A DNA stretch of 64,000 nucleotides, from assembly GCF_007115105.1 (NCBI RefSeq), contig NZ_SULJ01000001.1, forward strand, positions 620,001 through 684,000, read 5' to 3'. Below are positions 1-64,000 of this stretch, in pieces (positions within the stretch are counted from its first letter, which is position 1; each line of letters starts with the position of its first letter). The notes under the pieces were generated by a model that saw nothing but the letters and a program-made list of their open reading frames with translations, made no database searches and had not been told where the DNA came from. Both the position numbers and the translations under genes were made by a program. Source of the DNA: Clostridium sp. HBUAS56010. Its GTDB lineage: Bacteria > Bacillota > Clostridia > Lachnospirales > Lachnospiraceae.

Positions 1-3
1 TGG

Positions 4-945
4 ATGGAATATATGGAAGAAGAGAAAAAAGACTGCATTGGATATTATGAGTATAATCTAAAATTAGATCTCTTTGAGGAAATAATCGGAGAATTGACAA
101 ACAAATTACCCCCTCATACCACCAATTCTTTTTCGGATATTATAGGTATTCTTGCAGAACAATATATCTATCCAGAGGATCAGGAAGCCTATCTTCACTT
201 TTTTAACAAAGATCAGTTGCTGTATCATTATTACAGGGGCAACCGCTCCCTTCGCCTGGAACACCGCCGGCTTTCAAATGACGGCAGAACCTTCTGGGCT
301 CTTGCTACCGTGCAGATTGTTCTGGACCCTTACACCGATGCTATTAAAGCATTTATTCTGGTCAAAGATATTGATGCCACCAAACGGGAAGCTATTACCT
401 TGCAGGAATTGTCGGAAATGGATTCCTTAACCGGATTGCTAAACCGCGCCACTGCCATCAGAACAATCCGACATACCTTGAAGAATTCCCAAAATCACCA
501 TATTCTTATCATGCTGGATATCGACCGTTTTAAGCAGTTAAATGATAACTATGGGCATCAGTTTGGGGATAAGGCACTTCGCCGTGCTGCTTCCAGATTA
601 AAATCCGCTTTGAGGCGGGAAGATATCTTCGGTCGTCTTGGAGGGGATGAATTTGTTATTCTTTTAAAGGGCGTTTCTTATGACATGGACCTGTATTCGC
701 GTTTGGAAAAACTATGTAATTTAATAGAGAGTGCACTGGAACCGGAAATCCACATCTCAGGAAGTCTTGGAACCGCTTCCTATCCAGAAGACGGAACCAC
801 CTTTGAAGAGCTCTATGAAAAGGCTGACATCGCCCTGTATCACGCAAAAAAACACGGTAGAAACCAGTATTCTGTTTATGAAACCGGAATGTGCATGAAA
901 GAATCAGATCCGCTAAATGCGGTTACCGAAGCGTTGCCGCTCTAA
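4..945 (+). CDS. PAS-GGDEF diguanylate cyclase (5' end may lie outside window)
   Basis: Predicted diguanylate cyclase making cyclic di-GMP from two GTP. Residues about 10-130 look like a PAS-type sensory fold; residues about 135-300 are a GGDEF domain beginning with the typical DSLTGLLNR. The active-site motif GGDEF is intact at residues 213-217, and an RxxD motif (RRED, 204-207) lies exactly five residues before it, the arrangement of the product-inhibition I-site. No transmembrane segment is visible. The ATG is only three bases into the window, no ribosome site can be seen, and the sequence starts already inside a PAS-like fold, so the true protein may be longer. It is followed by a terminator and then the tRNA cluster on the other strand. 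Confidence 0.85.
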   Translation: MEYMEEEKKDCIGYYEYNLKLDLFEEIIGELTNKLPPHTTNSFSDIIGILAEQYIYPEDQEAYLHFFNKDQLLYHYYRGNRSLRLEHRRLSNDGRTFWALATVQIVLDPYTDAIKAFILVKDIDATKREAITLQELSEMDSLTGLLNRATAIRTIRHTLKNSQNHHILIMLDIDRFKQLNDNYGHQFGDKALRRAASRLKSALRREDIFGRLGGDEFVILLKGVSYDMDLYSRLEKLCNLIESALEPEIHISGSLGTASYPEDGTTFEELYEKADIALYHAKKHGRNQYSVYETGMCMKESDPLNAVTEALPL

Positions 946-983
946 GGTTTAGAGACATGGAATCAAATATAAGATCTTACACA

Positions 984-1017
984 AAAAAAGTTCTGTGGAA
1001 TCCACAGAACTTTTTTC
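984..1017. terminator. Bidirectional rho-independent terminator
   Basis: Near-perfect inverted repeat (AGTTCTGTGGA / TCCACAGAACT) with an A-run on the left and a T-run on the right, so it can stop transcription of the GGDEF gene on + and of the tRNA-Leu operon on -. Confidence 0.85.
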
Positions 1018-1019
1018 AA

Positions 1020-1103
1020 TGCAGAAGAAGGGACTTGAACCCTCAAGGTATTGCTACCACACGGACCTGAACCGTGCGCGTCTGCCAATTCCGCCACTTC
1101 TGC
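1020..1103 (-). tRNA. tRNA-Leu (CAG), copy 1
   Basis: On the minus strand an 84-nt class II tRNA with 7-bp acceptor GCAGAAG/CTTCTGC, anticodon loop TTCAGGT (anticodon CAG), a long variable arm and discriminator A. No CCA is encoded. The sequence is identical to the copy at 1375-1458. Last gene of a three-tRNA minus-strand operon. Confidence 0.95.
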
Positions 1104-1203
1104 TGAACAATTGTATTAATTGAACAATCAATTGATACAAATATGGTACTATACTTTTTCAAATTAATCAAGCACTTTTTTAATCCTTTTACTTCCTGTA
1201 AGA

Positions 1204-1232
1204 TAAAAAAAGAATCTCTTGCTTAGAGATTC
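1204..1232 (-). terminator. Terminator between tRNA-Leu genes
   Basis: Minus-strand hairpin with 8-bp stem GAATCTCT/AGAGATTC, 5-nt loop, followed on the minus strand by a run of seven T. It sits between tRNA-Leu(AAG) and the distal tRNA-Leu(CAG), so the distal copy may receive only read-through or have its own promoter. Confidence 0.7.
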
Positions 1233-1243
1233 CAAAAAAGTAA

Positions 1244-1327
1244 TGCGGGAGATGGGACTTGAACCCACACGATCATACAACCACAAGATCCTTAGTCTTG
1301 CCTGTCTGCCAATTCCAGCACTCCCGC
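1244..1327 (-). tRNA. tRNA-Leu (AAG), copy 1
   Basis: 84-nt class II tRNA, acceptor GCGGGAG/CTCCCGC, discriminator A. The anticodon stem CAAGA/TCTTG encloses loop CTAAGGA; with U33 fixed this gives anticodon AAG. A34 would have to be deaminated to inosine (TadA) to read the CUN box broadly. The variable-arm stem is GGTT/GATC, differing from the + strand copy at 1616. Confidence 0.92.
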
Positions 1328-1374
1328 ATGTCATTAAGAAAAACCAAACAGCCATGACATTCTGTAAGGCTTCG

Positions 1375-1458
1375 TGCAGAAGAAGGGACTTGAACCCTCA
1401 AGGTATTGCTACCACACGGACCTGAACCGTGCGCGTCTGCCAATTCCGCCACTTCTGC
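1375..1458 (-). tRNA. tRNA-Leu (CAG), copy 2
   Basis: Identical in all 84 positions to the copy at 1020-1103. First gene after the minus-strand promoter at 1491-1519, and so the best transcribed of the three. Confidence 0.95.
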
Positions 1459-1490
1459 ATTCGTTGTGCTCTTTCGCAACAACATAAGCT

Positions 1491-1519
1491 ATTATATTAT
1501 ACAAGCATGTTTCTGTCAA
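1491..1519 (-). promoter_or_regulatory. Sigma-A promoter for minus-strand tRNA-Leu operon
   Basis: Minus strand TTGACA (1514-1519), 17-bp spacer, TATAAT (1491-1496): both hexamers match consensus. The first tRNA starts about 32 nt downstream. Confidence 0.85.
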
Positions 1520-1574
1520 CATCTTTTTCCAAATATTTTCAAATTCTTTTTTTGTATATATTTTTTTAAAAACA

Positions 1575-1603
1575 TTGACAATTTCTTGCAGAAGTGGTAA
1601 GAT
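1575..1603 (+). promoter_or_regulatory. Sigma-A promoter for tRNA-Leu (AAG) copy 2
   Basis: TTGACA (1575-1580), 17-bp spacer, TAAGAT (1598-1603), ending 12 nt before the mature tRNA. It is divergent from the promoter at 1491-1519. Confidence 0.8.
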
Positions 1604-1615
1604 AACATTCGTTGC

Positions 1616-1699
1616 GCGGGAGTGCTGGAATTGGCAGACAGGCAAGACTAAGGATCTTGTGTCTGTATAGACGTGTGGGTTCAAGTCCCATCTCCCGCA
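1616..1699 (+). tRNA. tRNA-Leu (AAG), copy 2
   Basis: Same acceptor, D arm, anticodon arm and T arm as the minus-strand Leu(AAG) gene. It differs only in the variable arm, where both strands of the stem have changed together (GTCT/AGAC against GGTT/GATC). Anticodon AAG, discriminator A, no encoded CCA. A T-rich tract follows directly. Confidence 0.93.
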
Positions 1700-1717
1700 T
1701 TTTTTTATTTTTTACCC

Positions 1718-1745
1718 TTGACATCTTTTTAGATGCGAGTATAAT
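1718..1745 (+). promoter_or_regulatory. Consensus promoter for tRNA-Asn
   Basis: TTGACA (1718-1723), 16-bp spacer, TATAAT (1740-1745), 11 nt before the tRNA. The spacer region holds a small palindrome, CATCT-TTTT-AGATG (1722-1735). Confidence 0.85.
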
Positions 1746-1756
1746 AGGTCATATAT

Positions 1757-1829
1757 TCCTCGATAGCTCAGTTGGTAGAGCAAACGGCTGTTAACCGTTG
1801 GGTCGTAGGTTCAAGTCCTACTCGGGGAG
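1757..1829 (+). tRNA. tRNA-Asn (GTT)
   Basis: 73-nt cloverleaf with acceptor TCCTCGA/TCGGGGA (one G-U pair), D arm AGCTCAGTTGGTAGAGC, anticodon loop CTGTTAA (anticodon GTT), T arm GTAGGTTCAAGTCCTAC and discriminator G. It has its own promoter and terminator. Confidence 0.95.
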
Positions 1830-1838
1830 TTTTATCTT

Positions 1839-1868
1839 AATCACACCAGAATCTGGTGTGATTTTTTG
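1839..1868 (+). terminator. Terminator of tRNA-Asn
   Basis: 11-bp stem AATCACACCAG/CTGGTGTGATT with a 3-nt loop, followed by a T-run to 1867. Confidence 0.9.
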
Positions 1869-1934
1869 TAAATAAACATATTTCTTCTAATAAGCGAATA
1901 ATATAAAACGTACATACCTGTCAAGGTGGTACTT

Positions 1935-1998
1935 AGAAGTCTTCAGACTTCTATACTGCAAAGCGGAAAGCCTCCATCTCCTGTAGGTTTTCCGTTTT
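1935..1998. repeat. Two stem-loops downstream of the 67-aa gene
   Basis: 1935-1952 is a 7-bp palindrome, AGAAGTC-TTCA-GACTTCT. 1964-1994 is an imperfect stem CGGAAAGCCT/AGGTTTTCCG, followed on + by five T. The second stem resembles the GCGGAAGGCT stem at 2703-2732, which lies at the same place relative to the paralogous gene. It may end transcription of the 67-aa gene, but the minus-strand U-tract is poor. Otherwise nothing is seen between the tRNA-Asn terminator and 2005. Confidence 0.4.
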
Positions 1999-2004
1999 TC
2001 CATT

Positions 2005-2208
2005 TTAGCAGCAGTCATTATTATTGTTCTGGTTTTTCCAACGGCATTTCGGATCATTACAGCCATCACGATATCCGGCAAGGTATGCTTTTCTCTTAGC
2101 TTCTTCCCAGCTATTGTTGTTGTCACACCCGCAATCATGATTCCCATTGTTTCCGCAGTTATTATTACAGTTCCAGCGATTATTGCAAAATCCCCAAAAG
2201 CAACCCAT
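2005..2208 (-). CDS. Small Cys/Asn-rich protein, family member A
   Basis: 67-aa protein I do not recognise. Very rich in Asn and Cys, with no signal peptide or membrane segment. An N-terminal MGCFWGFCNNRWNC cluster and an Asn/Cys low-complexity stretch are followed by a segment with AYLAGYRDGC and, five residues on, CRW. The same AYxAGYRDGC-4x-C-x-W block occurs in the gene at 2744-3031, so the two are paralogs. A strong GAAAGGAGG lies 6 nt before the ATG. Many Cys and Asn in a small soluble protein would fit metal binding or a disulfide-linked structural (for example spore-layer) role, but that is only inference. Confidence 0.75.
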   Translation of the reverse strand: MGCFWGFCNNRWNCNNNCGNNGNHDCGCDNNNSWEEAKRKAYLAGYRDGCNDPKCRWKNQNNNNDCC

Positions 2209-2377
2209 CGTATAAACCTCCTTTCTTTTTCATACTTTATTATATGAAAACCTTAGACAAGGCGTGAATTCATGTCCTTTTCCATCAAAAAATTTATAAT
2301 TTAATCCCTCTTTTCATTAACTTCATCCCACATTACTCATATATTATTAGTATCAAAAATAAAAAGGATGGAATCTT

Positions 2378-2680
2378 ATGCCCCCATTTTTTCCGAATAA
2401 CCGGCCAGGAGGCAATGCCGCACCAATGGGTCCCCCTCCATCACGGGCTCCGCAAAAGCCTGCACAAACACGTTCCAATACACGAATGGTGGACTCTGGC
2501 TCTATCATGTATTGCACCGGGCGTTTCACCTATATATGGCTTCGTAATGGCCAGGAATTCTGGTTCTTCCCCATTCAGGTCTGGAGAAATACCATATCGG
2601 GATTCCGGTGGGACCGGAGATTTGGCTGGTCTTATACTGGAATTTCTTTAAATCGAATCGACATGTTCACCTGTTCTTGA
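2378..2680 (+). CDS. 100-aa protein with Pro-rich head and aromatic FTYIWL/FWFFP core
   Basis: Residues 1-32 are Pro/Gly/Arg/Asn-rich and look disordered. Residues 38-100 form a compact aromatic block with FTYIWLRNGQEFWFFP, then V-x-R-x-(T/S)-I-x-GFRW, then a W-x-Y-x-GI-x-L-x-x-ID-x-F-x-C ending. From memory this tail recurs in short proteins of spore-forming Firmicutes sometimes mislabelled transporter; I cannot verify that here. The ATG at 2378 has an AAAAGGA upstream. No signal peptide. It lies between the two minus-strand Cys/Asn-rich genes, with a stem-loop just after its stop. Function unknown; reading frame well supported. Confidence 0.7.
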   Translation: MPPFFPNNRPGGNAAPMGPPPSRAPQKPAQTRSNTRMVDSGSIMYCTGRFTYIWLRNGQEFWFFPIQVWRNTISGFRWDRRFGWSYTGISLNRIDMFTCS

Positions 2681-2702
2681 AACATTTCTAAAAATCAACA
2701 AA

Positions 2703-2732
2703 GCGGAAGGCTCATTTACACAAGCCTTCCGC
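2703..2732. terminator. Stem-loop between convergent 100-aa and Cys/Asn-rich genes
   Basis: Perfect 10-bp stem GCGGAAGGCT/AGCCTTCCGC with a 10-nt loop, placed between the 3' ends of two convergent genes. U-tracts are weak on both strands, so the terminator call rests mainly on position and stem strength. Confidence 0.6.
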
Positions 2733-2743
2733 CTATCTTCCTG

Positions 2744-3031
2744 CTACTGGTTATTCGTTTCCTGGCAGGTGTAATTTGGATTATAGTTTGGATCATAGTT
2801 ATAATCATAGTTATAGTCATAGTCATAGTTGTAATAGTTATTGTAATCATTGCATTCACTGGAATCATTTATCTGACCGCACTCATTGCAATCATTTGAA
2901 TTATCAGACCAGTTACACGGAGCATTTCTGCAACCGTCTCTATATCCGGCACAATACGCTTCTCTCAGTTCTCGTTGATTCCAGTTATTCCTGCAGTTAC
3001 TTCTGCAGCCTCCCCAATTAAAACAACACAT
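2744..3031 (-). CDS. Small Cys/Asn/Tyr-rich protein, family member B
   Basis: 95-aa paralog of the 67-aa protein at 2005-2208. It shares the MCCFNWGGCR-like Cys head and the AYCAGYRDGC-4x-C-x-W block, then carries its own tail: an Asn/Asp/Cys segment and a Tyr-Asn/Tyr-Asp repeat (YNYDYDYNYDYNYDPNYNPN). A longer frame begins with GTG at 3040, but GGGAG abuts that GTG and lies 8 nt from the ATG at 3031, so 3031 is chosen. No signal peptide or membrane helix. The Tyr-rich tail recalls cross-linkable structural proteins, which is speculation. Confidence 0.75.
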   Translation of the reverse strand: MCCFNWGGCRSNCRNNWNQRELREAYCAGYRDGCRNAPCNWSDNSNDCNECGQINDSSECNDYNNYYNYDYDYNYDYNYDPNYNPNYTCQETNNQ

Positions 3032-3109
3032 ATCTTTCACTCCCTTTTATATTTATTTACACTACATTATATGGGACAAAAACGCAGGGTGTGAAAGCGC
3101 TCCTTATGG

Positions 3110-3391
3110 TTAATCCCATCGGTCTATTTTGTATATAACAGTTCCTGTTTCTGATTCCACCTTAAATATTTCATTCCACTCACTTCCGCCATAAAGTTTT
3201 ATCCCGCAGGCAGATGCAGATTCAAATCCATCTATTTTTTCATTCTTTGAATAAGCTTCAATGGTAGCTCTGATTTAAAATAGCTCTGATTTAAAATCTC
3301 CGGAAATAATCCATTGCTCTCTCTCCCATTGATACCATACCTGTCTTTCGCTCCTTTTAACATAAAATGAACCACTTGTTATCTTATTCAT
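3110..3391 (-). pseudogene. 93-codon gene broken by a 16-bp tandem duplication
   Basis: A minus-strand frame starts at ATG 3391 with TAAGGAGAACCCT upstream and runs to a stop at 3110 (94 codons with stop), but codon 39 (3275-3277) is TAA. The stop lies in the second copy of a 16-bp direct repeat, TAGCTCTGATTTAAAA, at 3265-3280 and 3281-3296. The 38 aa before it include WYQWEREQWIISGDF; the 54 aa after it, in the same frame, include ESASACGIKLYGG and end in YKIDRWD. Both halves look like genuine protein. Deleting one repeat does not restore a single frame, so at least one further indel is implied. Product unrecognised; 30 nt downstream of the small lipoprotein gene. Confidence 0.6.
3265..3296. 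repeat. Perfect 16-bp tandem duplication
   Basis: TAGCTCTGATTTAAAA occurs twice in immediate succession (3265-3280, 3281-3296). It creates the in-frame TAA that interrupts the minus-strand gene around it. Confidence 0.9.
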
Positions 3392-3421
3392 AGGGTTCTC
3401 CTTATTGTCTTCAAAGCTAAA

Positions 3422-3601
3422 CTATATGATTATATTTCCCAGCAATAAAGCCACTCCAAAACCATTGTCTCCTACACCATCTCCATTATAATGGGCTTCT
3501 GCTTTCCCCTTCTTCTCTTGTCCACATCCTACAAGAAGAAGTGCTGCAGTCAATAAAATCATAGAGACTCTATATTTTTTATTCATTATTTTCAAATTCA
3601 T
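3422..3601 (-). CDS. Small 59-aa lipoprotein
   Basis: ATG at 3601 preceded by AAAAAGGAGAATAT. The peptide has a basic N-terminus (NLKIMNKKYR), a hydrophobic core and a lipobox LVGC with the lipidated Cys at residue 26, so it is predicted to be exported and anchored at the outer face of the membrane. The mature part is only 34 aa, with KKGKAEAHYNGDGVGDN and a hydrophobic end. The stop is TAG at 3422-3424. It could be complete or a truncated remnant, since the next gene downstream is broken. Function unknown. Confidence 0.6.
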   Translation of the reverse strand: MNLKIMNKKYRVSMILLTAALLLVGCGQEKKGKAEAHYNGDGVGDNGFGVALLLGNIII

Positions 3602-3720
3602 ATATTCTCCTTTTTACATATTCAATCACTTACCTCATATAAAACATATGTTACTCACAACCACTTAGTATACTCTCCCAACTCTTTCCTTTATTACCTT
3701 TTTCTTTCTTTAAAGATACT
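3602..3720. other. AT-rich intergenic region
   Basis: Between the small lipoprotein and the rplT terminator I see only AT-rich sequence, which must hold the lipoprotein promoter; no clean -35/-10 pair stands out. Confidence 0.4.
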
Positions 3721-3752
3721 AAAAAAACCCCGCAGACATAATATCTGCGGGG
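3721..3752 (-). terminator. Terminator of infC-rpmI-rplT
   Basis: 9-bp GC-rich stem CCCCGCAGA/TCTGCGGGG with a 7-nt loop, then seven T on the minus strand, 14 nt after the rplT stop. Confidence 0.93.
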
Positions 3753-3765
3753 TATCTATATACAA

Positions 3766-4122
3766 TTAAGCAATTTTTGTCTTTACTAATTCTGCTAACT
3801 TTGCAAATCCTTCTGCATCATTTACAGCCATATCAGCTAAAACTTTTCTGTTTAAATCAACACCAGCTAATTTTAAACCGTGCATAAATACGCTGTAAGA
3901 TACACCGTTGATGCGAGCTGCTGCATTAATACGAGCAATCCATAACTGTCTGAACTGTCTCTTTCTTTCTTTTCTACCTGCATATGAGCTTGTTAATGCT
4001 CTCATTACAGACTGTTTTGCTACTCTATACTGTTTGGAACGAGCGCCTCTATAGCCTTTAGCCATCTTTAACACTCTGTTATGTCTTTTTTTAGCGTTCA
4101 TACCGCCTTTAATTCTTGCCAT
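3766..4122 (-). CDS. rplT: Ribosomal protein L20
   Basis: 118-aa protein of standard L20 length. It binds 23S rRNA early in 50S assembly and in Firmicutes also represses its own operon by binding the leader RNA. The basic N-terminus ([20 protein letters not shown]-type) and the C-terminal globular part with [23 protein letters not shown] are typical. An AGGAGG lies just upstream. Last gene of the infC operon, 29 bp after rpmI. Confidence 0.98.
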
Positions 4123-4151
4123 CGGTCTTTCCTCCTTCTTAACTTAAAATC

Positions 4152-4349
4152 CTATAAATATGGTAAAATCTTCTTCATTACTTTTGCATTCGTTGCATCT
4201 GTAACAATATCTTTTCTAAGGTTTCTTTTTCTCTTAGTGGATTTCTTAGTTAAGATGTGAGATTTGTAAGCTTTATTTCTTACAAGCTTTCCCGTTCCTG
4301 TAACTTTGAAACGTTTTGCAGCCGATTTGCTTGTTTTTAATTTAGGCAT
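4152..4349 (-). CDS. rpmI: Ribosomal protein L35
   Basis: 65-aa very basic protein starting [18 protein letters not shown], the L35 signature, of usual length. Component of the large ribosomal subunit. Middle gene of infC-rpmI-rplT, with a good AAGGAGG before the ATG. Confidence 0.98.
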
Positions 4350-4376
4350 TGTATTTTCCTCCTTGATAATGTTCTT

Positions 4377-4883
4377 TTAGCGTTTTGCGGATAAAAACAT
4401 AACCATGCTTCTTCCTTCTACCTTAGATGGCTTATCAATTGTTGCAATATCCGCTAATTTCTCAGCGAAATCTTCCAGAATATATCTGGACTTTGACATA
4501 TGTGCCATCTCACGACCTCTGAAACGTAAGGTTACCTTAACTTTATCTCCCTTTTCGAGGAACTTCCTTGCGGCGCTCATCTTTGTATTCAAATCATTCG
4601 TGTCAATATTCGGAGATAAACGAACTTCTTTTATTTCGATTACCTTCTGTTTCTTTTTAGCTTCTTTTTCTTTTCTCGCCAGTTCATATCTATATTTTCC
4701 GTAGTCAATAATTTTACAAACCGGTGGTTTTGCTGTTGGAGCGATCTTAACTAAATCGAGTTCTGCTTCCTTCGCCAGTTGCAGCGCATCTTTCAAAAGC
4801 ATTATTCCCAGTTTCTCTCCATTTTCACCAATCAACAGAACTTCTTTATCTCTGATCTGTTCATTAATCATTAAATCGCTAAT
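4377..4883 (-). CDS. infC: Translation initiation factor IF-3, probable AUU start
   Basis: IF-3 binds the 30S subunit and checks start-codon/initiator-tRNA pairing. The N domain has INEQIRDKEV and a NAKPPVC-like APTAKPPVCKIIDYGKYRYE; the linker is Lys-rich (KEKEAKKKQK); the C domain has EVRLSPNI and ARKFLEKGDKVKVTLRFRGRE. The first ATG (4871) is 21 nt from GGAGG, too far, whereas an in-frame ATT at 4881-4883 is 9 nt from it. That start adds four residues before the ATG Met and matches the length of family N-termini. AUU starts are known for infC in other bacteria and allow IF-3 autoregulation. First gene of the operon. Confidence 0.9.
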   Translation of the reverse strand: MSDLMINEQIRDKEVLLIGENGEKLGIMLLKDALQLAKEAELDLVKIAPTAKPPVCKIIDYGKYRYELARKEKEAKKKQKVIEIKEVRLSPNIDTNDLNTKMSAARKFLEKGDKVKVTLRFRGREMAHMSKSRYILEDFAEKLADIATIDKPSKVEGRSMVMFLSAKR

Positions 4884-4945
4884 TGTCGTGCACCTCCATT
4901 ATATAGTGTGTGTTGGCCGGAATCCACATTGCTTGCCATAGGCAT

Positions 4946-5090
4946 AAAAAAAAGTAGATAGACAAACGCTATCCACCACCAAAGTCTCTACACAGTATAC
5001 CTATGTATCAAAGGCTATTAACCAGGGACACTTACTCGTGCCATGGTGAGGCGGATACCTACTTTCCTGTCTGTTGTTTCCACAACTTAG
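4946..5090 (-). ncRNA. L20-type leader RNA with attenuator upstream of infC
   Basis: The infC transcript has a leader of about 200 nt. It ends in an intrinsic terminator at 4946-4976: stem GTGGATAG/CTATCTAC (minus strand) with a 7-nt loop, followed by eight T, about 60 nt before the infC start. In Firmicutes this position is occupied by the L20 leader, where L20 binding favours termination. I identify it by position, terminator and operon, not by a covariance-model match. Confidence 0.7.
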
Positions 5091-5093
5091 ATT

Positions 5094-5122
5094 ATAATAC
5101 TATAAATCCTTCCATCTGTCAA
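5094..5122 (-). promoter_or_regulatory. Promoter of the infC leader
   Basis: Minus strand TTGACA (5117-5122), 17-bp spacer, TATTAT (5094-5099). An overlapping TATAAT at 5091-5096 would give a 20-bp spacer. Confidence 0.7.
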
Positions 5123-5220
5123 CATGTTTTTTACAGGTTACAAAATCCTTTGTTCTTGTATTATACCACAGACAGCGCTACAATACTATTGGATCATTTA
5201 AATAAAAGGGAGGTCTTTCT

Positions 5221-5634
5221 ATGTGGTTTGTTTTAGCACTTCTTTCTTCTGTTTTTGCTGCATTCACTTCTATTCTGGCAAAAATGGGAATTGAACATGT
5301 AAACTCCAATCTGGCTACTGCCATACGGACATTTGTAGTCTTAATTATGGCATGGGGAATTGTTTTTTTAACCGGCAGCCAAAGCGGTATCTCTGAAATC
5401 AGCAAAAGAAGCTGGCTTTTTCTCATCCTATCAGGTCTTGCAACCGGAGCATCCTGGCTTTGTTACTATAAGGCAATACAGATCGGAGAGGTATCAAAAG
5501 TTGTTCCTATTGATAAATTCAGTATTGTACTTACGGTCTTTCTTGCTTTTCTTATTCTGCATGAGCAGATAACACTTTATAAGCTTATAGGTATTGTCCT
5601 GATTACCGCAGGCACCTTTATTATGATTCTATAG
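5221..5634 (+). CDS. Half-size EamA/DMT-family transporter
   Basis: 137-aa membrane protein with four to five hydrophobic helices, equal to one EamA repeat (full-length transporters carry two). It starts with WFVLALLSSVFAAFTSILAKMGIE and contains the family-like GASWLCYYKAIQIGEVSKVVPIDK and LILHEQIT. Single-repeat members presumably work as dimers; the substrate cannot be told. The ATG is preceded by AAAGGGAGG. Divergent from infC, with its own strong terminator. Confidence 0.85.
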   Translation: MWFVLALLSSVFAAFTSILAKMGIEHVNSNLATAIRTFVVLIMAWGIVFLTGSQSGISEISKRSWLFLILSGLATGASWLCYYKAIQIGEVSKVVPIDKFSIVLTVFLAFLILHEQITLYKLIGIVLITAGTFIMIL

Positions 5635-5651
5635 ATTTCGTCTTTATGAAA

Positions 5652-5694
5652 CAGAAAAGATACGCCAATCCCACCTCGTAGCGTATCTTTTCTG
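5652..5694. terminator. Bidirectional terminator
   Basis: Perfect 14-bp inverted repeat CAGAAAAGATACGC/GCGTATCTTTTCTG around a 15-nt loop, between the convergent EamA and DUF1540 genes. The A- and T-runs lie within the stem. Confidence 0.8.
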
Positions 5695-5698
5695 GATT

Positions 5699-6013
5699 CT
5701 ATCTGGTCTTAAATGTGGAGCACTCCGTATGCTCTGACTGGCTGGCGCCGTCTCCTGCGATTCCGATATGCTCTGCGGAACAGTGACGTCCTTCATTATA
5801 AACACAGTTTACCGCTTCGCAATCTACTTCCAGCCGACTCTCCGGTGTCTGAAATAAATTATGAAAAGAACCATCTTTATTCTCATCAAAACTTCCACAG
5901 CATGTATCATAGGTATCTTTTGCCTGAGAACCTTCTACAATAATTGCAGATTTACAGCAAAAATTATCAGAATTGTGAAGGCAATTTGTTACATTACAAT
6001 CTAATTTTGTCAT
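5699..6013 (-). CDS. DUF1540 domain protein (two Cys-rich modules)
   Basis: 104-aa protein with two copies of the DUF1540 pattern: residues 1-40 (LDCNVTNCLHNSDNFCCKSAI, then a distal CC) and residues about 60-100 (VDCEAVNCVYNEGRHCSAEHI, then C). The spaced cysteines suggest metal binding; the family has no assigned function and is common in anaerobic spore formers. AGGAGG lies 9 nt before the ATG. Monocistronic. Confidence 0.88.
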   Translation of the reverse strand: MTKLDCNVTNCLHNSDNFCCKSAIIVEGSQAKDTYDTCCGSFDENKDGSFHNLFQTPESRLEVDCEAVNCVYNEGRHCSAEHIGIAGDGASQSEHTECSTFKTR

Positions 6014-6070
6014 TGCATCTTTCCTCCTGGCATTCTTATTGAGATATTCTTTCAGGAAGTAGTATGCACA

Positions 6071-6112
6071 GCAGGAAAGGAAACTATTCTAGTGAAATTG
6101 TTCCTTCCCTGC
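6071..6112 (-). terminator. Stem-loop downstream of thrS
   Basis: Imperfect stem GCAGGAAAGGAAAC/GTTCCTTCCCTGC, 17 bases past the thrS stop. There is no clear U-tract, so it is a weak terminator or a 3'-end stabiliser. Confidence 0.4.
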
Positions 6113-6128
6113 CAGTAAACATTTTAAT

Positions 6129-8090
6129 TTATTTTCCTTCTTCTACCACAGCTACTTTTTTGATTTCTTTTGTTCGAATTTCACGACAAATTTCATCCAT
6201 AAATTCATTAAGCGGACGCTGACCTTCATCACCATGAAAGCGGCTGCGGACAGACACAACTTGTTCCTCTTCCTCTTTCTGACCAACAACCAGCATATAT
6301 GGAATCTTCTCAAGACGTGCTTCCCGGATCTTATATCCGATCTTTTCTGCACGTTCATCAACGGTTGCAAGAATTCCATTATCCTTTAAACCGGCAACAA
6401 CCTTCTGGGCATAATCATGATACTTCTCTGAGATTGGAAGTACACGCACCTGCTCGGGGCATAACCAGGTAGGGAATGCAGCCTCATATTTTTCAATCAG
6501 CCATGCAAGGGTTCTTTCGTAACAGCCAATGGAAGTTCTGTGAATAATATAAGGACGTTTTTTTGTTCCGTCTTTATCCACAAAGCTCATATCGAAACGT
6601 TCTGCAAGGAACATATCAAGCTGAATGGTAATCATGGTATCTTCCTTACCATACACATTCTTTGCCTGAATATCAAGCTTTGGTCCGTAGAATGCAGCTT
6701 CTCCAACTGCTTCTGTATACTCAATTCCAATATGATCAAGAATCTTGCGCATCATATCCTGCACTTCATCCCACATCTTAGCATTGCCCATATAGTGGCT
6801 GGCATTATCCGGATCCCATTTGGACATCTGATAAGTTACATCGCCCTCCAGCCCCAGAGTGGTCAGACAATATTTTGCCAGATCCACACAGCCTTTGAAT
6901 TCCTCTTCGATCTGATCTGGGCGAACAACAAGATGACCTTCGGAAATAGTAAACTGGCGGACACGGGTAAGACCGTGCATTTCTCCAGAGTCCTCGTTAC
7001 GGAACAAGGTAGAGGTCTCGCCATATCTGCATGGCAGATCCCGATAGGACTTCTGGCTTTGTTTATATACATAATACTGGAATGGACAAGTCATGGGACG
7101 AAGGGCAAATACCTCGTCATCCTTTTCCTCATCCCCAAGGACGAACATTCCTTCCTTATAATGATCCCAGTGATCAGAAATAACGTATAAATCTTTTTTT
7201 GCCATGAGAGGAGTCTTTGTTCTCATGTAGCCTCTCTTTTCCTCTTCATCCTCAATCCATCTCTGCAGAGTCTGAATAATCTTTGCTCCCTTAGGCATGA
7301 GAAGTGGAAGACCCTGGCCGATTACATCAACGGTTGCAAAAAGTTCAAGATCCCGTCCCAGTTTGTTATGGTCACGGTTTTTGATGTTTGCCAGATATTC
7401 CAGGTATTCATTTAATTCATCTTTCTTCGCAAAAGCAGTTCCGTATACACGTGTCAGCATGGCATTTTTCTCGCTGCCTCTCCAGTAAGCACCAGAAGAG
7501 GATGTTAGTTTAAATGCCTTAATAGACTTTGTACTCATCAGATGAGGTCCTGCACATAAATCAGTAAAATCACCCTGGCGGTAAAAAGAGATCTCTTCTC
7601 CCTCAGGAAGATCCTGGATCAGCTCCACTTTATATGGCTCACCCTTTTCTTCCATGAATTTAACAGCTTCTTCTCTTGGAAGAGTGAAGCGTTCAATCTT
7701 CGCTCCTTCTTTTATGATCTTTTTCATCTCTGCTTCGATTTTATCAAGGTCTTCTCTTGAAAAAGAAGGAATATCAAAGTCATAATAAAAACCATTTTCA
7801 ATGGAGGGTCCAATGGCAAGCTTTGCTTCCGGGTAAAGTCTTTTCACTGCCTGAGCCAGAATGTGACTGGCGGTATGACGGTATGCAGAAAGCCCTGCCG
7901 GATCACTCACGGTTAATATACTTAAATTACAGTCGGTATCAACGACTGTTCTCAAATCTACTACCCTTCCATCTATTTCACCTGCGCAGGCATTTCTTGC
8001 CAGGCCTTCGCTTATATCAGAAGCGATTTCGATCACTGATAAAGCATGTTCATACTCTTTGACTGAGCCGTCTTTTAATGTAATCTTCAT
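6129..8090 (-). CDS. thrS: Threonyl-tRNA synthetase
   Basis: 653-aa class II synthetase charging tRNA-Thr. An N-terminal TGS domain (about 1-60) is followed by the editing domain with the HTASH motif (H72, H76), then the class II core with motif 2 (FRNEDSGEMHGLTRVRQF) and motif 3 near IGCYERTLAWLIEKYE, and the C-terminal anticodon-binding domain from about residue 545. Length is normal. The start at 8090 has AAGGAG 11 nt upstream. Expression is controlled by the T-box leader at 8139-8400. Confidence 0.98.
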   Translation of the reverse strand: MKITLKDGSVKEYEHALSVIEIASDISEGLARNACAGEIDGRVVDLRTVVDTDCNLSILTVSDPAGLSAYRHTASHILAQAVKRLYPEAKLAIGPSIENGFYYDFDIPSFSREDLDKIEAEMKKIIKEGAKIERFTLPREEAVKFMEEKGEPYKVELIQDLPEGEEISFYRQGDFTDLCAGPHLMSTKSIKAFKLTSSSGAYWRGSEKNAMLTRVYGTAFAKKDELNEYLEYLANIKNRDHNKLGRDLELFATVDVIGQGLPLLMPKGAKIIQTLQRWIEDEEEKRGYMRTKTPLMAKKDLYVISDHWDHYKEGMFVLGDEEKDDEVFALRPMTCPFQYYVYKQSQKSYRDLPCRYGETSTLFRNEDSGEMHGLTRVRQFTISEGHLVVRPDQIEEEFKGCVDLAKYCLTTLGLEGDVTYQMSKWDPDNASHYMGNAKMWDEVQDMMRKILDHIGIEYTEAVGEAAFYGPKLDIQAKNVYGKEDTMITIQLDMFLAERFDMSFVDKDGTKKRPYIIHRTSIGCYERTLAWLIEKYEAAFPTWLCPEQVRVLPISEKYHDYAQKVVAGLKDNGILATVDERAEKIGYKIREARLEKIPYMLVVGQKEEEEQVVSVRSRFHGDEGQRPLNEFMDEICREIRTKEIKKVAVVEEGK

Positions 8091-8138
8091 TTGCCATCAA
8101 TCTCCTTTACATTGTTGTGATATATTCCATATCTAAAT

Positions 8139-8400
8139 AAAAAAAGTCCCTTTCCATATGCTTCCATACAGAAAGGGACGATTAATCATAATAAATCGCG
8201 GTTCCACCCTAGCTTGAGTGAACAAAAAATGTTCAAACCACTTCATTTGATGATAACGGAATCACCGTTCCCGATTAAGGGACACTCCAAGATGGTCTTC
8301 TCATAACATTCCGGTAAAGCACTTTCACCAAATGTGCTTCTCTCTGGACGTTCCTGTAATGATACTGTTCTTGTCAACGTATTTTCTTATTCTTTTCTAT
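8139..8400 (-). ncRNA. T-box riboswitch of thrS
   Basis: The leader carries the T-box sequence AGGGTGGAACCGCG (minus strand, 8197-8210), followed by a terminator with stem GTCCCTTTC/GAAAGGGAC (8146-8154 / 8171-8179) and a U-tract. Uncharged tRNA-Thr is expected to stabilise the antiterminator. Upstream (8211-8400) are the Stem I/II/III sequences with an AGAGAG K-turn-like tract near 8340. I could not place the specifier firmly; a minus-strand ACC at 8313-8315 is one candidate. This accounts for the gap between thrS and the AEC gene. Confidence 0.92.
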
Positions 8401-8406
8401 GTCTAA

Positions 8407-8434
8407 ATTATAGCATGGTAAAACAGTTTGTCAA
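8407..8434 (-). promoter_or_regulatory. Promoter of the thrS T-box transcript
   Basis: Minus strand TTGACA (8429-8434), 16-bp spacer, TATAAT (8407-8412). Both hexamers match consensus. Confidence 0.85.
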
Positions 8435-8453
8435 GCTTCGTAAAATATTTTTC

Positions 8454-9365
8454 TTATAAAAGCAAGATCAACGCCGTTGTAATCGTTACAATACTGATAA
8501 TTATGGACAGGGAATTGACAGCACTGGCTGTTCCCACATCTCCTTTTAATGCCCCGGTAAACGCAGGTGCAACAGAGGATACCGGTCCTAGACTTACAAT
8601 CGCCAGAGCCCTTCTGATTTCCAGATCAAAGGGTGCCAGGAGAAAAAACGACATGGACACCAAAATTGCAATAAAATATCTGGCTGACAAAAGCTTGATG
8701 ATCTGAGCCATCTTTTCTTTTTCCATTCTTACCTCAAAACCAATGCCTAACATGAAAAGAGCCAAAAAAGCATTGGCACTTCCAGCCGTATCGGAAAGGC
8801 TGATAATTACATCAGGAAGCTTAATATTTAATATGCTTAAACCTGTCATAATGACATAAGTATCAAACGGAGCGGAAGAAAACAGCTTTTTTGCCATCTT
8901 TTTTATGGAGGGCTTCCCATCTTCTCCCAAGACCATTCCTGCCATAGAATAAGTCATTCCTGTACACATTACTGAGTTTCCAGCATCAAAAAGACTGGTA
9001 ACCGCAAATCCTACCGGACTTAAAAAGCTTTGCACAAAGGGCATGGTGAAATTCCCCACATTATATCCAGACATGTTGAGCATGGCAAATGCCTTATCTT
9101 CTTTTGATCTCCTTAAATTCATCAGATATCCTGCTGCAATGGTTAATAAATTACATAGGATTCCAATCACGCACACAAACAAAAGAGAGTTTTCCATGGT
9201 GATCTTGCTGAAATTGGAAATAATGGCTGCCGGAAGCGTAATTTTAATCACAATTCTGGAAATCAGATAAAAATCCTTTGCCTCAAAAAAGCCCACACGC
9301 TTGAGTGAATAACCTATGATAATGATCGCAACAAATGCAACCGCTTTTGTAATAACTTCCGCCAT
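8454..9365 (-). CDS. AEC (auxin efflux carrier) family transporter
   Basis: 303-aa integral membrane protein of the Mem_trans/AEC family, with about ten helices in two halves and a short cytoplasmic loop after helix 5 (GEDGKPSIKKMAKK). The N-terminus EVITKAVAFVAIIIIGYSLKRVGFF and the NVGNFTMPF segment in the first half fit the family. Bacterial members export or take up dicarboxylates, amino acids or malonate; the substrate here is unknown. It lies 18 bp after ilvE on the same strand, so co-expression with branched-chain amino acid metabolism is possible. Confidence 0.88.
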   Translation of the reverse strand: MAEVITKAVAFVAIIIIGYSLKRVGFFEAKDFYLISRIVIKITLPAAIISNFSKITMENSLLFVCVIGILCNLLTIAAGYLMNLRRSKEDKAFAMLNMSGYNVGNFTMPFVQSFLSPVGFAVTSLFDAGNSVMCTGMTYSMAGMVLGEDGKPSIKKMAKKLFSSAPFDTYVIMTGLSILNIKLPDVIISLSDTAGSANAFLALFMLGIGFEVRMEKEKMAQIIKLLSARYFIAILVSMSFFLLAPFDLEIRRALAIVSLGPVSSVAPAFTGALKGDVGTASAVNSLSIIISIVTITTALILLL

Positions 9366-9382
9366 ACCCTACCCTGCATCCT

Positions 9383-10453
9383 TTATTTTACTTCTACGCT
9401 CCAGCCTTCTGGTCCGCTTATCTCTCCAAGCTGAATTCCGGTAATGGTGTCATAAAACTTCTGGGTCAATTCCCCGATTTTTCCACCGCCAATTGCCATA
9501 TGGTCCTCTTCAAACCGAAGTTCTCCCACAGGGGAAATTACGGCTGCTGTACCAGTCCCGAAACACTCTTCCATTGTTCCGTTCTTTGCTGCTGCTACCA
9601 CTTCATCTACAGATACCTGCCGTTCTTCCACAGGAATGCCCCATTTACTGCAAAGGGCAATAACAGAATTTCTTGTTACACCAGGAAGTATACTTCCGTT
9701 TAACTCAGGAGTTATAACTACCCCGTTAATTTTGAAGAAAATATTCATTGCTCCTACTTCTTCAATATACTTTCTGTGAACCCCATCCAGCCAAAGCACC
9801 TGGGAATATCCCTCTTCATGAGCTTTTACCTGAGAGGCAAGAGAGGCAACATAATTTCCACCTGTCTTCGCTTCTCCGATTCCTCCTTTTACTGCCCTTA
9901 CATATTCATCTTCAATCCAGATCTTAACAGGATCAAGACCGCTGGCATAATAAGCACCAACTGGCGACAAAATAATCATGAATTTATAAGTATGTGACGG
10001 TCTTACACCAAGAAATGGGTCAGTTGCAATGACAAACGGGCGGATATAAAGAGAGGTTCCAGGCTTTGTTGGAATCCAGTCCTGATCTGCGCTCACCACT
10101 GCTTTCAATGCCTCCAGAAACACCTCCTCCGGAATCTCAGGAATACAGAGCCTGTGGTTGCTTCTGTTGGCACGCTCAATGTTCTTGTCTGGACGGAATA
10201 ATAAGATTCTTCCATCAGCAGTTTTATAAGCCTTTAACCCTTCAAACATTTCCTGTCCATAATGAAACACCATGGAGGAAGGATCCAGTTCCAACTTATG
10301 GTATGGTACCACTCTTGGATCATACCAGCCTTTTCCTTCTTCATAGTCCATTTCAAACATGTGATCCGTAAATATGGTTCCAAATGTCAATGGATTGTCT
10401 TCGCCTGGCTTTTCCTTCGGGCAAGTTGTTTTTTCAACTCTGATCTTCTGCAT
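9383..10453 (-). CDS. ilvE: Branched-chain amino acid aminotransferase
   Basis: 356-aa fold-type IV PLP aminotransferase that transfers the amino group between Leu/Ile/Val and 2-oxoglutarate. Visible family features are PYHKLELDPSSMVFHYGQEMFEGLKAY, the Schiff-base lysine in GGIGEAKTGGNYVASL, and the cofactor segment LPGVTRNSVIALC and TGTAAVISPV. The open frame begins at 10483, but that ATG has no ribosome site; the ATG at 10453 (MQKIRVEKTTC) is preceded by GAAAGGAAAA and gives the usual length. The 270 bp upstream hold its promoter and the fucO terminator. Confidence 0.95.
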   Translation of the reverse strand: MQKIRVEKTTCPKEKPGEDNPLTFGTIFTDHMFEMDYEEGKGWYDPRVVPYHKLELDPSSMVFHYGQEMFEGLKAYKTADGRILLFRPDKNIERANRSNHRLCIPEIPEEVFLEALKAVVSADQDWIPTKPGTSLYIRPFVIATDPFLGVRPSHTYKFMIILSPVGAYYASGLDPVKIWIEDEYVRAVKGGIGEAKTGGNYVASLASQVKAHEEGYSQVLWLDGVHRKYIEEVGAMNIFFKINGVVITPELNGSILPGVTRNSVIALCSKWGIPVEERQVSVDEVVAAAKNGTMEECFGTGTAAVISPVGELRFEEDHMAIGGGKIGELTQKFYDTITGIQLGEISGPEGWSVEVK

Positions 10454-10509
10454 ATTTGTACTTTTCCTTTCCCACACCGGCATATCTGTCAGTTTTATAA
10501 TTGTTTATC

Positions 10510-10538
10510 ATTATGTTCTAAAAAATGCGTACTGTCAA
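10510..10538 (-). promoter_or_regulatory. Promoter of ilvE
   Basis: Minus strand TTGACA (10533-10538), 17-bp spacer, CATAAT (10510-10515), about 55 nt before the chosen start. Confidence 0.7.
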
Positions 10539-10656
10539 GATTTTTCAGCTTTTATCCTCTGCCGAATTGGAATTCATTCCATAACCTGCAGTTATATTTC
10601 ACCAAAAGACCGTTTCATTTCTCCCTCTGTCTAAGGAAAAAGAACGAAACAGACGC

Positions 10657-10694
10657 AAAAAGGACGCCCGCTGTGAATAAAATCTCAGGCGTCC
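10657..10694 (-). terminator. Terminator of fucO
   Basis: 7-bp GC-rich stem GGACGCC/GGCGTCC with a 19-nt loop, followed on the minus strand by TTTTT, about 30 bases past the fucO stop. Confidence 0.75.
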
Positions 10695-10722
10695 GGTAAG
10701 ATATCGTTGTGCTTGGTTTCTC

Positions 10723-11871
10723 TTACATAAGTGACTGATAAAGCTTTATAATCTCATCCAGACTGGCATCTCTTGGATTGCCAGGTGCACAGGCATCTGC
10801 AACGGCAGACTCCGCAAGGAACTTAAGATCTTCTTCTTTTACAATCTCTTTTAAATCAGCAGGAATTCCTACATCAGAAGAAAGTTTTTTTACTGCATCC
10901 ACAGCAGCTTTGCGATATTCCTCACAGGTCATGTGCTCTGTACCCTCTACACCAAGAGCGCGTGCAATATCCCGGTACTTTTCTCCGGTCTCACTGGCAT
11001 TAAACTCCATAATTGTCGGAAGCAGAATCGCATTTCCTACTCCATGAGGGGTATCATAGACAGCGCCAAGAGCGTGTGCCATGGAGTGAACAATTCCAAG
11101 ACCGCAGTTGGAAAATCCCATACCGGTAATGTACTGCCCCAGAGCCATGCCCTCTCTGCCTTCCGGAGTGTTATCCACAGCTCCACGCAGACTTTTTCCA
11201 ATCAGCTCCACCGCTTTTATATTAAACATATCTGTGATCGGATTCGCTCCTTTTGTAATGTATCCTTCAATGGCATGAGTTAATGCATCCATACCAGTGG
11301 CTGCAGTCAGCCCTTTTGGCATACTGGACATCATATCAGGATCCACAACAGCAACTACAGGAATGTCATGTGGGTCTACGCAGACAAACTTCCGTTTTTT
11401 CTCCACATCCGTAATAACATAATTAATGGTAACTTCCGCTGCAGTTCCTGCAGTTGTCGGAACTGCAATAATCGGGATGCTGGGATTTTTAGTCTGGGCT
11501 GCTCCCTCCAGACTTCTCACATCAGCAAATTCCGGATTGGCAATAATAATACCGATTGCTTTTGATGTATCCATGGAAGAACCGCCGCCTATGGCAATGA
11601 TATAATCAGCACCTGATTTTTTAAACGCCTCTACCCCATTTTGAACGTTCTCTATGGTAGGATTTGGCTTAATATCCGAATATATTTCATAATCCATTCC
11701 GTTTTCCTCTAAAATTTCCGTAACTTTAGAGGTAACATGAAACTTAATTAAGTCAGGATCAGAAGAAACAAAAGCCTTTTTAAACCCTCTTGTCTTTACT
11801 TCACCCGGAATTTCATGGATTGCACCTGCTCCGTGATAGGAAGTTTCATTTAATACAATTCTGCTTGCCAT
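10723..11871 (-). CDS. fucO: Iron-containing alcohol dehydrogenase, lactaldehyde reductase type
   Basis: 382-aa group III (iron-dependent) alcohol dehydrogenase very similar along its length to E. coli FucO, which reduces lactaldehyde to 1,2-propanediol with NADH. Shared segments include NADH-binding IAIGGGSSMDTSKAIGI, VPTTAGTAAEVTINYVITD, FVCVDPHDIP, and metal-binding MDALTHAIEG, HSMAHALG and TPHGVGNA. No fucose genes are nearby, so the natural substrate may be another aldehyde. A TetR-type regulator gene lies directly upstream on the same strand, with an inverted-repeat region between them. Confidence 0.9.
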   Translation of the reverse strand: MASRIVLNETSYHGAGAIHEIPGEVKTRGFKKAFVSSDPDLIKFHVTSKVTEILEENGMDYEIYSDIKPNPTIENVQNGVEAFKKSGADYIIAIGGGSSMDTSKAIGIIIANPEFADVRSLEGAAQTKNPSIPIIAVPTTAGTAAEVTINYVITDVEKKRKFVCVDPHDIPVVAVVDPDMMSSMPKGLTAATGMDALTHAIEGYITKGANPITDMFNIKAVELIGKSLRGAVDNTPEGREGMALGQYITGMGFSNCGLGIVHSMAHALGAVYDTPHGVGNAILLPTIMEFNASETGEKYRDIARALGVEGTEHMTCEEYRKAAVDAVKKLSSDVGIPADLKEIVKEEDLKFLAESAVADACAPGNPRDASLDEIIKLYQSLM

Positions 11872-11943
11872 AATAACCTCTCCTTTTCTCCCAAATAATA
11901 ATTTGCTGCTTCTGTTATTATTTTAACAAATTCACTTTAAAAA

Positions 11944-12005
11944 AGAAAGTTACAATCCCATATCTTTGTAACAAATATTACACAAAACAGGATTTGTAAC
12001 TTTCT
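11944..12005. promoter_or_regulatory. Nested inverted repeats between TetR gene and fucO (probable operator)
   Basis: The outer repeat is AGAAAGTTACAATCCC (11944-11959) against GGATTTGTAACTTTCT (11990-12005), 14 of 16 pairing with one slipped base. Inside is TTTGTAA...TTACACAAA (about 11964-11985). The region sits between the TetR-family stop and fucO, upstream of an AT-rich -10-like TAAAAT near 11917. It could serve as operator or fold as a hairpin ending the regulator transcript. Confidence 0.55.
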
Positions 12006-12027
12006 TTCTGTACATATCTGCTATATA

Positions 12028-12597
12028 TCAAACCAGACCTGCCTCTGAAAATACCAAAGCCAGTCCGGGAGGCATTGCATTTGTCAGACTTTGCGCCATC
12101 TCTGCGGGACTTTGTTTCATACCGGATAACACCCATTTCACCGTCATAAAAACAGACCCTCTGCAATACATCTCCAAAAGGAACTCCATATTCTCCGAAA
12201 GGGGTTCTTGCCTTTTTCTGGTAAGCAGTTCCGTATAAAACCCCATAATCAGTTCAAAATCGTGTTCTTTTAAAGAATTATAATCATCAGAACGGAATGC
12301 TTCTGTAAAAAACACCTTCTCTTTTTTTATAAATTCAAACTTCTCACACAGGCTCTGGCACACCGTCTTCTCCACACCGATCTGCCGGAACGATTCCAGC
12401 ACCAGCTTATCAAAGTACCAGTTTATCAAATCATACTTGTCCTTAAAATTGCGATAAAAGGTCTGTCTGGTCATCCCACAGCCATCTACAATATTCTGAA
12501 CTGTAATTTTATCTACAGGTCTGTTTTTCATGCAGTCCTTTATGGAGTCAGCCAGCCGGTATTTGGTTTTCTCAATTTTACTCAGAATCTCTGCCAT
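12028..12597 (-). CDS. TetR/AcrR-family transcriptional regulator
   Basis: 189-aa protein. Residues about 8-55 form a TetR helix-turn-helix (KYRLADSIKDCMKNRPVDKITVQ, then GCGMTRQTFYRNFKDKYDLINW). The remainder is helical and resembles the C-terminal ligand domain of the DhaS-like TetR subfamily. It lies 156 bp upstream of fucO on the same strand, with inverted repeats in the gap, so it probably controls fucO. Effector unknown. Confidence 0.88.
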   Translation of the reverse strand: MAEILSKIEKTKYRLADSIKDCMKNRPVDKITVQNIVDGCGMTRQTFYRNFKDKYDLINWYFDKLVLESFRQIGVEKTVCQSLCEKFEFIKKEKVFFTEAFRSDDYNSLKEHDFELIMGFYTELLTRKRQEPLSENMEFLLEMYCRGSVFMTVKWVLSGMKQSPAEMAQSLTNAMPPGLALVFSEAGLV

Positions 12598-12660
12598 ATT
12601 CCGCTCCTGTCCTCTTTTTATAAATTATTTTACCATACAAAAATTAGTTCTGCTCTAAAA

Positions 12661-13335
12661 CTACTGTTTTTTTTCCTCAATGAACATCATCAAAAATACG
12701 GCTGCCAGAAGCCCGCAGGAAAACCAGATTGTTTTTTCTGCAAAATACGGAGTCAGATAACTTCCAGCCGCCGCACCTACTGCAAAAAACAAAATAACAC
12801 CATAATAGCGCAGGCTTTTTACAAGGCTCTCTCTATCCTTTGTATGGCGGTAACGGTACAGCATCTCCGTCGCACTTCTCAAATTACCTATGCACATAGT
12901 GCTTGCGAATGTATTTCCCTGCACTTTCCGAAATGCTTCAACCTGCATGGCACAGACAAAAGACACCAGGGCATTGGCCGCAGTATTAAGGGACTGGGGA
13001 AGCAGCCCAACAAAAAACAGCAGCAGAATCTCAATTAAAACAACCACCTGCCTCCAGTGAAGCAGTCTGTATTCTTTAAAAATCCCCCGTATGGTCTCCG
13101 ATATATAAATTCCAGCAGCAAATGCCAGAATTGGAAGCAGATACCGCAGTGCCATGTGGAAATCCCGCTTCATGATATGGTAACCAAAAATAATCACATT
13201 GCCGGTCTGGGCATTGGCAAATACCTCTCCTCTGAAATAATAAGTATACGCATCCTGAAGACCCCCTGAAAGCGTGAGAAGTATGGCAGTCGGCATTGCC
13301 TCTGACATCTGCCCCCTTGCCCAATCTTTAAACAT
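12661..13335 (-). CDS. YoaK-like DUF1275 membrane protein
   Basis: 224-aa membrane protein with about six helices. Family landmarks are LLTLSGGLQDAYTYYFRGEVFANAQTGNV near the start and the central AMQVEAFRKVQGNTFASTMCIGNLRS. The open frame can begin at a GTG (13371), but that has no ribosome site; the ATG at 13335 (MFKDWARGQ) is preceded by GAAAGG and GGTGA and is chosen. Function of the family is unknown. Transcribed toward the TetR gene, divergent from the MATE gene. Confidence 0.82.
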   Translation of the reverse strand: MFKDWARGQMSEAMPTAILLTLSGGLQDAYTYYFRGEVFANAQTGNVIIFGYHIMKRDFHMALRYLLPILAFAAGIYISETIRGIFKEYRLLHWRQVVVLIEILLLFFVGLLPQSLNTAANALVSFVCAMQVEAFRKVQGNTFASTMCIGNLRSATEMLYRYRHTKDRESLVKSLRYYGVILFFAVGAAAGSYLTPYFAEKTIWFSCGLLAAVFLMMFIEEKKQ

Positions 13336-13516
13336 TTGTATCACCAGCCTTTCAAAACAATAATATACCACATTTCATTCTGAATGGGAACTTGGATTTG
13401 CCTATATCGCAAAATATCTGTAGTTCTCTCAAAATTCAGCCAAATATTCGTATCTTTTTTTCTTCATTTGAATTATGCTTACTATACTAGAATGATCTAC
13501 AAAAAGGAGATATAAC

Positions 13517-14917
13517 ATGTCACCCAAAGCAAGCTTATCCGCCAAGGATGAGAAATTCCGCGTTTTTGCACTGCATGCCAGCATGTGGAGAGTTGTCCTC
13601 TACGTCGGCGCTCCTCTGGCACTATACCAGAGTCTGAACCAGTTTTTTAAGATTTTTGACTCCATGATGGCAGCCCATATCAGCGCCAACTCTGTTTCGG
13701 CAGTGGCTTATTTATCTCAGATCAATCTGACTCTTTCTGCTCTTGGGGGAGGACTTGCCATTGGTTCCAGCTTAAAGATCAGCGAAGCCTATGGAGCCGG
13801 TGATTTTGAACTGGTTAAAAAAAGGGTAAGCAGTCTCTTTGCCATGTGCGGGATTCTGGGCGCTGTTATACTGCTTATTTTAATTCCTGCTGCTCCCCAG
13901 TTTCTTAAACTTGCCAAAACACCAGACATCTTTATTGCAGAAGGAACCCAGTATTTCCGGCTGGAGCTGATTGGAATGGTTATTAACTTTTTTAATAACG
14001 TCTATATTGCCATTGAAAGGGCAAGAGGAAACTCAAAACGGATTCTTCACTTAAACTTAGGGGTGATTGCCATAAAGCTGGGAATGACTGCCCTGTTTGT
14101 ATATGTACTGGAGGCAGGAATCAATATGATCTCTACAGCAACCATCATATCCCAGTGTTTCCTGCTTTTTGCAGCAGTCATTAATCTGAATCAAAAAGAC
14201 AACGCATTTGGGTTTTCCTTTCACAGTATCAGCTTAAAAGCAGAAACAACGAAACCGATGATAACCCTTTCCATTCCTATCATTATTGAAAAAATAGCTT
14301 TTTCCTTTGGAAAAGTTATCATTAACTCCATGAGCACGATTTACAGCGCTCTGACCGTGGGAGCACTTGGAATCTCCAACAATATAGGCGGCATCACAAC
14401 CATGCCGCAGAACGGGTTTCAGGAAGGCGGCTCTGCCATCATCAGCCAGAACATGGGCGCAGGAAAACCAAAAAGGGCATTGAAAGCCTTTTTGTGTATT
14501 CTGATTATTAATATCATAATAGGGACAGTACTCATGTCCTTTTCCCTGGTGTTTTTAAACCAGATCAGTACCCTTTTTGCCGGAGAAGACGCAGAATTCA
14601 GAGACATGATTTCCTCTATCTACCGCTATGAAGCTTATGGTGCCATTCCCCTTGGCATCAATGCGTCTGTATTGGCACTGCTCTATGGTTTTGGAAAAAC
14701 CAGGATTACCCTGGCAATTAACTTCTGCCGTATATTTATCTTCCGGGTTCCTGTTCTATGGTTTTTACAAAGTTTTACGGACCTTGGAAGTGCCAGTTTG
14801 GGAATTGTTATGGGATTTAGTAATATTGCCACGGGATTAATGGCTCTTATTATCGGAATCCTTGAAGTTCTCAGAATCTGTAAGAAATACCAGATAAGCA
14901 GACCTTTTAAAGATTAA
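13517..14917 (+). CDS. MATE-family efflux transporter
   Basis: 466-aa protein with about twelve hydrophobic helices arranged as two MatE repeats. It starts ALHASMWRVVLYVGAPLALYQSLNQFF with the expected FDSMMAAHIS, and the second half has TLSIPIIIEKIAFSFGK and MPQNGFQEGGSAIISQNMGAG. It is expected to export cationic drugs or metabolites by Na+ or H+ antiport. AAAAGGAGAT lies 7 nt before the ATG. Single-gene unit with a strong terminator. Confidence 0.93.
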   Translation: MSPKASLSAKDEKFRVFALHASMWRVVLYVGAPLALYQSLNQFFKIFDSMMAAHISANSVSAVAYLSQINLTLSALGGGLAIGSSLKISEAYGAGDFELVKKRVSSLFAMCGILGAVILLILIPAAPQFLKLAKTPDIFIAEGTQYFRLELIGMVINFFNNVYIAIERARGNSKRILHLNLGVIAIKLGMTALFVYVLEAGINMISTATIISQCFLLFAAVINLNQKDNAFGFSFHSISLKAETTKPMITLSIPIIIEKIAFSFGKVIINSMSTIYSALTVGALGISNNIGGITTMPQNGFQEGGSAIISQNMGAGKPKRALKAFLCILIINIIIGTVLMSFSLVFLNQISTLFAGEDAEFRDMISSIYRYEAYGAIPLGINASVLALLYGFGKTRITLAINFCRIFIFRVPVLWFLQSFTDLGSASLGIVMGFSNIATGLMALIIGILEVLRICKKYQISRPFKD

Positions 14918-14933
14918 AGATTCTCTATACAGC

Positions 14934-14984
14934 AAAACAGGACGTTTTACCGGCTGAAAAAGCCAAAGTAAAACGTCCTGTTTT
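14934..14984. terminator. Bidirectional terminator between MATE gene and nrdG
   Basis: Perfect 17-bp inverted repeat AAAACAGGACGTTTTAC/GTAAAACGTCCTGTTTT with a 17-nt loop; the right arm overlaps the last base of the nrdG frame. Confidence 0.85.
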
Positions 14985-15502
14985 TATTCCCATAATATCA
15001 CATTTCCTGCCGTCAGGGATTCCTGTACTTTTATAATCCGCTGATTGGATGATCCTTTAAAGCGGAGTTTTAAATCTTTATGTTCCAACTGAAACTTTCC
15101 GTCAACCATAACATCAAAACAGGAAAGCAGCCTTTTGGTCTCGGGAAAACGTTGTGCCATATCTCCAACAATGTCTCTTTCAAAATTATATCCGGTATAA
15201 CACCAGATTGTCTTTTCAGGAAAGCATTCCTTTACTTTTTCCACAAGAGGAACAAGGGCTTTTTGATTATCCGGATGCATGGGTTCTCCCCCAAGAAGAC
15301 TGAGACCTGAGATATAGCTGTGATCTAGATTCTTCACAATCAGCTCTATGGTTTCATTGGTAAATTCCTGCCCATACTGGAAATCCCATGCCTCTGAATT
15401 AAAGCAGCCTTCGCACATATGGGTGCACCCGCTGACGAACAAAGAAACCCGGACCCCTGGTCCATTTGCCACGTCTGTAGGCTTTATCGTTGCATAATTC
15501 AT
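14984..15502 (-). CDS. nrdG: Anaerobic ribonucleotide reductase activating protein
   Basis: 172-aa radical SAM enzyme that installs the glycyl radical on NrdD. The Fe-S cluster cysteines are C26, C30 and C33 in SGCTHMCEGCF (C-x3-C-x2-C), and the SAM-contact GGEP is seen in LLGGEPMHPDN. It lies 9 bp after nrdD, so the two are co-expressed. Confidence 0.96.
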   Translation of the reverse strand: MNYATIKPTDVANGPGVRVSLFVSGCTHMCEGCFNSEAWDFQYGQEFTNETIELIVKNLDHSYISGLSLLGGEPMHPDNQKALVPLVEKVKECFPEKTIWCYTGYNFERDIVGDMAQRFPETKRLLSCFDVMVDGKFQLEHKDLKLRFKGSSNQRIIKVQESLTAGNVILWE

Positions 15503-15511
15503 ATCATCCTC

Positions 15512-17641
15512 CTACAGGTGCAGAACCCTGGATTTAATTTCCTTTGTTTTGCCTGTATTCCAGAAATTCTCTCCAAGATAACCGCAGGTTCTTCTGGTTA
15601 CATTCATCCGGTCTTTGTCTTTGTTGTGGCACTGGGGACATTCCCATTCCATATCATCGTTAATAATAATCTCACCATCAAATCCACATGCCTGGCAATA
15701 GTCAGATTTTGTGTTGAATTCCGCATACTGGATGTTGTCATAAATAAATTTAACGACTTCTTCCATTGCTTCCAGATTGTTGCTCATATTCGGAACTTCC
15801 ACATAGGAAATCGCACCTCCGGAAGAAATAATCTGGAACTGGCTTTCAAACGTAAACTTGGTAAAAGCATCAATATGCTCCCGCACATCTACATGATAGG
15901 AGTTGGTATAGTATCCTTTATCAGTAACATCTTCAATTACGCCGAACCGCTCCCGGTCAATCTTGGCAAACCGGTAGCAAAGAGACTCTGCCGGTGTTCC
16001 GTATAAACCAAACCCAAGACCAGTCTGTGCCTTCCACTTCTCCACAGCCTCATTCATATGATTCATAACACGAAGTGCAAATTCTTCTCCTTCTTTGGTT
16101 GTGTGGCTCTTTCCCTTCATCACCTTGGTGGTTTCATAAAGACCGATATAACCAAGGGAAATAGTAGAATATCCATCCTTTAAGAGACGGTCAATCTTCT
16201 CTCCCTTTTTCAGCCTTGCAATGGCACCATACTGCCAATGAATCGGACTTACATCAGAAAGTGTTCCTTCCAGAGATTTGTGTCTGCACATAAGGGCTTC
16301 GTAGGAAAGTTCCAGACGTTCATCAAGAAGTTTCCAGAACGTATCCTCATCACCATTTGCAAGAATTCCGATCTGAGGGAGATTGATACTGACTACCCCC
16401 TGATTAAATCTTCCTTCAAATTTATAATTTCCATTCTCATCTTTCCAGGGAGACAAAAAGCTTCTGCAGCCCATACAGCTAAACACATTGCCTTCGTAGT
16501 TCTCTCTCATCTTTTTCGCTGAGATATAATCGGGATACATGCGTTTAGAAGAACATTTAACAGCAAGTTTTGTAATGTAGTCGTATTTACCGCCTTTTAA
16601 GCAGTTATTTTCATCAAGTACATAAATCAGCTTTGGAAATGCAGGCGTTACATATACTCCTGCTTCATTCTTAATCCCTTCAAGCCTCTGGCGGAGAATT
16701 TCTTCTACGATTAAAGCATTTTCCCTGATGTACTCGTCCTTTTCGTCAAGGAATAAAAACAGAGTGACAAATGGAGCCTGACCATTGGTGGTCATTAGGG
16801 TGTTGATCTGGTACTGAATGGTCTGCACACCTGACTTTAATTCATCATGAAGACGGATATATGCCATCTTCTCCACAATCTCCGGCGAAACCGTATTGCC
16901 GAACTCTTCTTCGATCTGCTTGCGGAACTTGTCGTTGCTTTTTCTTAAATATTTTCCCAGATGACGGATATCCACAGACTGTCCGCCATACTGGTTGCTG
17001 GCAACCGCCGCAATAATCTGGGTCATAACAGTACAGGCAACCTGAAAGCTCTTAGGGCTTTCAATCATCTTCTCGTTCATCACGGTGCCATTGTCTAACA
17101 TATCTCCAATATTAATCAGACAGCAGTTAAAAATAGGCTGTACAAAATAATCAGCATCGTGAAAATGAATGGCGCCCTGCTCATGGGCAAGAGAAATCCG
17201 CTCCGGAAGCAGCATTCTCTTTGTTAAATCCCTGGAGACTTCTCCCGCTATGTAATCTCTCTGGGTAGAAGCTAAAATCGTGTTTTTATTGGAGTTTTCT
17301 TCTGCAAGCTCTTTGTTCTCATTCTTGATCAGCTTTAAAATGGATTCATCCGTTGTATTGGCTTTTCTAAGCAGCGCTCTCTGGTAACGGTATATGATAT
17401 ACTTTTTGGAAAGGGTATACTTGTTTCGTCTTACAAGTTCACTCTCAATCATATCCTGAATGGTTTCCACGTTTGTTATATCTCCGGCATGGTCTTCAAC
17501 AAAATCGAGAATGGCATGAATCATGGTTTCTCCAGCCTGTTCAGAAAGTTCAACTTCTGCATTCGCCTTTTGTATTGCTTTAATGATCTTTTCTCTATCA
17601 TATTCTGCAATTCTGCCATCACGTTTTTGAACTTTAATCAT
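15512..17641 (-). CDS. nrdD: Anaerobic ribonucleoside-triphosphate reductase (class III)
   Basis: 709-aa glycyl-radical enzyme reducing NTPs to dNTPs without oxygen. An ATP-cone covers about residues 1-90 (KVQKRDGRIAEYDREKI). The body is NrdD. A C-terminal zinc site is formed by CQACGFDG and CPQC, and the glycyl radical site is in RRTCGYLGENFW near the end. The frame opens at GTG 17650, but ATG 17641 has AAGG at 8 nt and gives the usual MIKVQKRDGR start. Transcribed with nrdG; promoter region carries probable NrdR boxes. Confidence 0.97.
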   Translation of the reverse strand: MIKVQKRDGRIAEYDREKIIKAIQKANAEVELSEQAGETMIHAILDFVEDHAGDITNVETIQDMIESELVRRNKYTLSKKYIIYRYQRALLRKANTTDESILKLIKNENKELAEENSNKNTILASTQRDYIAGEVSRDLTKRMLLPERISLAHEQGAIHFHDADYFVQPIFNCCLINIGDMLDNGTVMNEKMIESPKSFQVACTVMTQIIAAVASNQYGGQSVDIRHLGKYLRKSNDKFRKQIEEEFGNTVSPEIVEKMAYIRLHDELKSGVQTIQYQINTLMTTNGQAPFVTLFLFLDEKDEYIRENALIVEEILRQRLEGIKNEAGVYVTPAFPKLIYVLDENNCLKGGKYDYITKLAVKCSSKRMYPDYISAKKMRENYEGNVFSCMGCRSFLSPWKDENGNYKFEGRFNQGVVSINLPQIGILANGDEDTFWKLLDERLELSYEALMCRHKSLEGTLSDVSPIHWQYGAIARLKKGEKIDRLLKDGYSTISLGYIGLYETTKVMKGKSHTTKEGEEFALRVMNHMNEAVEKWKAQTGLGFGLYGTPAESLCYRFAKIDRERFGVIEDVTDKGYYTNSYHVDVREHIDAFTKFTFESQFQIISSGGAISYVEVPNMSNNLEAMEEVVKFIYDNIQYAEFNTKSDYCQACGFDGEIIINDDMEWECPQCHNKDKDRMNVTRRTCGYLGENFWNTGKTKEIKSRVLHL

Positions 17642-17688
17642 TCCTGTCACCTTAACCTCTTCTATATTTTGTATTCACAATATTATTA

Positions 17689-17730
17689 ACACAACATGTA
17701 GTGCTTTTTTATTATACACTACAAGAAAAA
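17689..17730 (-). promoter_or_regulatory. nrdD promoter with probable NrdR boxes
   Basis: Minus strand TATAAT (17711-17716) is flanked by two related sites: CTTGTAGTGT (around 17716-17725), overlapping the -10, and GCACTACATGTTGTGT (17689-17704) at the start point. They resemble the NrdR box (ACACWATATWTWGTGT type) and are arranged as a pair. nrdR itself lies in this window at 25151-25603. Confidence 0.6.
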
Positions 17731-17755
17731 AAAGTAAAGAGGCTTTTTGCTTCTT

Positions 17756-18376
17756 TTAACGGACAAAATTCGTCCACATCCTCTCTTCCTGTTTTGGAAG
17801 GCTGATTCCTGCTGCTTTTCCTGCCTCCAGACACTTGAGCATCCATGCCATATTTTTTCCCAGAACTCTCATTACCTGCAGCCCTTCCAGATCTTGTTCC
17901 ACATCAGAAGCGGTTGCTCCATGAACCATGTTCCAGTAACAGGAGGAAACCACAGGCATCTGGGAAATGGTGAAGTACTTATTCAGTGCATCAAGGGTTG
18001 CTGTTGTTCCTGCGCGGCGGGCAGAAGCAATAGCAGCAGCCGGCTTATAAGCAAAGTTTCTTCCCGCATAAAAAAGCCGGTCAAGAAGAGAGAATAAAGA
18101 ACCATTCGCCGAAGCATAGTAAACCGGTGAACCCACAATCATGCCATCCATACGTTCCACCTTATCCAAAATTTCATTCACCAGATCATCATTAAAAATA
18201 CACCTGCCGGTTTTGGCGCATTTTCCGCATGCAATGCAGCCATGAATCGCTTTGTTTCCAATGTGGACCACTTCCGTGTTCACACCCTCTGCCCTAAGCT
18301 CTTTCTCTACCTCTCTGAGTGCCCGGTTTGTACATCCTTCTTTGTGTGGACTTCCATTAATCAGCAATACATTCAT
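17756..18376 (-). CDS. Iron-sulfur flavoprotein-like NAD(P)H-dependent FMN reductase
   Basis: 206-aa flavodoxin-fold protein. The FMN phosphate loop is at residues 7-17 (NGSPHKEGCTN) and the flavin-ring segment is GSPVYYASANGSLFSLLDRLF. A compact cysteine motif, C47-x2-C50-x2-C53-x5-C59, matches the iron-sulfur flavoprotein (ISF) subgroup, which carries a [4Fe-4S] cluster and is common in strict anaerobes, likely for electron transfer or oxygen detoxification. It sits 15 bp after the SNF2 gene on the same strand. Confidence 0.88.
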   Translation of the reverse strand: MNVLLINGSPHKEGCTNRALREVEKELRAEGVNTEVVHIGNKAIHGCIACGKCAKTGRCIFNDDLVNEILDKVERMDGMIVGSPVYYASANGSLFSLLDRLFYAGRNFAYKPAAAIASARRAGTTATLDALNKYFTISQMPVVSSCYWNMVHGATASDVEQDLEGLQVMRVLGKNMAWMLKCLEAGKAAGISLPKQEERMWTNFVR

Positions 18377-18391
18377 TCTTTCCCCATCCTT

Positions 18392-21300
18392 TCAATCATT
18401 TAATAAATCAAGCAGATCATCCCGGCTTAAATTGCTAAGTGAAATGGTTCCTTCGGTAATAATCTGTTCCGCAAGATCTTTCTTTGACTCCTGAAGCTTT
18501 AAAATATTCTCCTCAATTGTTCCTTTGGTAATTAATTTAAACACAGATACCTGCTTCTCCTGACCAATGCGGTGCGCACGGTCTGTTGCCTGATTCTGGG
18601 CTGCCACGTTCCACCATGGATCAAAGTGTATTACAATATCCGCTGCCGTGAGATTTAATCCGGTTCCTCCCGCTTTCAGGGAAATAAGAAACAAAGGAAT
18701 TTTATCATCCTTAAAAGAATTTACCATACGAAGACGTTCTTCCTTTGGCGTAGCTCCTGTAAGAATATAAAATGGAATTTCTTCTTTTTGGAGACGCTCC
18801 CCTATAATTTTCAGCATAGAGGTAAACTGGGAAAACAAAAGAATCTTATGTCCTCCCTCCACCCCATTTTTTACAAGATCAATGCAGGTCTCAAGCTTTG
18901 CCGACTCTCCATTGTAATTCTCATAGCATAAATGGGGATCACAGCAGATCTGTCGCAGTCTGGTGAGTTCAGAAAGGATCTGAATGCTGTCCTTCCCTGT
19001 TTTGCCCTCCATGCGTTCCAGTTCTTTCTTTAAATGAAACGCGTTAGCTGTGTATAGATCCTTCTGTTTTTTATCAAAAGCAGAATAAACTACCGTTTCA
19101 AGCTTATCCGGAAGCTCTTTGAGAACATCTTTTTTTAATCTGCGCAGAATAAAGGGTCCGATCAGCTTGTGAAGATTCTGCAGCGCAGGAAGCTCCTGAT
19201 CTTTTACAATGGGCTGCTCATAATCTTTTTTAAATTTCTGGTAACTGAACAAAAAACCAGGCATCAGATAATCAAAAATGCTCCACAACTCGGATAAGCG
19301 GTTTTCGATGGGAGTGCCGGTCAGAGCAAAGCGGCTTCCGGCATCAATAGACTTGACCGCCTTCGCGCTCTGGGTAGAAGCATTTTTAATATACTGTGCC
19401 TCATCAATGATCTGATATCGGAACGATCTGTCTTTATAAAAGTCAATATCTCTTTTTAATAAGTCATAAGAGGTAATTAACACATCATGCCCTGCATCTG
19501 TCTTCAATATCTCTTCCCGTTCTGCGGCTGTTCCAGTCACCGTGAGCACGTCCAGTTGAGGAGCAAATATCCGTATCTCATTCTCCCAGTTGTAAACCAG
19601 AGAAGCAGGACAGACAATCAAGGACCGGGACGATTGTTTCTTTTCTTTTTCATCAAGAAGCAGGGAAATAACCTGTATGGTTTTCCCAAGCCCCATATCA
19701 TCTGCCAGAATTCCTCCAAAACCATAGTGATCCAAAGTCTTAAGCCACCGGTATCCGGTCTTTTGGTACTCTCTTAAAACGGGTTGTAAAGGTTCTGGAA
19801 TCTCAAAGTCACTGTCTTCCACCGACTTCATTCCCCGGACTACGGCTTTAAAAAGCTGATCCCGGTAAAGAGTTATGCCACTGCCTTCTTTTAACATGCT
19901 GTCCAGATAAAGAGCTCTGTATTTCGGCAGACGAAACGACTTGTTCTCCAGCTCCGATATGCTTACAGACATATCTTCGATCAGCTTTGCAACAGAAAGA
20001 ATTCCATTATCATCAAGCCTTAAAAACTCTCCGTTCTTTAATCTATAGAATTTTTTCTTCCGGTTATATTCGGTCAGAAGCTGTTTTAGCTCCCTTCCGG
20101 ATAACCCTCCTGTATCCACATCAAGCTCCAGCCAGTTTCCCGCACTACGGATGCCCACCGATATTTTGGGAGGGGGCAGAACTTTCAGTTTCTTAAAAGA
20201 GTCAGAAAAATACACCTCTCCAGATGCCATAAAATCCTGTAATCCTTCTGTCAAAAGGCGATAAACAGCCTCTTCATCGTTGCGGATTGCCGGATAAGAA
20301 GATTCGTATTCCCGGTATTTAAAATATCTGGTAATAAGCTGGCTGATCCGGAATTCACCTGGCACATCCCGGCATACCGTCCGGGGCAGTCTCTCATCCT
20401 CCACAGGCTGGAACGAGTAATCTCCGTAAGAAAGAGTTGGTTTTAAGACCAGGCTGTCAGGTCCGTCAGAGTCAAACTCGAAACGAGCCTTTAATTCCTC
20501 CGGCTTATAGTTTTCCAGATTTAAGTCTCCAGAATCAATCGTGCAATAGGAAGCTATCTTTTTTAACACACGCTCGTAAAAAAGAGGCATGTCTTTATTG
20601 TTTATTTCAATTTCATATCTGGTCCCATATCCTTCCATCATCTGTCTGAAAAAAACCAGCAGTGACTGGCTGCAGGACTGGTCACAGCAGTACAGATACC
20701 TGGAATCACAAAGATATAAATAGCGTTCGCCTTCAAATACCATAATCTCCCGGTCAATGGATACGGACACACCTTCTCTGCCTTTTCGTTTGACCGTGAC
20801 TGTAATGGCAGGAGGCTGGTCTGTTATTTCAACCTGACGCTTTTGCCCTCTGTAATCTTCGATCTCCAGATTGTTCCCTTTCATAATATGAAAAAAGCGG
20901 TCAATATTGGTACGGCTTAAATTCAAAAAACGCATGACAGGGCTTGCAGTAAAAGACCCTTTTTGAAATTGCTCATGATGTTCCAGATAAGTATTTACAA
21001 CCTCTAACACAAATTCCAAAAGAGGACGGCTTTCCTTTAAAAAAACAGGAATGGTATGATGAAAAGACAGATTCTTCCCATACTCAACATAAGTCCCATT
21101 CTCCACTGCTTTCGCAAAAACAGACAAATCCTTTATCATATAAAGCCGGTCTTTTCCCAGTTTAAATTCAAGCTTTGTCTCTTTTCTGCTGGCAAGCATT
21201 GATACAAAAAGGCGGATCTGCTCCTGTTCCCCCTCGCTCATAATATTGGCAACTTCCCGGTTGGTATATTCCCGGATCATGGCTCTTGCCTGCTGGGAGG

Positions 21301-21541
21301 TGGCAACAAGCCTTCCCGGCTGATCTGTTTCCTGTTCTTTATAAGCCTGAAACAGTGCCTGACCATGGGCACACATCCCCCGGTAAGAATTCCCTCTGGC
21401 ACAGGAACAAGAGTAGTCAATGACTTGACTACCCTTGATATGCAGACTGGTTATATATTCCCTTCCCTGATCCTCTACTGATGCTCTGACGCCTGATTCA
21501 CCTTTCCAAAAGGTATTGACCGTCATATGCGATACTTTCAT
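18392..21541 (-). CDS. SWIM zinc-finger SNF2-family helicase
   Basis: 1049-aa protein. The N-terminal SWIM zinc finger uses C45, C47, C57 and H59 (CSC-9x-CAH). A middle region (about 65-540) corresponds to the bacterial SNF2 helicase-associated domain. The C-terminal ATPase has DDMGLGKT (614-621), a Walker B DEAQ (IIDEAQYIKN), TGTPIENRLSELWSIFDYLMPG and the helicase C motif DRAHRIGQ. It is expected to translocate on DNA or displace bound proteins. No restriction or toxin partner is next to it; the neighbours are argS and an iron-sulfur flavoprotein. Confidence 0.93.
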   Translation of the reverse strand: MKVSHMTVNTFWKGESGVRASVEDQGREYITSLHIKGSQVIDYSCSCARGNSYRGMCAHGQALFQAYKEQETDQPGRLVATSQQARAMIREYTNREVANIMSEGEQEQIRLFVSMLASRKETKLEFKLGKDRLYMIKDLSVFAKAVENGTYVEYGKNLSFHHTIPVFLKESRPLLEFVLEVVNTYLEHHEQFQKGSFTASPVMRFLNLSRTNIDRFFHIMKGNNLEIEDYRGQKRQVEITDQPPAITVTVKRKGREGVSVSIDREIMVFEGERYLYLCDSRYLYCCDQSCSQSLLVFFRQMMEGYGTRYEIEINNKDMPLFYERVLKKIASYCTIDSGDLNLENYKPEELKARFEFDSDGPDSLVLKPTLSYGDYSFQPVEDERLPRTVCRDVPGEFRISQLITRYFKYREYESSYPAIRNDEEAVYRLLTEGLQDFMASGEVYFSDSFKKLKVLPPPKISVGIRSAGNWLELDVDTGGLSGRELKQLLTEYNRKKKFYRLKNGEFLRLDDNGILSVAKLIEDMSVSISELENKSFRLPKYRALYLDSMLKEGSGITLYRDQLFKAVVRGMKSVEDSDFEIPEPLQPVLREYQKTGYRWLKTLDHYGFGGILADDMGLGKTIQVISLLLDEKEKKQSSRSLIVCPASLVYNWENEIRIFAPQLDVLTVTGTAAEREEILKTDAGHDVLITSYDLLKRDIDFYKDRSFRYQIIDEAQYIKNASTQSAKAVKSIDAGSRFALTGTPIENRLSELWSIFDYLMPGFLFSYQKFKKDYEQPIVKDQELPALQNLHKLIGPFILRRLKKDVLKELPDKLETVVYSAFDKKQKDLYTANAFHLKKELERMEGKTGKDSIQILSELTRLRQICCDPHLCYENYNGESAKLETCIDLVKNGVEGGHKILLFSQFTSMLKIIGERLQKEEIPFYILTGATPKEERLRMVNSFKDDKIPLFLISLKAGGTGLNLTAADIVIHFDPWWNVAAQNQATDRAHRIGQEKQVSVFKLITKGTIEENILKLQESKKDLAEQIITEGTISLSNLSRDDLLDLLND

Positions 21542-21564
21542 AGATCCTCACATCCGTTCGACGT

Positions 21565-23334
21565 TTACATTCGTTCCGGTGCTTCAATTCCCAACACATT
21601 GATGCACTCATTTAATACATCTCTGGTCAGACTGATCAAACGCACCCAGGAAGCCTGCCGTTTTTTATCTTCTTCTGAAATAATCTTTGTATCATGGTAA
21701 AACCGGTTAAACACATTGGCAAGCTCGTACACATACTGGCATACCTTATGAGGTGCCAACTCTGCAAAACTGGTTTCCATAACCTCATTGTAACGGGAAA
21801 GCTGCAGCATTAAATCCTTTTCAGCACCTGATCGTGCAGAAAGAATTCTTGCTTCTCCCTGATATTTTTCTTCCACAGTTTCGTACTTAGCCAGAATGGA
21901 CTTAATCCGCACAATGGTATAAAGAATATAAGGCCCGGTATTCCCCTCAAAGGACACAAACCGATCCATGTCGAAAACATAATCCTTTGATGCCTGATTG
22001 GATAAATCACCGTATTTTAAAGCGGCAATTCCCACGATCCTTGAAGTTGCCCTTGCTTCTTCTTCTGAAACCGTACGATTCTCCAGAATCTTTTCATAAG
22101 CCGCCTGACAGATATCTCCGATCAGACTTTCCAGACGCATGACACCACCGTCTCTTGTCTTAAATGGTTTTCCATCTTTTCCGTTCATAGTACCAAAACC
22201 AAGGTGGGACATCTTCTTCTCAGGTGCTGCAAAGCCTGCTTTTTTTGCCACACGGAACACCTGGACGAAATGAAGTTCCTGGCGCTTGTCCGTAATATAA
22301 ATATACCAGTCCGGATTGATATCCTGCTCCCGCTCTATAATGGTTCCCAGATCTGAAGTGGAATAAAGAGCGGCACCGTCTGACTTTCTGATAATGCAGG
22401 GAGGAAGTTCTTTGGAATCTCCTTCTTCTTCAATATCCACAACCAAAGCGCCCTGACTCTCATAAGCAAGTCCTTTTTCTTCCAGTTCTTTAATCAGACC
22501 TGGAATATAAGATTCTGCATCACTTTCCCCTTTCCATAAATCAAAGGTAACATTAAGGCTGCCGTAATTCTTTTTCAAATCCGTTACAGACACTGCCAAA
22601 ATATGCTGCCAGATTGCCCGGTAAGGACTGTATCCGTTCTGCAATTTAAGCGTCGCATCATGAGCCCGTTTGCTGAATGCCTCGTCCGTCTTGGATTTCG
22701 TACTGGCGGCTGGGTAGATCTCCTCCAATTCTGTAATGGTAAAAGGCGGCTCCTTGGGATATTCCCCTTTAAATTCTTCATCAAAATAAGGCAGATCCGG
22801 TTTTCTGTCTTTTAACTCTTCAATAATTAATCCCATCTGAAGTCCCCAGTCTCCAAGATGAACATCTCCAATAACCGTATGACCAAGAAACCGGCCCATC
22901 CGTTTTATGCTTTCTCCAATGACAGCGGAACGAAGATGACCTACATGGAGAGGTTTTGCCACATTGGCCCCGCCGTAATCCACTACAATTGTCATGGGCG
23001 CTTCCGACTTCTTCACGCCGCACTGGTCCTCCCCTGCCATATCATTCATATATTCTGCCAGATAATCGGAATCAAGCTTTAAATTGATAAATCCTGGCAT
23101 TACGGCATCTACCGCTGCAAACACTCTGCTTCCGGAAATCTTTGCCACAACCTCTGATGCAATATCGAAGGGTTTCTTTTTGTATGCTTTCGCCGCTGCC
23201 ATGGCTCCGTTGCACTGGTACTCGCAAAGATCAGGGCGGTTGGATAAGGTAACCTTCGCATAGGCTTCCTCATATCCGCAATGCGCAAATGCTGCTTTCA
23301 TCTCTGCCGTAATTAAATCAAGAATTTTTTCCAT
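21565..23334 (-). CDS. argS: Arginyl-tRNA synthetase
   Basis: 589-aa class I synthetase that attaches arginine to tRNA-Arg. The N-terminal additional domain covers about 1-110, the HIGH-type motif is HVGHLRS, and the C-terminal anticodon-binding all-helical domain ends in INVLGIEAPERM. No canonical KMSK is seen, which is common in bacterial ArgRS. Downstream the SNF2 gene begins 24 bp away. Confidence 0.97.
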   Translation of the reverse strand: MEKILDLITAEMKAAFAHCGYEEAYAKVTLSNRPDLCEYQCNGAMAAAKAYKKKPFDIASEVVAKISGSRVFAAVDAVMPGFINLKLDSDYLAEYMNDMAGEDQCGVKKSEAPMTIVVDYGGANVAKPLHVGHLRSAVIGESIKRMGRFLGHTVIGDVHLGDWGLQMGLIIEELKDRKPDLPYFDEEFKGEYPKEPPFTITELEEIYPAASTKSKTDEAFSKRAHDATLKLQNGYSPYRAIWQHILAVSVTDLKKNYGSLNVTFDLWKGESDAESYIPGLIKELEEKGLAYESQGALVVDIEEEGDSKELPPCIIRKSDGAALYSTSDLGTIIEREQDINPDWYIYITDKRQELHFVQVFRVAKKAGFAAPEKKMSHLGFGTMNGKDGKPFKTRDGGVMRLESLIGDICQAAYEKILENRTVSEEEARATSRIVGIAALKYGDLSNQASKDYVFDMDRFVSFEGNTGPYILYTIVRIKSILAKYETVEEKYQGEARILSARSGAEKDLMLQLSRYNEVMETSFAELAPHKVCQYVYELANVFNRFYHDTKIISEEDKKRQASWVRLISLTRDVLNECINVLGIEAPERM

Positions 23335-23433
23335 CCGTTCTGGCCTCCTCTTCCTATATATCCAGATATTACTAAGCTAAATATTAATTATATTACAAAT
23401 AAATCCAAAAATCAAATCATTCTTTATAACAGC

Positions 23434-23456
23434 AAAAAAGACCGGGTTTGCCGGTC
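23434..23456 (-). terminator. Terminator of efp
   Basis: 6-bp stem GACCGG/CCGGTC with a 5-nt loop and six T on the minus strand, 15 nt after the efp stop. Confidence 0.85.
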
Positions 23457-23470
23457 CTTTTTCATCAGGA

Positions 23471-24028
23471 TTAAACTCTGGACATATATTCACCAGTACG
23501 CGTATCAATCTTAATCTTATCACCCTGTTCAACAAACAGAGGTACATATACAACAGCTCCGGTTTCAACAGTCGCTGGCTTCGTGGCTCCCTGTGCAGTA
23601 TCTCCTTTAAACCCTGGTTCCGTATCTGTAATAACCAGTTCTACAAATAACGGAGGCTCTACAGAATAAACCTTTCCACTAAATGAACATACTTTCACGT
23701 TTTCATTCTCTTTCACAAACTTCAAGGCATCGCCGATCACGTCAGGACCTAATGCCACCTGCTCGTAAGTATTTGTATCCATAAAGTTATGAAGATCTCC
23801 ATCGGCATACAGATACTGCATGTCTGTTCTGTCGATTCTTGCCTGTGGAAACTTTTCTGTCGGGCGGAATGTGCGTTCTACAACGCCGCCGTTTACCACA
23901 TCTTTAATCTTCGTTCTGACGAACGCAGCACCCTTTCCAGGTTTTACATGCTGGAACTCCATAATCTGATAGACAGTACCCTCGATCTCCAATGTGATAC
24001 CGTTTCTAAAATCACCCGCTGATATCAT
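23471..24028 (-). CDS. efp: Elongation factor P
   Basis: 185-aa protein that rescues ribosomes stalled at polyproline. It has the three OB/KOW domains of the family: the N-terminal loop carries VKPGKGAAF with the tip lysine K32, and the C-terminal domain ends [16 protein letters not shown]. Length is standard. The start at 24028 has a good AGGAGG. Own promoter and terminator. Confidence 0.97.
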
Positions 24029-24069
24029 AAATGATATTCCTCCTTGAATTTCTCTTCTTAACCTTTTAT

Positions 24070-24098
24070 ATTCTATACTATAATAAACGCATTTTCAA
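24070..24098 (-). promoter_or_regulatory. Promoter of efp
   Basis: Minus strand TTGAAA (24093-24098), 17-bp spacer, TAGAAT (24070-24075), about 40 nt before the start codon. Confidence 0.65.
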
Positions 24099-24139
24099 CC
24101 GTTTTTTTGCAAATATCTCCATTTCCTGCCTGGAACTGC

Positions 24140-24568
24140 TTATCTTCCGGTTAAAAAGTCCATAGCAAGCGCATAACCCTTTAACCCAAGCCCAACAACT
24201 TGTCCGGTGCAGACAGGTGCGGTTACCGATACATGACGGAATTCCTCCCTTTTATGGACATTGGATATATGGACTTCTACCTTTGGTATATTCACAGAGC
24301 CAAGAGCATCTCTGACCGCATAGCTGTAATGGGTAAACGCTCCCGGATTAATAATAATCCCTTCTGTCCCATTGTGGTATGCTTCCTGAATCTTATCAAT
24401 CAGACCGCCTTCATAATTGCTCTGAAAGACTTCCAGTTCATGTCCTTCCTTCTGTGCCTTATCTGTAAGCAAGGACACCAGATACGCATAATCCTCCGTT
24501 CCATAAATCCCTTTCTCACGAATTCCCAGAAAATTAATATTAGGTCCGTTTAACACAAGAATCTTCAT
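24140..24568 (-). CDS. aroQ: 3-dehydroquinate dehydratase, type II
   Basis: 142-aa dodecameric shikimate-pathway enzyme converting 3-dehydroquinate to 3-dehydroshikimate. Family motifs are LNGPNINFLGIRE, the catalytic Tyr region GIYGTEDY, QSNYEGGLIDKI, the catalytic His region INPGAFTHYSYAVRDAL and VEVHISNVHKREEFR. Length is typical. No other aro genes are nearby. Confidence 0.97.
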   Translation of the reverse strand: MKILVLNGPNINFLGIREKGIYGTEDYAYLVSLLTDKAQKEGHELEVFQSNYEGGLIDKIQEAYHNGTEGIIINPGAFTHYSYAVRDALGSVNIPKVEVHISNVHKREEFRHVSVTAPVCTGQVVGLGLKGYALAMDFLTGR

Positions 24569-24630
24569 CTTTCCTGTTCTGCCTTTCTCTATTATATCCG
24601 AAAACCTTACTTTTACCCGAAATGATTCTC

Positions 24631-25143
24631 TTAAATTCCGAGCCTCCTCTTCCTTCTCCGGTAAAAATACAGTACAACTGCTTCTAAATATCTCTTTAAT
24701 ACAATCTGAATCTCTTCTTTTGGATTAATAGGTTTTACCAGTATACTGTATATTCCAGTCCTTTTTGCACCAAAAACGTCTGTAAAAAGCTGGTCACCCA
24801 CGAAAACGGTGTTCTCCCTTCGGGTTCCCATTAACTCCATTGCTTTTTCATATCCTTTTTTTGAAGGCTTGTTTCCTTTGAATATATACTTAGCTCCTCC
24901 CACCTGTCCGGCAAAAGAAGCTACCCTTGATTCCTTATTATTGGAAAGAAGACAGATATCAAATCCAATGTGACGCAAACGTAAAAAAAGCTCTCTGGCT
25001 CTTTTATCTGCAGGTGCACCATGAGGAACCAGAGTATTGTCAATATCAAAAATCAGACCTCTGATGCCAGTCTCATATAAATGTTCAAAGGGTATCTGAT
25101 AGGTGGATGCCACATCGTCATCCGGATAAAATACATTTAACAT
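24631..25143 (-). CDS. yqeG: YqeG-family HAD IIIA phosphatase
   Basis: 170-aa HAD-superfamily phosphatase. Motif I is FDIDNTLVPHG (nucleophile D, acid D), motif II the Ser/Asn of LLSNNK, motif III a Lys in GNKPSKKGYEKA, motif IV VGDQLFTDVFGAKRTG. Related to B. subtilis YqeG and to phosphatidylglycerol-phosphate phosphatases; the substrate here is not established. 7 bp after nrdR. Confidence 0.92.
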   Translation of the reverse strand: MLNVFYPDDDVASTYQIPFEHLYETGIRGLIFDIDNTLVPHGAPADKRARELFLRLRHIGFDICLLSNNKESRVASFAGQVGGAKYIFKGNKPSKKGYEKAMELMGTRRENTVFVGDQLFTDVFGAKRTGIYSILVKPINPKEEIQIVLKRYLEAVVLYFYRRRKRRLGI

Positions 25144-25150
25144 AAATCTC

Positions 25151-25603
25151 CTACTTCTTCAACAGTTTGCCGATCTCTTCAATGAACGTGTTCACATCTT
25201 TAAACTCCCGGTATACAGAGGCAAAACGGACATATGCCACCTCATCAATCTCCTGGAGCTTTTTCATTACAAGTTCACCGATGACCGTGCTTTCCACTTC
25301 TTTTTCTTCCCGGTTAAACACCTGGGTCTCCACCTCATCCACCATAGAATCAATCTGTTGGGAAGATACAGGTCTCTTATGGCAGGAATGGAGGATCCCG
25401 GATTCTATCTTCGAACGGTCATAGACCTCTCTGGAGCGATCCTTCTTAATTACCATGAGAGGCATGGTCTCCAACTTCTCATAAGTAGTAAAGCGTTTCC
25501 CGCATCGTTCACACTGCCTGCGCCGCCTGATGGAACTATTGTCATCCGCTGGTCTGGAATCAATGACTTTTGTATCTGCTTCATTGCAAAATGGACATTT
25601 CAC
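25151..25603 (-). CDS. nrdR: Transcriptional repressor NrdR
   Basis: 150-aa zinc-ribbon/ATP-cone repressor that senses dATP/ATP and shuts down ribonucleotide reductase genes. The zinc ribbon is CPFC...CERC within residues 3-35, with SIRRRRQCERCGKRFTTYE, followed by the ATP-cone (VIKKDRSREVYDRSKI). The open frame extends to 25651, but the GTG at 25601-25603 is 8 nt from GGAGG and gives the family start (M)KCPFC; it is chosen. Its likely targets are the boxes before nrdD at 17689-17730. Confidence 0.96.
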   Translation of the reverse strand: MKCPFCNEADTKVIDSRPADDNSSIRRRRQCERCGKRFTTYEKLETMPLMVIKKDRSREVYDRSKIESGILHSCHKRPVSSQQIDSMVDEVETQVFNREEKEVESTVIGELVMKKLQEIDEVAYVRFASVYREFKDVNTFIEEIGKLLKK

Positions 25604-25687
25604 GCCTCTATCCTCCTGTCTTACGGATTGTATTTTTATTATGTATATCATAACTTACATTCCGTAGATTCGCAAGCCTATCTTCCA

Positions 25688-25948
25688 CTATATTCCGCAT
25701 TTTTCCGTGGCTTTATCAAGATCCACGTTGACAAGGATAATATCCGGACCTACCTGTCTGATATCACAAAAAGGAATCACATATTCTTTTTCCCTGACCA
25801 GAAAACCGCAAAAACAGCCAGGTCCCGGTACAATAATTGCCAAAAGGCAGCCTGTTTCCATATCAAAATCCACGTCTCCCACATAGCCCAGACGTCTGCA
25901 ATCACAAATATTAATCACTTCTTTTGTCTTCAGATCAGAAATGCGCAT
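25688..25948 (-). CDS. ymxH: YlmC/YmxH-family PRC-barrel sporulation protein
   Basis: 86-aa PRC-barrel-like protein with the family start MRISDLKTKEVINICDCRRLGYVGDVDFD, an internal PGPGCFCGFLVREKEYVIP and a C-terminal IRQVGPDIILV. Homologs are found in spore formers and some are sporulation-associated, but the molecular role is unclear. The ribosome site GGAGGTG and ATG fall in a 16-bp hairpin (25941-25988), so translation may be conditional. Confidence 0.9.
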   Translation of the reverse strand: MRISDLKTKEVINICDCRRLGYVGDVDFDMETGCLLAIIVPGPGCFCGFLVREKEYVIPFCDIRQVGPDIILVNVDLDKATEKCGI

Positions 25949-25988
25949 AGATACACCTCCTATATTGCTTAGTGTATTCTATGCGCAT
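25941..25988 (-). promoter_or_regulatory. Hairpin enclosing the ymxH ribosome site and start codon
   Basis: In the minus-strand RNA, AUGCGCAUAGAAUACAC pairs with GUGUAUCUAUGCGCAU through 16 bp and one bulged A. The 3' arm contains the ymxH AUG, and the Shine-Dalgarno GGAGGUG straddles the loop-stem edge. No U-tract follows, so it is not a terminator. Confidence 0.75.
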
Positions 25989-26009
25989 AAAAAACCCTTT
26001 GACACGGTT

Positions 26010-26840
26010 TTACTGCCGTTTTTCCTGATTCCACATAGATTCAAAAGACGGATCTGCAAGCTGCTCTACGACTTTTTTAGCCTGCTGCGCTTTTAAGTCC
26101 AGATAGAATTCGGTAAGAGTCGTTCTCATATAAGGAAAAATCCATAAAAATCCAATATAAGCGGAACAATATCCCAAAATAATCATTCCCGTAAAACTCA
26201 GATAGAGATAAAACAGGCGTCCCTTGCTGCCCTTCATCATCTGCACGCTTTCCATAATGGATTGAATGACGCCTTTGTCCGTAGATTCCAGAAGAATGAA
26301 CATAGACTGGGACATATAGATATTGATCACCAATACCCCTGCAAGCATAAGGATGTACATAAGAACCAGAAGAACAACCATAATAGGAATAAAGTCCGTA
26401 ATCACGCCTGCAATCATCACCACTATATAGGGAATTGCACAAACCAGACCCACAATTAACTGAATCCCATAAAGCGCCAGAAATTTTAATGGTACATTCT
26501 TTACGCCAAAAAGAAGATTGGAAATCTCCGGATTTTTTTCAACCGCAAGGTTATAGTAAAAACGGAGCAATCCCGGTCCCATAAGTGCCATAACCACCAG
26601 AAACAAAATATATATAACAAAAAACAAGGTAACTGTAATAACGGTTCCAATGTCTGATTGGTTGAAGGAATAATAAAACATATCGCTTGCAGCGGCTATA
26701 AAAAACAGAATAAAAAAGAACATTATTATAAACCCGACTACAATCGCCGTCGCAACAAGCTCTGCGCCCACACAGGAACCATATCTGCCTTTCAGTTTTG
26801 CCTTCGCCCGCCTCTTCAGTTCTGCTGATGTAGTTTTCAT
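26010..26840 (-). CDS. DUF975 multi-pass membrane protein
   Basis: 276-aa protein with a basic N-terminus (KRRAKAKLKGRYG) and six hydrophobic segments. The family-like pattern is an N-terminal LKGRYG, a central GPGLLRFYYNLA and a conserved SMESVQMMKGSKGRLF-like stretch (MESVQMMKGSKGRLFYLYLS). Role unknown. A TTG at 26843 could extend it by one codon; the ATG at 26840 is chosen, with GGAGGTG 9 nt upstream. The start overlaps the stop of the upstream gene (TGATG), so the two are translationally coupled. Confidence 0.88.
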   Translation of the reverse strand: MKTTSAELKRRAKAKLKGRYGSCVGAELVATAIVVGFIIMFFFILFFIAAASDMFYYSFNQSDIGTVITVTLFFVIYILFLVVMALMGPGLLRFYYNLAVEKNPEISNLLFGVKNVPLKFLALYGIQLIVGLVCAIPYIVVMIAGVITDFIPIMVVLLVLMYILMLAGVLVINIYMSQSMFILLESTDKGVIQSIMESVQMMKGSKGRLFYLYLSFTGMIILGYCSAYIGFLWIFPYMRTTLTEFYLDLKAQQAKKVVEQLADPSFESMWNQEKRQ

Positions 26841-27181
26841 CAATAAGCACCTCCTGTCTGAATATACTCCACAAGTCCAAGCGCCATGATAAAGATCATA
26901 ATAATCCCAAATATACTAACTGCAATAATGGAAGTAATAAGCCCTGCTTTTGCATAGTTTTCAAATTTTTCTTCTGTTTTAGAAAGCAGTGCAAACAAAA
27001 TTCCCAGACTCCCAAATATAATTCCGCCGTAAACACAGCAGGTTGTCACAATCCCCAGAATCCCCATTACAAGCGAGGCAAGAGCCAGGCGGCTTTGCTG
27101 AGGTTTGGCAACAGGCGGCTGTGTGGAGATCTGATAATTCCAGTTCCCAGCCTGATCCTCTCTTTGATTATCTTGATCCAT
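26840..27181 (-). CDS. DUF4190-like small membrane protein
   Basis: 113-aa protein. Residues 1-30 are hydrophilic and Gln/Asn/Pro-rich. Residues about 32-60 (LALASLVMGILGIVTTCCVYGGIIFGSLGILFALL) and 78-105 form two membrane hairpin helices in the usual DUF4190 layout, with a short charged loop (KTEEKFENYAKAG) between. Function unknown. It overlaps the DUF975 gene by one base and is co-transcribed with it. Confidence 0.82.
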   Translation of the reverse strand: MDQDNQREDQAGNWNYQISTQPPVAKPQQSRLALASLVMGILGIVTTCCVYGGIIFGSLGILFALLSKTEEKFENYAKAGLITSIIAVSIFGIIMIFIMALGLVEYIQTGGAY

Positions 27182-27268
27182 ATCCTATCAACTCCCTTTT
27201 ATCGTAATGTTAAAATTATACATTATATTTCATAATCTGTAAAATTATATTTTTTTCTTTCTTTTTCT

Positions 27269-27306
27269 AAAAAAAACTGCGAAACCAGTCGTTTCCGGTT
27301 TCGCAG
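27269..27306 (-). terminator. Terminator of metNIQ
   Basis: 10-bp stem CTGCGAAACC/GGTTTCGCAG with a 10-nt loop and eight T on the minus strand, 22 nt after the metQ stop. Confidence 0.92.
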
Positions 27307-27328
27307 CATTAGAATCGCCTCTGTTTAA

Positions 27329-28225
27329 TTAAAAGGAAGGAACAACTGCACCTTCATAAGTATCCTCAATATATTTTTTAACAGAGTCACTTGTCAGAGC
27401 TTCTACGAGAGCTTTGGTCTTTTCACTTGTATCTTCTCCTGTACGGACTGCAACGATGTTGCTATAAAGGGTGGCTGCCAAAGATTTGGCATCTTCCGTT
27501 GCCAGCGCTTCTGAAACCTTTAATCCTGCTTCAATTGCATAGTTACCATTGATAACTGCAATATCCACATCGCCTAATGAACGGGGAAGCTGTGCAGCTT
27601 CAACTTCAATAATCTTAAAGTTTTTTTCATTTTCTACAATATCGTTCTTGGTTGCATCCAGTTCTACGCCTTCTTTGAGTTCAATTAAACCATTGTCTGC
27701 CAATAACAGAAGGGCTCTTGCCTCATTGGAAACATCATTAGGAACTGCAATCTGTGCGCCATCAGGAAGGTCTTCAAGACTCTTTATCTTACCTGCATAT
27801 ATACCAAACGGCTCATAATGAATGGCAGCGGCGCTGACAAGATCTGTCTTTTTCTCTTCATTGAACTGGTCAAGATATGGTTTGTGCTGAAAATAATTGG
27901 CATCCAGATCTCCGGAATCCAAAGCAAGGTTTGGCTGGACATAATCTGTATATTCCTTTATCACCAGATCATATCCCTTTTCTTTTAACACCTCTTTGGC
28001 TGCCTTTAAAATCTCTGCATGAGGGGCTGGACTTGCACCTACTACGATTTCTTCCAAATCGCCATCTGTTTTGCCTGTTTCACTTATCTTTGCAGTATCC
28101 GCTGCTGTTGAAGCCTCTTCCTTTGTTTCTGCTGCTGTTGTCGGAGCTTCTTTGGGTCCGGAACATGCGGTCAGGGCACCTGCCGCAAGAAGTGCTGCTG
28201 TGAGTACATAAAAAGTCTTTTTCAT
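27329..28225 (-). CDS. metQ: MetQ/NlpA-family methionine-binding lipoprotein
   Basis: 298-aa substrate-binding lipoprotein of a MetNIQ importer. The signal peptide ends in lipobox LTAC with lipidated C21. A Thr/Ala/Glu-rich linker runs to about residue 57, then the NlpA domain with VGASPAPHAEIL, DLDANYFQHKPYLDQF, YEPFGIYAGK and AVINGNYAIEAGL. It delivers methionine or a related compound to MetI. Third gene of the operon; the whole unit lies behind the leader at 29998-30272. Confidence 0.95.
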   Translation of the reverse strand: MKKTFYVLTAALLAAGALTACSGPKEAPTTAAETKEEASTAADTAKISETGKTDGDLEEIVVGASPAPHAEILKAAKEVLKEKGYDLVIKEYTDYVQPNLALDSGDLDANYFQHKPYLDQFNEEKKTDLVSAAAIHYEPFGIYAGKIKSLEDLPDGAQIAVPNDVSNEARALLLLADNGLIELKEGVELDATKNDIVENEKNFKIIEVEAAQLPRSLGDVDIAVINGNYAIEAGLKVSEALATEDAKSLAATLYSNIVAVRTGEDTSEKTKALVEALTSDSVKKYIEDTYEGAVVPSF

Positions 28226-28269
28226 AATATCTCCTCCTTAAATTTTATATGTAACGCCTTTGGCGGTTA

Positions 28270-28935
28270 CTATCTGATTCGCTTATCACTGATCCTGGAA
28301 AGCTTCATACCTGCCTCCTGAATGATCTGCACAATGATAACAAGGATTGCTACCGTGGCAAACATCATGCCGGTCTGATAACGGTAATATCCATATTTAA
28401 TCGCAATATCTCCCAGTCCGCCGCCGCCTACAAAACCTGACATGGCGGAATAACCGAGAATGGTGGTAACCGACAAGGCTCCTCCGATTAAAAGAGATGG
28501 CTTTGCTTCCGGAAGAAGAACCTTCCAGATAATCTGAAACGTAGAGGCACCCATGGATTTCGCCGCTTCCACCACGCCGGCATCCACTTCTTTAAAAGAA
28601 GATTCCACCACTCTCGCCACATATGGCGCAGAGGCAAATACCAGAGGAGGAATAACTGCCTTGGCACCCAGAGTCGTTCCCACGATCATCTTTGTAATAG
28701 GAATTACCATGATCAACAGAATAATAAAGGGAACAGAGCGGAGCAGATTAATGGCAAGACCAAGGATTCTCTGGAGCAAAGGAAGAGGATAAATGCCATC
28801 CTTATCCGTAACAATCAGTATAATACCAAGAGGAACTCCGATTAAATATGCAAACAAGGAAGAGGTGAACGTCATAAACAGCGTTTCCCATATTCCAAGT
28901 TTGAGCATGTCAAAAACAGACGCATCAAATACCAT
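28270..28935 (-). CDS. metI: Methionine ABC transporter permease
   Basis: 221-aa permease with five to six helices and the EAA loop VDAGVVEAAKSMGASTFQIIWKVLLPEAKPSL that contacts MetN. Length and helix layout are those of MetI. Its ATG lies 11 bases inside the metN 3' end, so translation is coupled. Confidence 0.96.
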   Translation of the reverse strand: MVFDASVFDMLKLGIWETLFMTFTSSLFAYLIGVPLGIILIVTDKDGIYPLPLLQRILGLAINLLRSVPFIILLIMVIPITKMIVGTTLGAKAVIPPLVFASAPYVARVVESSFKEVDAGVVEAAKSMGASTFQIIWKVLLPEAKPSLLIGGALSVTTILGYSAMSGFVGGGGLGDIAIKYGYYRYQTGMMFATVAILVIIVQIIQEAGMKLSRISDKRIR

Positions 28936-29947
28936 AATCTTTCACCTCCTCATGGGTAATCTTTGCTGTTTTTAAGTAATTTAATATCCGGTTCTGATCC
29001 ACTTCATCTTCCGGAAGCTGAATGACCATCTGACCCATGGCAGTTCCGTTAATATCCTTTGTCTCTGCATGAATGATATTTACTGGAACTTTGCATGCAA
29101 GAATCAAATTAGAAACCACCGGTTCAAAGGAAGACCTGCCGTCAAATGTAATTCTGACACGTTTGGAATTCCCGAATTTCACCACATGTTCAGCCGCCTC
29201 ACCCAGGATAAGCTGCCGTCCAATCTTTGATTTTGGTTCTGAAAAAATATCTGCAACACTTCCAACCTCTGCAATATGGCTCTGGTCAATGATCGCCACC
29301 CTGTCGCAAATCGCTTCAATAACAGCCATCTCGTGGGTAATAACAACCACAGTTACCCCGAGAGTCTTATTAATCTCTTTTAAAAGGCTGAGTATGGACT
29401 TTGTGGTATTCGGATCAAGGGCACTAGTTGCTTCATCACAAAGTAATATTTTAGGATTGGTAGCCAATGCCCTTGCGATGGCCACACGCTGCTTCTGACC
29501 TCCGGAGAGTTGGGATGGATACGCCTTAATCCGGTCCTTTAACCCTACCATCTCAAGAAGTTCCATGGCTCTTTTTGTCGCTTCGTTCTTTTGCACCCCG
29601 GCAATTTCAAGAGGAAAACATACATTTTGAAGAACATTTCTCTGTGCCAGTAAATTAAACTGCTGAAAGATCATTCCCATGGACTGTCTGGCAAATCTTC
29701 TCTGGCGCGGTCTCATATCGGATAAACTTTTGTTCTCAAAAAGTACGGTTCCGGAGGTTGGTTCCTCCAGATAGTTAATACAGCGGACCAGCGTGCTTTT
29801 TCCTGCACCGCTGAGGCCTATAATTCCAAAGATTTCTCCCCGTCCGATGGACAGGTTAATATCATCCAATGCCTTGATGGGACCATTTGACGTACGAAAT
29901 TCTTTGCCTAATCCCACCAGTTCTATGATTGGCTCTGCTGACTGCAT
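28925..29947 (-). CDS. metN: Methionine ABC transporter ATP-binding protein
   Basis: 340-aa ATPase. Walker A is GLSGAGKST, the signature LSGGQKQR, Walker B KILLCDEATSALD, and the H-loop VVITHEM. A C-terminal regulatory domain of about 80 residues (from about 265) corresponds to the ACT-like C2 domain by which MetN is inhibited when methionine is abundant. First gene of metNIQ, downstream of a leader with a Met/Cys-rich peptide and a terminator. Confidence 0.96.
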   Translation of the reverse strand: MQSAEPIIELVGLGKEFRTSNGPIKALDDINLSIGRGEIFGIIGLSGAGKSTLVRCINYLEEPTSGTVLFENKSLSDMRPRQRRFARQSMGMIFQQFNLLAQRNVLQNVCFPLEIAGVQKNEATKRAMELLEMVGLKDRIKAYPSQLSGGQKQRVAIARALATNPKILLCDEATSALDPNTTKSILSLLKEINKTLGVTVVVITHEMAVIEAICDRVAIIDQSHIAEVGSVADIFSEPKSKIGRQLILGEAAEHVVKFGNSKRVRITFDGRSSFEPVVSNLILACKVPVNIIHAETKDINGTAMGQMVIQLPEDEVDQNRILNYLKTAKITHEEVKDYGI

Positions 29948-29997
29948 GTGTCTGTTTCCTTTCTTTTCGGTTGAAGGCTGATATCCTCCGGTGAAAC

Positions 29998-30031
29998 AAA
30001 AAAAGCCGCAAGTCCTGCACAGACTTGCGAC
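29998..30031 (-). terminator. Leader terminator (attenuator) before metN
   Basis: Minus-strand stem GTCGCAAGTC/GACTTGCGGC with a 7-nt loop, then seven T. It lies between the leader-peptide stop (30094) and metN (29947), so metNIQ transcription must pass it. An upstream TTCGCAA (about 30056-30062) repeats the left arm and could pair with TTGCGG of the right arm as an alternative structure. Confidence 0.85.
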
Positions 30032-30093
30032 CTGATACTTCCGCCTTTCACTGCCTTTGCGAATTCAATCACAACCCATACAACTCAATATAA

Positions 30094-30186
30094 TTATGGT
30101 TTTTTTGAACAATCTGAAATACAACACCTTTTACACATGTTGTTCAACCGATCCATATTCATCTGCATTGCATAGGATTGATTCAT
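30094..30186 (-). CDS. Met/Cys-rich 30-aa leader peptide of metNIQ
   Basis: A 30-codon frame read from the minus strand begins at ATG 30184-30186, 8 nt after GGAAGGAG, and stops at TAA 30094-30096. The peptide has Met at residues 1, 7, 9, 11 and 17 and Cys at 18, 21, 22 and 26 (segment MCKRCCISDC): nine of thirty residues are sulfur amino acids. It is the first gene after a near-consensus promoter and precedes an intrinsic terminator and then metNIQ. The codons from 30146 down to 30102 lie in a hairpin (TTGAACAA/TTGTTCAA with inner CAACA/TGTTG). This is the layout of an amino-acid attenuator. No match to a described leader is claimed. Confidence 0.7.
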   Translation of the reverse strand: MNQSYAMQMNMDRLNNMCKRCCISDCSKKP

Positions 30187-30243
30187 GGCAGTTACTCCTT
30201 CCCTGATTCCTATAGTAAAGGTAGGGATTACTTTATAAGGCGT

Positions 30244-30272
30244 ATTCTACGCTTCTTATCTGCATTTGTCAA
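30244..30272 (-). promoter_or_regulatory. Promoter of the metNIQ leader
   Basis: Minus strand TTGACA (30267-30272), 17-bp spacer, TAGAAT (30244-30249), about 58 nt before the leader-peptide ATG and about 300 nt before metN. Confidence 0.85.
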
Positions 30273-30306
30273 TGCTATATGGAAATATTAGAATAACTTG
30301 TAGTAT

Positions 30307-31710
30307 TTAAGAGCAAAGATCTACAATTACCTGGGCAAATATCTTTGCACTTACAACAAGTTCTTCTACAACTGCATATTCATCGGCACCGTGCATGCGG
30401 TTATCGGTCTCTGGCATAGAAGCTCCAAAAGCAACACCATTCTTAAGATGATGGACATAGGTTCCCCCGCCCATGGAAATGCACTCACCTTTTCGCCCGG
30501 TATAACTTTCATATGCTTCTAAAAGAGTTTTCACAAACGGCGAATCTCCATCTACATGGTGAGGTGGATTCATGGAATCATTATGGATCGTAAATCCTTT
30601 ATCCGCCATGTTTCTTTTTACCACGTTCAGGACATTCTCTTCTGTGGAACAGATGGGACAACGGCTGTCAAAAGTTCCTTCCAGACCAGAATCCCATACT
30701 TTTAACAAACTAAAAGCAAGGGTCAGATCACCGGAGATTTCGTCACCCATGGCGATTCCCAGTGCCCTTCCAGATGTATCCCCGTGAGGAATGAGGGAAA
30801 GAAGCCTGCGCAGCATGAATACCTGGCCGCATTCTGCGAGAGGAAGTTTCGTCAGATAAGTAAGAAGTCCTGTCAGAGCATTGTTCCCTTCTTCCGGAAT
30901 AGAAGCATGAGCACTTTGCCCGATTGCTGTAATAAAAGCATGCTCCCCTTCCCGGCGGATCTCAAAACGGATTCCTGTCTTATTGGTACAGTCCTTTGCA
31001 ATCTGCTCCAGAACATGTTCTTCCAGTCCGGCTACTACTGCATTCGCTTTGCCGGGAACTACATTAACCTTAATTCCCGCTTCCAGACTTACCAGCCTGG
31101 GAAGTCTCTCAGAAGGTTCCCAGTCCGCAGTAAAATGACCGCTTAAACTTCCTTTTTCCGTATTCACCACCGGAAAGGCTCCGTCAGGAGAAAAAGTCAT
31201 GGGGGCTTCCTTCTCTACTGCATAATAATGGGCGATGTCGGAACTTCCGCACTCTTCATCCGTTCCCAGAATAAGCCGCACATTCTTGCTGAGAGGAATA
31301 TTCAGTTCTTTGACCGCTCTCATGGCATAAAGAGCTGCAACTGCAGGTCCCTTGTCATCAGAGGTTCCCCGTCCAAATAGCTTCCCGTCCTTTACTATGG
31401 GCTCAAAAGGTTCGGTCTCTTTCCAGCCTTCTCCTGCGGGAACCACATCAAGATGTGCCAGAATATCAAGCTGCTGCTCCTTATGGTTCATATCCACAGT
31501 TCCTACATAATTATCATAGTTACGAATGGAAAAACCATAAGATTCTGCCATGGTCAAGGCTTCCGTCAATGCCTCAAAAGCTCCTGGACCAAAGGGCATC
31601 CCTTCTTTGTAAGGCATCTTCTCACTGTTGATTCTGCAAAGAGAGCAGATATCTTCAATCATCTCCTGCTTATGTGATTCGATATATGCCTCTATCTCCT
31701 TTTTATACAT
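30307..31710 (-). CDS. pepV: M20-family dipeptidase (PepV-like)
   Basis: 467-aa cytosolic zinc dipeptidase of the M20/PepV group. The first metal site is in LDILAHLDVVPAGEGW, the bridging Asp in GRGTSDDKGP, the Glu pair in ILGTDEECGSSDIAHY, a lid-domain interruption covers about residues 185-375, and a last metal His lies near GGGTYVHHLKNGVAFG. It releases amino acids from short peptides. Immediately upstream of the metNIQ promoter. Confidence 0.88.
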   Translation of the reverse strand: MYKKEIEAYIESHKQEMIEDICSLCRINSEKMPYKEGMPFGPGAFEALTEALTMAESYGFSIRNYDNYVGTVDMNHKEQQLDILAHLDVVPAGEGWKETEPFEPIVKDGKLFGRGTSDDKGPAVAALYAMRAVKELNIPLSKNVRLILGTDEECGSSDIAHYYAVEKEAPMTFSPDGAFPVVNTEKGSLSGHFTADWEPSERLPRLVSLEAGIKVNVVPGKANAVVAGLEEHVLEQIAKDCTNKTGIRFEIRREGEHAFITAIGQSAHASIPEEGNNALTGLLTYLTKLPLAECGQVFMLRRLLSLIPHGDTSGRALGIAMGDEISGDLTLAFSLLKVWDSGLEGTFDSRCPICSTEENVLNVVKRNMADKGFTIHNDSMNPPHHVDGDSPFVKTLLEAYESYTGRKGECISMGGGTYVHHLKNGVAFGASMPETDNRMHGADEYAVVEELVVSAKIFAQVIVDLCS

Positions 31711-31727
31711 AAAATCGCATCCCTTCT

Positions 31728-32180
31728 TTACTTCATCATTGCAGCCAGAATCTCATTTACAACCTTGCCATCTGCTTTTCCTTTTACTTTCGGCATGAGA
31801 ACCTTCATGATCTTTCCCTTGTCAGCAGCCACAGGAGCTTCAATTCCCAGTTCCTTGAGAACCGAATCAATAATTTCCTTAATCTGGTCTTTTCCCATAT
31901 CTTCCGGTGCAAATTCCTTATAAACAGCAATGCGGGCAGAGGCTTCTTCTCTGATATCATCTCTGTCTGCCGGTGCCAGTTCATAGGTTTCCTGGGTCTG
32001 CTTAATCTCCTTTTTCACAATGGCATTTGCCTCTTCTTCTGTGATTGGAGTATGATCCTTTTTGTCAATCTCAAAATTCTTCAACGCTGCAAGAAGCATG
32101 GACAGCGCATCTTTTCTCTGCTTGTCTTTCGCTTTCATGGCTTCTACCATAGCGGCTCTTACCTGGTCAATCTTACTCAT
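31728..32180 (-). CDS. yqeY: GatB/YqeY-domain protein
   Basis: 150-aa protein of the YqeY family, which shares the tail domain of GatB/aspartyl-glutamyl amidotransferase and may interact with tRNA. Family segments are MSKIDQVRAAMVEAMKAKDK, LSMLLAALKNFEIDK and VMKVLMPKVKGKADG-like KIMKVLMPKVKGKADGKVVN. The frame opens at 32213, but the ATG at 32180 has GAAGGAGG just upstream and gives the family length. 39 bp after prfC. Exact role unknown. Confidence 0.92.
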   Translation of the reverse strand: MSKIDQVRAAMVEAMKAKDKQRKDALSMLLAALKNFEIDKKDHTPITEEEANAIVKKEIKQTQETYELAPADRDDIREEASARIAVYKEFAPEDMGKDQIKEIIDSVLKELGIEAPVAADKGKIMKVLMPKVKGKADGKVVNEILAAMMK

Positions 32181-32219
32181 TTTTGTTCCTCCTTCTATCT
32201 CTATCTTACACAAATCAAT

Positions 32220-33809
32220 TTAATTATGACCGAACTCAGAAAGCTGCAGTTCCGGATTACGCTCCAAAACCATTCCTACACTCCAGCTGTTAACAAATAA
32301 CAGAAGAGGATTGTCCTTTAAGTCCTTAATCCGCTTCATATCAGAAGTTCCCTGGATCTTGGCAATATCAATCTCATTCTTATTCTGAATCCAGCGAATG
32401 TGTTCATATGGAAGCTTCTCAAGCTTTACCTCCACATTGTACTCATTCTCCAGACGGTATGTTAATACCTCGAACTGCAGTTCTCCCACCACTCCTACAA
32501 TAATCTCTTCCATTCCTGTATTAAATTCCTGGAATATCTGAATGGCACCTTCCTGGGCGATCTGATTCACACCTTTAATAAACTGCTTTCTCTTCATGGT
32601 ATCCATCTGCCGTACCCGGGCAAAATGCTCCGGTGCAAAAGTGGGAATTCCTTCAAACTCAAACTTTTCACCAGACTTGCAGAGAGTGTCTCCAATGGCA
32701 AAAATGCCTGGATCAAACACACCGATGATGTCTCCGGCATAAGCTTCTTCCACGATCTTGCGGTCCTGTGCCATCATCTGCTGGGGCTGGGAGAGACGAA
32801 GTTTCTTCCCACCCTGCACATGATTCACTTCCATACCTGCCTCAAACTTTCCAGAAACAATCCTCATAAATGCAATCCGGTCTCTATGGGCTTTGTTCAT
32901 ATTCGCCTGAATTTTAAAAACAAATGCGGAAAAATCTTCCTCAAAAGGATCTATGACACTGGTGGTCGTTAACCTTGGAAGCGGAGAAGTGGTCATCTGA
33001 AGAAAATGCTGTAAAAATGTTTCAACACCAAAATTAGTCAATGCAGAGCCAAAAAATACGGGAGATAAATTTCCTCTGCTTACCCGTTCCATATCCAGTT
33101 CATCACTGGCTCCATCTAACAGTTCGATCTCATCAACAAGCTGTCTGTGGAATGCTTCTCCAATAAGAGAATCCACTCCGTCGTCTCCCAAAAGGACCTC
33201 TGTTGCCTTTACTTCTTTCTGTCCGTTCAATGTTGACTGGAAGGTGGTGATGGTCTTGTTAAAGCGGTCGTAAACGCCTTTGAAATCCCTGCCGCAGCCA
33301 ATCGGCCAGTTAACGGGGCAGGTGCGGATTCCAAGCACTTCTTCGATTTCATCCATCAGTTCAAAAGGATCTCTGGCTTCCCGGTCCATCTTGTTCACAA
33401 ATGTGAAAATGGGAATATGGCGCATCACACATACTTTAAACAGTTTAATGGTCTGTGCCTCCACACCTTTGGAACCATCAATTACCATGACTGCTGAATC
33501 TGCAGCCATAAGGGTACGGTAAGTATCCTCTGAGAAGTCCTGATGTCCAGGCGTATCTAAGATATTAATGCAGAATCCATCATAATTAAACTGCAATACA
33601 GAAGAGGTAACAGAGATTCCTCTCTCCTTTTCGATCTCCATCCAGTCAGAAACTGCATGTTTGGCACCTTTTCTTCCTTTTACAGTACCAGCCAGATTGA
33701 TGGCACCTCCGTACAGAAGAAACTTCTCTGTCAGTGTAGTCTTTCCCGCATCTGGATGGGAAATGATGGCAAATGTTCTTCTCTTTTTAATTTCTTCCGC
33801 TATATTCAC
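32220..33809 (-). CDS. prfC: Peptide chain release factor 3
   Basis: 529-aa translational GTPase that recycles RF1/RF2 from the ribosome. G1 is SHPDAGKTTLTEK, G2 region RGISVTSS, G3 DTPGHQDFSEDTYR, G4 NKMDRE. The remaining domains carry VGVVGELQFEVLTYRLENEYNV, typical of RF3. Length is standard. Followed by yqeY. Confidence 0.97.
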   Translation of the reverse strand: MNIAEEIKKRRTFAIISHPDAGKTTLTEKFLLYGGAINLAGTVKGRKGAKHAVSDWMEIEKERGISVTSSVLQFNYDGFCINILDTPGHQDFSEDTYRTLMAADSAVMVIDGSKGVEAQTIKLFKVCVMRHIPIFTFVNKMDREARDPFELMDEIEEVLGIRTCPVNWPIGCGRDFKGVYDRFNKTITTFQSTLNGQKEVKATEVLLGDDGVDSLIGEAFHRQLVDEIELLDGASDELDMERVSRGNLSPVFFGSALTNFGVETFLQHFLQMTTSPLPRLTTTSVIDPFEEDFSAFVFKIQANMNKAHRDRIAFMRIVSGKFEAGMEVNHVQGGKKLRLSQPQQMMAQDRKIVEEAYAGDIIGVFDPGIFAIGDTLCKSGEKFEFEGIPTFAPEHFARVRQMDTMKRKQFIKGVNQIAQEGAIQIFQEFNTGMEEIIVGVVGELQFEVLTYRLENEYNVEVKLEKLPYEHIRWIQNKNEIDIAKIQGTSDMKRIKDLKDNPLLLFVNSWSVGMVLERNPELQLSEFGHN

Positions 33810-33873
33810 AAAAATAGTTCCTCCAAATTATACGTCTAAGTCTTGTCTATTGTAGTATGATTTTTCCCATAAG

Positions 33874-35094
33874 TCAAGATTCTCTCTCTTCCAAAGCGCC
33901 CTTCTTTTCCGGGAAAAAGATCTGGTCCAAAAGGTGGTGTGCCACTTCGTCTTTTGTCATTTTACCAAGCTCTGTCTCTTTTTTTCTGGTAATAATCGTA
34001 ACTACATTGGTGCTTGTTCCAAATCCCGCACCTTCCGTTTTTAAATTATTGGCAACAATCATGTCAATCTTCTTTTTTTCCAGTTTCAGGCGGGAATTTT
34101 CCAGCATATTCTGTGTCTCCATGGAAAATCCGCATAAAAACTGCCCTTCTTTCCGGTGTCTGCCAAGCCAGCTTAAGATATCATCTGTCCGTTCCAGTTC
34201 AATGGTCATGTCCCCATCTTTTTTCTTCGTTTTTTCCGTGCCCACCTGCTTTGGTCTGTAATCGGCGACCGCTGCAGCTTTAATAACCGCATCCTGATCT
34301 CCATAATGGGCGGTCACAGCCTCAAACATGTCCTTTGCACTTTCAATTTCAATAATATTTGCAAAAACAGGCTTTTCAGTCTCTGTCTTTCCCGTAACCA
34401 GAGTTACCTCTGCTCCTCTTAAGGAAGCTGCATTTGCAATGGCATATCCCATCTTTCCGCTGGAATGATTGGTAATATAACGAACCGGATCAATGGCTTC
34501 CATAGTCGGACCTGCTGTTACAAGAATCTTCTTTCCTGCAAGATCTTTTTTAAATCCGATTTCTCTCTCAATGTAACGATATAAAACTTCCGGTTCAGGC
34601 ATCTTGCCGGCACCAGTATCTCCGCAAGCCAAATACCCTACTGCCGGATTGATCACTTCCATCTCATAAGACTGACAGATTCTTAAATTATCCTGGACAA
34701 TCTGGTTCTCATACATATTGGTGTTCATGGCAGGGGCGATGATTTTTTTGCATTTACAAGCCAGAATTGTAGTTGTCAGCATATCATCGGCAAGACCATG
34801 AGCAATTTTTGCAATGACATTGGCACTTGCCGGAGCAACCATAACCACATCAGCCATCTTTGCAAGAGAAACATGCTCCACACTGTACTGAAAATTACGG
34901 TCAAAGGTGTCCACCAGACATTTGTTGCCTGTTAATGTTTCAAATGTAATAGGATTGATGAAATTCGTCGCATGTTGGGTCATGATAACGTGGACATTAC
35001 AGCCTTTTTTTACCAACATGCTGGCAAGTGATGCTATTTTATAGGCAGCAATGCTTCCTGTTACTCCTAAAATTATATTTTTTCCTTTCAGCAT
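33874..35094 (-). CDS. coaBC: Bifunctional phosphopantothenoylcysteine decarboxylase/synthetase
   Basis: 406-aa fusion carrying out two CoA steps: CoaB joins phosphopantothenate with cysteine, CoaC decarboxylates the product. The N-terminal FMN flavoprotein half has GVTGSIAAYKIA, PASANVIAKIAHGLADDML and APAMNTNMYEN, with catalytic Cys in GYLACGDTGAGKMPEPE. The C-terminal half has TAGPTMEAIDPVRYITNHSSGKMGYA and AAVADYRP. Divergent from coaX, which supplies an earlier pathway step. Confidence 0.97.
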   Translation of the reverse strand: MLKGKNIILGVTGSIAAYKIASLASMLVKKGCNVHVIMTQHATNFINPITFETLTGNKCLVDTFDRNFQYSVEHVSLAKMADVVMVAPASANVIAKIAHGLADDMLTTTILACKCKKIIAPAMNTNMYENQIVQDNLRICQSYEMEVINPAVGYLACGDTGAGKMPEPEVLYRYIEREIGFKKDLAGKKILVTAGPTMEAIDPVRYITNHSSGKMGYAIANAASLRGAEVTLVTGKTETEKPVFANIIEIESAKDMFEAVTAHYGDQDAVIKAAAVADYRPKQVGTEKTKKKDGDMTIELERTDDILSWLGRHRKEGQFLCGFSMETQNMLENSRLKLEKKKIDMIVANNLKTEGAGFGTSTNVVTIITRKKETELGKMTKDEVAHHLLDQIFFPEKKGALEERES

Positions 35095-35178
35095 AAGCGC
35101 CTCCCGTTGTTTTTCGACTTAAAATATGATACTCTACAGTATAGCATAAGAAAAAAAAGTTGGAAAGGAGTTCCCTCT

Positions 35179-35949
35179 ATGATTTTAGCGATTGATTTGG
35201 GAAACAGCAATATCGTCATAGGAGGTATCGACAGCACAAAGACTTATTTTGCAGAGCGTGTTACCACCAACCACGGAAAAACAGAACTGGAATATGCAGT
35301 TAATATAAAAGATGTTATGGAACTTAACCATTATCCGCTTTCTTCTATTGAGGGAGCAATTATTTCTTCTGTAGTCCCTCCGCTGACAGAGGTGGTCATT
35401 TCGGCAGTTAAAAAAATTACAGGAAAAACACCCCTTGTGGTTGGTCCAGGAATGAAAACCGGACTGAATATTAAAATGGACAACCCAAAAGCCGTTGGAA
35501 GCGATCTGGTTGTTGATGCGGTGGCGGCTTTAAAGGAATATCCCTCTCCCATTATTATTATTGACATGGGAACTGCTACTACCATATCTGTGATTGACAA
35601 GTCCGGCAATTATACTGGCGGCATTATTTTCCCAGGCATGAGAGTATCCCTTGATTCCTTAAGCAGCCGGGCGGCACAGCTTCCTTATATTGGTCTTGAA
35701 AGACCTGGGAAAATCATCGGAAAGAATACCATTGACTGCATGAAAAACGGAATTTTATATGGCAATGCTGCCATGATTGACGGAATTATTGACCGGATGG
35801 AGGACGAAATTCCGTCTAAACCAACCATTATCGCAACCGGAGGACTTGCTGCCGCAGTCATTCCCCTGTGCCGTCATAAAATTCATTATGATGAAGAACT
35901 TTTATTAAAAGGATTATGGATCTTATACGAGAAAAATAACCAGGAATGA
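35179..35949 (+). CDS. coaX: Type III pantothenate kinase
   Basis: 256-aa enzyme of the ASKHA fold that phosphorylates pantothenate, the first committed CoA step; type III enzymes are not inhibited by CoA. The phosphate loop is AIDLGNSNIVIGG, with later DLVVDAVAAL, IIIDMGTATTISVID and GIIFPGMRVSLDSLS. The frame opens at 35107, but the ATG at 35179 has GGAAAGGAG 8 nt upstream and gives the family length. 84 bp from coaBC, so the divergent promoters share this gap. Confidence 0.96.
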   Translation: MILAIDLGNSNIVIGGIDSTKTYFAERVTTNHGKTELEYAVNIKDVMELNHYPLSSIEGAIISSVVPPLTEVVISAVKKITGKTPLVVGPGMKTGLNIKMDNPKAVGSDLVVDAVAALKEYPSPIIIIDMGTATTISVIDKSGNYTGGIIFPGMRVSLDSLSSRAAQLPYIGLERPGKIIGKNTIDCMKNGILYGNAAMIDGIIDRMEDEIPSKPTIIATGGLAAAVIPLCRHKIHYDEELLLKGLWILYEKNNQE

Positions 35950-36012
35950 GCAAGCCCAAAAACTGGAAATAATTTTTAACCCTTCCATCGTATAAAAGCC
36001 CTCGAATGAGTA

Positions 36013-36040
36013 CATCATTTCTTTAGAGAATAAAATGATG
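36013..36040 (+). promoter_or_regulatory. Hairpin directly before the sigG ribosome site
   Basis: 8-bp inverted repeat CATCATTT/AAATGATG with a 12-nt loop, ending one base before CGGAGGG of sigG. It could modulate translation or mRNA stability. I found no convincing sigma-F or sigma-G promoter in 35950-36053. Confidence 0.45.
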
Positions 36041-36053
36041 CGGAGGGAAAGAT

Positions 36054-36830
36054 ATGTCTGGATACAAAGTAGAAATTTGTGGCGTTAATACTTCCAAACT
36101 GCCTCTTCTGAGCAACGAAGAGAAGGAAGTCCTGTTCAAACGGATACTTGACGGGGATAAAAAAGCCCGGGAAGATTACATCAAAGGAAACTTAAGATTG
36201 GTTCTCAGTGTCATACAGCGTTTTTCCGGCAGCAGCGAAAACGTAGATGATTTATTTCAGATTGGTTGTATTGGTCTGATTAAAGCGATTGACAATTTTG
36301 ATATTACGCAGAATGTGCGCTTCTCCACCTATGCTGTTCCAATGATTCTTGGAGAAGTAAGGCGCTATCTTCGGGACAATAACTCGATCCGCGTCAGCCG
36401 TTCCCTGCGTGATACCGCTTATAAAGCGATTTATGCAAAAGAGAATTTAATGAAACGAAACTTAAAAGAACCGACTCTGATGGAAATCTCTGATGAGATC
36501 GGAGTCAGCAAAGAAGACATCACATATGCGCTGGATGCCATACAAAGTCCGGTAAGTCTCTATGAACCGGTCTATTCCGATGGAGGAGATCCTCTGTTTG
36601 TTATGGACCAGATCAGTGATAAGAAAAACTTAGAAGAAAACTGGGTGGAAGACATTTCTTTAAATGAAGCCATGAGCCGTCTGCCGGAAAGAGAGCGTCA
36701 TATTATTGATATGCGTTTTTTTGAAGGCAAAACCCAGACAGAAGTTGCAGAGGAAATCCATATAAGCCAGGCACAGGTAAGCCGTCTGGAAAAGAACGCT
36801 TTGAAAGCAATGAAAAATTACCTTTCTTAA
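36054..36830 (+). CDS. sigG: Sporulation sigma factor G (late forespore)
   Basis: 258-aa sigma-70 family factor. It starts VEICGVNTSKLPLLSNEE, characteristic of SigG/SigF; region 2 holds YIKGNLRLVLSVIQRFSGSSENVDDLFQIGCIGLIKAIDNFD and VRFSTYAVPMILGEVRRYLRDNN; region 4 has LPERERHIIDMRFFEGKTQTEVAEEIHISQAQVSRLEK. Directs forespore gene expression after engulfment. Here it is on + and convergent with rsiV, not downstream of sigE as in the usual spoIIGA-sigE-sigG order. Confidence 0.95.
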   Translation: MSGYKVEICGVNTSKLPLLSNEEKEVLFKRILDGDKKAREDYIKGNLRLVLSVIQRFSGSSENVDDLFQIGCIGLIKAIDNFDITQNVRFSTYAVPMILGEVRRYLRDNNSIRVSRSLRDTAYKAIYAKENLMKRNLKEPTLMEISDEIGVSKEDITYALDAIQSPVSLYEPVYSDGGDPLFVMDQISDKKNLEENWVEDISLNEAMSRLPERERHIIDMRFFEGKTQTEVAEEIHISQAQVSRLEKNALKAMKNYLS

Positions 36831-36846
36831 TCTTATAATAAATTTT

Positions 36847-36880
36847 AAGCCCACCTTTCTAAATTCAAAGGCAGGCTTTT
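36847..36880 (+). terminator. Terminator of sigG
   Basis: Stem AAGCC..CCTTT / AAAGG..GGCTT with an internal CA/CA mismatch, followed by TT. Located between the convergent sigG and rsiV stops. Confidence 0.65.
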
Positions 36881-36888
36881 ACATAAAA

Positions 36889-37761
36889 TCAGATTCCGGT
36901 TACGGATTTTGGTATGGTGAATTCTACCGCTCCCATATATCCCGGAGCTACTTCATATTCGTCAAATACAATTACAATTTCTCCCTTTCCATTAAAGTAA
37001 TAGCTTTCTTCTCCCGTAATTCCTTGAAAACCTTCTTCCGTATTGTCCCCCTCTTTTTGGTAAAAATAGGTCTTAGAATCATCGGCTGCCATCTGATCTG
37101 CCATTTGCTTTCTAATATTTTCCGAAATGCGGTCCATCGCCTCTTTCTCTTCTCCAAGCAAACCATGCAAAGTAACTACATTTCCAGTGGCTTTATTAAT
37201 CGTGAATATTTTGACATATTGGGTGCCACTTGCCATGATTACCGTTGTGTTGATTCTCAAAGACAGGTATTTTTCATTATCCGTTACAACTTCATATCCA
37301 GAGTTCACTAAATAATGTCCTTTTCCCGCTAAACCTTCCGTGACCTGCCGCTCATACTCCTTAATCAGCTTATTGGCATAAGCTTCAATGGAAACATTCA
37401 CATTCGTGGTATCATTATTTTCCATTGCCACTTTGGGGACCTGAATCTTTGCCTCATAATGATCCTTTCGATCTTCATAAGTGCGGAACGTTACAACTCT
37501 GGTAATCGCTCCAAGAACAGGGATTTTTTCCATGGCACTTGCTGCATCCGGGCTGACATTTGCCATAACTGTAATGATAGCGGCGGCTGCTGCTGCGGTC
37601 ACCCCAGTCTTTTTAAAGCCTTTTATCACGTTTGCTTTTCTTTTTTCTTTTTTCCCTCTGTTTATTCCCATTAAAACTGCTTCTCTTGCTGCTTCCGGCA
37701 CAGGAATATCCTGATATTTGTCCTGCATATTTACCAGATTATGATTCTTGTTGTCTTCCAT
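36889..37761 (-). CDS. rsiV: RsiV-family anti-sigma factor (DUF3298)
   Basis: 290-aa single-pass membrane protein. A cytoplasmic N-terminus of about 45 residues (MQDKYQDIPVPEAAREAV, then basic KKEKRK) should bind the sigma factor; a helix at about 48-66 (GVTAAAAAAIITVMANV) crosses the membrane; the extracytoplasmic part resembles RsiV, with an N-terminal YEAKIQVPKV segment and a C-terminal DUF3298 (YYFNGKGEIVIVFDEYEVAPGYMG). In B. subtilis this domain binds lysozyme and triggers degradation of RsiV. 2 bp after the sigma factor gene. Confidence 0.88.
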   Translation of the reverse strand: MEDNKNHNLVNMQDKYQDIPVPEAAREAVLMGINRGKKEKRKANVIKGFKKTGVTAAAAAAIITVMANVSPDAASAMEKIPVLGAITRVVTFRTYEDRKDHYEAKIQVPKVAMENNDTTNVNVSIEAYANKLIKEYERQVTEGLAGKGHYLVNSGYEVVTDNEKYLSLRINTTVIMASGTQYVKIFTINKATGNVVTLHGLLGEEKEAMDRISENIRKQMADQMAADDSKTYFYQKEGDNTEEGFQGITGEESYYFNGKGEIVIVFDEYEVAPGYMGAVEFTIPKSVTGI

Positions 37762-37763
37762 GT

Positions 37764-38258
37764 TTAGCGGCTCCCTTCTTCTGTGAATTCCGGTTCCAGT
37801 GTTATCTTTAATTTTTTCAGTGCCCTGTACAATCTGCTTTTTACAGTGCTTACATTCATATTCATAATTTCTGCAATCTCTTCCAGCTTTCGCTCTTCCA
37901 GATATTTTAAAGTGACGATGGCACGATCCTTATCCTCCAGAGAGGATAAAAGTCTCAGTGGATCTTCTGTGTGAAAATTCTCTTCATAGGGAATCTCTTC
38001 GCCCAAAAAAACAAAATTTTCTCTTTTCCTTTTTCTCAGGCTGTCTATGGCAGCGTAAATCACAATCCGGTAAATCCAGGTAGAAAGATAGGAAGGCTCT
38101 TTTACCTGACCCACCTCCCGGATCACCCGGTATGCACTTTCCTGGACAACATCAAGGGCATCCTGTTCATTTCCCACATAACTGTATGCCAGCCGGTAAT
38201 ATCTGTCGTAATTTTCAATCAGAATTGTCTCTGCTTCTGCTTCAATCATTTGTTTCAT
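37764..38258 (-). CDS. sigV: ECF sigma factor, SigV-like
   Basis: 164-aa ECF sigma factor. Region 2 is about residues 15-85 (YDRYYRLAYSYVGNEQDALDVVQES, then YLSTWIYRIVIYAAIDSLRKRKR); region 4 is about 105-155 (LKYLEERKLEEIAEIMNMNVSTVKSRLYRALKKL). It is paired with the RsiV-type anti-sigma gene directly downstream and preceded by a promoter matching the sigma-V consensus, so it is probably autoregulated and responds to cell-envelope (lysozyme) stress. Confidence 0.92.
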   Translation of the reverse strand: MKQMIEAEAETILIENYDRYYRLAYSYVGNEQDALDVVQESAYRVIREVGQVKEPSYLSTWIYRIVIYAAIDSLRKRKRENFVFLGEEIPYEENFHTEDPLRLLSSLEDKDRAIVTLKYLEERKLEEIAEIMNMNVSTVKSRLYRALKKLKITLEPEFTEEGSR

Positions 38259-38287
38259 CTCTTCCTCCTCTCCGATATACTATTATT

Positions 38288-38316
38288 TAGACGCTCAAGC
38301 CCTTTAAAAAGTTTCA
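38288..38316 (-). promoter_or_regulatory. ECF (sigma-V type) autoregulatory promoter
   Basis: Minus strand TGAAAC followed by TTTT (38311-38316 for the hexamer), 17-bp spacer, CGTCTA with AA (38288-38293). This matches the B. subtilis sigma-V promoter pattern (TGAAAC ... CGTCTA). It lies about 30 nt before the sigV start. Confidence 0.85.
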
Positions 38317-38324
38317 TATTTTAC

Positions 38325-38353
38325 AAAAAAAGAAAGACTCTTTTGAGCCTTTC
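38325..38353 (-). terminator. Terminator of spoIIGA-sigE
   Basis: 9-bp stem GAAAGGCTC/GAGTCTTTC (one G-U on the minus strand), 4-nt loop, then seven T, 16 nt after the sigE stop and just before the sigV promoter. Confidence 0.85.
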
Positions 38354-38369
38354 CTTTTATTATACCCTC

Positions 38370-39110
38370 TTATTCAAACCGGACAATTTCTTTTTTCAGC
38401 CGTTTCATAATCTTTTTCTCCAGTCTTGAGATATAGGACTGGGAGATTCCAAGTAAATCTGCCACTTCTTTCTGCGTCATCTCTTCCCCTTCCTCATCCG
38501 TAAGACCAAACCGCAGTTCCACGATCTTTCTCTCCCTTGGACTTAAACGGCTGATGGCTGTATTTAAAAGGTTCCGCTCCACCTCTGTCTCCAAATCCTT
38601 ATAAATCACATCCTCATCAGTTCCAAGAATGTCGGAAAGCAAAAGCTCATTTCCATCCCAGTCTACATTTAAAGGTTCATCAATGGATACTTCCATCTTG
38701 GTTTTGTTATTCCGCCGCAGATACATGAGAATTTCATTTTCAATACACCGGGAGGCGTAGGTAGCAAGCTTGATATTTTTTGTTGGATTAAAGGTATTGA
38801 TTGCTTTAATCAGTCCAATGGTTCCAATGGAAATCAAATCTTCCACTCCAACACTCGTGTTATCGAACTTTTTTGCTATGTATACAACCAGGCGGAGATT
38901 GTGTTCGATTAACTCTGATTTTGCCCTGTGGTCATCGTCTCCGCCAAGAAGAGCAATGACCTGTGCCTCTTTTTCGCTGTCTAACGGCGGCGGCAGTATA
39001 TCTGCACCTCCGATGTAATGGACTTCCCCCTGAGACGGCATCATAAACGTCCTGAATGTAGGAATTGCCTTAAACTGGAAACGATTTGGAACGGAAACTT
39101 TTATAATCAT
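38370..39110 (-). CDS. sigE: Sporulation sigma factor E (early mother cell)
   Basis: 246-aa sigma-70 factor. The first about 20-30 residues form a pro-sequence expected to be removed by SpoIIGA. A typical [14 protein letters not shown] follows, region 2 has [35 protein letters not shown] and [20 protein letters not shown], and region 4 has [15 protein letters not shown] plus [32 protein letters not shown]. Drives early mother-cell genes. Downstream of spoIIGA by 29 bp. Confidence 0.96.
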
Positions 39111-39139
39111 GTCGATACTCTCTCCTTTACATCTAACAT

Positions 39140-39976
39140 TTACTCTTCATGCAGCAGCATCTGGTACTCTCCGTTTACGGACAATGCCTTTTTACAGACA
39201 GCTACCAGAGGCTTAATCATTATCTTTACTTCATCTCCCTGACGTACCTCCATCTCGTCTAAATATATTCCGGGCATAACCCCACTGCTTTTCCCCACAC
39301 TTCCAAAAGGAATATAAACAACCTCTGATACGGTTTCACATATTTCCTGTACAGCTTCATAGGTCACAACATGGACGGGCCGACGGCTTACCGGTTCATA
39401 CAGCCGGTTTCCGGTATCAAGCAAAGCCGTTATCTTTTTTTCTTTTCCCTTATAACGCATTGTGACTTCGAAAAAGTTATTTCTTTTCTTCCACATTCCT
39501 GGAATCCACCAAAGCAGATAGCGAATTCCAAAATAAGCTCCTGCTGCAAGGAAAATCAACCGATATAGAGGCATTGCCTTTGTTCCATTTCCTCTAAGAA
39601 TTTGTTCTATATAATAGCCGGCTTTCGTATGTTGGTATAGGGCATTCATAATTCCTGCCACCACTATGGCAGCCAGATAGAGAGCTCCCACCGCTTTGCA
39701 GATTTCTTTTCCCTTTTTTACATCAAAAGCCATTATCACCATCAGGGTACTTATGATCAGATAGGTAATTGCCAGTTCAAACAGCAAAGGCAATATGGGA
39801 AAAGCGGCAGCAAATACGGCCCATGCAGCCCCAATCATTGCCCCCAGAATCATTCTCCACCAGACGAAGCGGTATTTCATCCCCCGCCTTACAATGGATA
39901 ATACCAGAAAATCCATGGTGAAATTAATAAAGAACAATACATCAATATACAGGTTTATCTCCGTTGCTGCATTCAC
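39140..39976 (-). CDS. spoIIGA: Sporulation sigma-E factor-processing peptidase SpoIIGA
   Basis: Membrane-bound aspartic protease that converts pro-sigma-E. The N-terminal half has five hydrophobic helices (from [16 protein letters not shown]); the C-terminal half carries the aspartic-protease motif in [18 protein letters not shown] and a later [21 protein letters not shown]. The open frame reaches an ATG at 40033, but a promoter lies inside that extension (39995-40027), so translation must start further down. GTG at 39974-39976 (giving [13 protein letters not shown]) is the best in-frame candidate, with AGGGCGGGAG upstream; the exact start is uncertain. 278 aa. Confidence 0.88.
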
Positions 39977-39994
39977 CTCCCGCCCTGTAGGAAC

Positions 39995-40027
39995 ATTATA
40001 GCCAGTATATCTTTCAGAATTTGTCAA
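39995..40027 (-). promoter_or_regulatory. spoIIG promoter with 21-bp spacer and Spo0A-like site
   Basis: Minus strand TTGACA (40022-40027) and TATAAT (39995-40000) are both consensus but 21 bp apart. The B. subtilis spoIIG promoter is known for the same oddity (22 bp) and is activated by Spo0A~P. TGTCAAA on + (40023-40029), overlapping the -35, differs from the 0A box TGTCGAA at one base, and a palindrome TGTCATAGAATGACA lies at 40076-40090. Confidence 0.7.
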
Positions 40028-40141
40028 AACCATGGGGTTAATTCCACTTTTTCATCGCCTTTTTCCATCCTGCTGTGTCATAGAATGACATATTTTTACA
40101 GCCTGCATTGTCCAAAAAGAACGCTGTTTAAAAAGAGAATC

Positions 40142-40184
40142 AAAAAAACAGCCGTAACATGGGGGTTCATCCATGTCCGACTGT
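40142..40184 (-). terminator. Terminator of valS
   Basis: Long imperfect stem ACAGCCGTAACATGG/CCATGTCCGACTGT with an 8-nt loop and seven T on the minus strand, about 40 bases past the valS stop. Confidence 0.85.
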
Positions 40185-40225
40185 TTTCTTAAGGTTGATT
40201 CAATTGTCGATCTATAAAAAAGTCT

Positions 40226-42865
40226 TTATGAGAGCTGGTTCAGTCTTTCTCTCACCTGTTCCATCATCTGGGCATACTTTTCAAGCTTTGCCTTTTCTTC
40301 TTCAATTTTAGCTTCCGGAGCCTTACGTACAAATTTTTCATTGTTTAACATTCCGGTTACACGTGCCAGTTCTTTTGTCAGACGTTCTTCTTCTTTCTTT
40401 AACCTCTCGATTTCCTTTTCGATATCAACCAGTTCAGCAAAAGGCATATAGATCACAGCCTGAGGAATTACTGCTGACACCGCATCCTCAGAGATTCCGT
40501 TCCGGTCCTTCTGCAAAGATACTTCTCCTGCATATCCAAGGGTTGCAAAGAATACTTTACTTTTTTCAAAAATATCTAAAAGTTCCTGATTTTCAGAAAC
40601 AATATACACCTTTGCCTTTTTGCTTGGGGGAACGTTCATGGAGGTTCGTACATTACGGATTGCCCGTACCGCTTCCTTAATCGTCTCTACCGCGTGTTCT
40701 TCTGCTTCAAAGTTCCAGGCCTGATCATACTCCGGCCACTTGGAGATCATAATGGATTCTTCCTGATCCTGAAGATTACAGAAGATTTCCTCGGTTAAAA
40801 ACGGCATATAAGGGTGTAAAAGTTTCAACGACTGAATCAAAACGGTCTTTAAGGTCCAGATGGCTGCTGCCTTTGTGGTATCCTCATCGTTCCACAGCCT
40901 TGGTTTCACCATCTCAATATACCAGTCACAGAATTCTTCCCATATAAAGTCATAAACCTTTTGAAGAGCAATTCCCAGTTCATATTTATCCAGATTATCC
41001 GTCACATCTTTTGCCAGAGTGTTGACCTTTGATAAGATCCATTGATCCGCCATGGTCAGTTCGGACAGCACTGCATCTGTTTTCGGTGCCTTTTCAATAT
41101 TCATCATAATGAAACGGGAGGCATTCCATACCTTGTTTGCAAAGTTTCTGCTGGCTTCTACTCTCTCCCAATAAAAACGCATATCATTTCCAGGTGCATT
41201 TCCCGTGATTAAGGTCATGCGAAGTGCGTCTGCTCCATATTTTTCAATCACCTCTAACGGATCAATTCCATTGCCCAGGGACTTACTCATCTTCCTGCCT
41301 TCGGAATCTCTTACAAGACCATGAATTAAAACGGTATGGAATGGAAGTTTTCCCGTGTGCTCCACACCAGAAAATACCATACGGATTACCCAGAAGAAAA
41401 TAATATCATATCCTGTAACCAGCACATCGGTGGGATAGAAATAATTGAGATCCTCTGTTTTATCCGGCCAGCCTAAGGTGGAAAATGGCCAGAGGGCGGA
41501 AGAAAACCAGGTATCTAATGTATCTTCATCCTGTGTTAAGTGGGTGCCATGGCACTTAGGACACACTTGCGGCAGCTCTCTTGATACTACAATTTCTCCG
41601 CAGTCATCGCAGTAATAAGCCGGAATCCGGTGTCCCCACCAGAGCTGTCTGGAGATACACCAGTCACGAATGTTATCAAGCCAGTTAAAATAAATCTTGT
41701 CAAAACGGTCCGGAACAAACTTTAAAGAACCATTCTTTACTGCTTCCACTGCTGGTTTCGCCAGTTCCTCCATTTTTACAAACCACTGCTGTTTTACCAT
41801 TGGTTCCACGGTTGTACCGCAGCGGTCATGGGTTCCAACTGCATGAGTATGAGGAACTACCTTTACCAAAAGCCCCAACGCTTCCAGATCTTTTACAATG
41901 GCTTTTCTTGCCTCATACCGGTCCATTCCATTGTACCTGCTTCCAGGAAGATCAATGGTTGCATCATCGTTCATAATGATCCGTTCTGGCAGATTGTGTC
42001 TTTTTCCAACTTCAAAGTCATTGGGGTCATGGGCCGGTGTAATCTTAACACATCCTGTTCCAAATTCTTTATCCACATAAAAATCTGCAACCACGGGAAT
42101 CTCACGGTCCGTGAGCGGAAGCTTTAACATCTTGCCAATCAGATCCTGATACCGTTCATCGTCTGGATTCACTGCTACTGCAGTATCACCAAGCAAGGTC
42201 TCTGGTCTTGTTGTTGCAATCTCTACAAATCTTCCCTCTTCCCCTGCAATCGGATAATTGATGTGCCAGAAAAATCCGTTCTGATCTTCATGTTCTACCT
42301 CTGCATCAGAAATGGAAGTCTGACAGACTGGACACCAGTTCACAATTCTGGATCCCTTATAAATAAACCCTTTTTCATGAAGGCGGACAAACACTTCCTG
42401 CACGGCATCGGAGCAGCCCTCATCCATGGTAAAACGTTCTCTTTCCCAGTCAGCAGAAGAACCTAATTTATGAAGCTGGTTGATAATTCTGCTGCCATAC
42501 TCTTTTTTCCAGTCCCAGCATTTTTCAAGGAATCCATCTCTGCCAAGATCCTCTTTGTCGATCCCCTGCTTCTTTAAACTCTCAATGACCTTTACTTCTG
42601 TTGCAATGGCTGCATGGTCGGTTCCCGGCTGCCATAATGCTTCAAAGCCCTGCATTCTCTTATAACGGATTAAAATATCCTGCATGGTATTATCAAGAGC
42701 ATGACCCATATGAAGCTGTCCTGTAATATTGGGCGGAGGCATTACAATGGTAAAAGGCTTTTTATCCTGATTTGGTTCGGCATGAAAATATCGCTTATCC
42801 AGCCACTTTTTATAAAGTTTTTCTTCAATCCCACTAGGATCGTAAGTTTTTTCCAACTCTTTCAT
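40226..42865 (-). CDS. valS: Valyl-tRNA synthetase
   Basis: 879-aa class I synthetase. HIGH-type motif in [20 protein letters not shown]1 editing domain in between with [24 protein letters not shown] in [16 protein letters not shown], and a C-terminal coiled-coil (from about 815: [22 protein letters not shown]). The frame opens at 42889, but the ATG at 42865 ([10 protein letters not shown]) has AAGGAG 6 nt upstream and is chosen. Controlled by the T-box leader upstream. Confidence 0.97.
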
Positions 42866-42906
42866 ATTCTTCTCCTTTATTCGTTCCATCCTTTGTCATA
42901 AAAATA

Positions 42907-43150
42907 AGAAAAGCCCCTTGCATCATAACATGCAAAGGGCGAATCAACGCGGTACCACCTTTTTTCATGGCAGAAACTGCCATATCTCAGAGCTTTTAAC
43001 GCTGCCATGCGTGAACGCTTACGGGTATACTTTCAGCGTCCCGGTTCCAAAGCTACCTTCCGCACACACTTCCTTAACCGTCTTTCAGCCGATGAACGGT
43101 ACTCTCTTTCAGGGTTATGAACGTACTCCTCTTCTTCTCAACCTTTCTCA
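42907..43150 (-). ncRNA. T-box riboswitch of valS
   Basis: The T-box sequence AAGGTGGTACCGCGTT (minus strand, 42946-42961) is followed by the terminator stem ATGCAAAGGGC (42930-42940) with GCCCCTTGCAT (42913-42923) and a T-rich tail. Upstream are Stem I-III sequences with a GAAAGAGAGTA region near 43105, typical of the K-turn/specifier area. Expected to respond to uncharged tRNA-Val. I could not fix the specifier codon. This fills the gap between valS and the TPR gene. Confidence 0.92.
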
Positions 43151-43156
43151 ATAATA

Positions 43157-43185
43157 ATATTAGTGTGTTTTCTTATTTTTGTCAA
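43157..43185 (-). promoter_or_regulatory. Promoter of the valS T-box transcript
   Basis: Minus strand TTGACA (43180-43185), 17-bp spacer, TAATAT (43157-43162). The -35 overlaps the stop codon of the upstream TPR gene. Confidence 0.8.
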
Positions 43186-43997
43186 GACATAATCTTTCTG
43201 TATTCCTGTTTCCATTTCTGGACAAGTTCTCCGGCACCCTGCAAACGCTTAATGGGATCCTTCTGAAACAATTTTTCCAATTCCAGAAGACTGTCTGCCC
43301 CACCTGCCGTCTCTTTTGCCTGTGCCCGGTCCTGTTCAGACTCCTGCTGTAATTCTTCTGTCAGCAGGGCTTTTACCCTCTCATTTAGTCTGAGACCGGA
43401 ATTCCAACTTGCCAGATGGCAGATCCGTTTTAACACTTCTGAACTTTTTACCAGATCAAAAGACCGCTGATATGCCTCACAGGCTTTATCTGTCATAAAC
43501 AGTCTGGCATAGGAAGCACCTAAATTATTATAAACTCTGGCACGAAATCCTTCTTTTAAGGAACTGCCTTTCGGATTATCCAGTATCTTCTGATATTCCG
43601 TAATCGCCTTTCCATACTGCTTTAGAGAAAAAAGATAATCTGCTCTTTCTTTCAGAAATTCGGCCTCCGGCATCTTCCGGTAAGCACTGAGCTTTTGCCG
43701 GAACCGGTTTACTTCGGCTGCATGGTAATAATCGCACTCCTGCAGAATCAGAGCAACCAGTTCATCATGATCCTCGCCGCTCTGTTTCCATTTTAAAAGT
43801 TTGACGGCAAGAAATGCCATATCAAGATCATTCTGAATAAAATCTATAAGAGGCTGATCTACAAACTCCTCCATAACAAGAAGCGGATTATTATAAATGG
43901 CATAACAAAGCTCCTGGGAAGAATACAGGCGGATTCCCAGACCTTCGAAATAATAAGGATGTTGTACCGGTTCCTGCCGGCAAAGAATCAGACCCAT
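43182..43997 (-). CDS. TPR-like helical protein, third gene of the actin-fold module
   Basis: 271-aa soluble protein. Residues 1-50 (LILCRQEPVQHPYYFEGLGIRLYSSQELCYAIYNNPLLVMEEFVDQPLIDFI) look like a small separate domain. Residues about 110-200 contain TPR-type repeats (EFLKERADYLFSLKQYGKAITEYQKIL; ARVYNNLGASYARLFMTDKACEAYQRSFDL). The end is charged and helical. It overlaps the actin-fold gene by 10 bp, so it is translationally coupled. No function assigned; a scaffold for the other two proteins is likely. Confidence 0.75.
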   Translation of the reverse strand: MGLILCRQEPVQHPYYFEGLGIRLYSSQELCYAIYNNPLLVMEEFVDQPLIDFIQNDLDMAFLAVKLLKWKQSGEDHDELVALILQECDYYHAAEVNRFRQKLSAYRKMPEAEFLKERADYLFSLKQYGKAITEYQKILDNPKGSSLKEGFRARVYNNLGASYARLFMTDKACEAYQRSFDLVKSSEVLKRICHLASWNSGLRLNERVKALLTEELQQESEQDRAQAKETAGGADSLLELEKLFQKDPIKRLQGAGELVQKWKQEYRKIMS

Positions 43998-45217
43998 AGC
44001 ATAACCTCTTGTTTGATTACTGCATCTGTGGCAGGAAACAACTCTCCAAAGCCTTTGTCTTTCAGCACTACTGCCATTGTTTTTTCATCCAGAAATCCAA
44101 AACTGAGTCCCAGCCTCGTGGTTTTGTTTGGTCTTTTGGGAAATCCCTCTAAGTCAATTTTCACCAGGCGCTTTTGTTTCGGGTCCATGGGTGTTACCAT
44201 AAATTCCACATAGTCCTGATTATCCAGAATCAGATCCACACTGCTCTTTGATTCATACCAGTTATCACCGGCTGCTGCTACCACAAGCTGACTCTCCCGC
44301 TCCTTATGGAGCACTTTCATGGAGACAGTGGAATGAAGCCTTCCTTCACAGATACAGGTAAATGGATAAGCAGTTTTTTCTTCCGTATAATCCATCCCTT
44401 TAAACGCTGCCCCTCTGGCAAAAAGTTCCGGTTCCATATATACCTTTCGGCGTGAGCATAAAATCTTCATGGATTCAACTGCCCAGTCATGGCGCTCAAA
44501 CCCTTTTCCAGTGAGAAACACAGAAGAGAAAAGTTTCTTCTGGAGAAGTCGGTCAGCGCAGGAACTTAAAATTTTATCCGCCAGTCTGCCGCCGGAAGCC
44601 GTATCCAGTATATCCAGATTAAAACTTTCCTCCAGTGCCTCATCTTCTGCAATCACTACGGTCTTTCTAAGTCCTCGCTGCACTTTCAGTTCGTGATAAT
44701 GAAAAGAATCTTCAGACAGATCAAATACGCCAACCTGATTGCTCCACACTTCCTTTTTCTGACTTAAAGTATAATACACAAAGCCTTCTGTATGGCTGAT
44801 AATGTGAACACGTTCCCTGGGAATCCCCATGGAATCTGCACATTGCATCAGGGAGTCCATCAGCCTCACATCCACCTTTTGCATGGTAATCACCAATTGC
44901 TTTACTTCTTCGCTGAAAAATTCCTCCATGGGAAACTTCAAAATCTTTTCTAAGAACAGGGTTAAAAGTTCAAGCCCTTCATATTTAATACCGCCAAGAG
45001 TTGCGGTTCCTTTTTTTCTAACCATTTTTATCAGCTTGTCTACAATAATGCCGTCTCCCACAAGAGTCTGGGCATAAGCCTCTTCACCTATGAACCAGGA
45101 ATCTCCATCCTTTTTACGGCAGATAACCGTAGGAATACACCATGACTTTTCTCTGTCATAACAGCATATCCGGGTATAGGCATCGCAAAGATCAAGCCCT
45201 ATTATCAGTCCGTCCAT
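43988..45217 (-). CDS. Actin/Hsp70-fold ATPase-like protein (DUF5716-like)
   Basis: 409-aa protein whose fold signs are IIGLDLCDAYTRIC at the start (phosphate-1 position), GVFDLSEDSFHYHELKV near 165-180 (phosphate-2 position), and SSVFLTGKGFE followed by LFARGAAFKGM (adenosine and interdomain positions), in the order expected of Hsp70/actin/FtsA proteins. The usual Gly/Thr of the phosphate loops are changed, so ATPase activity is uncertain. From memory it corresponds to a Lachnospiraceae family named DUF5716. 16 bp after the 1190-aa gene and overlapping the TPR gene. Confidence 0.72.
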   Translation of the reverse strand: MDGLIIGLDLCDAYTRICCYDREKSWCIPTVICRKKDGDSWFIGEEAYAQTLVGDGIIVDKLIKMVRKKGTATLGGIKYEGLELLTLFLEKILKFPMEEFFSEEVKQLVITMQKVDVRLMDSLMQCADSMGIPRERVHIISHTEGFVYYTLSQKKEVWSNQVGVFDLSEDSFHYHELKVQRGLRKTVVIAEDEALEESFNLDILDTASGGRLADKILSSCADRLLQKKLFSSVFLTGKGFERHDWAVESMKILCSRRKVYMEPELFARGAAFKGMDYTEEKTAYPFTCICEGRLHSTVSMKVLHKERESQLVVAAAGDNWYESKSSVDLILDNQDYVEFMVTPMDPKQKRLVKIDLEGFPKRPNKTTRLGLSFGFLDEKTMAVVLKDKGFGELFPATDAVIKQEVMLWV

Positions 45218-45233
45218 CGACAGCCCCCTTATC

Positions 45234-48200
45234 TTACATCAGTGGAAATAATTCTTCTGCTTCTGCATTCTTCTGCAAATATTCCTGCATCCGCCTTTTT
45301 AGTCCTGTCTCATCTTTTAAGCTTAAAGACAGGCTCATCTCATTGAGGCAGGCAAACCGGCTGTCTGAATCCTTACTGGAATCTCCGGCATCACAACTGA
45401 CACTGCCTTCCTTTTTCAGTACCCATTTCTCCTCAATGAATTCACTGATCTTGTACTCCATGATCTCGCCTTCAAAAAGTATCTTCTGCTTGATAAACAC
45501 TCCCTGATACATGCGTGTCATATCTTCTACGCAGAATTCTTCTTCATCGGGAAGAATCCGTACCTCAAGCTGAATCTTGGAATCCTTTTCTCCGCAGTAC
45601 TGAATCATGGCTTTGTCAAGAATCTCTTCCGGCATGGGAATATGATGAGCCAGTTCTTTAAAGTGAGGGAACACATACCCCTCTTCTAAAAGAAATCCGG
45701 CAGTCTCTCCGCACAATTGCTTTTGTTCGTCGGAAAGTTGCGGCAGATTGGCATAATACTTTGTTATGGCAAGAAGATAAATGGTTGGAAGGCGGCCTTT
45801 TTGGGATGCCGCTTTTACCACGCCCTCAAGATAGGCAAAAACTTTCTCTTCCGGTTCCTTATCTCCCATGAAATATTCCGTACATTTAATAGTAAAATAC
45901 GCTTTTACAATATTATCCCCAGGTTCTTTCCTGCTTCTGTAGAGATAAAACACTTTATCCAGTTTCGCCATATTTCCGCAAAACATCATCTGGGCAGTCA
46001 GCCGTTCTTCCAGATCATAGGTCTCAACTCGCTGTGAAATTCCCTGCATAAGTACATGATACATCTGTTCCGTAAGACCGTTAAAATGTTCACACAAATA
46101 ATCCAGAATTACACTGTCAAGCTTTCCACTTTGAAATACCTGATAAGATAGATACAGCAGCAGAGGATCCTCATCAAACAGATTCTGTAGGATCATCCCG
46201 GAAGATAGTTGATAGAGGCGGTCTATGCTAATCCCTTCACAGCCAAATTCCCGGATCATCTGAAAGGCTTCTTCCATATATCCATTATGAATCAACGTGT
46301 TGCAGACACCGGTACGCTCTGCTCTTGTCAAAACTTTCTTATCCAGTTTCAACAAATATCCGGCACCTTTTTCGCCCTCTTTGACAACCTCCATCTGATT
46401 CTCATAAAACTCAATCACCTTGGATAATAAAAGTCTCTGATAGAACGGACGCAGCTTTGGATCCTCCAGAGTTGCCTCTAATACGTTTACCTCTTCCACA
46501 TCAGACGCTCCCGCCAAAAGAATCTTTTCGCAGGCACGCAGCCTTAACATGGAATGCTCTGGATAAAGTTCAAAACAACGCTCTTCCAGTTCCGGACGAT
46601 CCATCACCGGTTCCTTCTCATAAGGAATATTGGCATACCGGTTACCAAAGGCATCCTGGAATAAAAGAATGCTGTGTTCCGAAAACAGCGGTACATAAGC
46701 CACTCCATCCGTAAGAATAAACGCATCTTCCTCCGTCATCTCCTCATAACAGACAATCACATACTTCATCTTCCTGTTCTTACATTCCACCCGGTAAGAC
46801 CTTAAAATGGAAGGAAGAACCGCTGCCATAGGAAGATCAATCACATCCTTTAAGATCATCCGCTCATAAATAGCCGCCAAACGATCATTGATCCTGGATT
46901 CAAACAACTGTTCCGTAGCAAACTTTTCTATGATTCGTTCATATGCCTGATATAAGGGGTCCCCAGGTTCTAAATAAACAAGAACATTCTTATAAAGGAT
47001 TGTTCTGCTGTCCACATCCAGTTCATTCCCGCCATAGGAAAAATAAAGAAGCACTTCTTTTGGAAGAAGATAACAGTAATTCCTGGGAAGGGCGTATAAG
47101 TAATATTCATAGAGCCTTGTCAGACTGATTCCTGCCTTTACACCTTTTTCATACCAGGAAAATGCTTCTGCCATAAGACATTCTCCCTTGATTAAAAGAC
47201 CGCAGACAGCCTCTAACACTTCTTTTTTCGGGTACTCTTCGTAAAGTCTGACCAGCATCCGATAGTGAAGACGGTTAAAATGCTTTGCCGTCAGCGTAAG
47301 CTTTGACACAGCAAGAGCCAGTTTCTTACTGATCATTCCCTTTCCTGCACAGTGGTATAGAATCTGAATCTCCATAGGACCAAGGGTCCGTATCAGATCC
47401 GGTGCTTCATTCAATATCCTGCAGCCCCACACATATAAAAACGGGCTTCTCACTCCGGCATCGTATTGACGGCGCAGCATGGAAAACAAAGCCGGCATAT
47501 GGTCAAACAGCCTGGAATCCAGTTTCAGCAGCAATATAAACAGTCCCGAAAGCCTTACGTCTTCTTCCAGATACTTCTTCATAAGACGGATCAGGGATTC
47601 TTTCTGATATTCATCAGGCTGTACGCATAGACGGAGATACTGATAATAACAGTATATTACCTTTTCCTTTTCCCGCCGGCCTAATATATCATCCCTGCAT
47701 TCATCTAAGAGCAAAGCTGCCTTGGAAGGTTTTTTCTCTTCTGCGCAGATCTCTGCCCGAAAAAGTTTGTAAAGAGGCGCCTCTCCCTTCATCAGCTCCA
47801 GATCATCAAGAGCCTTTTCCATCTCTCCAAAGAGCTTATCCGGCGAAGTCATTCCCTCCTCAAGTTCCAGGCGAAGCCGCAAAAATCGGCCGAAAGCCTC
47901 TTTTGCAAAGGCATCCTCCGCCGATATTCCTCCTCCTGGATTCACAACTGCCGTCACCGGTATCAGAAACTTCTCGTCAATTCCTGTAATTACGATTCTT
48001 CCTGAATTCTCCCCCTGGTGCATCCGTTCCGGATGAATCACAAATGGTACGGTGCATTCATCCTGTTCAAAATCCTGTTCACTTACACTCTTCTTTGGTA
48101 ACTCTATAAAATCACAGTCTGTTGAAACCTCCAGACTGACATATCCCCAGCCTCTGCGCTTTATGACAACAGAGTCTTCTATCATCTCTTCCAGTTCTCC

Positions 48201-48806
48201 GAATCTTCGTTCCGCCGTTTCTGCTGACAACGTAACCGGTTCTTTTACTTTTAATGCGGAAAGAAACTCTTCCAGTTCTTTCCTTCTATCAGGTCTTCCC
48301 TTTAATCCATCATACATGGCTCTTATATGAAGATCCTTCATAAAAGGCGCCGTAACAAAATCGCGGTACTCGAATAAACGAAGAGCCGTGTCCATATCTT
48401 TCTTTGCAATCTCTGCAAAATCTTCTGCTGTCTTTAAATCGCTCAGTGCCTTGCCTGACGTACTCAGTTCCACACGGAACGAATAAGGAATCTCCCATTC
48501 TCCGCCATTGGTTACCAGATAAAAAGATCCCTTGATCGTATCCCCATCTTCCAGAGAACTTCCGTTTATCTCATAGACCAGATGGTTATATGTACCGCCA
48601 AACGCTCCGTTCAATAGCCTGACACGGAAGTTGGAGGAATATACAAGTCCTTTTATGTGCAAATTATTCTCACTGGTAACGACAAGTTCCCGCCTCGTGG
48701 CTCCTCCGGAGCGCACCACATCATCAATTCCCGATGGGGTAACCTTAATCTTTGGAATTTCTGAATCAATGATGCCTTTTGCCAGCCTGTTGATTCGTTC
48801 TCTCAT
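45234..48806 (-). CDS. 1190-aa beta-sandwich plus helical-repeat protein (DUF5717-like)
   Basis: Very large protein without signal peptide or membrane segment. The first about 300 residues include two beta-sandwich-like regions (IKVTPSGIDDVVRSGGATRRELVVTSENNLHIKG onward, and about 200-290 with IKRRGWGYVSLEVSTDCDFIELPKK ending in FLIPVTAVVNPGG). From about 300 to 1080 the sequence is a long alpha-helical solenoid with TPR-like pairs; the last 100 residues are a mixed domain. From memory it matches a family named DUF5717, found beside DUF5716. First gene of the module; function unknown. Confidence 0.75.
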   Translation of the reverse strand: MRERINRLAKGIIDSEIPKIKVTPSGIDDVVRSGGATRRELVVTSENNLHIKGLVYSSNFRVRLLNGAFGGTYNHLVYEINGSSLEDGDTIKGSFYLVTNGGEWEIPYSFRVELSTSGKALSDLKTAEDFAEIAKKDMDTALRLFEYRDFVTAPFMKDLHIRAMYDGLKGRPDRRKELEEFLSALKVKEPVTLSAETAERRFGELEEMIEDSVVIKRRGWGYVSLEVSTDCDFIELPKKSVSEQDFEQDECTVPFVIHPERMHQGENSGRIVITGIDEKFLIPVTAVVNPGGGISAEDAFAKEAFGRFLRLRLELEEGMTSPDKLFGEMEKALDDLELMKGEAPLYKLFRAEICAEEKKPSKAALLLDECRDDILGRREKEKVIYCYYQYLRLCVQPDEYQKESLIRLMKKYLEEDVRLSGLFILLLKLDSRLFDHMPALFSMLRRQYDAGVRSPFLYVWGCRILNEAPDLIRTLGPMEIQILYHCAGKGMISKKLALAVSKLTLTAKHFNRLHYRMLVRLYEEYPKKEVLEAVCGLLIKGECLMAEAFSWYEKGVKAGISLTRLYEYYLYALPRNYCYLLPKEVLLYFSYGGNELDVDSRTILYKNVLVYLEPGDPLYQAYERIIEKFATEQLFESRINDRLAAIYERMILKDVIDLPMAAVLPSILRSYRVECKNRKMKYVIVCYEEMTEEDAFILTDGVAYVPLFSEHSILLFQDAFGNRYANIPYEKEPVMDRPELEERCFELYPEHSMLRLRACEKILLAGASDVEEVNVLEATLEDPKLRPFYQRLLLSKVIEFYENQMEVVKEGEKGAGYLLKLDKKVLTRAERTGVCNTLIHNGYMEEAFQMIREFGCEGISIDRLYQLSSGMILQNLFDEDPLLLYLSYQVFQSGKLDSVILDYLCEHFNGLTEQMYHVLMQGISQRVETYDLEERLTAQMMFCGNMAKLDKVFYLYRSRKEPGDNIVKAYFTIKCTEYFMGDKEPEEKVFAYLEGVVKAASQKGRLPTIYLLAITKYYANLPQLSDEQKQLCGETAGFLLEEGYVFPHFKELAHHIPMPEEILDKAMIQYCGEKDSKIQLEVRILPDEEEFCVEDMTRMYQGVFIKQKILFEGEIMEYKISEFIEEKWVLKKEGSVSCDAGDSSKDSDSRFACLNEMSLSLSLKDETGLKRRMQEYLQKNAEAEELFPLM

Positions 48807-48885
48807 AGTACCACCTGTATCTTAAATTTCCTTATCTTATTCATTTGTTTTAACTTAATTACTCTATATTCTAACATATTTTCTA

Positions 48886-48914
48886 TTGATTTAAAACCCT
48901 AAAATTGGTATGAT
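48886..48914 (+). promoter_or_regulatory. Promoter of the malic enzyme gene
   Basis: TTGATT (48886-48891), 17-bp spacer, TATGAT (48909-48914), about 34 nt before the ATG. Confidence 0.65.
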
Positions 48915-48948
48915 ATATTAAAACTGTTGAAAAAAGGACAAACACATC

Positions 48949-50106
48949 ATGACAACCAACGAGAAAGCACTATTACTCCATAAAGAATGGAATGGAAAAC
49001 TGGAAATAACTTCCAAAGCTAAAGTAAAAACAAGAGAAGATCTTGCACTTGCATATACTCCCGGAGTGGCAGAACCATGTAAGGTAATTGCCAGTAATCC
49101 GGATGCCGCCTATGAATACACCATGAAATCCAATACAGTTGCCGTAGTTTCTGACGGCAGCGCAGTTCTTGGACTTGGCAACATTGGTCCTCTTGCTGCC
49201 ATGCCGGTTATGGAAGGAAAGGCTGTATTATTCAAAGAATTCGGCGGAATCAATGCGATTCCCATCTGTCTCGATACCCAGGACAGCGAAGAGATTATTA
49301 AGACCGTAATCCACATCGCACCTGCTTTTGGCGGGATTAACTTAGAAGACATCTCTGCTCCCCGCTGCTTTGAGATTGAGGAACGGCTAAAAGAACTTCT
49401 TCCAATTCCTGTTTTTCACGATGACCAGCACGGAACTGCCATTGTGGTTCTTGCCGGAATTATTAACGCATTGAAAGTAACTGGTAAAACAAAAGAAGAT
49501 TGTCAGGTGGTGGTTAATGGTGCCGGGTCTGCCGGTATTGCCATAACAAAGCTTTTACTGACTTATGGATTTGTCCATGTTACCATGTGTGACCGTGCCG
49601 GAATTCTTTCAAAAGGCATGGAAGGTCTTAACTGGATGCAGGAAAAGATGATGGATGTTACAAACCTGGAGAAAAAGCAGGGCTCTCTGGCTGATGCTAT
49701 GAACGGAGCCGATATCTTTGTGGGAGTGTCTGCACCAGGAATTGTTACCAGCGAGATGGTCTCTTCCATGAATTCCAACGCTATTTTATTTGCCATGGCA
49801 AATCCGGTTCCTGAGATTATGCCTGATGTAGCAAAAGCCGCAGGCGCCAAAGTTGTGGGAACCGGAAGATCTGATTTCCCAAACCAGGTTAATAACGTGG
49901 TTGTTTTCCCCGGAATCTTCAAAGGTGCACTGGAGGGACGAGCTACTGCCATCACAGAGGATATGAAGCTGGCTGCCGCTTCTGCCATCGCAGACCTGGT
50001 TGCACCTTCTGACTTAAATGAAGACAATATACTTCCGGAGGCATTTGATCCGCGGGTTGCTGATGTAGTGAGCCAGGCTGTGAAGGATCACATCAAACAA
50101 TTATAA
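48949..50106 (+). CDS. NAD(P)-dependent malic enzyme
   Basis: 385-aa short-form malic enzyme that oxidatively decarboxylates malate to pyruvate. The N-terminal malic domain has LALAYTPGVAEPCK, SDGSAVLGLGNIGPLAAMPVMEGKAVLFKEFGG and the metal-binding VFHDDQHGTAIV; the C-terminal Rossmann domain has VVNGAGSAGIAI, VSAPGIVTSEMV and ANPVPEI. Cofactor preference cannot be decided. Short bacterial form without a phosphotransacetylase tail. Followed after 39 bp by the DUF4364 gene. Confidence 0.95.
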   Translation: MTTNEKALLLHKEWNGKLEITSKAKVKTREDLALAYTPGVAEPCKVIASNPDAAYEYTMKSNTVAVVSDGSAVLGLGNIGPLAAMPVMEGKAVLFKEFGGINAIPICLDTQDSEEIIKTVIHIAPAFGGINLEDISAPRCFEIEERLKELLPIPVFHDDQHGTAIVVLAGIINALKVTGKTKEDCQVVVNGAGSAGIAITKLLLTYGFVHVTMCDRAGILSKGMEGLNWMQEKMMDVTNLEKKQGSLADAMNGADIFVGVSAPGIVTSEMVSSMNSNAILFAMANPVPEIMPDVAKAAGAKVVGTGRSDFPNQVNNVVVFPGIFKGALEGRATAITEDMKLAAASAIADLVAPSDLNEDNILPEAFDPRVADVVSQAVKDHIKQL

Positions 50107-50145
50107 AACAGATCCATCAAAGGATTCTTTTCACTGGAGGTAACT

Positions 50146-50670
50146 ATGCTGTCAGAACCCATGACCCTGTACAAACTGATGATTCTATATATGCTTAAAC
50201 AGGTAAACTTTCCCCTGACCAGCGCCCAACTGTCAAACTTCTTTCTGGAACATGAATACACCACTTATTTTACGCTGAACCAGGCGTTAAATGAATTGCT
50301 GGAAGCCAGACTTCTTCATGTAGAAACCAACCACAACAGCAGCCGCTATGAAATCACGAGAGAAGGGGAAGAAACTCTCACCTTTTTTGGTAACAAAATC
50401 TCACCCGCTATCATCAATGATATGGATGAGTATTTAAAGAACAACAAATTCCGTTTGCGCAATGAAGTGGGTGTTACCGCTGATTATTATAAATCCACCA
50501 GCCAGGACTATATTGTCCATTGTGAAGTGCGGGAGGGAAAAAGCTGTCTGATTAATCTGGAACTGTCTGTTCCAGACAAAGATCAGGCAGAAATTATGTG
50601 CGATCACTGGAAAACCAAAAGCCAGGAGATTTACGCATTTGCCATGAAATCGCTAATGAGTGGTTCCTGA
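50146..50670 (+). CDS. DUF4364 family winged-helix protein
   Basis: 174-aa protein. Residues 1-85 form a winged helix (MTLYKLMILYMLKQVNFPLTSAQLSNFFLE, then ALNELLEARLLHVETN, SRYEITREGEETLTFF). The C-terminal half is a mixed domain with YYKSTSQDYIVHCEVREG. A DNA-binding role is inferred. Family is widespread in clostridia without known targets. GGAGG lies before the ATG; co-oriented with the malic enzyme gene. Confidence 0.9.
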   Translation: MLSEPMTLYKLMILYMLKQVNFPLTSAQLSNFFLEHEYTTYFTLNQALNELLEARLLHVETNHNSSRYEITREGEETLTFFGNKISPAIINDMDEYLKNNKFRLRNEVGVTADYYKSTSQDYIVHCEVREGKSCLINLELSVPDKDQAEIMCDHWKTKSQEIYAFAMKSLMSGS

Positions 50671-50705
50671 CAATTCTGGCAGCAATCAATAAAGGGGGAA
50701 TTTGC

Positions 50706-50888
50706 TTGAATCAGTCCGTACGCAGGCAGCAAAAGAAGAAACTATTTCAGTTGAAATTTAAGATAGTTCTGACAATCATCCTGCCGCTTCTCGTTTTCAC
50801 ACTGGGAATTCATGTAATCCGCATGTATATCCGGCTAAAGATGCGCAGAATTTTTGCAAAACCCTTTCCAAAAGACAAAGATTCATAA
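50706..50888 (+). CDS. Small single-pass membrane protein, TTG start
   Basis: 60-aa protein: a basic N-terminus (NQSVRRQQKKKLFQLKFK), one helix (IVLTIILPLLVFTLGIHVI) and a basic tail ending PFPKDKDS. The open frame extends to an ATG at 50598 inside the DUF4364 gene, but that has no ribosome site and would overlap it by 73 bp; the TTG at 50706-50708 follows AAAGGGGGAA and is chosen. Function unknown. Confidence 0.6.
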   Translation: MNQSVRRQQKKKLFQLKFKIVLTIILPLLVFTLGIHVIRMYIRLKMRRIFAKPFPKDKDS

Positions 50889-50900
50889 TCCAATGAATTG

Positions 50901-50936
50901 AAATGGCTGCTGCAGTTTATTCTGCAGCAGCCATTT
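50901..50936. terminator. Bidirectional terminator
   Basis: Perfect 15-bp inverted repeat AAATGGCTGCTGCAG/CTGCAGCAGCCATTT with a 6-nt loop, between convergent genes. Confidence 0.85.
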
Positions 50937-50938
50937 AT

Positions 50939-51898
50939 TTATGCTTTTACAATATTTCGTTCCTCCCCTTTTAAAAAGGAGATTATATTCTTATGAACTT
51001 CTTCCAGACACCTGCTTCTCGCTTCCACAGTCGCCCATGCAATATGAGGTGTGACTATGAGTTTGGTACTGTCTTTCATCCGCAGAAGAGGATTGTCCGG
51101 GTGTATGGGTTCCTCACTGATCACATCAAGTCCGGCACCTGCAATCTCTCCTGTCTCTAGAGCGGTTACAAGCGCTTCCTCTTCAATAATCTTTCCCCTG
51201 CCAAGATTCAGCAAAACCGCCGAGGATTTCATTCTTTTTAAAGCTTCCATTCCAATGAGATTCTCTGTCTTTTCATTTAAAGGGGCATGAATAGAAACAA
51301 TATCCGAACGCTCTAAGAGTGTTTCAAAGCTTACCTGCTCCACTTCTGAATTCTGGTTCCTGCCGGAGGTAGAATAATAAATAACGTTACAGCCAAACGC
51401 CTTTGCTACTTCTGCCACGCCTCTTCCAATCTCTCCAAGACCGATGATCCCCCATGTTTTACCAAAAAGCTCATGAAACTTTTTGTCGAAATGGCTAAAC
51501 ACATCACTGGCAGCATATTCACCTGATTTTACAAACCGATCATAATGAGAAAGTTTTTCATAGATGTAAAATAACAATGCAAAGGTATGTTGGACCACCG
51601 ACTGGGTAGAATAGCTTTTCACATTAGCAACGGTAATTCCTCTTTGATTGGTATAATTAAAATCAACAATATTGGTTCCAGTAGCAGTAAGGCAGATCAG
51701 CTTTAAATTTTTTGCATGCTTTAAGATTTCTTCATTCATGGGTATTTTATTAACCACTAAAACATCTGCTTCCAGAATCCTTTTTGCATTCTCCTGTACA
51801 TCGGATCTGGGATACCGGATCACTTCTCCCAAATCATAAAAGGGCGAATAATCCACATCATCTCCCAGAGTATCCGTTTCTAAAAAAACAATTTTCAT
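50939..51898 (-). CDS. D-2-hydroxyacid dehydrogenase
   Basis: 319-aa NAD-dependent dehydrogenase of the D-isomer family (glycerate/hydroxypyruvate or 2-oxoacid reduction). The nucleotide-binding motif is GIIGLGEIGRGVAEVAKAFGC; catalytic residues are Arg in LLNLGRGKIIEE, Glu in LDVISEEP and His in VTPHIAWA. The precise substrate is not evident. 38 bp after the ABC ATPase gene on the same strand, so it may be the last gene of that operon. Confidence 0.92.
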   Translation of the reverse strand: MKIVFLETDTLGDDVDYSPFYDLGEVIRYPRSDVQENAKRILEADVLVVNKIPMNEEILKHAKNLKLICLTATGTNIVDFNYTNQRGITVANVKSYSTQSVVQHTFALLFYIYEKLSHYDRFVKSGEYAASDVFSHFDKKFHELFGKTWGIIGLGEIGRGVAEVAKAFGCNVIYYSTSGRNQNSEVEQVSFETLLERSDIVSIHAPLNEKTENLIGMEALKRMKSSAVLLNLGRGKIIEEEALVTALETGEIAGAGLDVISEEPIHPDNPLLRMKDSTKLIVTPHIAWATVEARSRCLEEVHKNIISFLKGEERNIVKA

Positions 51899-51936
51899 AA
51901 AGACCGCCTTCTCTATCCATATTAAAAAGGAGCTGG

Positions 51937-52680
51937 TTACCCATTCATAAACCGGTTTAAAAATTCTTTTGTAGAACTCTTCTGCGGATTACCGAATATA
52001 GCTCCTGGCTCTCCTTCTTCTTCGATTACACCACCAGCCATATAAACCACATGGTTCGAGACATCTCTTGCAAAAGCCATCTCGTGAGTTACGATGATCA
52101 TAGTAAGCCCTTCCTTGGCAAGGGTTCTCATAACTGCAAGAACTTCTCCAACCATCTGGGGGTCCAGTGCAGATGTAGGCTCATCAAATAAGAGAATCTC
52201 AGGTTCCATTGCCAACGCTCTGGCAATGGCAACTCTCTGCTTCTGTCCACCGGAAAGCTGTCTTGGCTTTGCATGAATATAAGGAGCCATGCCTACTTTT
52301 TCCAAAAACATCATGGCTTTTCTTTTTGCTTCTTCTCTGTCTTTTTTGAGCACTTTTACCTGTCCAACGATACAGTTTTCTAAAACCGTCATGTTGTTAA
52401 ACAGATTAAAGCTCTGAAACACCATACCTACTTTTGTTCTATAAGATGGTACGTTCATCTTTCTGTCCGTAATTTCTACATCATGATATAAAATCTCGCC
52501 TGTAGTTGGTGTCTCCAAAAGGTTGATACAGCGCAAAAGAGTGGATTTACCTGATCCGGAAGCTCCGATAATACAGGTTACATCTCCTGCATGAACGGAA
52601 AAATCAATATCCCGAAGCACTACATTGGTTCCAAAGGTCTTACTTAAATGGTGTATCTCTAACACTTTTTCATCTGCCAT
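51937..52680 (-). CDS. Polar amino acid ABC transporter ATP-binding protein
   Basis: 247-aa ATPase of the GlnQ type. Walker A GASGSGKST, signature LSGGQKQR, Walker B EILLFDEPTSALDP, H-loop IIVTHEM. Pairs with the permease directly upstream (start adjoining the permease stop). Confidence 0.95.
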   Translation of the reverse strand: MADEKVLEIHHLSKTFGTNVVLRDIDFSVHAGDVTCIIGASGSGKSTLLRCINLLETPTTGEILYHDVEITDRKMNVPSYRTKVGMVFQSFNLFNNMTVLENCIVGQVKVLKKDREEAKRKAMMFLEKVGMAPYIHAKPRQLSGGQKQRVAIARALAMEPEILLFDEPTSALDPQMVGEVLAVMRTLAKEGLTMIIVTHEMAFARDVSNHVVYMAGGVIEEEGEPGAIFGNPQKSSTKEFLNRFMNG

Positions 52681-53481
52681 TTATTTTTCCTCCTTGTCTT
52701 TCGGATCTGGGAATTTCACCAATCCACTGGTGTAAGCCAGAGTATCTGTAGTTGCCAGATCATAGCTGTCCGGACCGTCCATCTTCTTTTCCCAATAGCG
52801 AAGAAGTCTGGAGCAGGCGAATGTGAGAATAAAATAAATGATCATTGTAATGGTAAAGGCTTCAAAGTAGGTATAATAAGCACCTGCCACACCCTTGGTT
52901 GTATAAAACAGCTCCACAACCCCAATCACGGAAAGAACACAGGTGTCTTTAATATTGATAATCAGGTTATTACCAATCTGAGGCATGATATTGCGAAGAG
53001 CCTGTGGCATAATGACATTTACCATGGTCTGGAAATGTGTCATCCCAATGGCTTTTGCCCCCTCTGTCTGTCCCGGATCAATGGAAAGAATACCGCCTCT
53101 CACAGTCTCTGCCATATAAGCACCCGTATTAATGGATACGATAAAATAAGAGGCGAAGACAATGGACATATTAAAATTAAAAAGTGCAGAGGAGCCATAA
53201 AATATAAACATTGCCTGGACCATCATGGGAGTTCCCCTGAAAATCTCTACATAAACATTCAATATAATTTTAACAATCTTTAATACAATCCGTTTAATCA
53301 GATTGTCATTCTTTGATACAGGAATCGTCTGAACAATTCCTACTGCAAAACCAATGAGACATCCAATTAATGTTCCCACTATTGCAATCGCCATTGTTTT
53401 GCCGGCTCCGCTGGCAAAAGAGGGACCATATTCTTTCAGAATAAACATAATTCTGCCTAAAAAATCTGATGGCAAAGACAT
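52681..53481 (-). CDS. Polar amino acid ABC transporter permease
   Basis: 266-aa HisM/GlnP-type permease with about five helices. It has the family pattern FYGSSALF, INTGAYMAETVRGGILSIDPGQTEGAKAIGMTHFQTMVNVIMPQALRNIMPQ (EAA loop). The C-terminal 25 residues are a hydrophilic extension. Preceded by AAAAGGAGA; separated from the binding-protein gene by a 112-bp gap containing a stem-loop. Confidence 0.94.
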   Translation of the reverse strand: MSLPSDFLGRIMFILKEYGPSFASGAGKTMAIAIVGTLIGCLIGFAVGIVQTIPVSKNDNLIKRIVLKIVKIILNVYVEIFRGTPMMVQAMFIFYGSSALFNFNMSIVFASYFIVSINTGAYMAETVRGGILSIDPGQTEGAKAIGMTHFQTMVNVIMPQALRNIMPQIGNNLIINIKDTCVLSVIGVVELFYTTKGVAGAYYTYFEAFTITMIIYFILTFACSRLLRYWEKKMDGPDSYDLATTDTLAYTSGLVKFPDPKDKEEK

Positions 53482-53527
53482 CGTATCTTCTCCTTTTCAC
53501 AGTATCATGAAAGCTGGCAAGACAAGC

Positions 53528-53563
53528 GGCACGGAAACAAGACTCTCTTGTCCTTCCCGTGCC
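53528..53563 (-). other. Stem-loop between binding-protein and permease genes
   Basis: Inverted repeat GGCACGG...CCGTGCC extended by ACAAGA/TCTTGT, without a U-tract. Typical place for an mRNA-stabilising or partial termination structure that keeps the binding protein in excess of the membrane parts. Confidence 0.55.
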
Positions 53564-53593
53564 ATCATGTCCTGATGCTCTTATGATCTTTAA

Positions 53594-54466
53594 TTACTTT
53601 GATAATGGCTGTACGGAGATGGCTTCTTCCATCATCTTATTAAAGTCATCTTTTGTCATCTTGGAAAGCACTCCGTTGATGGAATCCTTTAACTCCGCAT
53701 TTCCCTTTTTCAGTGAAACACCGATATTAATATCTTCATCGGAAACCTGGAATTCTCCCTCTGTTCCGCTAAAATCAAGAAGCTTAAAATCCGGATAAGC
53801 CATTAATGCTGCCTGACCTGTTGGCTTGTCCGTAACTACAACGTCACTTCTTCCGGTACTTAAAGAAACTAACATGGCCGGTGCAGATTCCATTGCCGGC
53901 ATAATATTGCCCTGGGGAATCTGAGGAAGACAGTTGTCATACCAGATTGTGTTAATCTGAGAGGTTGCTGTTGCACCAGAAAGATCTGCCACACTCTTTG
54001 CATTCTCATATTTACTGCCGTTCTTTACCAGCGTTACAATGGTTGCAAAGTAATAGGGATCCGTAAAATCAACAGACTGCAGACGTTCTGAGGTAATGGA
54101 CTGGCCGGCAATAACACAGTCAACCTTTCCAGACTGAACCGCAGGTACAAGAGAATCCCAGTCTAACTTTACAATCTCCAGTTCATACCCAAGTTCATCT
54201 GCAATCTTCTTTGCCATCATAACGTCATAGCCGTACGCATAATCGGAACCGCCTGAAATGGGGACTGCCCCATTCTCATCTGTGGACTGGGTCCAGTTAT
54301 AAGGTGCATAGCTGCACTCCATGGCAACCTTTAATACTTTTTTGTTTCCTGATTCTCCTGCTGCTGCAGTCGTCTCCTTATTCCCGCTTCCTCCGCATGC
54401 AGTCAAAGCTGCTGCAAGAGAAACTGCTAAAAGACCTGCTGCAATTTTCTTTATTGTCTTTTTCAT
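53594..54466 (-). CDS. Amino acid ABC transporter substrate-binding lipoprotein
   Basis: 290-aa extracellular SBP of family 3. Signal peptide with lipobox LTAC, lipidated C24, then an Asn/Gly/Ala linker. The domain has VAMECSYAPYNW, GYDVMMAKKIADELGYELEIVKLDWDSLVPAVQSGKVDCVIAGQSITSERL and VTDKPTGQAAL. Binds a polar amino acid or cystine-like ligand; the specificity cannot be read. First gene of a three- or four-gene operon. Confidence 0.94.
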   Translation of the reverse strand: MKKTIKKIAAGLLAVSLAAALTACGGSGNKETTAAAGESGNKKVLKVAMECSYAPYNWTQSTDENGAVPISGGSDYAYGYDVMMAKKIADELGYELEIVKLDWDSLVPAVQSGKVDCVIAGQSITSERLQSVDFTDPYYFATIVTLVKNGSKYENAKSVADLSGATATSQINTIWYDNCLPQIPQGNIMPAMESAPAMLVSLSTGRSDVVVTDKPTGQAALMAYPDFKLLDFSGTEGEFQVSDEDINIGVSLKKGNAELKDSINGVLSKMTKDDFNKMMEEAISVQPLSK

Positions 54467-54491
54467 AACAATTCTCTCCTCTTTCCGCCAA

Positions 54492-54547
54492 AATGAACTC
54501 TATGTAATAAATAGGTTCATTATAAAAAGATTTTTATTCCTTGTCAA
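54492..54547 (-). promoter_or_regulatory. Promoter and start-site palindrome of the amino acid ABC operon
   Basis: Minus strand TTGACA (54542-54547), 17-bp spacer, TATAAT (54519-54524). The -35 lies in the last codons of ysxC. An inverted repeat AATGAAC...GTTCATT (54492-54521) covers the region from the -10 into the transcript, fitting a repressor operator or a 5' hairpin. Confidence 0.75.
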
Positions 54548-55133
54548 GACCATTCGCGGAATCTGATATCAGCTCCCATATTTCATCTCTTCCCTGCTTG
54601 GTTTCAGCAGAAAAAGGAATCACAGTCACTTCACTTCCGATTCCAAGACCCGTGCGCAGAATTTTTATTGATTTCTGTACCTGGCTTCTCTTTATCTTAT
54701 CCAGTTTTGTCGCAACAATTACAGGCTGATATCCCTGATATACAATCCAGTCATACATGGTCTTATCATTGTCTGACGGTTCATGGCGGATATCAATCAG
54801 CAGGAACACCAGCTTGAGCATAGGGGAATTGTGAAGGTAATTCTCAATCATCTTCCCCCATTTTGCCTTTACTTCAAGGGATACCTTCGCATAACCATAC
54901 CCAGGAAGATCCACATAATAAAGGGCGTCGTTAATGTTGTAAAAGTTGATTGTCTGAGTCTTCCCAGGCTGGGAAGATGTCCTGGCATAGGATTTGCGGT
55001 TCATCAATGCGTTAATCAGAGAAGACTTTCCCACATTGGATTTACCGGAAAATGCAAATTCCGGTTTTGTATTCTCCGGCAGTTTACTGGTGATACCGCA
55101 TACAGTTTCCAAATCTACTGTTTTAATAATCAT
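54534..55133 (-). CDS. ysxC: Ribosome biogenesis GTPase YsxC/YihA (EngB)
   Basis: 199-aa GTPase needed for 50S assembly. G1 is FSGKSNVGKSSLINAL, G2 region TSSQPGKTQTINF, G3 YVDLPGYGYAKV, G4 ATKLDKI. Last gene of the tig-clpP-clpX-lon-ysxC cluster, 12 bp after lon. Its 3' end contains the -35 of the next operon. Confidence 0.96.
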   Translation of the reverse strand: MIIKTVDLETVCGITSKLPENTKPEFAFSGKSNVGKSSLINALMNRKSYARTSSQPGKTQTINFYNINDALYYVDLPGYGYAKVSLEVKAKWGKMIENYLHNSPMLKLVFLLIDIRHEPSDNDKTMYDWIVYQGYQPVIVATKLDKIKRSQVQKSIKILRTGLGIGSEVTVIPFSAETKQGRDEIWELISDSANGLDKE

Positions 55134-55145
55134 ATGATTTCCTTT

Positions 55146-57464
55146 CTATTCCTGGACAAAAGCTTCTTTTAAGACTTCTGACATCTCTTTCACATAAACA
55201 ATGGTAAGATCTCCTGTGATTTCATCTGACAATTCTAAAATATCAGGACGGTTCTTATAAGGGACCAGAACCTTTTCCACTTGAGCAAGACGTGCAGCCA
55301 GTATTTTTTCTTTCAGACCGCCAATAGGAAGGACTCTGCCTCGTAATGTAATCTCGCCTGTCATTGCCACTTTTGCACATACCTTTTTATTCACAACTGC
55401 AGATAACATGGCAGTTGCCATGGTAATTCCAGCAGAAGGACCGTCTTTTGGCACTGCACCTTCCGGAATGTGGATGTGGATGTCATGCTTTTCAAAATAG
55501 TCATTCTTCACCTCATAAGCAGGACATGCAGAGCGGACATAACTTAAAGCAATCTTTGCGGATTCTTTCATCACATCTCCCATCTGCCCGGTCAATTGTA
55601 AATTTCCTTTTCCCGGCATTACGTTGACTTCAATCTGTAGGGTACTTCCACCTACACTTGTCCATGCAAGACCTCTTACAATTCCCACTTCATCGGTTTC
55701 ATTTACACCTTCAAATGTAACCTTTTCTTTGCCAAGATATTCTTCAATTCCGGATTCTGTAATCTCGATAAACTGGGTACGGTCCTCTAAAAACTGTCTG
55801 GCAGCTTTCCTGTAAACAGCTCCAATTCTTCTTTCAAGAGTACGGACACCTGCTTCTCTGGTATAGTTGTGAATAATCTTTTCCAATGCTTTGTCAGAGA
55901 CAGTAACCTGCTTTTCCGTCAGACCATTTTTTTCTCTCTGCTTTTTAACCAGATAATTCTTTGCAATATGAAACTTTTCATTCTCTGTATAGCTGGTTAC
56001 TTCAATCACTTCCATACGGTCTAAAAGCGGACCTGGGATCGTACTTACAGTATTAGCCGTGGCAATAAATAATACGTTAGACAAATCAACAGGCAATTCT
56101 ATATAATGGTCCCTGAATTTCACATTCTGCTCGCTGTCAAGAACTTCCAGCAAGGCAGAGGAGGTATCTCCTTTATAATCCCGGCTTACCTTATCAATCT
56201 CATCTAAAAGCATCAGCGGGTTGCTCACTCCAGCCTGCCGCAGTCCTTCTGCAATTCTGCCGGGCATTGCACCTACATAGGTCTTACGGTGCCCTCTGAT
56301 TTCTGCTTCATCCCGGATTCCTCCAAGACTGATTCTTACATATTGTTTATTCAGTGCCTTTGCCACAGAACGGGCAATGGAGGTCTTTCCTGTACCAGGA
56401 GGGCCTACCAGACATAAAATAGGGCTGGTTCCCTTTTTCGTCAGCACCCGGACTGCCAGATACTCCAGAATCCGTTCTTTCACTTTTGCAAGACCATAGT
56501 GATCTTCATTCAATACTTCTTCTGCATGAGTGATGCTGTTATTATCTCTTGATACCTTTTTCCATGGAAGATCCAGAACCGTATCAAGGTACATCCGTAC
56601 AACATTGGCTTCCTGGCTTCCTCCCGGCATGGATTTAAAACGTTCAATCTCTTTGCCGATTTTTTCTCTGATCTCTTTGTCTGCTTTTAAAGACTTGAGC
56701 CGTTTGGCATACTCATCGGCATCAGAAAGAGGATTGTCTTCTCCCAGTTCTTCTCTGATTACTTTTAATTGTTCCCTTAAAATATAATCTTTCTGATTTT
56801 TATCAATTCGTTCTTTTACACTGGACTGCAGTTCCTTTTTCACCTTGGTCACTTCAATATCCATCAGAAGATGCTTCATAACCAACGCATACCGGTCTTC
56901 CAGCATTACATGTTCCAGCACCTTCTGGCGTGTCTTGTAATCCCAGGATAACTGCACTGCAATCTGATCCAGAAGTTCACCAAGATCTGGTATGATCAAA
57001 AGACCTGGTATGGCTTCCTTCGCCAATCTGGGGTTTTCCTTACCATATTGGGAAAGCTTATCCCTGACGATCTCCATCATTGCCTGTCTGGTCACATCAT
57101 CCATGATTCCGTCAACGTCCAGATCGGTGTCAATCTCTCCAACCAGCATTGCACTTTCGCTGCCGAGAGAAAGAAGCTCCGCCCGTTCCAGTCCTTCTAC
57201 CATGACACGAACCACATTGCCCGGCATCTTGACTAACTGCTTGATAAGAGCCACGGTGCCAATCTGATGAACTCCTTCAAACCCGGGATCCGGCTCTTCC
57301 GGGTCCTTTTGCGTAACCAGACATACTTTCTGATCTCCTACCATGGCTTTCTCCACTGCAGCAATTGATTTCTTTCGGCTGATATCAAAATGCAGCATCA
57401 TCTTGGGAAGAACAGTCATGCCTCGCAGGGCGATAACTGGCATTGTGATTATCTTATCCACCAT
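55146..57464 (-). CDS. lon: ATP-dependent protease Lon
   Basis: 772-aa LonA protease. The N-terminal substrate domain covers about 1-300, the AAA+ module has Walker [14 protein letters not shown] and Walker B LLDEIDK, and the C-terminal Ser-Lys protease carries the Ser in [17 protein letters not shown] and the Lys about 40 residues later. The frame opens at 57488, inside the clpX terminator; the ATG at 57464 ([15 protein letters not shown]) has AAAGGAGA 8 nt upstream and is chosen. Confidence 0.97.
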
Positions 57465-57486
57465 TTGTGTTCTCTCCTTTGCATCC

Positions 57487-57521
57487 AAAAAGGTGTTGCA
57501 GCAGTTCCTCGCTGTAACACC
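57487..57521 (-). terminator. Terminator between clpX and lon
   Basis: 11-bp stem GGTGTTGCAGC/GCTGTAACACC (one mismatch) with an 8-nt loop and five T on the minus strand. Confidence 0.8.
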
Positions 57522-57540
57522 TTCCCGACTTGTGCAGGAT

Positions 57541-58842
57541 CTATGCGATCTCGCCTGTTTTATCTTTTCTTAATTTCTGGGCCAGTGTTTTTCTGGGTAC
57601 TGCCGTATCCCGAAAGATGATCTCTGGCTCACCTGTCTTATCTACAACTTCTTTGGTAATTCTGCAGACACCAATGTTGTTGTCAGAAGGCACTTCATAC
57701 ATCAGATCCATCATCACATCTTCAATAATAGAACGAAGTCCTCTGGCACCTGTCTTTCTCTCAACAGCAAGATCTGCAATCCGTTCCACTGCTTCTTTCG
57801 TAAGTTCCAGTTTTACATCATCCAGTTCAAATAACTTCTGGTATTGTTTTACCAGAGCATTCTTAGGTTCTGTAAGAATCTGTACCAAAGCGGACTGATC
57901 TAACAGCTCCAGTGATACATTAATGGGCACACGTCCAATAAACTCTGGAATCAGACCAAACTTAACCAGATCCTGCGGAAGGGTTTTCTTTAACAGATCA
58001 TCAAGATCACTCTTGTTCTTATCTACGATTTCCGCATTGAAACCAATGGAACCAGCACTCAGACGGGCTTCAATAATCTTCTCCAGTCCATCAAAAGCGC
58101 CTCCGCAGATAAACAGGATGTTGGTTGTATTAATCTGTAAAAGTTCCTGGTGCGGGTGCTTTCTTCCTCCCTGAGGAGGAACACTTGCAACGGTACCTTC
58201 TAAAATCTTCAAAAGAGCCTGCTGAACACCTTCACCAGAAACATCTCTTGTAATAGAGACGTTCTCTGACTTTTTCGTTATCTTATCAATCTCATCGAGA
58301 TAAATAATACCATATTCTGCTCTGCTTATATCATAATCAGCAGCCTGAATCAGCTTTAAAAGAATGTTCTCCACGTCTTCGCCTACATAGCCTGCTTCCG
58401 TCAGAGCAGTCGCATCTGCAATAGCAAAAGGAACGTTTAACACCTTGGCAAGAGTCTGCGCAAGGTAAGTCTTACCAGAACCGGTAGGTCCTAACATCAG
58501 AATATTGCTCTTTTGCACATCCACATCCAATTTGCTTTTGGAAGTGATTCTCTTATAGTGGTTATATACTGCTACAGACAATACTTTTTTTGCGTTGTCC
58601 TGACCAATGACATAGCCGTCGAGAAATTCTTTGATTTCCTTTGGTTTCATCAGGTTAATATCACTAAAGTCAGGGCTTTCTTCCTCATGGCTGTCGAATT
58701 CTTCCTCCAATATCTCCGCACATAAATCAATACATTCATCGCAGATATACACATTGTTGGAACCGGCAATCAGTTTCTTTACCTGATCCTGAGTTTTCCC
58801 GCAAAAAGAGCATCGAATCTTTTCGTCCGTTCTGACCGGCAT
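57541..58842 (-). CDS. clpX: ClpXP unfoldase ClpX
   Basis: 433-aa AAA+ unfoldase that feeds substrates to ClpP. A zinc-binding N-domain uses C11, C14, C34 and C37. Walker A is [13 protein letters not shown], Walker [10 protein letters not shown], and the ClpP-contacting IGF-type loop is near [11 protein letters not shown] (residues GF). Standard length. Downstream of clpP by 89 bp. Confidence 0.97.
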
Positions 58843-58931
58843 ACATACACCTCATTCTTTCCTGCTTAATCGCTCATGGTTCTGGGCATAGAGGCTATAC
58901 CCTAAGGGTACTTCTTTTTCTGTTAAAACGC

Positions 58932-59519
58932 TTATTTGTTATGGCTGTAAATAATATCATCAATCAGACCATATGCTTTTGCCTCTTCTGCAGTCATGTA
59001 ATTGTCACGCTCTGTATCGCGCTCAATTACTTCATAAGGCTGACCTGTATTTGCTGCCAGAATATCATTTAAACGTTTCTTTATCTTAAGAATGTTCTCT
59101 GCTACGATCCGGATCTCTGTCGCCTGTCCTTTGGCTCCGCCGGAAGGCTGGTGAATCATCACCTCTGCATTAGGAAGAGCAAAGCGCTTGCCTTTGGCTC
59201 CGCCGGACAGCAGGAACGCTCCCATACTGGCTGCCATACCCATGCAAACAGTAGAAACATCACATTTGATATAATTCATGGTATCATAAATTGCCATACC
59301 AGCGGTTACAGAACCACCTGGACTGTTAATATAAAGGTTAATATCTTTCGTGGGATCTTCTGCCTCTAAGAATAATAACTGAGCCACAATAAGGCTTGCG
59401 GAAACATCAGAAACTTCTTCTCCGAGAAAAATAATTCTCTCTTTCAGAAGTCTGGAATAGATATCGTAAGAACGTTCTCCCTTACTGGTTGATTCAATGA
59501 CATAAGGTACTAAACTCAT
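58932..59519 (-). CDS. clpP: ClpP protease subunit
   Basis: 195-aa serine protease forming the ClpXP barrel. Catalytic Ser in [16 protein letters not shown], His in [16 protein letters not shown], Asp in [24 protein letters not shown]. The frame opens at 59570, but the ATG at 59519 (MSLVPYVIE) has AGGAGG upstream and gives the standard length. Confidence 0.97.
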
Positions 59520-59600
59520 TTGTCTTCCTCCTGTCTGTTTTCTTATCAAAGTCGAATAGACTCCAGACATTATGCCGGGAATCTACTCGGATCATACTAC

Positions 59601-60887
59601 TTAAACTAATTTTGCTTCAGCAACAAGGAAATCAACGGCTTCCTGTACAGCAAGATCTTCTTTCATCTGCTCAATGCCTTTATCGCCTAAAGCTTCTTTT
59701 ACCTTATCAGCTTCCATCTGATAAGTCTCAGCCATCTTTGCAATCTCACTCTCAACTGTTTCATCTGAAACAGTAAGATTCTCTGCTTTTACAACTGCTT
59801 CTAAAACCAGTCTGGTCTGGATTGTTCTCAGTGCCTGAGGCTTCATCTGGTCTTTTAAGGATTCAATGGTCATTCCTGTAAACTTCATATACTGATCAAG
59901 AGAAAGTCCCTGACTCTGCATTCTTCTTGCATAGTCATTCACCATGTTGTTCACCTGACTGTCGATCATCGGCTCAGGAATCTCCATGGTTGCATTCTCT
60001 ACAACCTTCTGTACTACATTATCTTCATTCTGTGTTGCTGCAGCCTTCTCTTTACTTCCTGCAAGCTTTTCCTTAATGTCCTTTTTGTACTCTTCCAGAG
60101 TCTCAAATTCAGATACTTCACTTGCAAATTCATCATTTAACTCAGGAAGTTCTTTTTTCTTGATCTCTTTTACAGTAACTTTGAACAAAGCCGGCTTACC
60201 AGCCAGGTCTGTTGCATGGTATTCATTCGGGAATGTAACGTTGACTTCACATTCTTCACCGATGTTCTTTCCGATTAACTGCTCTTCAAAAGTATCAATG
60301 AAAGAATGAGATCCGATGGTAAGAGGGTAGTCCTCTCCTTTTCCACCTTCAAAAGACTTGCCATCTACGAAACCTTCAAAATCAATAACCGTCTGGTCGC
60401 CGTCTTCTACTGCCCTGTCTTCTACGGTTACCAGTCTTGAATTCTGTTCCTGTACTCTCTTTAAATCTGCTTCTACATCTTCATCTGTCACTTCTGCAGA
60501 TGCCTTTGTTACTTCGATTCCCTTATATTCGCCTAAAGTTACTTCCGGCTTCACTGCAACAGTTGCTGTGTAAATCAGAGTCTTGCCTTTTTCTACCTGT
60601 ACAATATCAATCTCCGGTCTGGAAACAATATCCAGTCCGCTTTCTTCTGCTGCATCACCATATGTCGCATCAAGAGCTTCATTCACTGCATCTTCGTATA
60701 AAATGCCTGCTCCATACATCTTTTCAATCATGGCCTGAGGAGCCTTCCCTTTTCTGAAACCTGGGATATTAAATCTGCCCTTATTCTTATTGTAAGCTGT
60801 AGTAAGAGCCTTATCAAATTCCTCAGCCGGCACCTCTACCGTCAGCTTTGCCATGTTCTTTTCTAATTTTTCTACTTGTAAACTCAT
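59601..60887 (-). CDS. tig: Trigger factor
   Basis: 428-aa ribosome-bound chaperone and peptidyl-prolyl isomerase. The N-terminal ribosome-binding domain has the signature FRKGKAP (GFRKGKAPQAMIEK), the FKBP-type domain covers about 155-245 (DGDQTVIDFEGFVDGKSFEGGKGEDYPLTIGS), and the rest is the helical C-domain. The frame opens at 60947, but the ATG at 60887 (MSLQVEKLEK) has AAGGAGG upstream and is chosen. First gene of the protease cluster. Confidence 0.97.
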   Translation of the reverse strand: MSLQVEKLEKNMAKLTVEVPAEEFDKALTTAYNKNKGRFNIPGFRKGKAPQAMIEKMYGAGILYEDAVNEALDATYGDAAEESGLDIVSRPEIDIVQVEKGKTLIYTATVAVKPEVTLGEYKGIEVTKASAEVTDEDVEADLKRVQEQNSRLVTVEDRAVEDGDQTVIDFEGFVDGKSFEGGKGEDYPLTIGSHSFIDTFEEQLIGKNIGEECEVNVTFPNEYHATDLAGKPALFKVTVKEIKKKELPELNDEFASEVSEFETLEEYKKDIKEKLAGSKEKAAATQNEDNVVQKVVENATMEIPEPMIDSQVNNMVNDYARRMQSQGLSLDQYMKFTGMTIESLKDQMKPQALRTIQTRLVLEAVVKAENLTVSDETVESEIAKMAETYQMEADKVKEALGDKGIEQMKEDLAVQEAVDFLVAEAKLV

Positions 60888-60985
60888 TAATGGGTTCCTC
60901 CTTGAAATATATGTGAACCGCCATACCGACAGGGCGTTACACTTCAATTTAGCATTATATCATACTCGTCCTGTAAATTCCAGCA

Positions 60986-63976
60986 TTATTTATGATTTGA
61001 ACAGGTTTTTCCGGAAACCTGCCGCATTTTCTTTACGATGTAAGGATCCAACGGGCGAATCTCCATCTGGGGTCTGGCAATGTAGTATCCCTGGAATAGA
61101 TCAACGCCGCAATCCATAAGAAATTCCAGTTCCTCCGTTGTCTCCACCCCTTCTGCCAGTACAAGAATATGATTTCCTTCTGCAAAATTAAGCAGATTGC
61201 GAAGAATCATCTGCCTGTTGGGATCTTCATGAATTCTCTTGATCAGACTCTGATCCATCTTTACAATATCAGGTTTCATGCGCAAAAGGACCGATTCATT
61301 GTTATAACCGGTTCCAAAATCATCAATGGCAGTTTTCCCGCCCCATTTCTTTGCCATGTCAATCTTACGCTGCACAAAGTCCTGACTGGCAGGCTCCCCT
61401 TCTGTCATCTCAATAACAATTCTGGAAAGCAGGTCCTTATACTGTTCCTCAATTTCCTTTTGTTCCTCTTTTGTCAGGCAGACACTGGCAATGGAATTGA
61501 TGAAGAGTTTCTCCACAGATCCAAGATGACCTGCCTCTTCTTCCGCTTTTGCCGCCTTTAAACCTGCAAACCAGGTAAGAATCTCCATCTGAGGCAGTTT
61601 CGCCTGTGCTCTGGTAAGATTTAAAACCTCACCGATCCCATTCATATTTAAGAAATCCGGACGCATCAAAAGCTCATATCCATAAATATCACCCTGTCTC
61701 GTTGCAATCGGCTGGAATACAAAGCGGACTTCTTTTTTATCCAGCATCCGGTTCAGTTCTTCACTTCCTGTCAACATATAGGAATTATGGATATACTCGG
61801 AGATATCAAATTCTTTTACCACACCCTTTACACTATGTTTTACCATATACATGGCAAAGTCGGCATAATTAAAAAGCGTTTCAAAATTTTTTGCATCATC
61901 CGGATACCAGGACATGCCTCCTGAGACACGGATGGGGAACTGGTAACCACTTTCCATACTCAGGGTGAACTCTTTGGTATAACTCATGAAATCACGGACC
62001 AGAGCTCGTATCTTTTCTTTGCTTCTGCTTTGTAAAAATACAACAAATTCATCTCCGGAATACCGGCATATAATTCCTCCATGTTCCATAAACTTTTTAA
62101 GACAATTGGAAAAAAGCACAATATACCTGTCCCCTTCATCATGGCCATAGGTGTCATTGATGTATTTTAGATTATCCAGATCCCACATGATAACCGCGGC
62201 AACACGGCCTTTTTGAGCCTTCATTGCTTCATGGGCTTTTTCCCTAAAGGCTCTTCGGTTATAAAGCTCTGTCAGAACATCATAATTACGTTCCCTCTCC
62301 AGTTTTTCCTTTTCCTTTACATTAGCGGTAACATCTGTACAGACTCCAAAGACGGTGCCTTTTTTTGATTCTTCCTGGATAATCTCAATCCATTTCCTAC
62401 CTTCCGGCCGTTCCAGACACTTTAATACCCGGTCTGTTCCAGGATCAAGGACACCAAAAGTCTTCTTCATAAGAACGTCAAATATTTCTGATTCCAGATA
62501 GCAGTAAGGCTCTTTTATGGTCTCCCAGCCAAGCATTTCAAAGAGAGATCTGCTGCAAAAAACCCGTTCCTCCCCTTCTTCATATTCAAACACTCCAACC
62601 AGTACATTGGCATGTTCCAGAATTCCGTACATTTTAGAGGACGCTCTCTCCACATTTCTGTTTAAAAGTTCAATGGTTTCCGTCAATTCATCAATTTCCC
62701 TTACATGGACCCGTTCCAGGGAAAGCCCGCTGCTTCCAGACTTTCTTCTAAGTTCTTCCACCAGCCTCCGAATAGGTTCCGTCACCACTCTTCCGATCAT
62801 GTAAGCGCCCAGAAGACTGAATAAAAGAGGAACCAGCATAGAACTGAAAAGCATCCGCCTGACCGCATTATAAAACGCCAGGAGATCACCCTCTCTTGCA
62901 ATTCCAGCAATAACCCATTCCTCATCCCGAAACGGACCATTGCTGGAATACACGTCCAATTCTTTTATGCTGGCATACCATTTTGTTCCGTCCGGTGACT
63001 TTAAAGCAGAGATATTCTTTCCTGGTTGATTTTCATATTCCAATTTTGCTGATGCAGCAAAATACTGGTTATAAAGATATCCGGAACTAACCACTGGAAC
63101 AATGGAACGGGTTTCCTTCTCTCTCATACCCAGAATCCAGCATTCATCGAAACTTCCGTTAATCTGGACCTCTAAAAGAGTCTGTTCTAACTGGTTAACC
63201 GTCATTTCAAAACCGCAGACCCCTGCCACTGTCCCATCCTGCAATATAACAGGAATGGAATAAGTAATTACTGGTGTGTCTTTGGGGCTTAAACGAAACG
63301 GCTGACTTAAATATCTGTATTCCATCGCCTTATCCTGGCTGATTCTATCCTTCACCGCTGCCTCATAGGGAATCTGATAGAAATTGGCGCCCCCATTTTC
63401 TCCATGATCCAAAAAACCCAGTTCCCAGAAAGAATCCAGCGGAAGATTGTATTTTTCAGCAAGAGAAGGAAGTCCCCGCTCCATGAGAATGGATGAATTA
63501 TCATTAAGATATCCGCCCGGATTGGAATTACGGATATAAAATCCGGCTCTCATTTGCTGGGGACTGTTGGCGGCGGCTGGTCCGTTGAGAACTAGAAACG
63601 CGCCCGTTGCATAGCTTAAATGGAGCATTTCGATGGACTTTCCCATAATCCTGTCAACAATTTCACCATTAAGGGCATAATCTGATTTCATGGCAGCGGC
63701 TTTCACTCCCTTTTGATCCAGAATCTGCTGAATCTCCTGGGACATAAATTCAGAATTCTTGAGCATGAAGGTCCAATGATGTATGGTCTCCTTCTCTAGC
63801 CCTAATTTGGTGTTTCCTGTGTTTTCAGCCAGAATGTTTATTTCGTTGTTCTTAAGCTTGGCAGAAACTCCTCCAAACAAAACAGTGCCGGCTATGACTG
63901 CCGCCTGCAATACCAATAAAATGAACAACGGACCAAGAAGCTGGACCCGAATTGATTCACTTCTTTTTTTCTTCAT
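60986..63976 (-). CDS. Membrane sensor GGDEF-EAL protein
   Basis: 996-aa cyclic di-GMP enzyme. A helix at about 13-35 and another at about 375-395 flank an extracytoplasmic Cache-type sensor of about 340 residues. Then follow a HAMP-like segment (RRLVEELRRKS), a PAS domain (about 450-570), a GGDEF domain with SGDEF in place of GGDEF (CRYSGDEFVVF), and an EAL domain whose motif reads ELL (YGYELLMRP). The EAL metal ligands appear kept: N in FINSIA, E in IVIEMTE, DD in IDDFGTGY, K in IVKMDQS, E in LAEGVE, Q in FQGYYIARP. Phosphodiesterase activity is likely, cyclase activity uncertain. Monocistronic. Confidence 0.9.
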   Translation of the reverse strand: MKKKRSESIRVQLLGPLFILLVLQAAVIAGTVLFGGVSAKLKNNEINILAENTGNTKLGLEKETIHHWTFMLKNSEFMSQEIQQILDQKGVKAAAMKSDYALNGEIVDRIMGKSIEMLHLSYATGAFLVLNGPAAANSPQQMRAGFYIRNSNPGGYLNDNSSILMERGLPSLAEKYNLPLDSFWELGFLDHGENGGANFYQIPYEAAVKDRISQDKAMEYRYLSQPFRLSPKDTPVITYSIPVILQDGTVAGVCGFEMTVNQLEQTLLEVQINGSFDECWILGMREKETRSIVPVVSSGYLYNQYFAASAKLEYENQPGKNISALKSPDGTKWYASIKELDVYSSNGPFRDEEWVIAGIAREGDLLAFYNAVRRMLFSSMLVPLLFSLLGAYMIGRVVTEPIRRLVEELRRKSGSSGLSLERVHVREIDELTETIELLNRNVERASSKMYGILEHANVLVGVFEYEEGEERVFCSRSLFEMLGWETIKEPYCYLESEIFDVLMKKTFGVLDPGTDRVLKCLERPEGRKWIEIIQEESKKGTVFGVCTDVTANVKEKEKLERERNYDVLTELYNRRAFREKAHEAMKAQKGRVAAVIMWDLDNLKYINDTYGHDEGDRYIVLFSNCLKKFMEHGGIICRYSGDEFVVFLQSRSKEKIRALVRDFMSYTKEFTLSMESGYQFPIRVSGGMSWYPDDAKNFETLFNYADFAMYMVKHSVKGVVKEFDISEYIHNSYMLTGSEELNRMLDKKEVRFVFQPIATRQGDIYGYELLMRPDFLNMNGIGEVLNLTRAQAKLPQMEILTWFAGLKAAKAEEEAGHLGSVEKLFINSIASVCLTKEEQKEIEEQYKDLLSRIVIEMTEGEPASQDFVQRKIDMAKKWGGKTAIDDFGTGYNNESVLLRMKPDIVKMDQSLIKRIHEDPNRQMILRNLLNFAEGNHILVLAEGVETTEELEFLMDCGVDLFQGYYIARPQMEIRPLDPYIVKKMRQVSGKTCSNHK

Positions 63977-64000
63977 AACTTATTCTCCGGTAATGGTCTC

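Follow-up and report, generated by a model that had tools for sequence, protein, structure and literature searches.

The leader and its operon

Within the window, by which we mean the whole 64,000-nucleotide stretch of DNA that was analysed, a leader interval on the minus strand separates a gene for an M20 peptidase (31710-30307) from an operon of three genes (29947-27329). By its Pfam domains this operon is metNIQ-like, and methionine is its probable substrate. The features of the leader and the operon, in the direction of transcription, are as follows.

30244..30272, minus strand: promoter-like sequence TTGACA-17-TAGAAT, agreeing with the consensus at 11 of 12 positions
30195..30202, minus strand: Shine-Dalgarno sequence GGAAGGAG, read from the sequence, 8 nt upstream of the ATG at 30186
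30094..30186, stop included, minus strand: leader peptide frame MNQSYAMQMNMDRLNNMCKRCCISDCSKKP, 30 codons, which recurs in 24 of 25 genomes of the genus
30158..30170, minus strand: region 1, codons 6-10 (..AUGCAGAUGAA), which holds the putative control Met codons 7 and 9, recognised by helix conservation
30121..30143, minus strand: hairpin within Met/Cys codons 15-22, with 97.6% of cells paired over 33 aligned rows
30067..30088, minus strand: region 2, UUGAGUUGUAUGGGUUGUGAUU (consensus of the relatives UUCAUUUGUAUGGAUUGUGAUU), a wobble copy of the right arm of the terminator
30057..30063, minus strand: TTCGCAA, the competitor proposed in the first-pass annotation, present here and lacking conservation in relatives
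30016..30033, minus strand: region 3, the left arm and loop of the terminator (GGUCGCAAGUCUGUGCA), predicted antiterminator partner of region 2
30003..30033, minus strand: predicted intrinsic terminator stem-loop (3:4), followed by seven U (T) at 30004-29998
28925..29947, minus strand: metN, methionine importer ATPase (Pfam ABC_tran and NIL)
28270..28935, minus strand: metI, permease (Pfam BPD_transp_1)
27329..28225, minus strand: metQ, substrate-binding lipoprotein (Pfam Lipoprotein_9)

The first-pass annotation of this DNA had described a near-consensus promoter, a 30-codon frame behind a Shine-Dalgarno sequence, a hairpin inside the Met/Cys codons and a terminator with seven U ahead of metNIQ, and all of these elements are found at the locus. 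The promoter call is weak alone, because the 501-base region has three such sites over its two strands, where 1.3 would be expected by chance; the TTGACA and the TA.AAT hexamer of the -10 region are, in addition, kept in an alignment of 24 leaders from the genus. Purine-rich stretches lie upstream of the frame in the relatives as well. The leader of the window folds more stably than shuffled versions of itself (z -4.4, 0 of 200 shuffles).

Elsewhere in the window, positions 1020-1699 harbor a cluster of four tRNA matches of equal score (49.9 bits) and 84 nt each, three on the minus strand and one on the plus strand, which are possibly duplications in an inverted array.

The short frame and its codons

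The window peptide carries methionine at positions 1, 7, 9, 11 and 17 and cysteine at 18, 21, 22 and 26. Among the 28 Shine-Dalgarno-preceded ATG frames of 20-60 amino acids in the 64 kb window, it ranks first in its share of Met plus Cys. With five Met, four of them internal, it nevertheless falls below the line of six Met that was used for relatives. The consensus drawn from 21 distinct relatives is MNQxxAMQMNMDxMNGMCMMMCCxSECVKNR, and the peptide of the window species is one of its poorest forms: KR replaces MMM, L14 replaces M, and the consensus Met codons 14, 19, 20 and 21 are missing. The window peptide has no match in Pfam, and among the relatives the length ranges from 28 to 45 amino acids, with variable C-termini.

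The codons of this frame appear to be kept as codons. Over 44 distinct frames, 366 internal ATGs fall in frame 0 as against 14 and 17 in the other two frames, and frame 0 holds the majority in 44 of the 44; one of the 366 is probably the true start of its frame (L103). Insertions and deletions are multiples of three (-3 in the window, +9 in L052), and among 16 distinct 31-codon frames of the genus pN/pS is 0.49 in frame as compared with 0.96 and 0.79 in the shifted frames. The variable sites of the same 16 frames show no third-position excess, their numbers being 12, 14 and 12 of 31 by codon position; Met codons have no synonyms, and the frame is partly constrained by helices too. A structured RNA switch, either a new riboswitch or a protein site, to which the frame is incidental, would account for this missing excess, as well as for the strong folding and for the conserved helices that overlap the frame. 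The concentration of ATGs in a single frame in every one of the 44, the frame-preserving indels, the lower pN/pS in frame and the recurrence of Met-rich frames despite diverged leader sequence all argue against such a switch, which we regard as very unlikely.

The first-pass annotation had also proposed that stalling on Met or Cys codons decides read-through. For methionine this is upheld by the in-frame excess and by the stalling model described below, whereas cysteine probably does not stand as an equal signal. TGY triplets number 154 in frame 0, 156 in frame +1, where they are partly created by an ATG preceding T or C, and 37 in the third frame, and late Met/Cys stalls barely shift the model. 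The control codons are therefore more likely Met 7, 9, 11 and 13/14 than Met and Cys alike; cysteine looks secondary, and in-frame selection for it is not clear.

Distribution of the leader

A search with the leader DNA gave matches in 24 of 25 genomes of the same genus, the sole miss being a genome that is 67% complete, and all 24 leaders encode the peptide. Among 397 family genomes, a profile of the 21 distinct peptides had matches in 26 at E <= 0.05 and in 14 at E <= 1.4e-4. These 14 strong matches cover the genus of the window and ten other genera of the family, and metN is the next gene downstream in all of them. Among 13 weaker profile rows, one (L075) precedes a metN of 72% identity and encodes a Met-rich frame. 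Named records with the leader, at six loci, are Hungatella hathewayi, H. effluvii, Enterocloster alcoholdehydrogenati, [Clostridium] asparagiforme, Clostridium sp. Marseille-P2415 and an uncultured Lachnospiraceae bacterium. Related Lachnospiraceae thus keep the frame and its Met codons, as the check suggested in the first-pass annotation had asked.

Beyond these genomes the searches yielded less. The profile of alignment A1, taken outside the genus, gave nothing below E 0.016 in 196 genomes of the order. The A5 profile gave four matches in 291 genomes of the class (E 5e-4 to 0.01), the best of them within a 797-aa open frame, and in 250 family genomes it gave two strong matches, both of them A5 rows themselves, with five more at 0.0027-0.0094. 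At E <= 1, a search with the single peptide matched 54 of 250 genomes, for the most part by chance, with metN at 3 of 29 loci from other genomes. A search for related loci examined 513 stretches and confirmed six, of which three or more come from genomes already in the comparison.

The leader was also approached from metN. The MetN of the window finds matches in 165 of the 397 family genomes at E <= 1e-90, and 60 further upstream regions were taken from the better of these matches, none weaker than 1e-118; one partial metN match with a stop (G111) was passed over, and contig ends shorten 5 of the 60 regions. The survey looked upstream of metN for a frame with a Shine-Dalgarno sequence and at least six Met. 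Such frames were found in 11 of 20, 1 of 20 and 0 of 20 regions, from the best to the weakest metN matches, and in 0 of 60 on the antisense strand, the counts being given by batch of 20 because a split at L111 was chosen after inspection. Among the 25 best metN matches, 24 have a leader frame (23 with at least seven Met, and that of the window with five) and one, L097, has a T-box. Of the seven matches that follow, two carry a frame (L107, L111) and five have neither device (L105, L106, L108, L109, L110), so that the 32 best metN matches in the 397 family genomes include 26 leader frames, one T-box with an AUG specifier and five with neither. The divergent frames, MTNTYTLQMNMMSLMCGMAMCGMIFCMEK... 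among them, remain rich in Met in spite of their different spacing and length.

Of 50 leaders, 49 have a predicted terminator. Met/Cys-rich motifs can bind copper, and the frame might accordingly be thought to encode a functional small protein, for example in metal binding, that stands before metN by chance. Its constant position ahead of metN in all 14 strong matches, the terminator that lies between in 49 of the 50 leaders, the variable length and C-terminus and the absence of a Pfam match for the window peptide speak against such a protein, and we hold it to be extremely improbable.

Several individual loci are recorded here in their own right. Less regular Met/Cys-rich short frames precede more distant metN genes at L118, L126 and L151, and these may be further, unrelated leader peptides. 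The metN match of L066 (G222:C1:509459-510469) has one in-frame TAA, with the leader present, and this metN may be broken. At L095:470-641 the interval from the Met-rich leader to metN contains a Clostridiales-1 RNA (RF01699, 121.6 bits), for which L098, a member of the same genus, gave no match.

Competing RNA helices

Pairing was followed in alignment A4, which has 33 rows drawn from the 50 leaders and over which base-pair probabilities were averaged. The alignment excludes as too divergent L063, L066, L075, L095, L098-L104, L107 and L111, together with three exact duplicates and L093, in which the scan finds no terminator and the sequence has a hairpin with a poor U run. The pair counts that follow therefore describe the closer relatives only, and they lean towards structure, since the most divergent leaders are missing and the structure comes from the very rows that were counted.

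In the ribosome-free state, region 1 (codons 6-10, columns 106-118) pairs with columns 202-215. When a ribosome is modelled at codon 9, columns 208-223 pair instead with columns 300-315, which are the left arm and loop of the terminator. Because columns 208-215 are common to both, helices 1:2 and 2:3 are mutually exclusive, and helix 2:3 is also incompatible with the terminator. Standard pairs fill 95.8% of cells in 1:2, 94.7% in 2:3 (16 pairs) and 94.8% in the terminator, as compared with at most 56% for slid versions of 1:2 and 2:3 and at most 58% when the terminator is included. The alternative stems anticipated in the first-pass annotation are, in this form, conserved. Support from covariation is thin: two-sided changes amount to 10 cells at one pair of 1:2, 1 in 2:3 and 8 in the terminator. 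The change in 1:2 is from C-G to U-A in 10 rows at columns 107/213. Column 213 goes from G to A in 11 rows, where the region-1 side is U in 10 and the region-3 side stays paired with U.

Region 2 (UGUAUGGAUUGUGAUU) resembles the right arm of the terminator and reaches into the loop UGUGCA, and pairing with region 2 would explain the conservation of that loop. The sequence GTATGGATTGTG occurs with at most two substitutions in 38 of the 50 leaders, a count made without a shuffle control. The predicted conserved antiterminator is formed by GUAUGGAUUGUGAUU with the left arm and loop of the terminator. It is this sequence, rather than the TTCGCAA of the first-pass annotation, that is the conserved competitor; TTCGCAA was rejected as an antiterminator, many relatives carrying TTCGCTGA or TTCTCTGG in its place. 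The hairpin in codons 15-22 is possibly a pause hairpin.

Two other candidate pairings are seen in the leaders. A short hairpin, CCUA...UAGG, recurs 5' of the Shine-Dalgarno sequence (window 30207-30227, minus strand; A4 columns 39-59) with a mean pair probability of about 0.55. A helix between the spacer from Shine-Dalgarno to AUG and a segment 3' of region 2 was seen by eye and looks covarying in places.

Modelled ribosome stalling

In the stalling model the transcript was cut at the terminator loop and a 30-nt ribosome footprint was kept single-stranded, the readout being the probability that the left arm of the terminator is held upstream. The modelled set consists of 49 leaders, many of them close kin. 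The median probability was 0.41 without a ribosome. It was 0.76 with a ribosome placed on the first three Met codons counted from codon 7 onwards, and stood at 0.46 for late Met/Cys codons and at 0.55 for the stop codon. An early Met stall raised the value by more than 0.1 in 35 of the 49 leaders and lowered it in none, the other 14 being non-responders (change <= 0.1), and the effective stalls lay mostly at codons 7-14. A ribosome at the stop codon also raised antitermination by more than 0.1 in 18 of the 49 and lowered it in one, so that termination would depend on prompt release.

The response belongs to the real sequences. The mean change was +0.249 in 43 distinct real leaders and -0.001 in 172 dinucleotide-shuffled upstream sequences, where each real leader is represented by the mean of three stall sites and each shuffle by one site. 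In direction, 67% of real leaders went up; of the shuffles, 11% went up and 10% down. A stalled state of at least 0.6 was reached by 79% of real leaders and also by 53% of shuffles, and the value without a ribosome was 0.41 in real as against 0.62 in shuffled sequences. As stalled shuffles often reach 0.6 too, the low value without a ribosome, and its release, are the special part.

The leader of the window itself gives the same 0.08 whether the ribosome is absent, at the stop codon or at any of the Met codons, and rises to 0.45 only with the whole frame blocked. It has therefore to be considered that this species has a decaying attenuator and a mostly constitutive terminator, which would be compatible with an attenuator in the relatives. 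The loss of four consensus Met codons and the lack of a modelled switch point in this direction; the frame, Shine-Dalgarno sequence, promoter, region 2 and terminator are all intact, however, and equilibrium folding of one sequence, which is what the value of 0.08 comes from, is unreliable. On balance, decay is possible, though we would not expect it. The evidence from the family is good, yet the switch may be weakened in the species of the window, because its leader is unresponsive in the model in which the family responds, and the window copy is among the least convincing members.

T-boxes and S-boxes

The first-pass annotation had seen no S-box or T-box motif at this locus and had named a known riboswitch as the finding to set against its reading. 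The covariance models of the S-box (RF00162) and the T-box (RF00230) give no match at the locus at either the strict or the loose Rfam threshold, and at the loose threshold only four chance-level matches of any kind appear there. The same search detects two T-boxes elsewhere in the window, before genes that we take from their sequences to be thrS and valS.

8171-8386, minus strand: T-box before the presumed thrS, specifier ACC (Rfam; control for the specifier rule)
42932-43148, minus strand: T-box before the presumed valS, specifier GUA (Rfam; control for the specifier rule)

At the Rfam gathering score, the 60 upstream regions contain two T-boxes before metN, both in the sense orientation, and no S-box, the Rfam runs on leaders covering that of the window and these 60 regions. 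The two T-boxes precede the metN of L097 (69% identical) and L122 (62%), neither of which has a Met-rich frame. When the specifier is read as GAA-N-XXX-R, it is AUG in both, and the same rule fits the T-boxes of the window before thrS (ACC) and valS (GUA). At these two loci metN thus appears to be under the control of tRNA-Met by another device in kin of the window species. The S-box has one match in each of the 25 genomes of the genus, where at most 99 first-look candidates were scored per genome, and the gene after it in the genome of the window is presumably metK.

A probable ribosome-mediated methionine attenuator

We read the leader as a classical ribosome-mediated methionine attenuator that is conserved across part of one family, with a probability of about 0.8. 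The sequences provide a conserved frame, an in-frame excess of Met, two conserved helices that overlap and a predicted terminator; in the model, the antiterminator is favoured when a ribosome is stalled at the first Met codons. The observation made in the first-pass annotation is confirmed, and its interpretation as an attenuator is supported. That the frame is translated, that methionine is the signal and in which direction the system responds are points that we infer.

In the proposed mechanism, transcription would begin at the promoter and a ribosome would start on the short frame. Given plentiful charged elongator tRNA-Met, the ribosome would reach the stop codon and depart, region 1 (codons 6-10) would then pair with region 2, and region 3 would be left free, so that the terminator 3:4 could form ahead of metN. 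Under methionine shortage, the ribosome would stall at Met codon 7, 9, 11 or 13/14 and cover region 1. Region 2, thereby released, would form the antiterminator with region 3 and the loop of the terminator, and the polymerase would continue into metNIQ.

The same RNA switch could be worked by nascent-peptide arrest, in which the Met/Cys-rich chain, while in the exit tunnel, would respond to methionine, SAM or a sulfur compound by stalling the ribosome at a fixed site. Residues other than Met are indeed kept, with Q8, N10 and C22 invariant or nearly so in alignments A1 and A3, and with LMCGMxMCGM common to five divergent frames. Q8 and N10, however, lie within the region-1 helix, and G16-M17 and M21-C22 within the second hairpin, so that RNA pairing at least partly explains their conservation, and Met richness persists while spacing, length and C-terminus vary. 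The stalls that are effective in the model fall mostly at codons 7-14, where the chain is short, but this is a weak objection because short arrest peptides exist. Overall, we consider arrest improbable. A two-input switch, in which the chain senses SAM, methionine or thiol state besides charged tRNA-Met, and which would stand where kin carry a Met T-box before metNIQ, is likewise a long shot.

Relation to known systems

The trp, his and leu leaders of Proteobacteria are ribosome-mediated amino-acid attenuators. The proposed attenuator is like them in its codons for the amino acid of the operon, its exclusive 1:2, 2:3 and 3:4 helices and its intrinsic terminator. It differs in that the amino acid is methionine, the operon encodes a transporter and the hosts are found around Hungatella and Enterocloster. 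The S-box (SAM-I, RF00162) controls methionine genes of Firmicutes by termination, and here the metNIQ leader is unlike those genes in having no RF00162 match.

The nearest described case is in Streptomyces lividans TK24, where a leader peptide, metL, has been proposed as an attenuator before metNIQ (PMC8079986). It resembles the present leader in being a short, Met- and Cys-containing frame ahead of metNIQ; going by its description, it is unlike in being leaderless, 29 aa long with three Met including the start, and in a different phylum, and its authors found no typical Rho-independent terminator (PMC8079986). A survey of 2005 reports no conserved RNA structure before the methionine operons of Actinobacteria (PMC1262725).

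Met-specific T-boxes are described for the met transporter of Lactococcus lactis (PMC7058034) and the met leader of Staphylococcus aureus (PMC3771891). They share with the proposed attenuator the sensing of tRNA-Met charging, the control of methionine transport or synthesis and the choice between terminator and antiterminator, but in these the RNA binds the tRNA directly, and that of S. aureus prefers the initiator tRNA (PMC7058034, PMC3771891), whereas a leader peptide would read the elongator. Leader-peptide attenuators of Firmicutes include the histidine leaders predicted before hisS and hisZ in Bacilli (PMC2965389) and the leucine-rich ilv attenuator of S. aureus (PMC5794164), which have the same mechanism in the same phylum with different amino acids and genes. 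In Streptococcus, a candidate uORF of fthC has been proposed as an indirect reader of methionine status (PMC11109978); it would act through fMet initiation rather than internal Met codons, and its gene is no transporter. The main text of two surveys of new RNA motifs does not mention metN (PMC11109978, PMC8632094), and full-text literature searches, with subscription papers mostly outside their reach, gave no Met leader peptide of Firmicutes among the matches listed.

If the reading given here is true, the leader is an anatomically complete methionine attenuator, of which the literature searched gave only a partial case, in hosts such as Hungatella and Enterocloster. Within one family, metN would then stand behind a Met-rich leader in many of the closest kin and behind a Met T-box in two others, while the presumed metK keeps its S-box in the genome of the window. 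The leader peptide should read elongator tRNA-Met, where the S. aureus T-box favours the initiator, and these differing devices would offer a natural comparison of methionine sensing.
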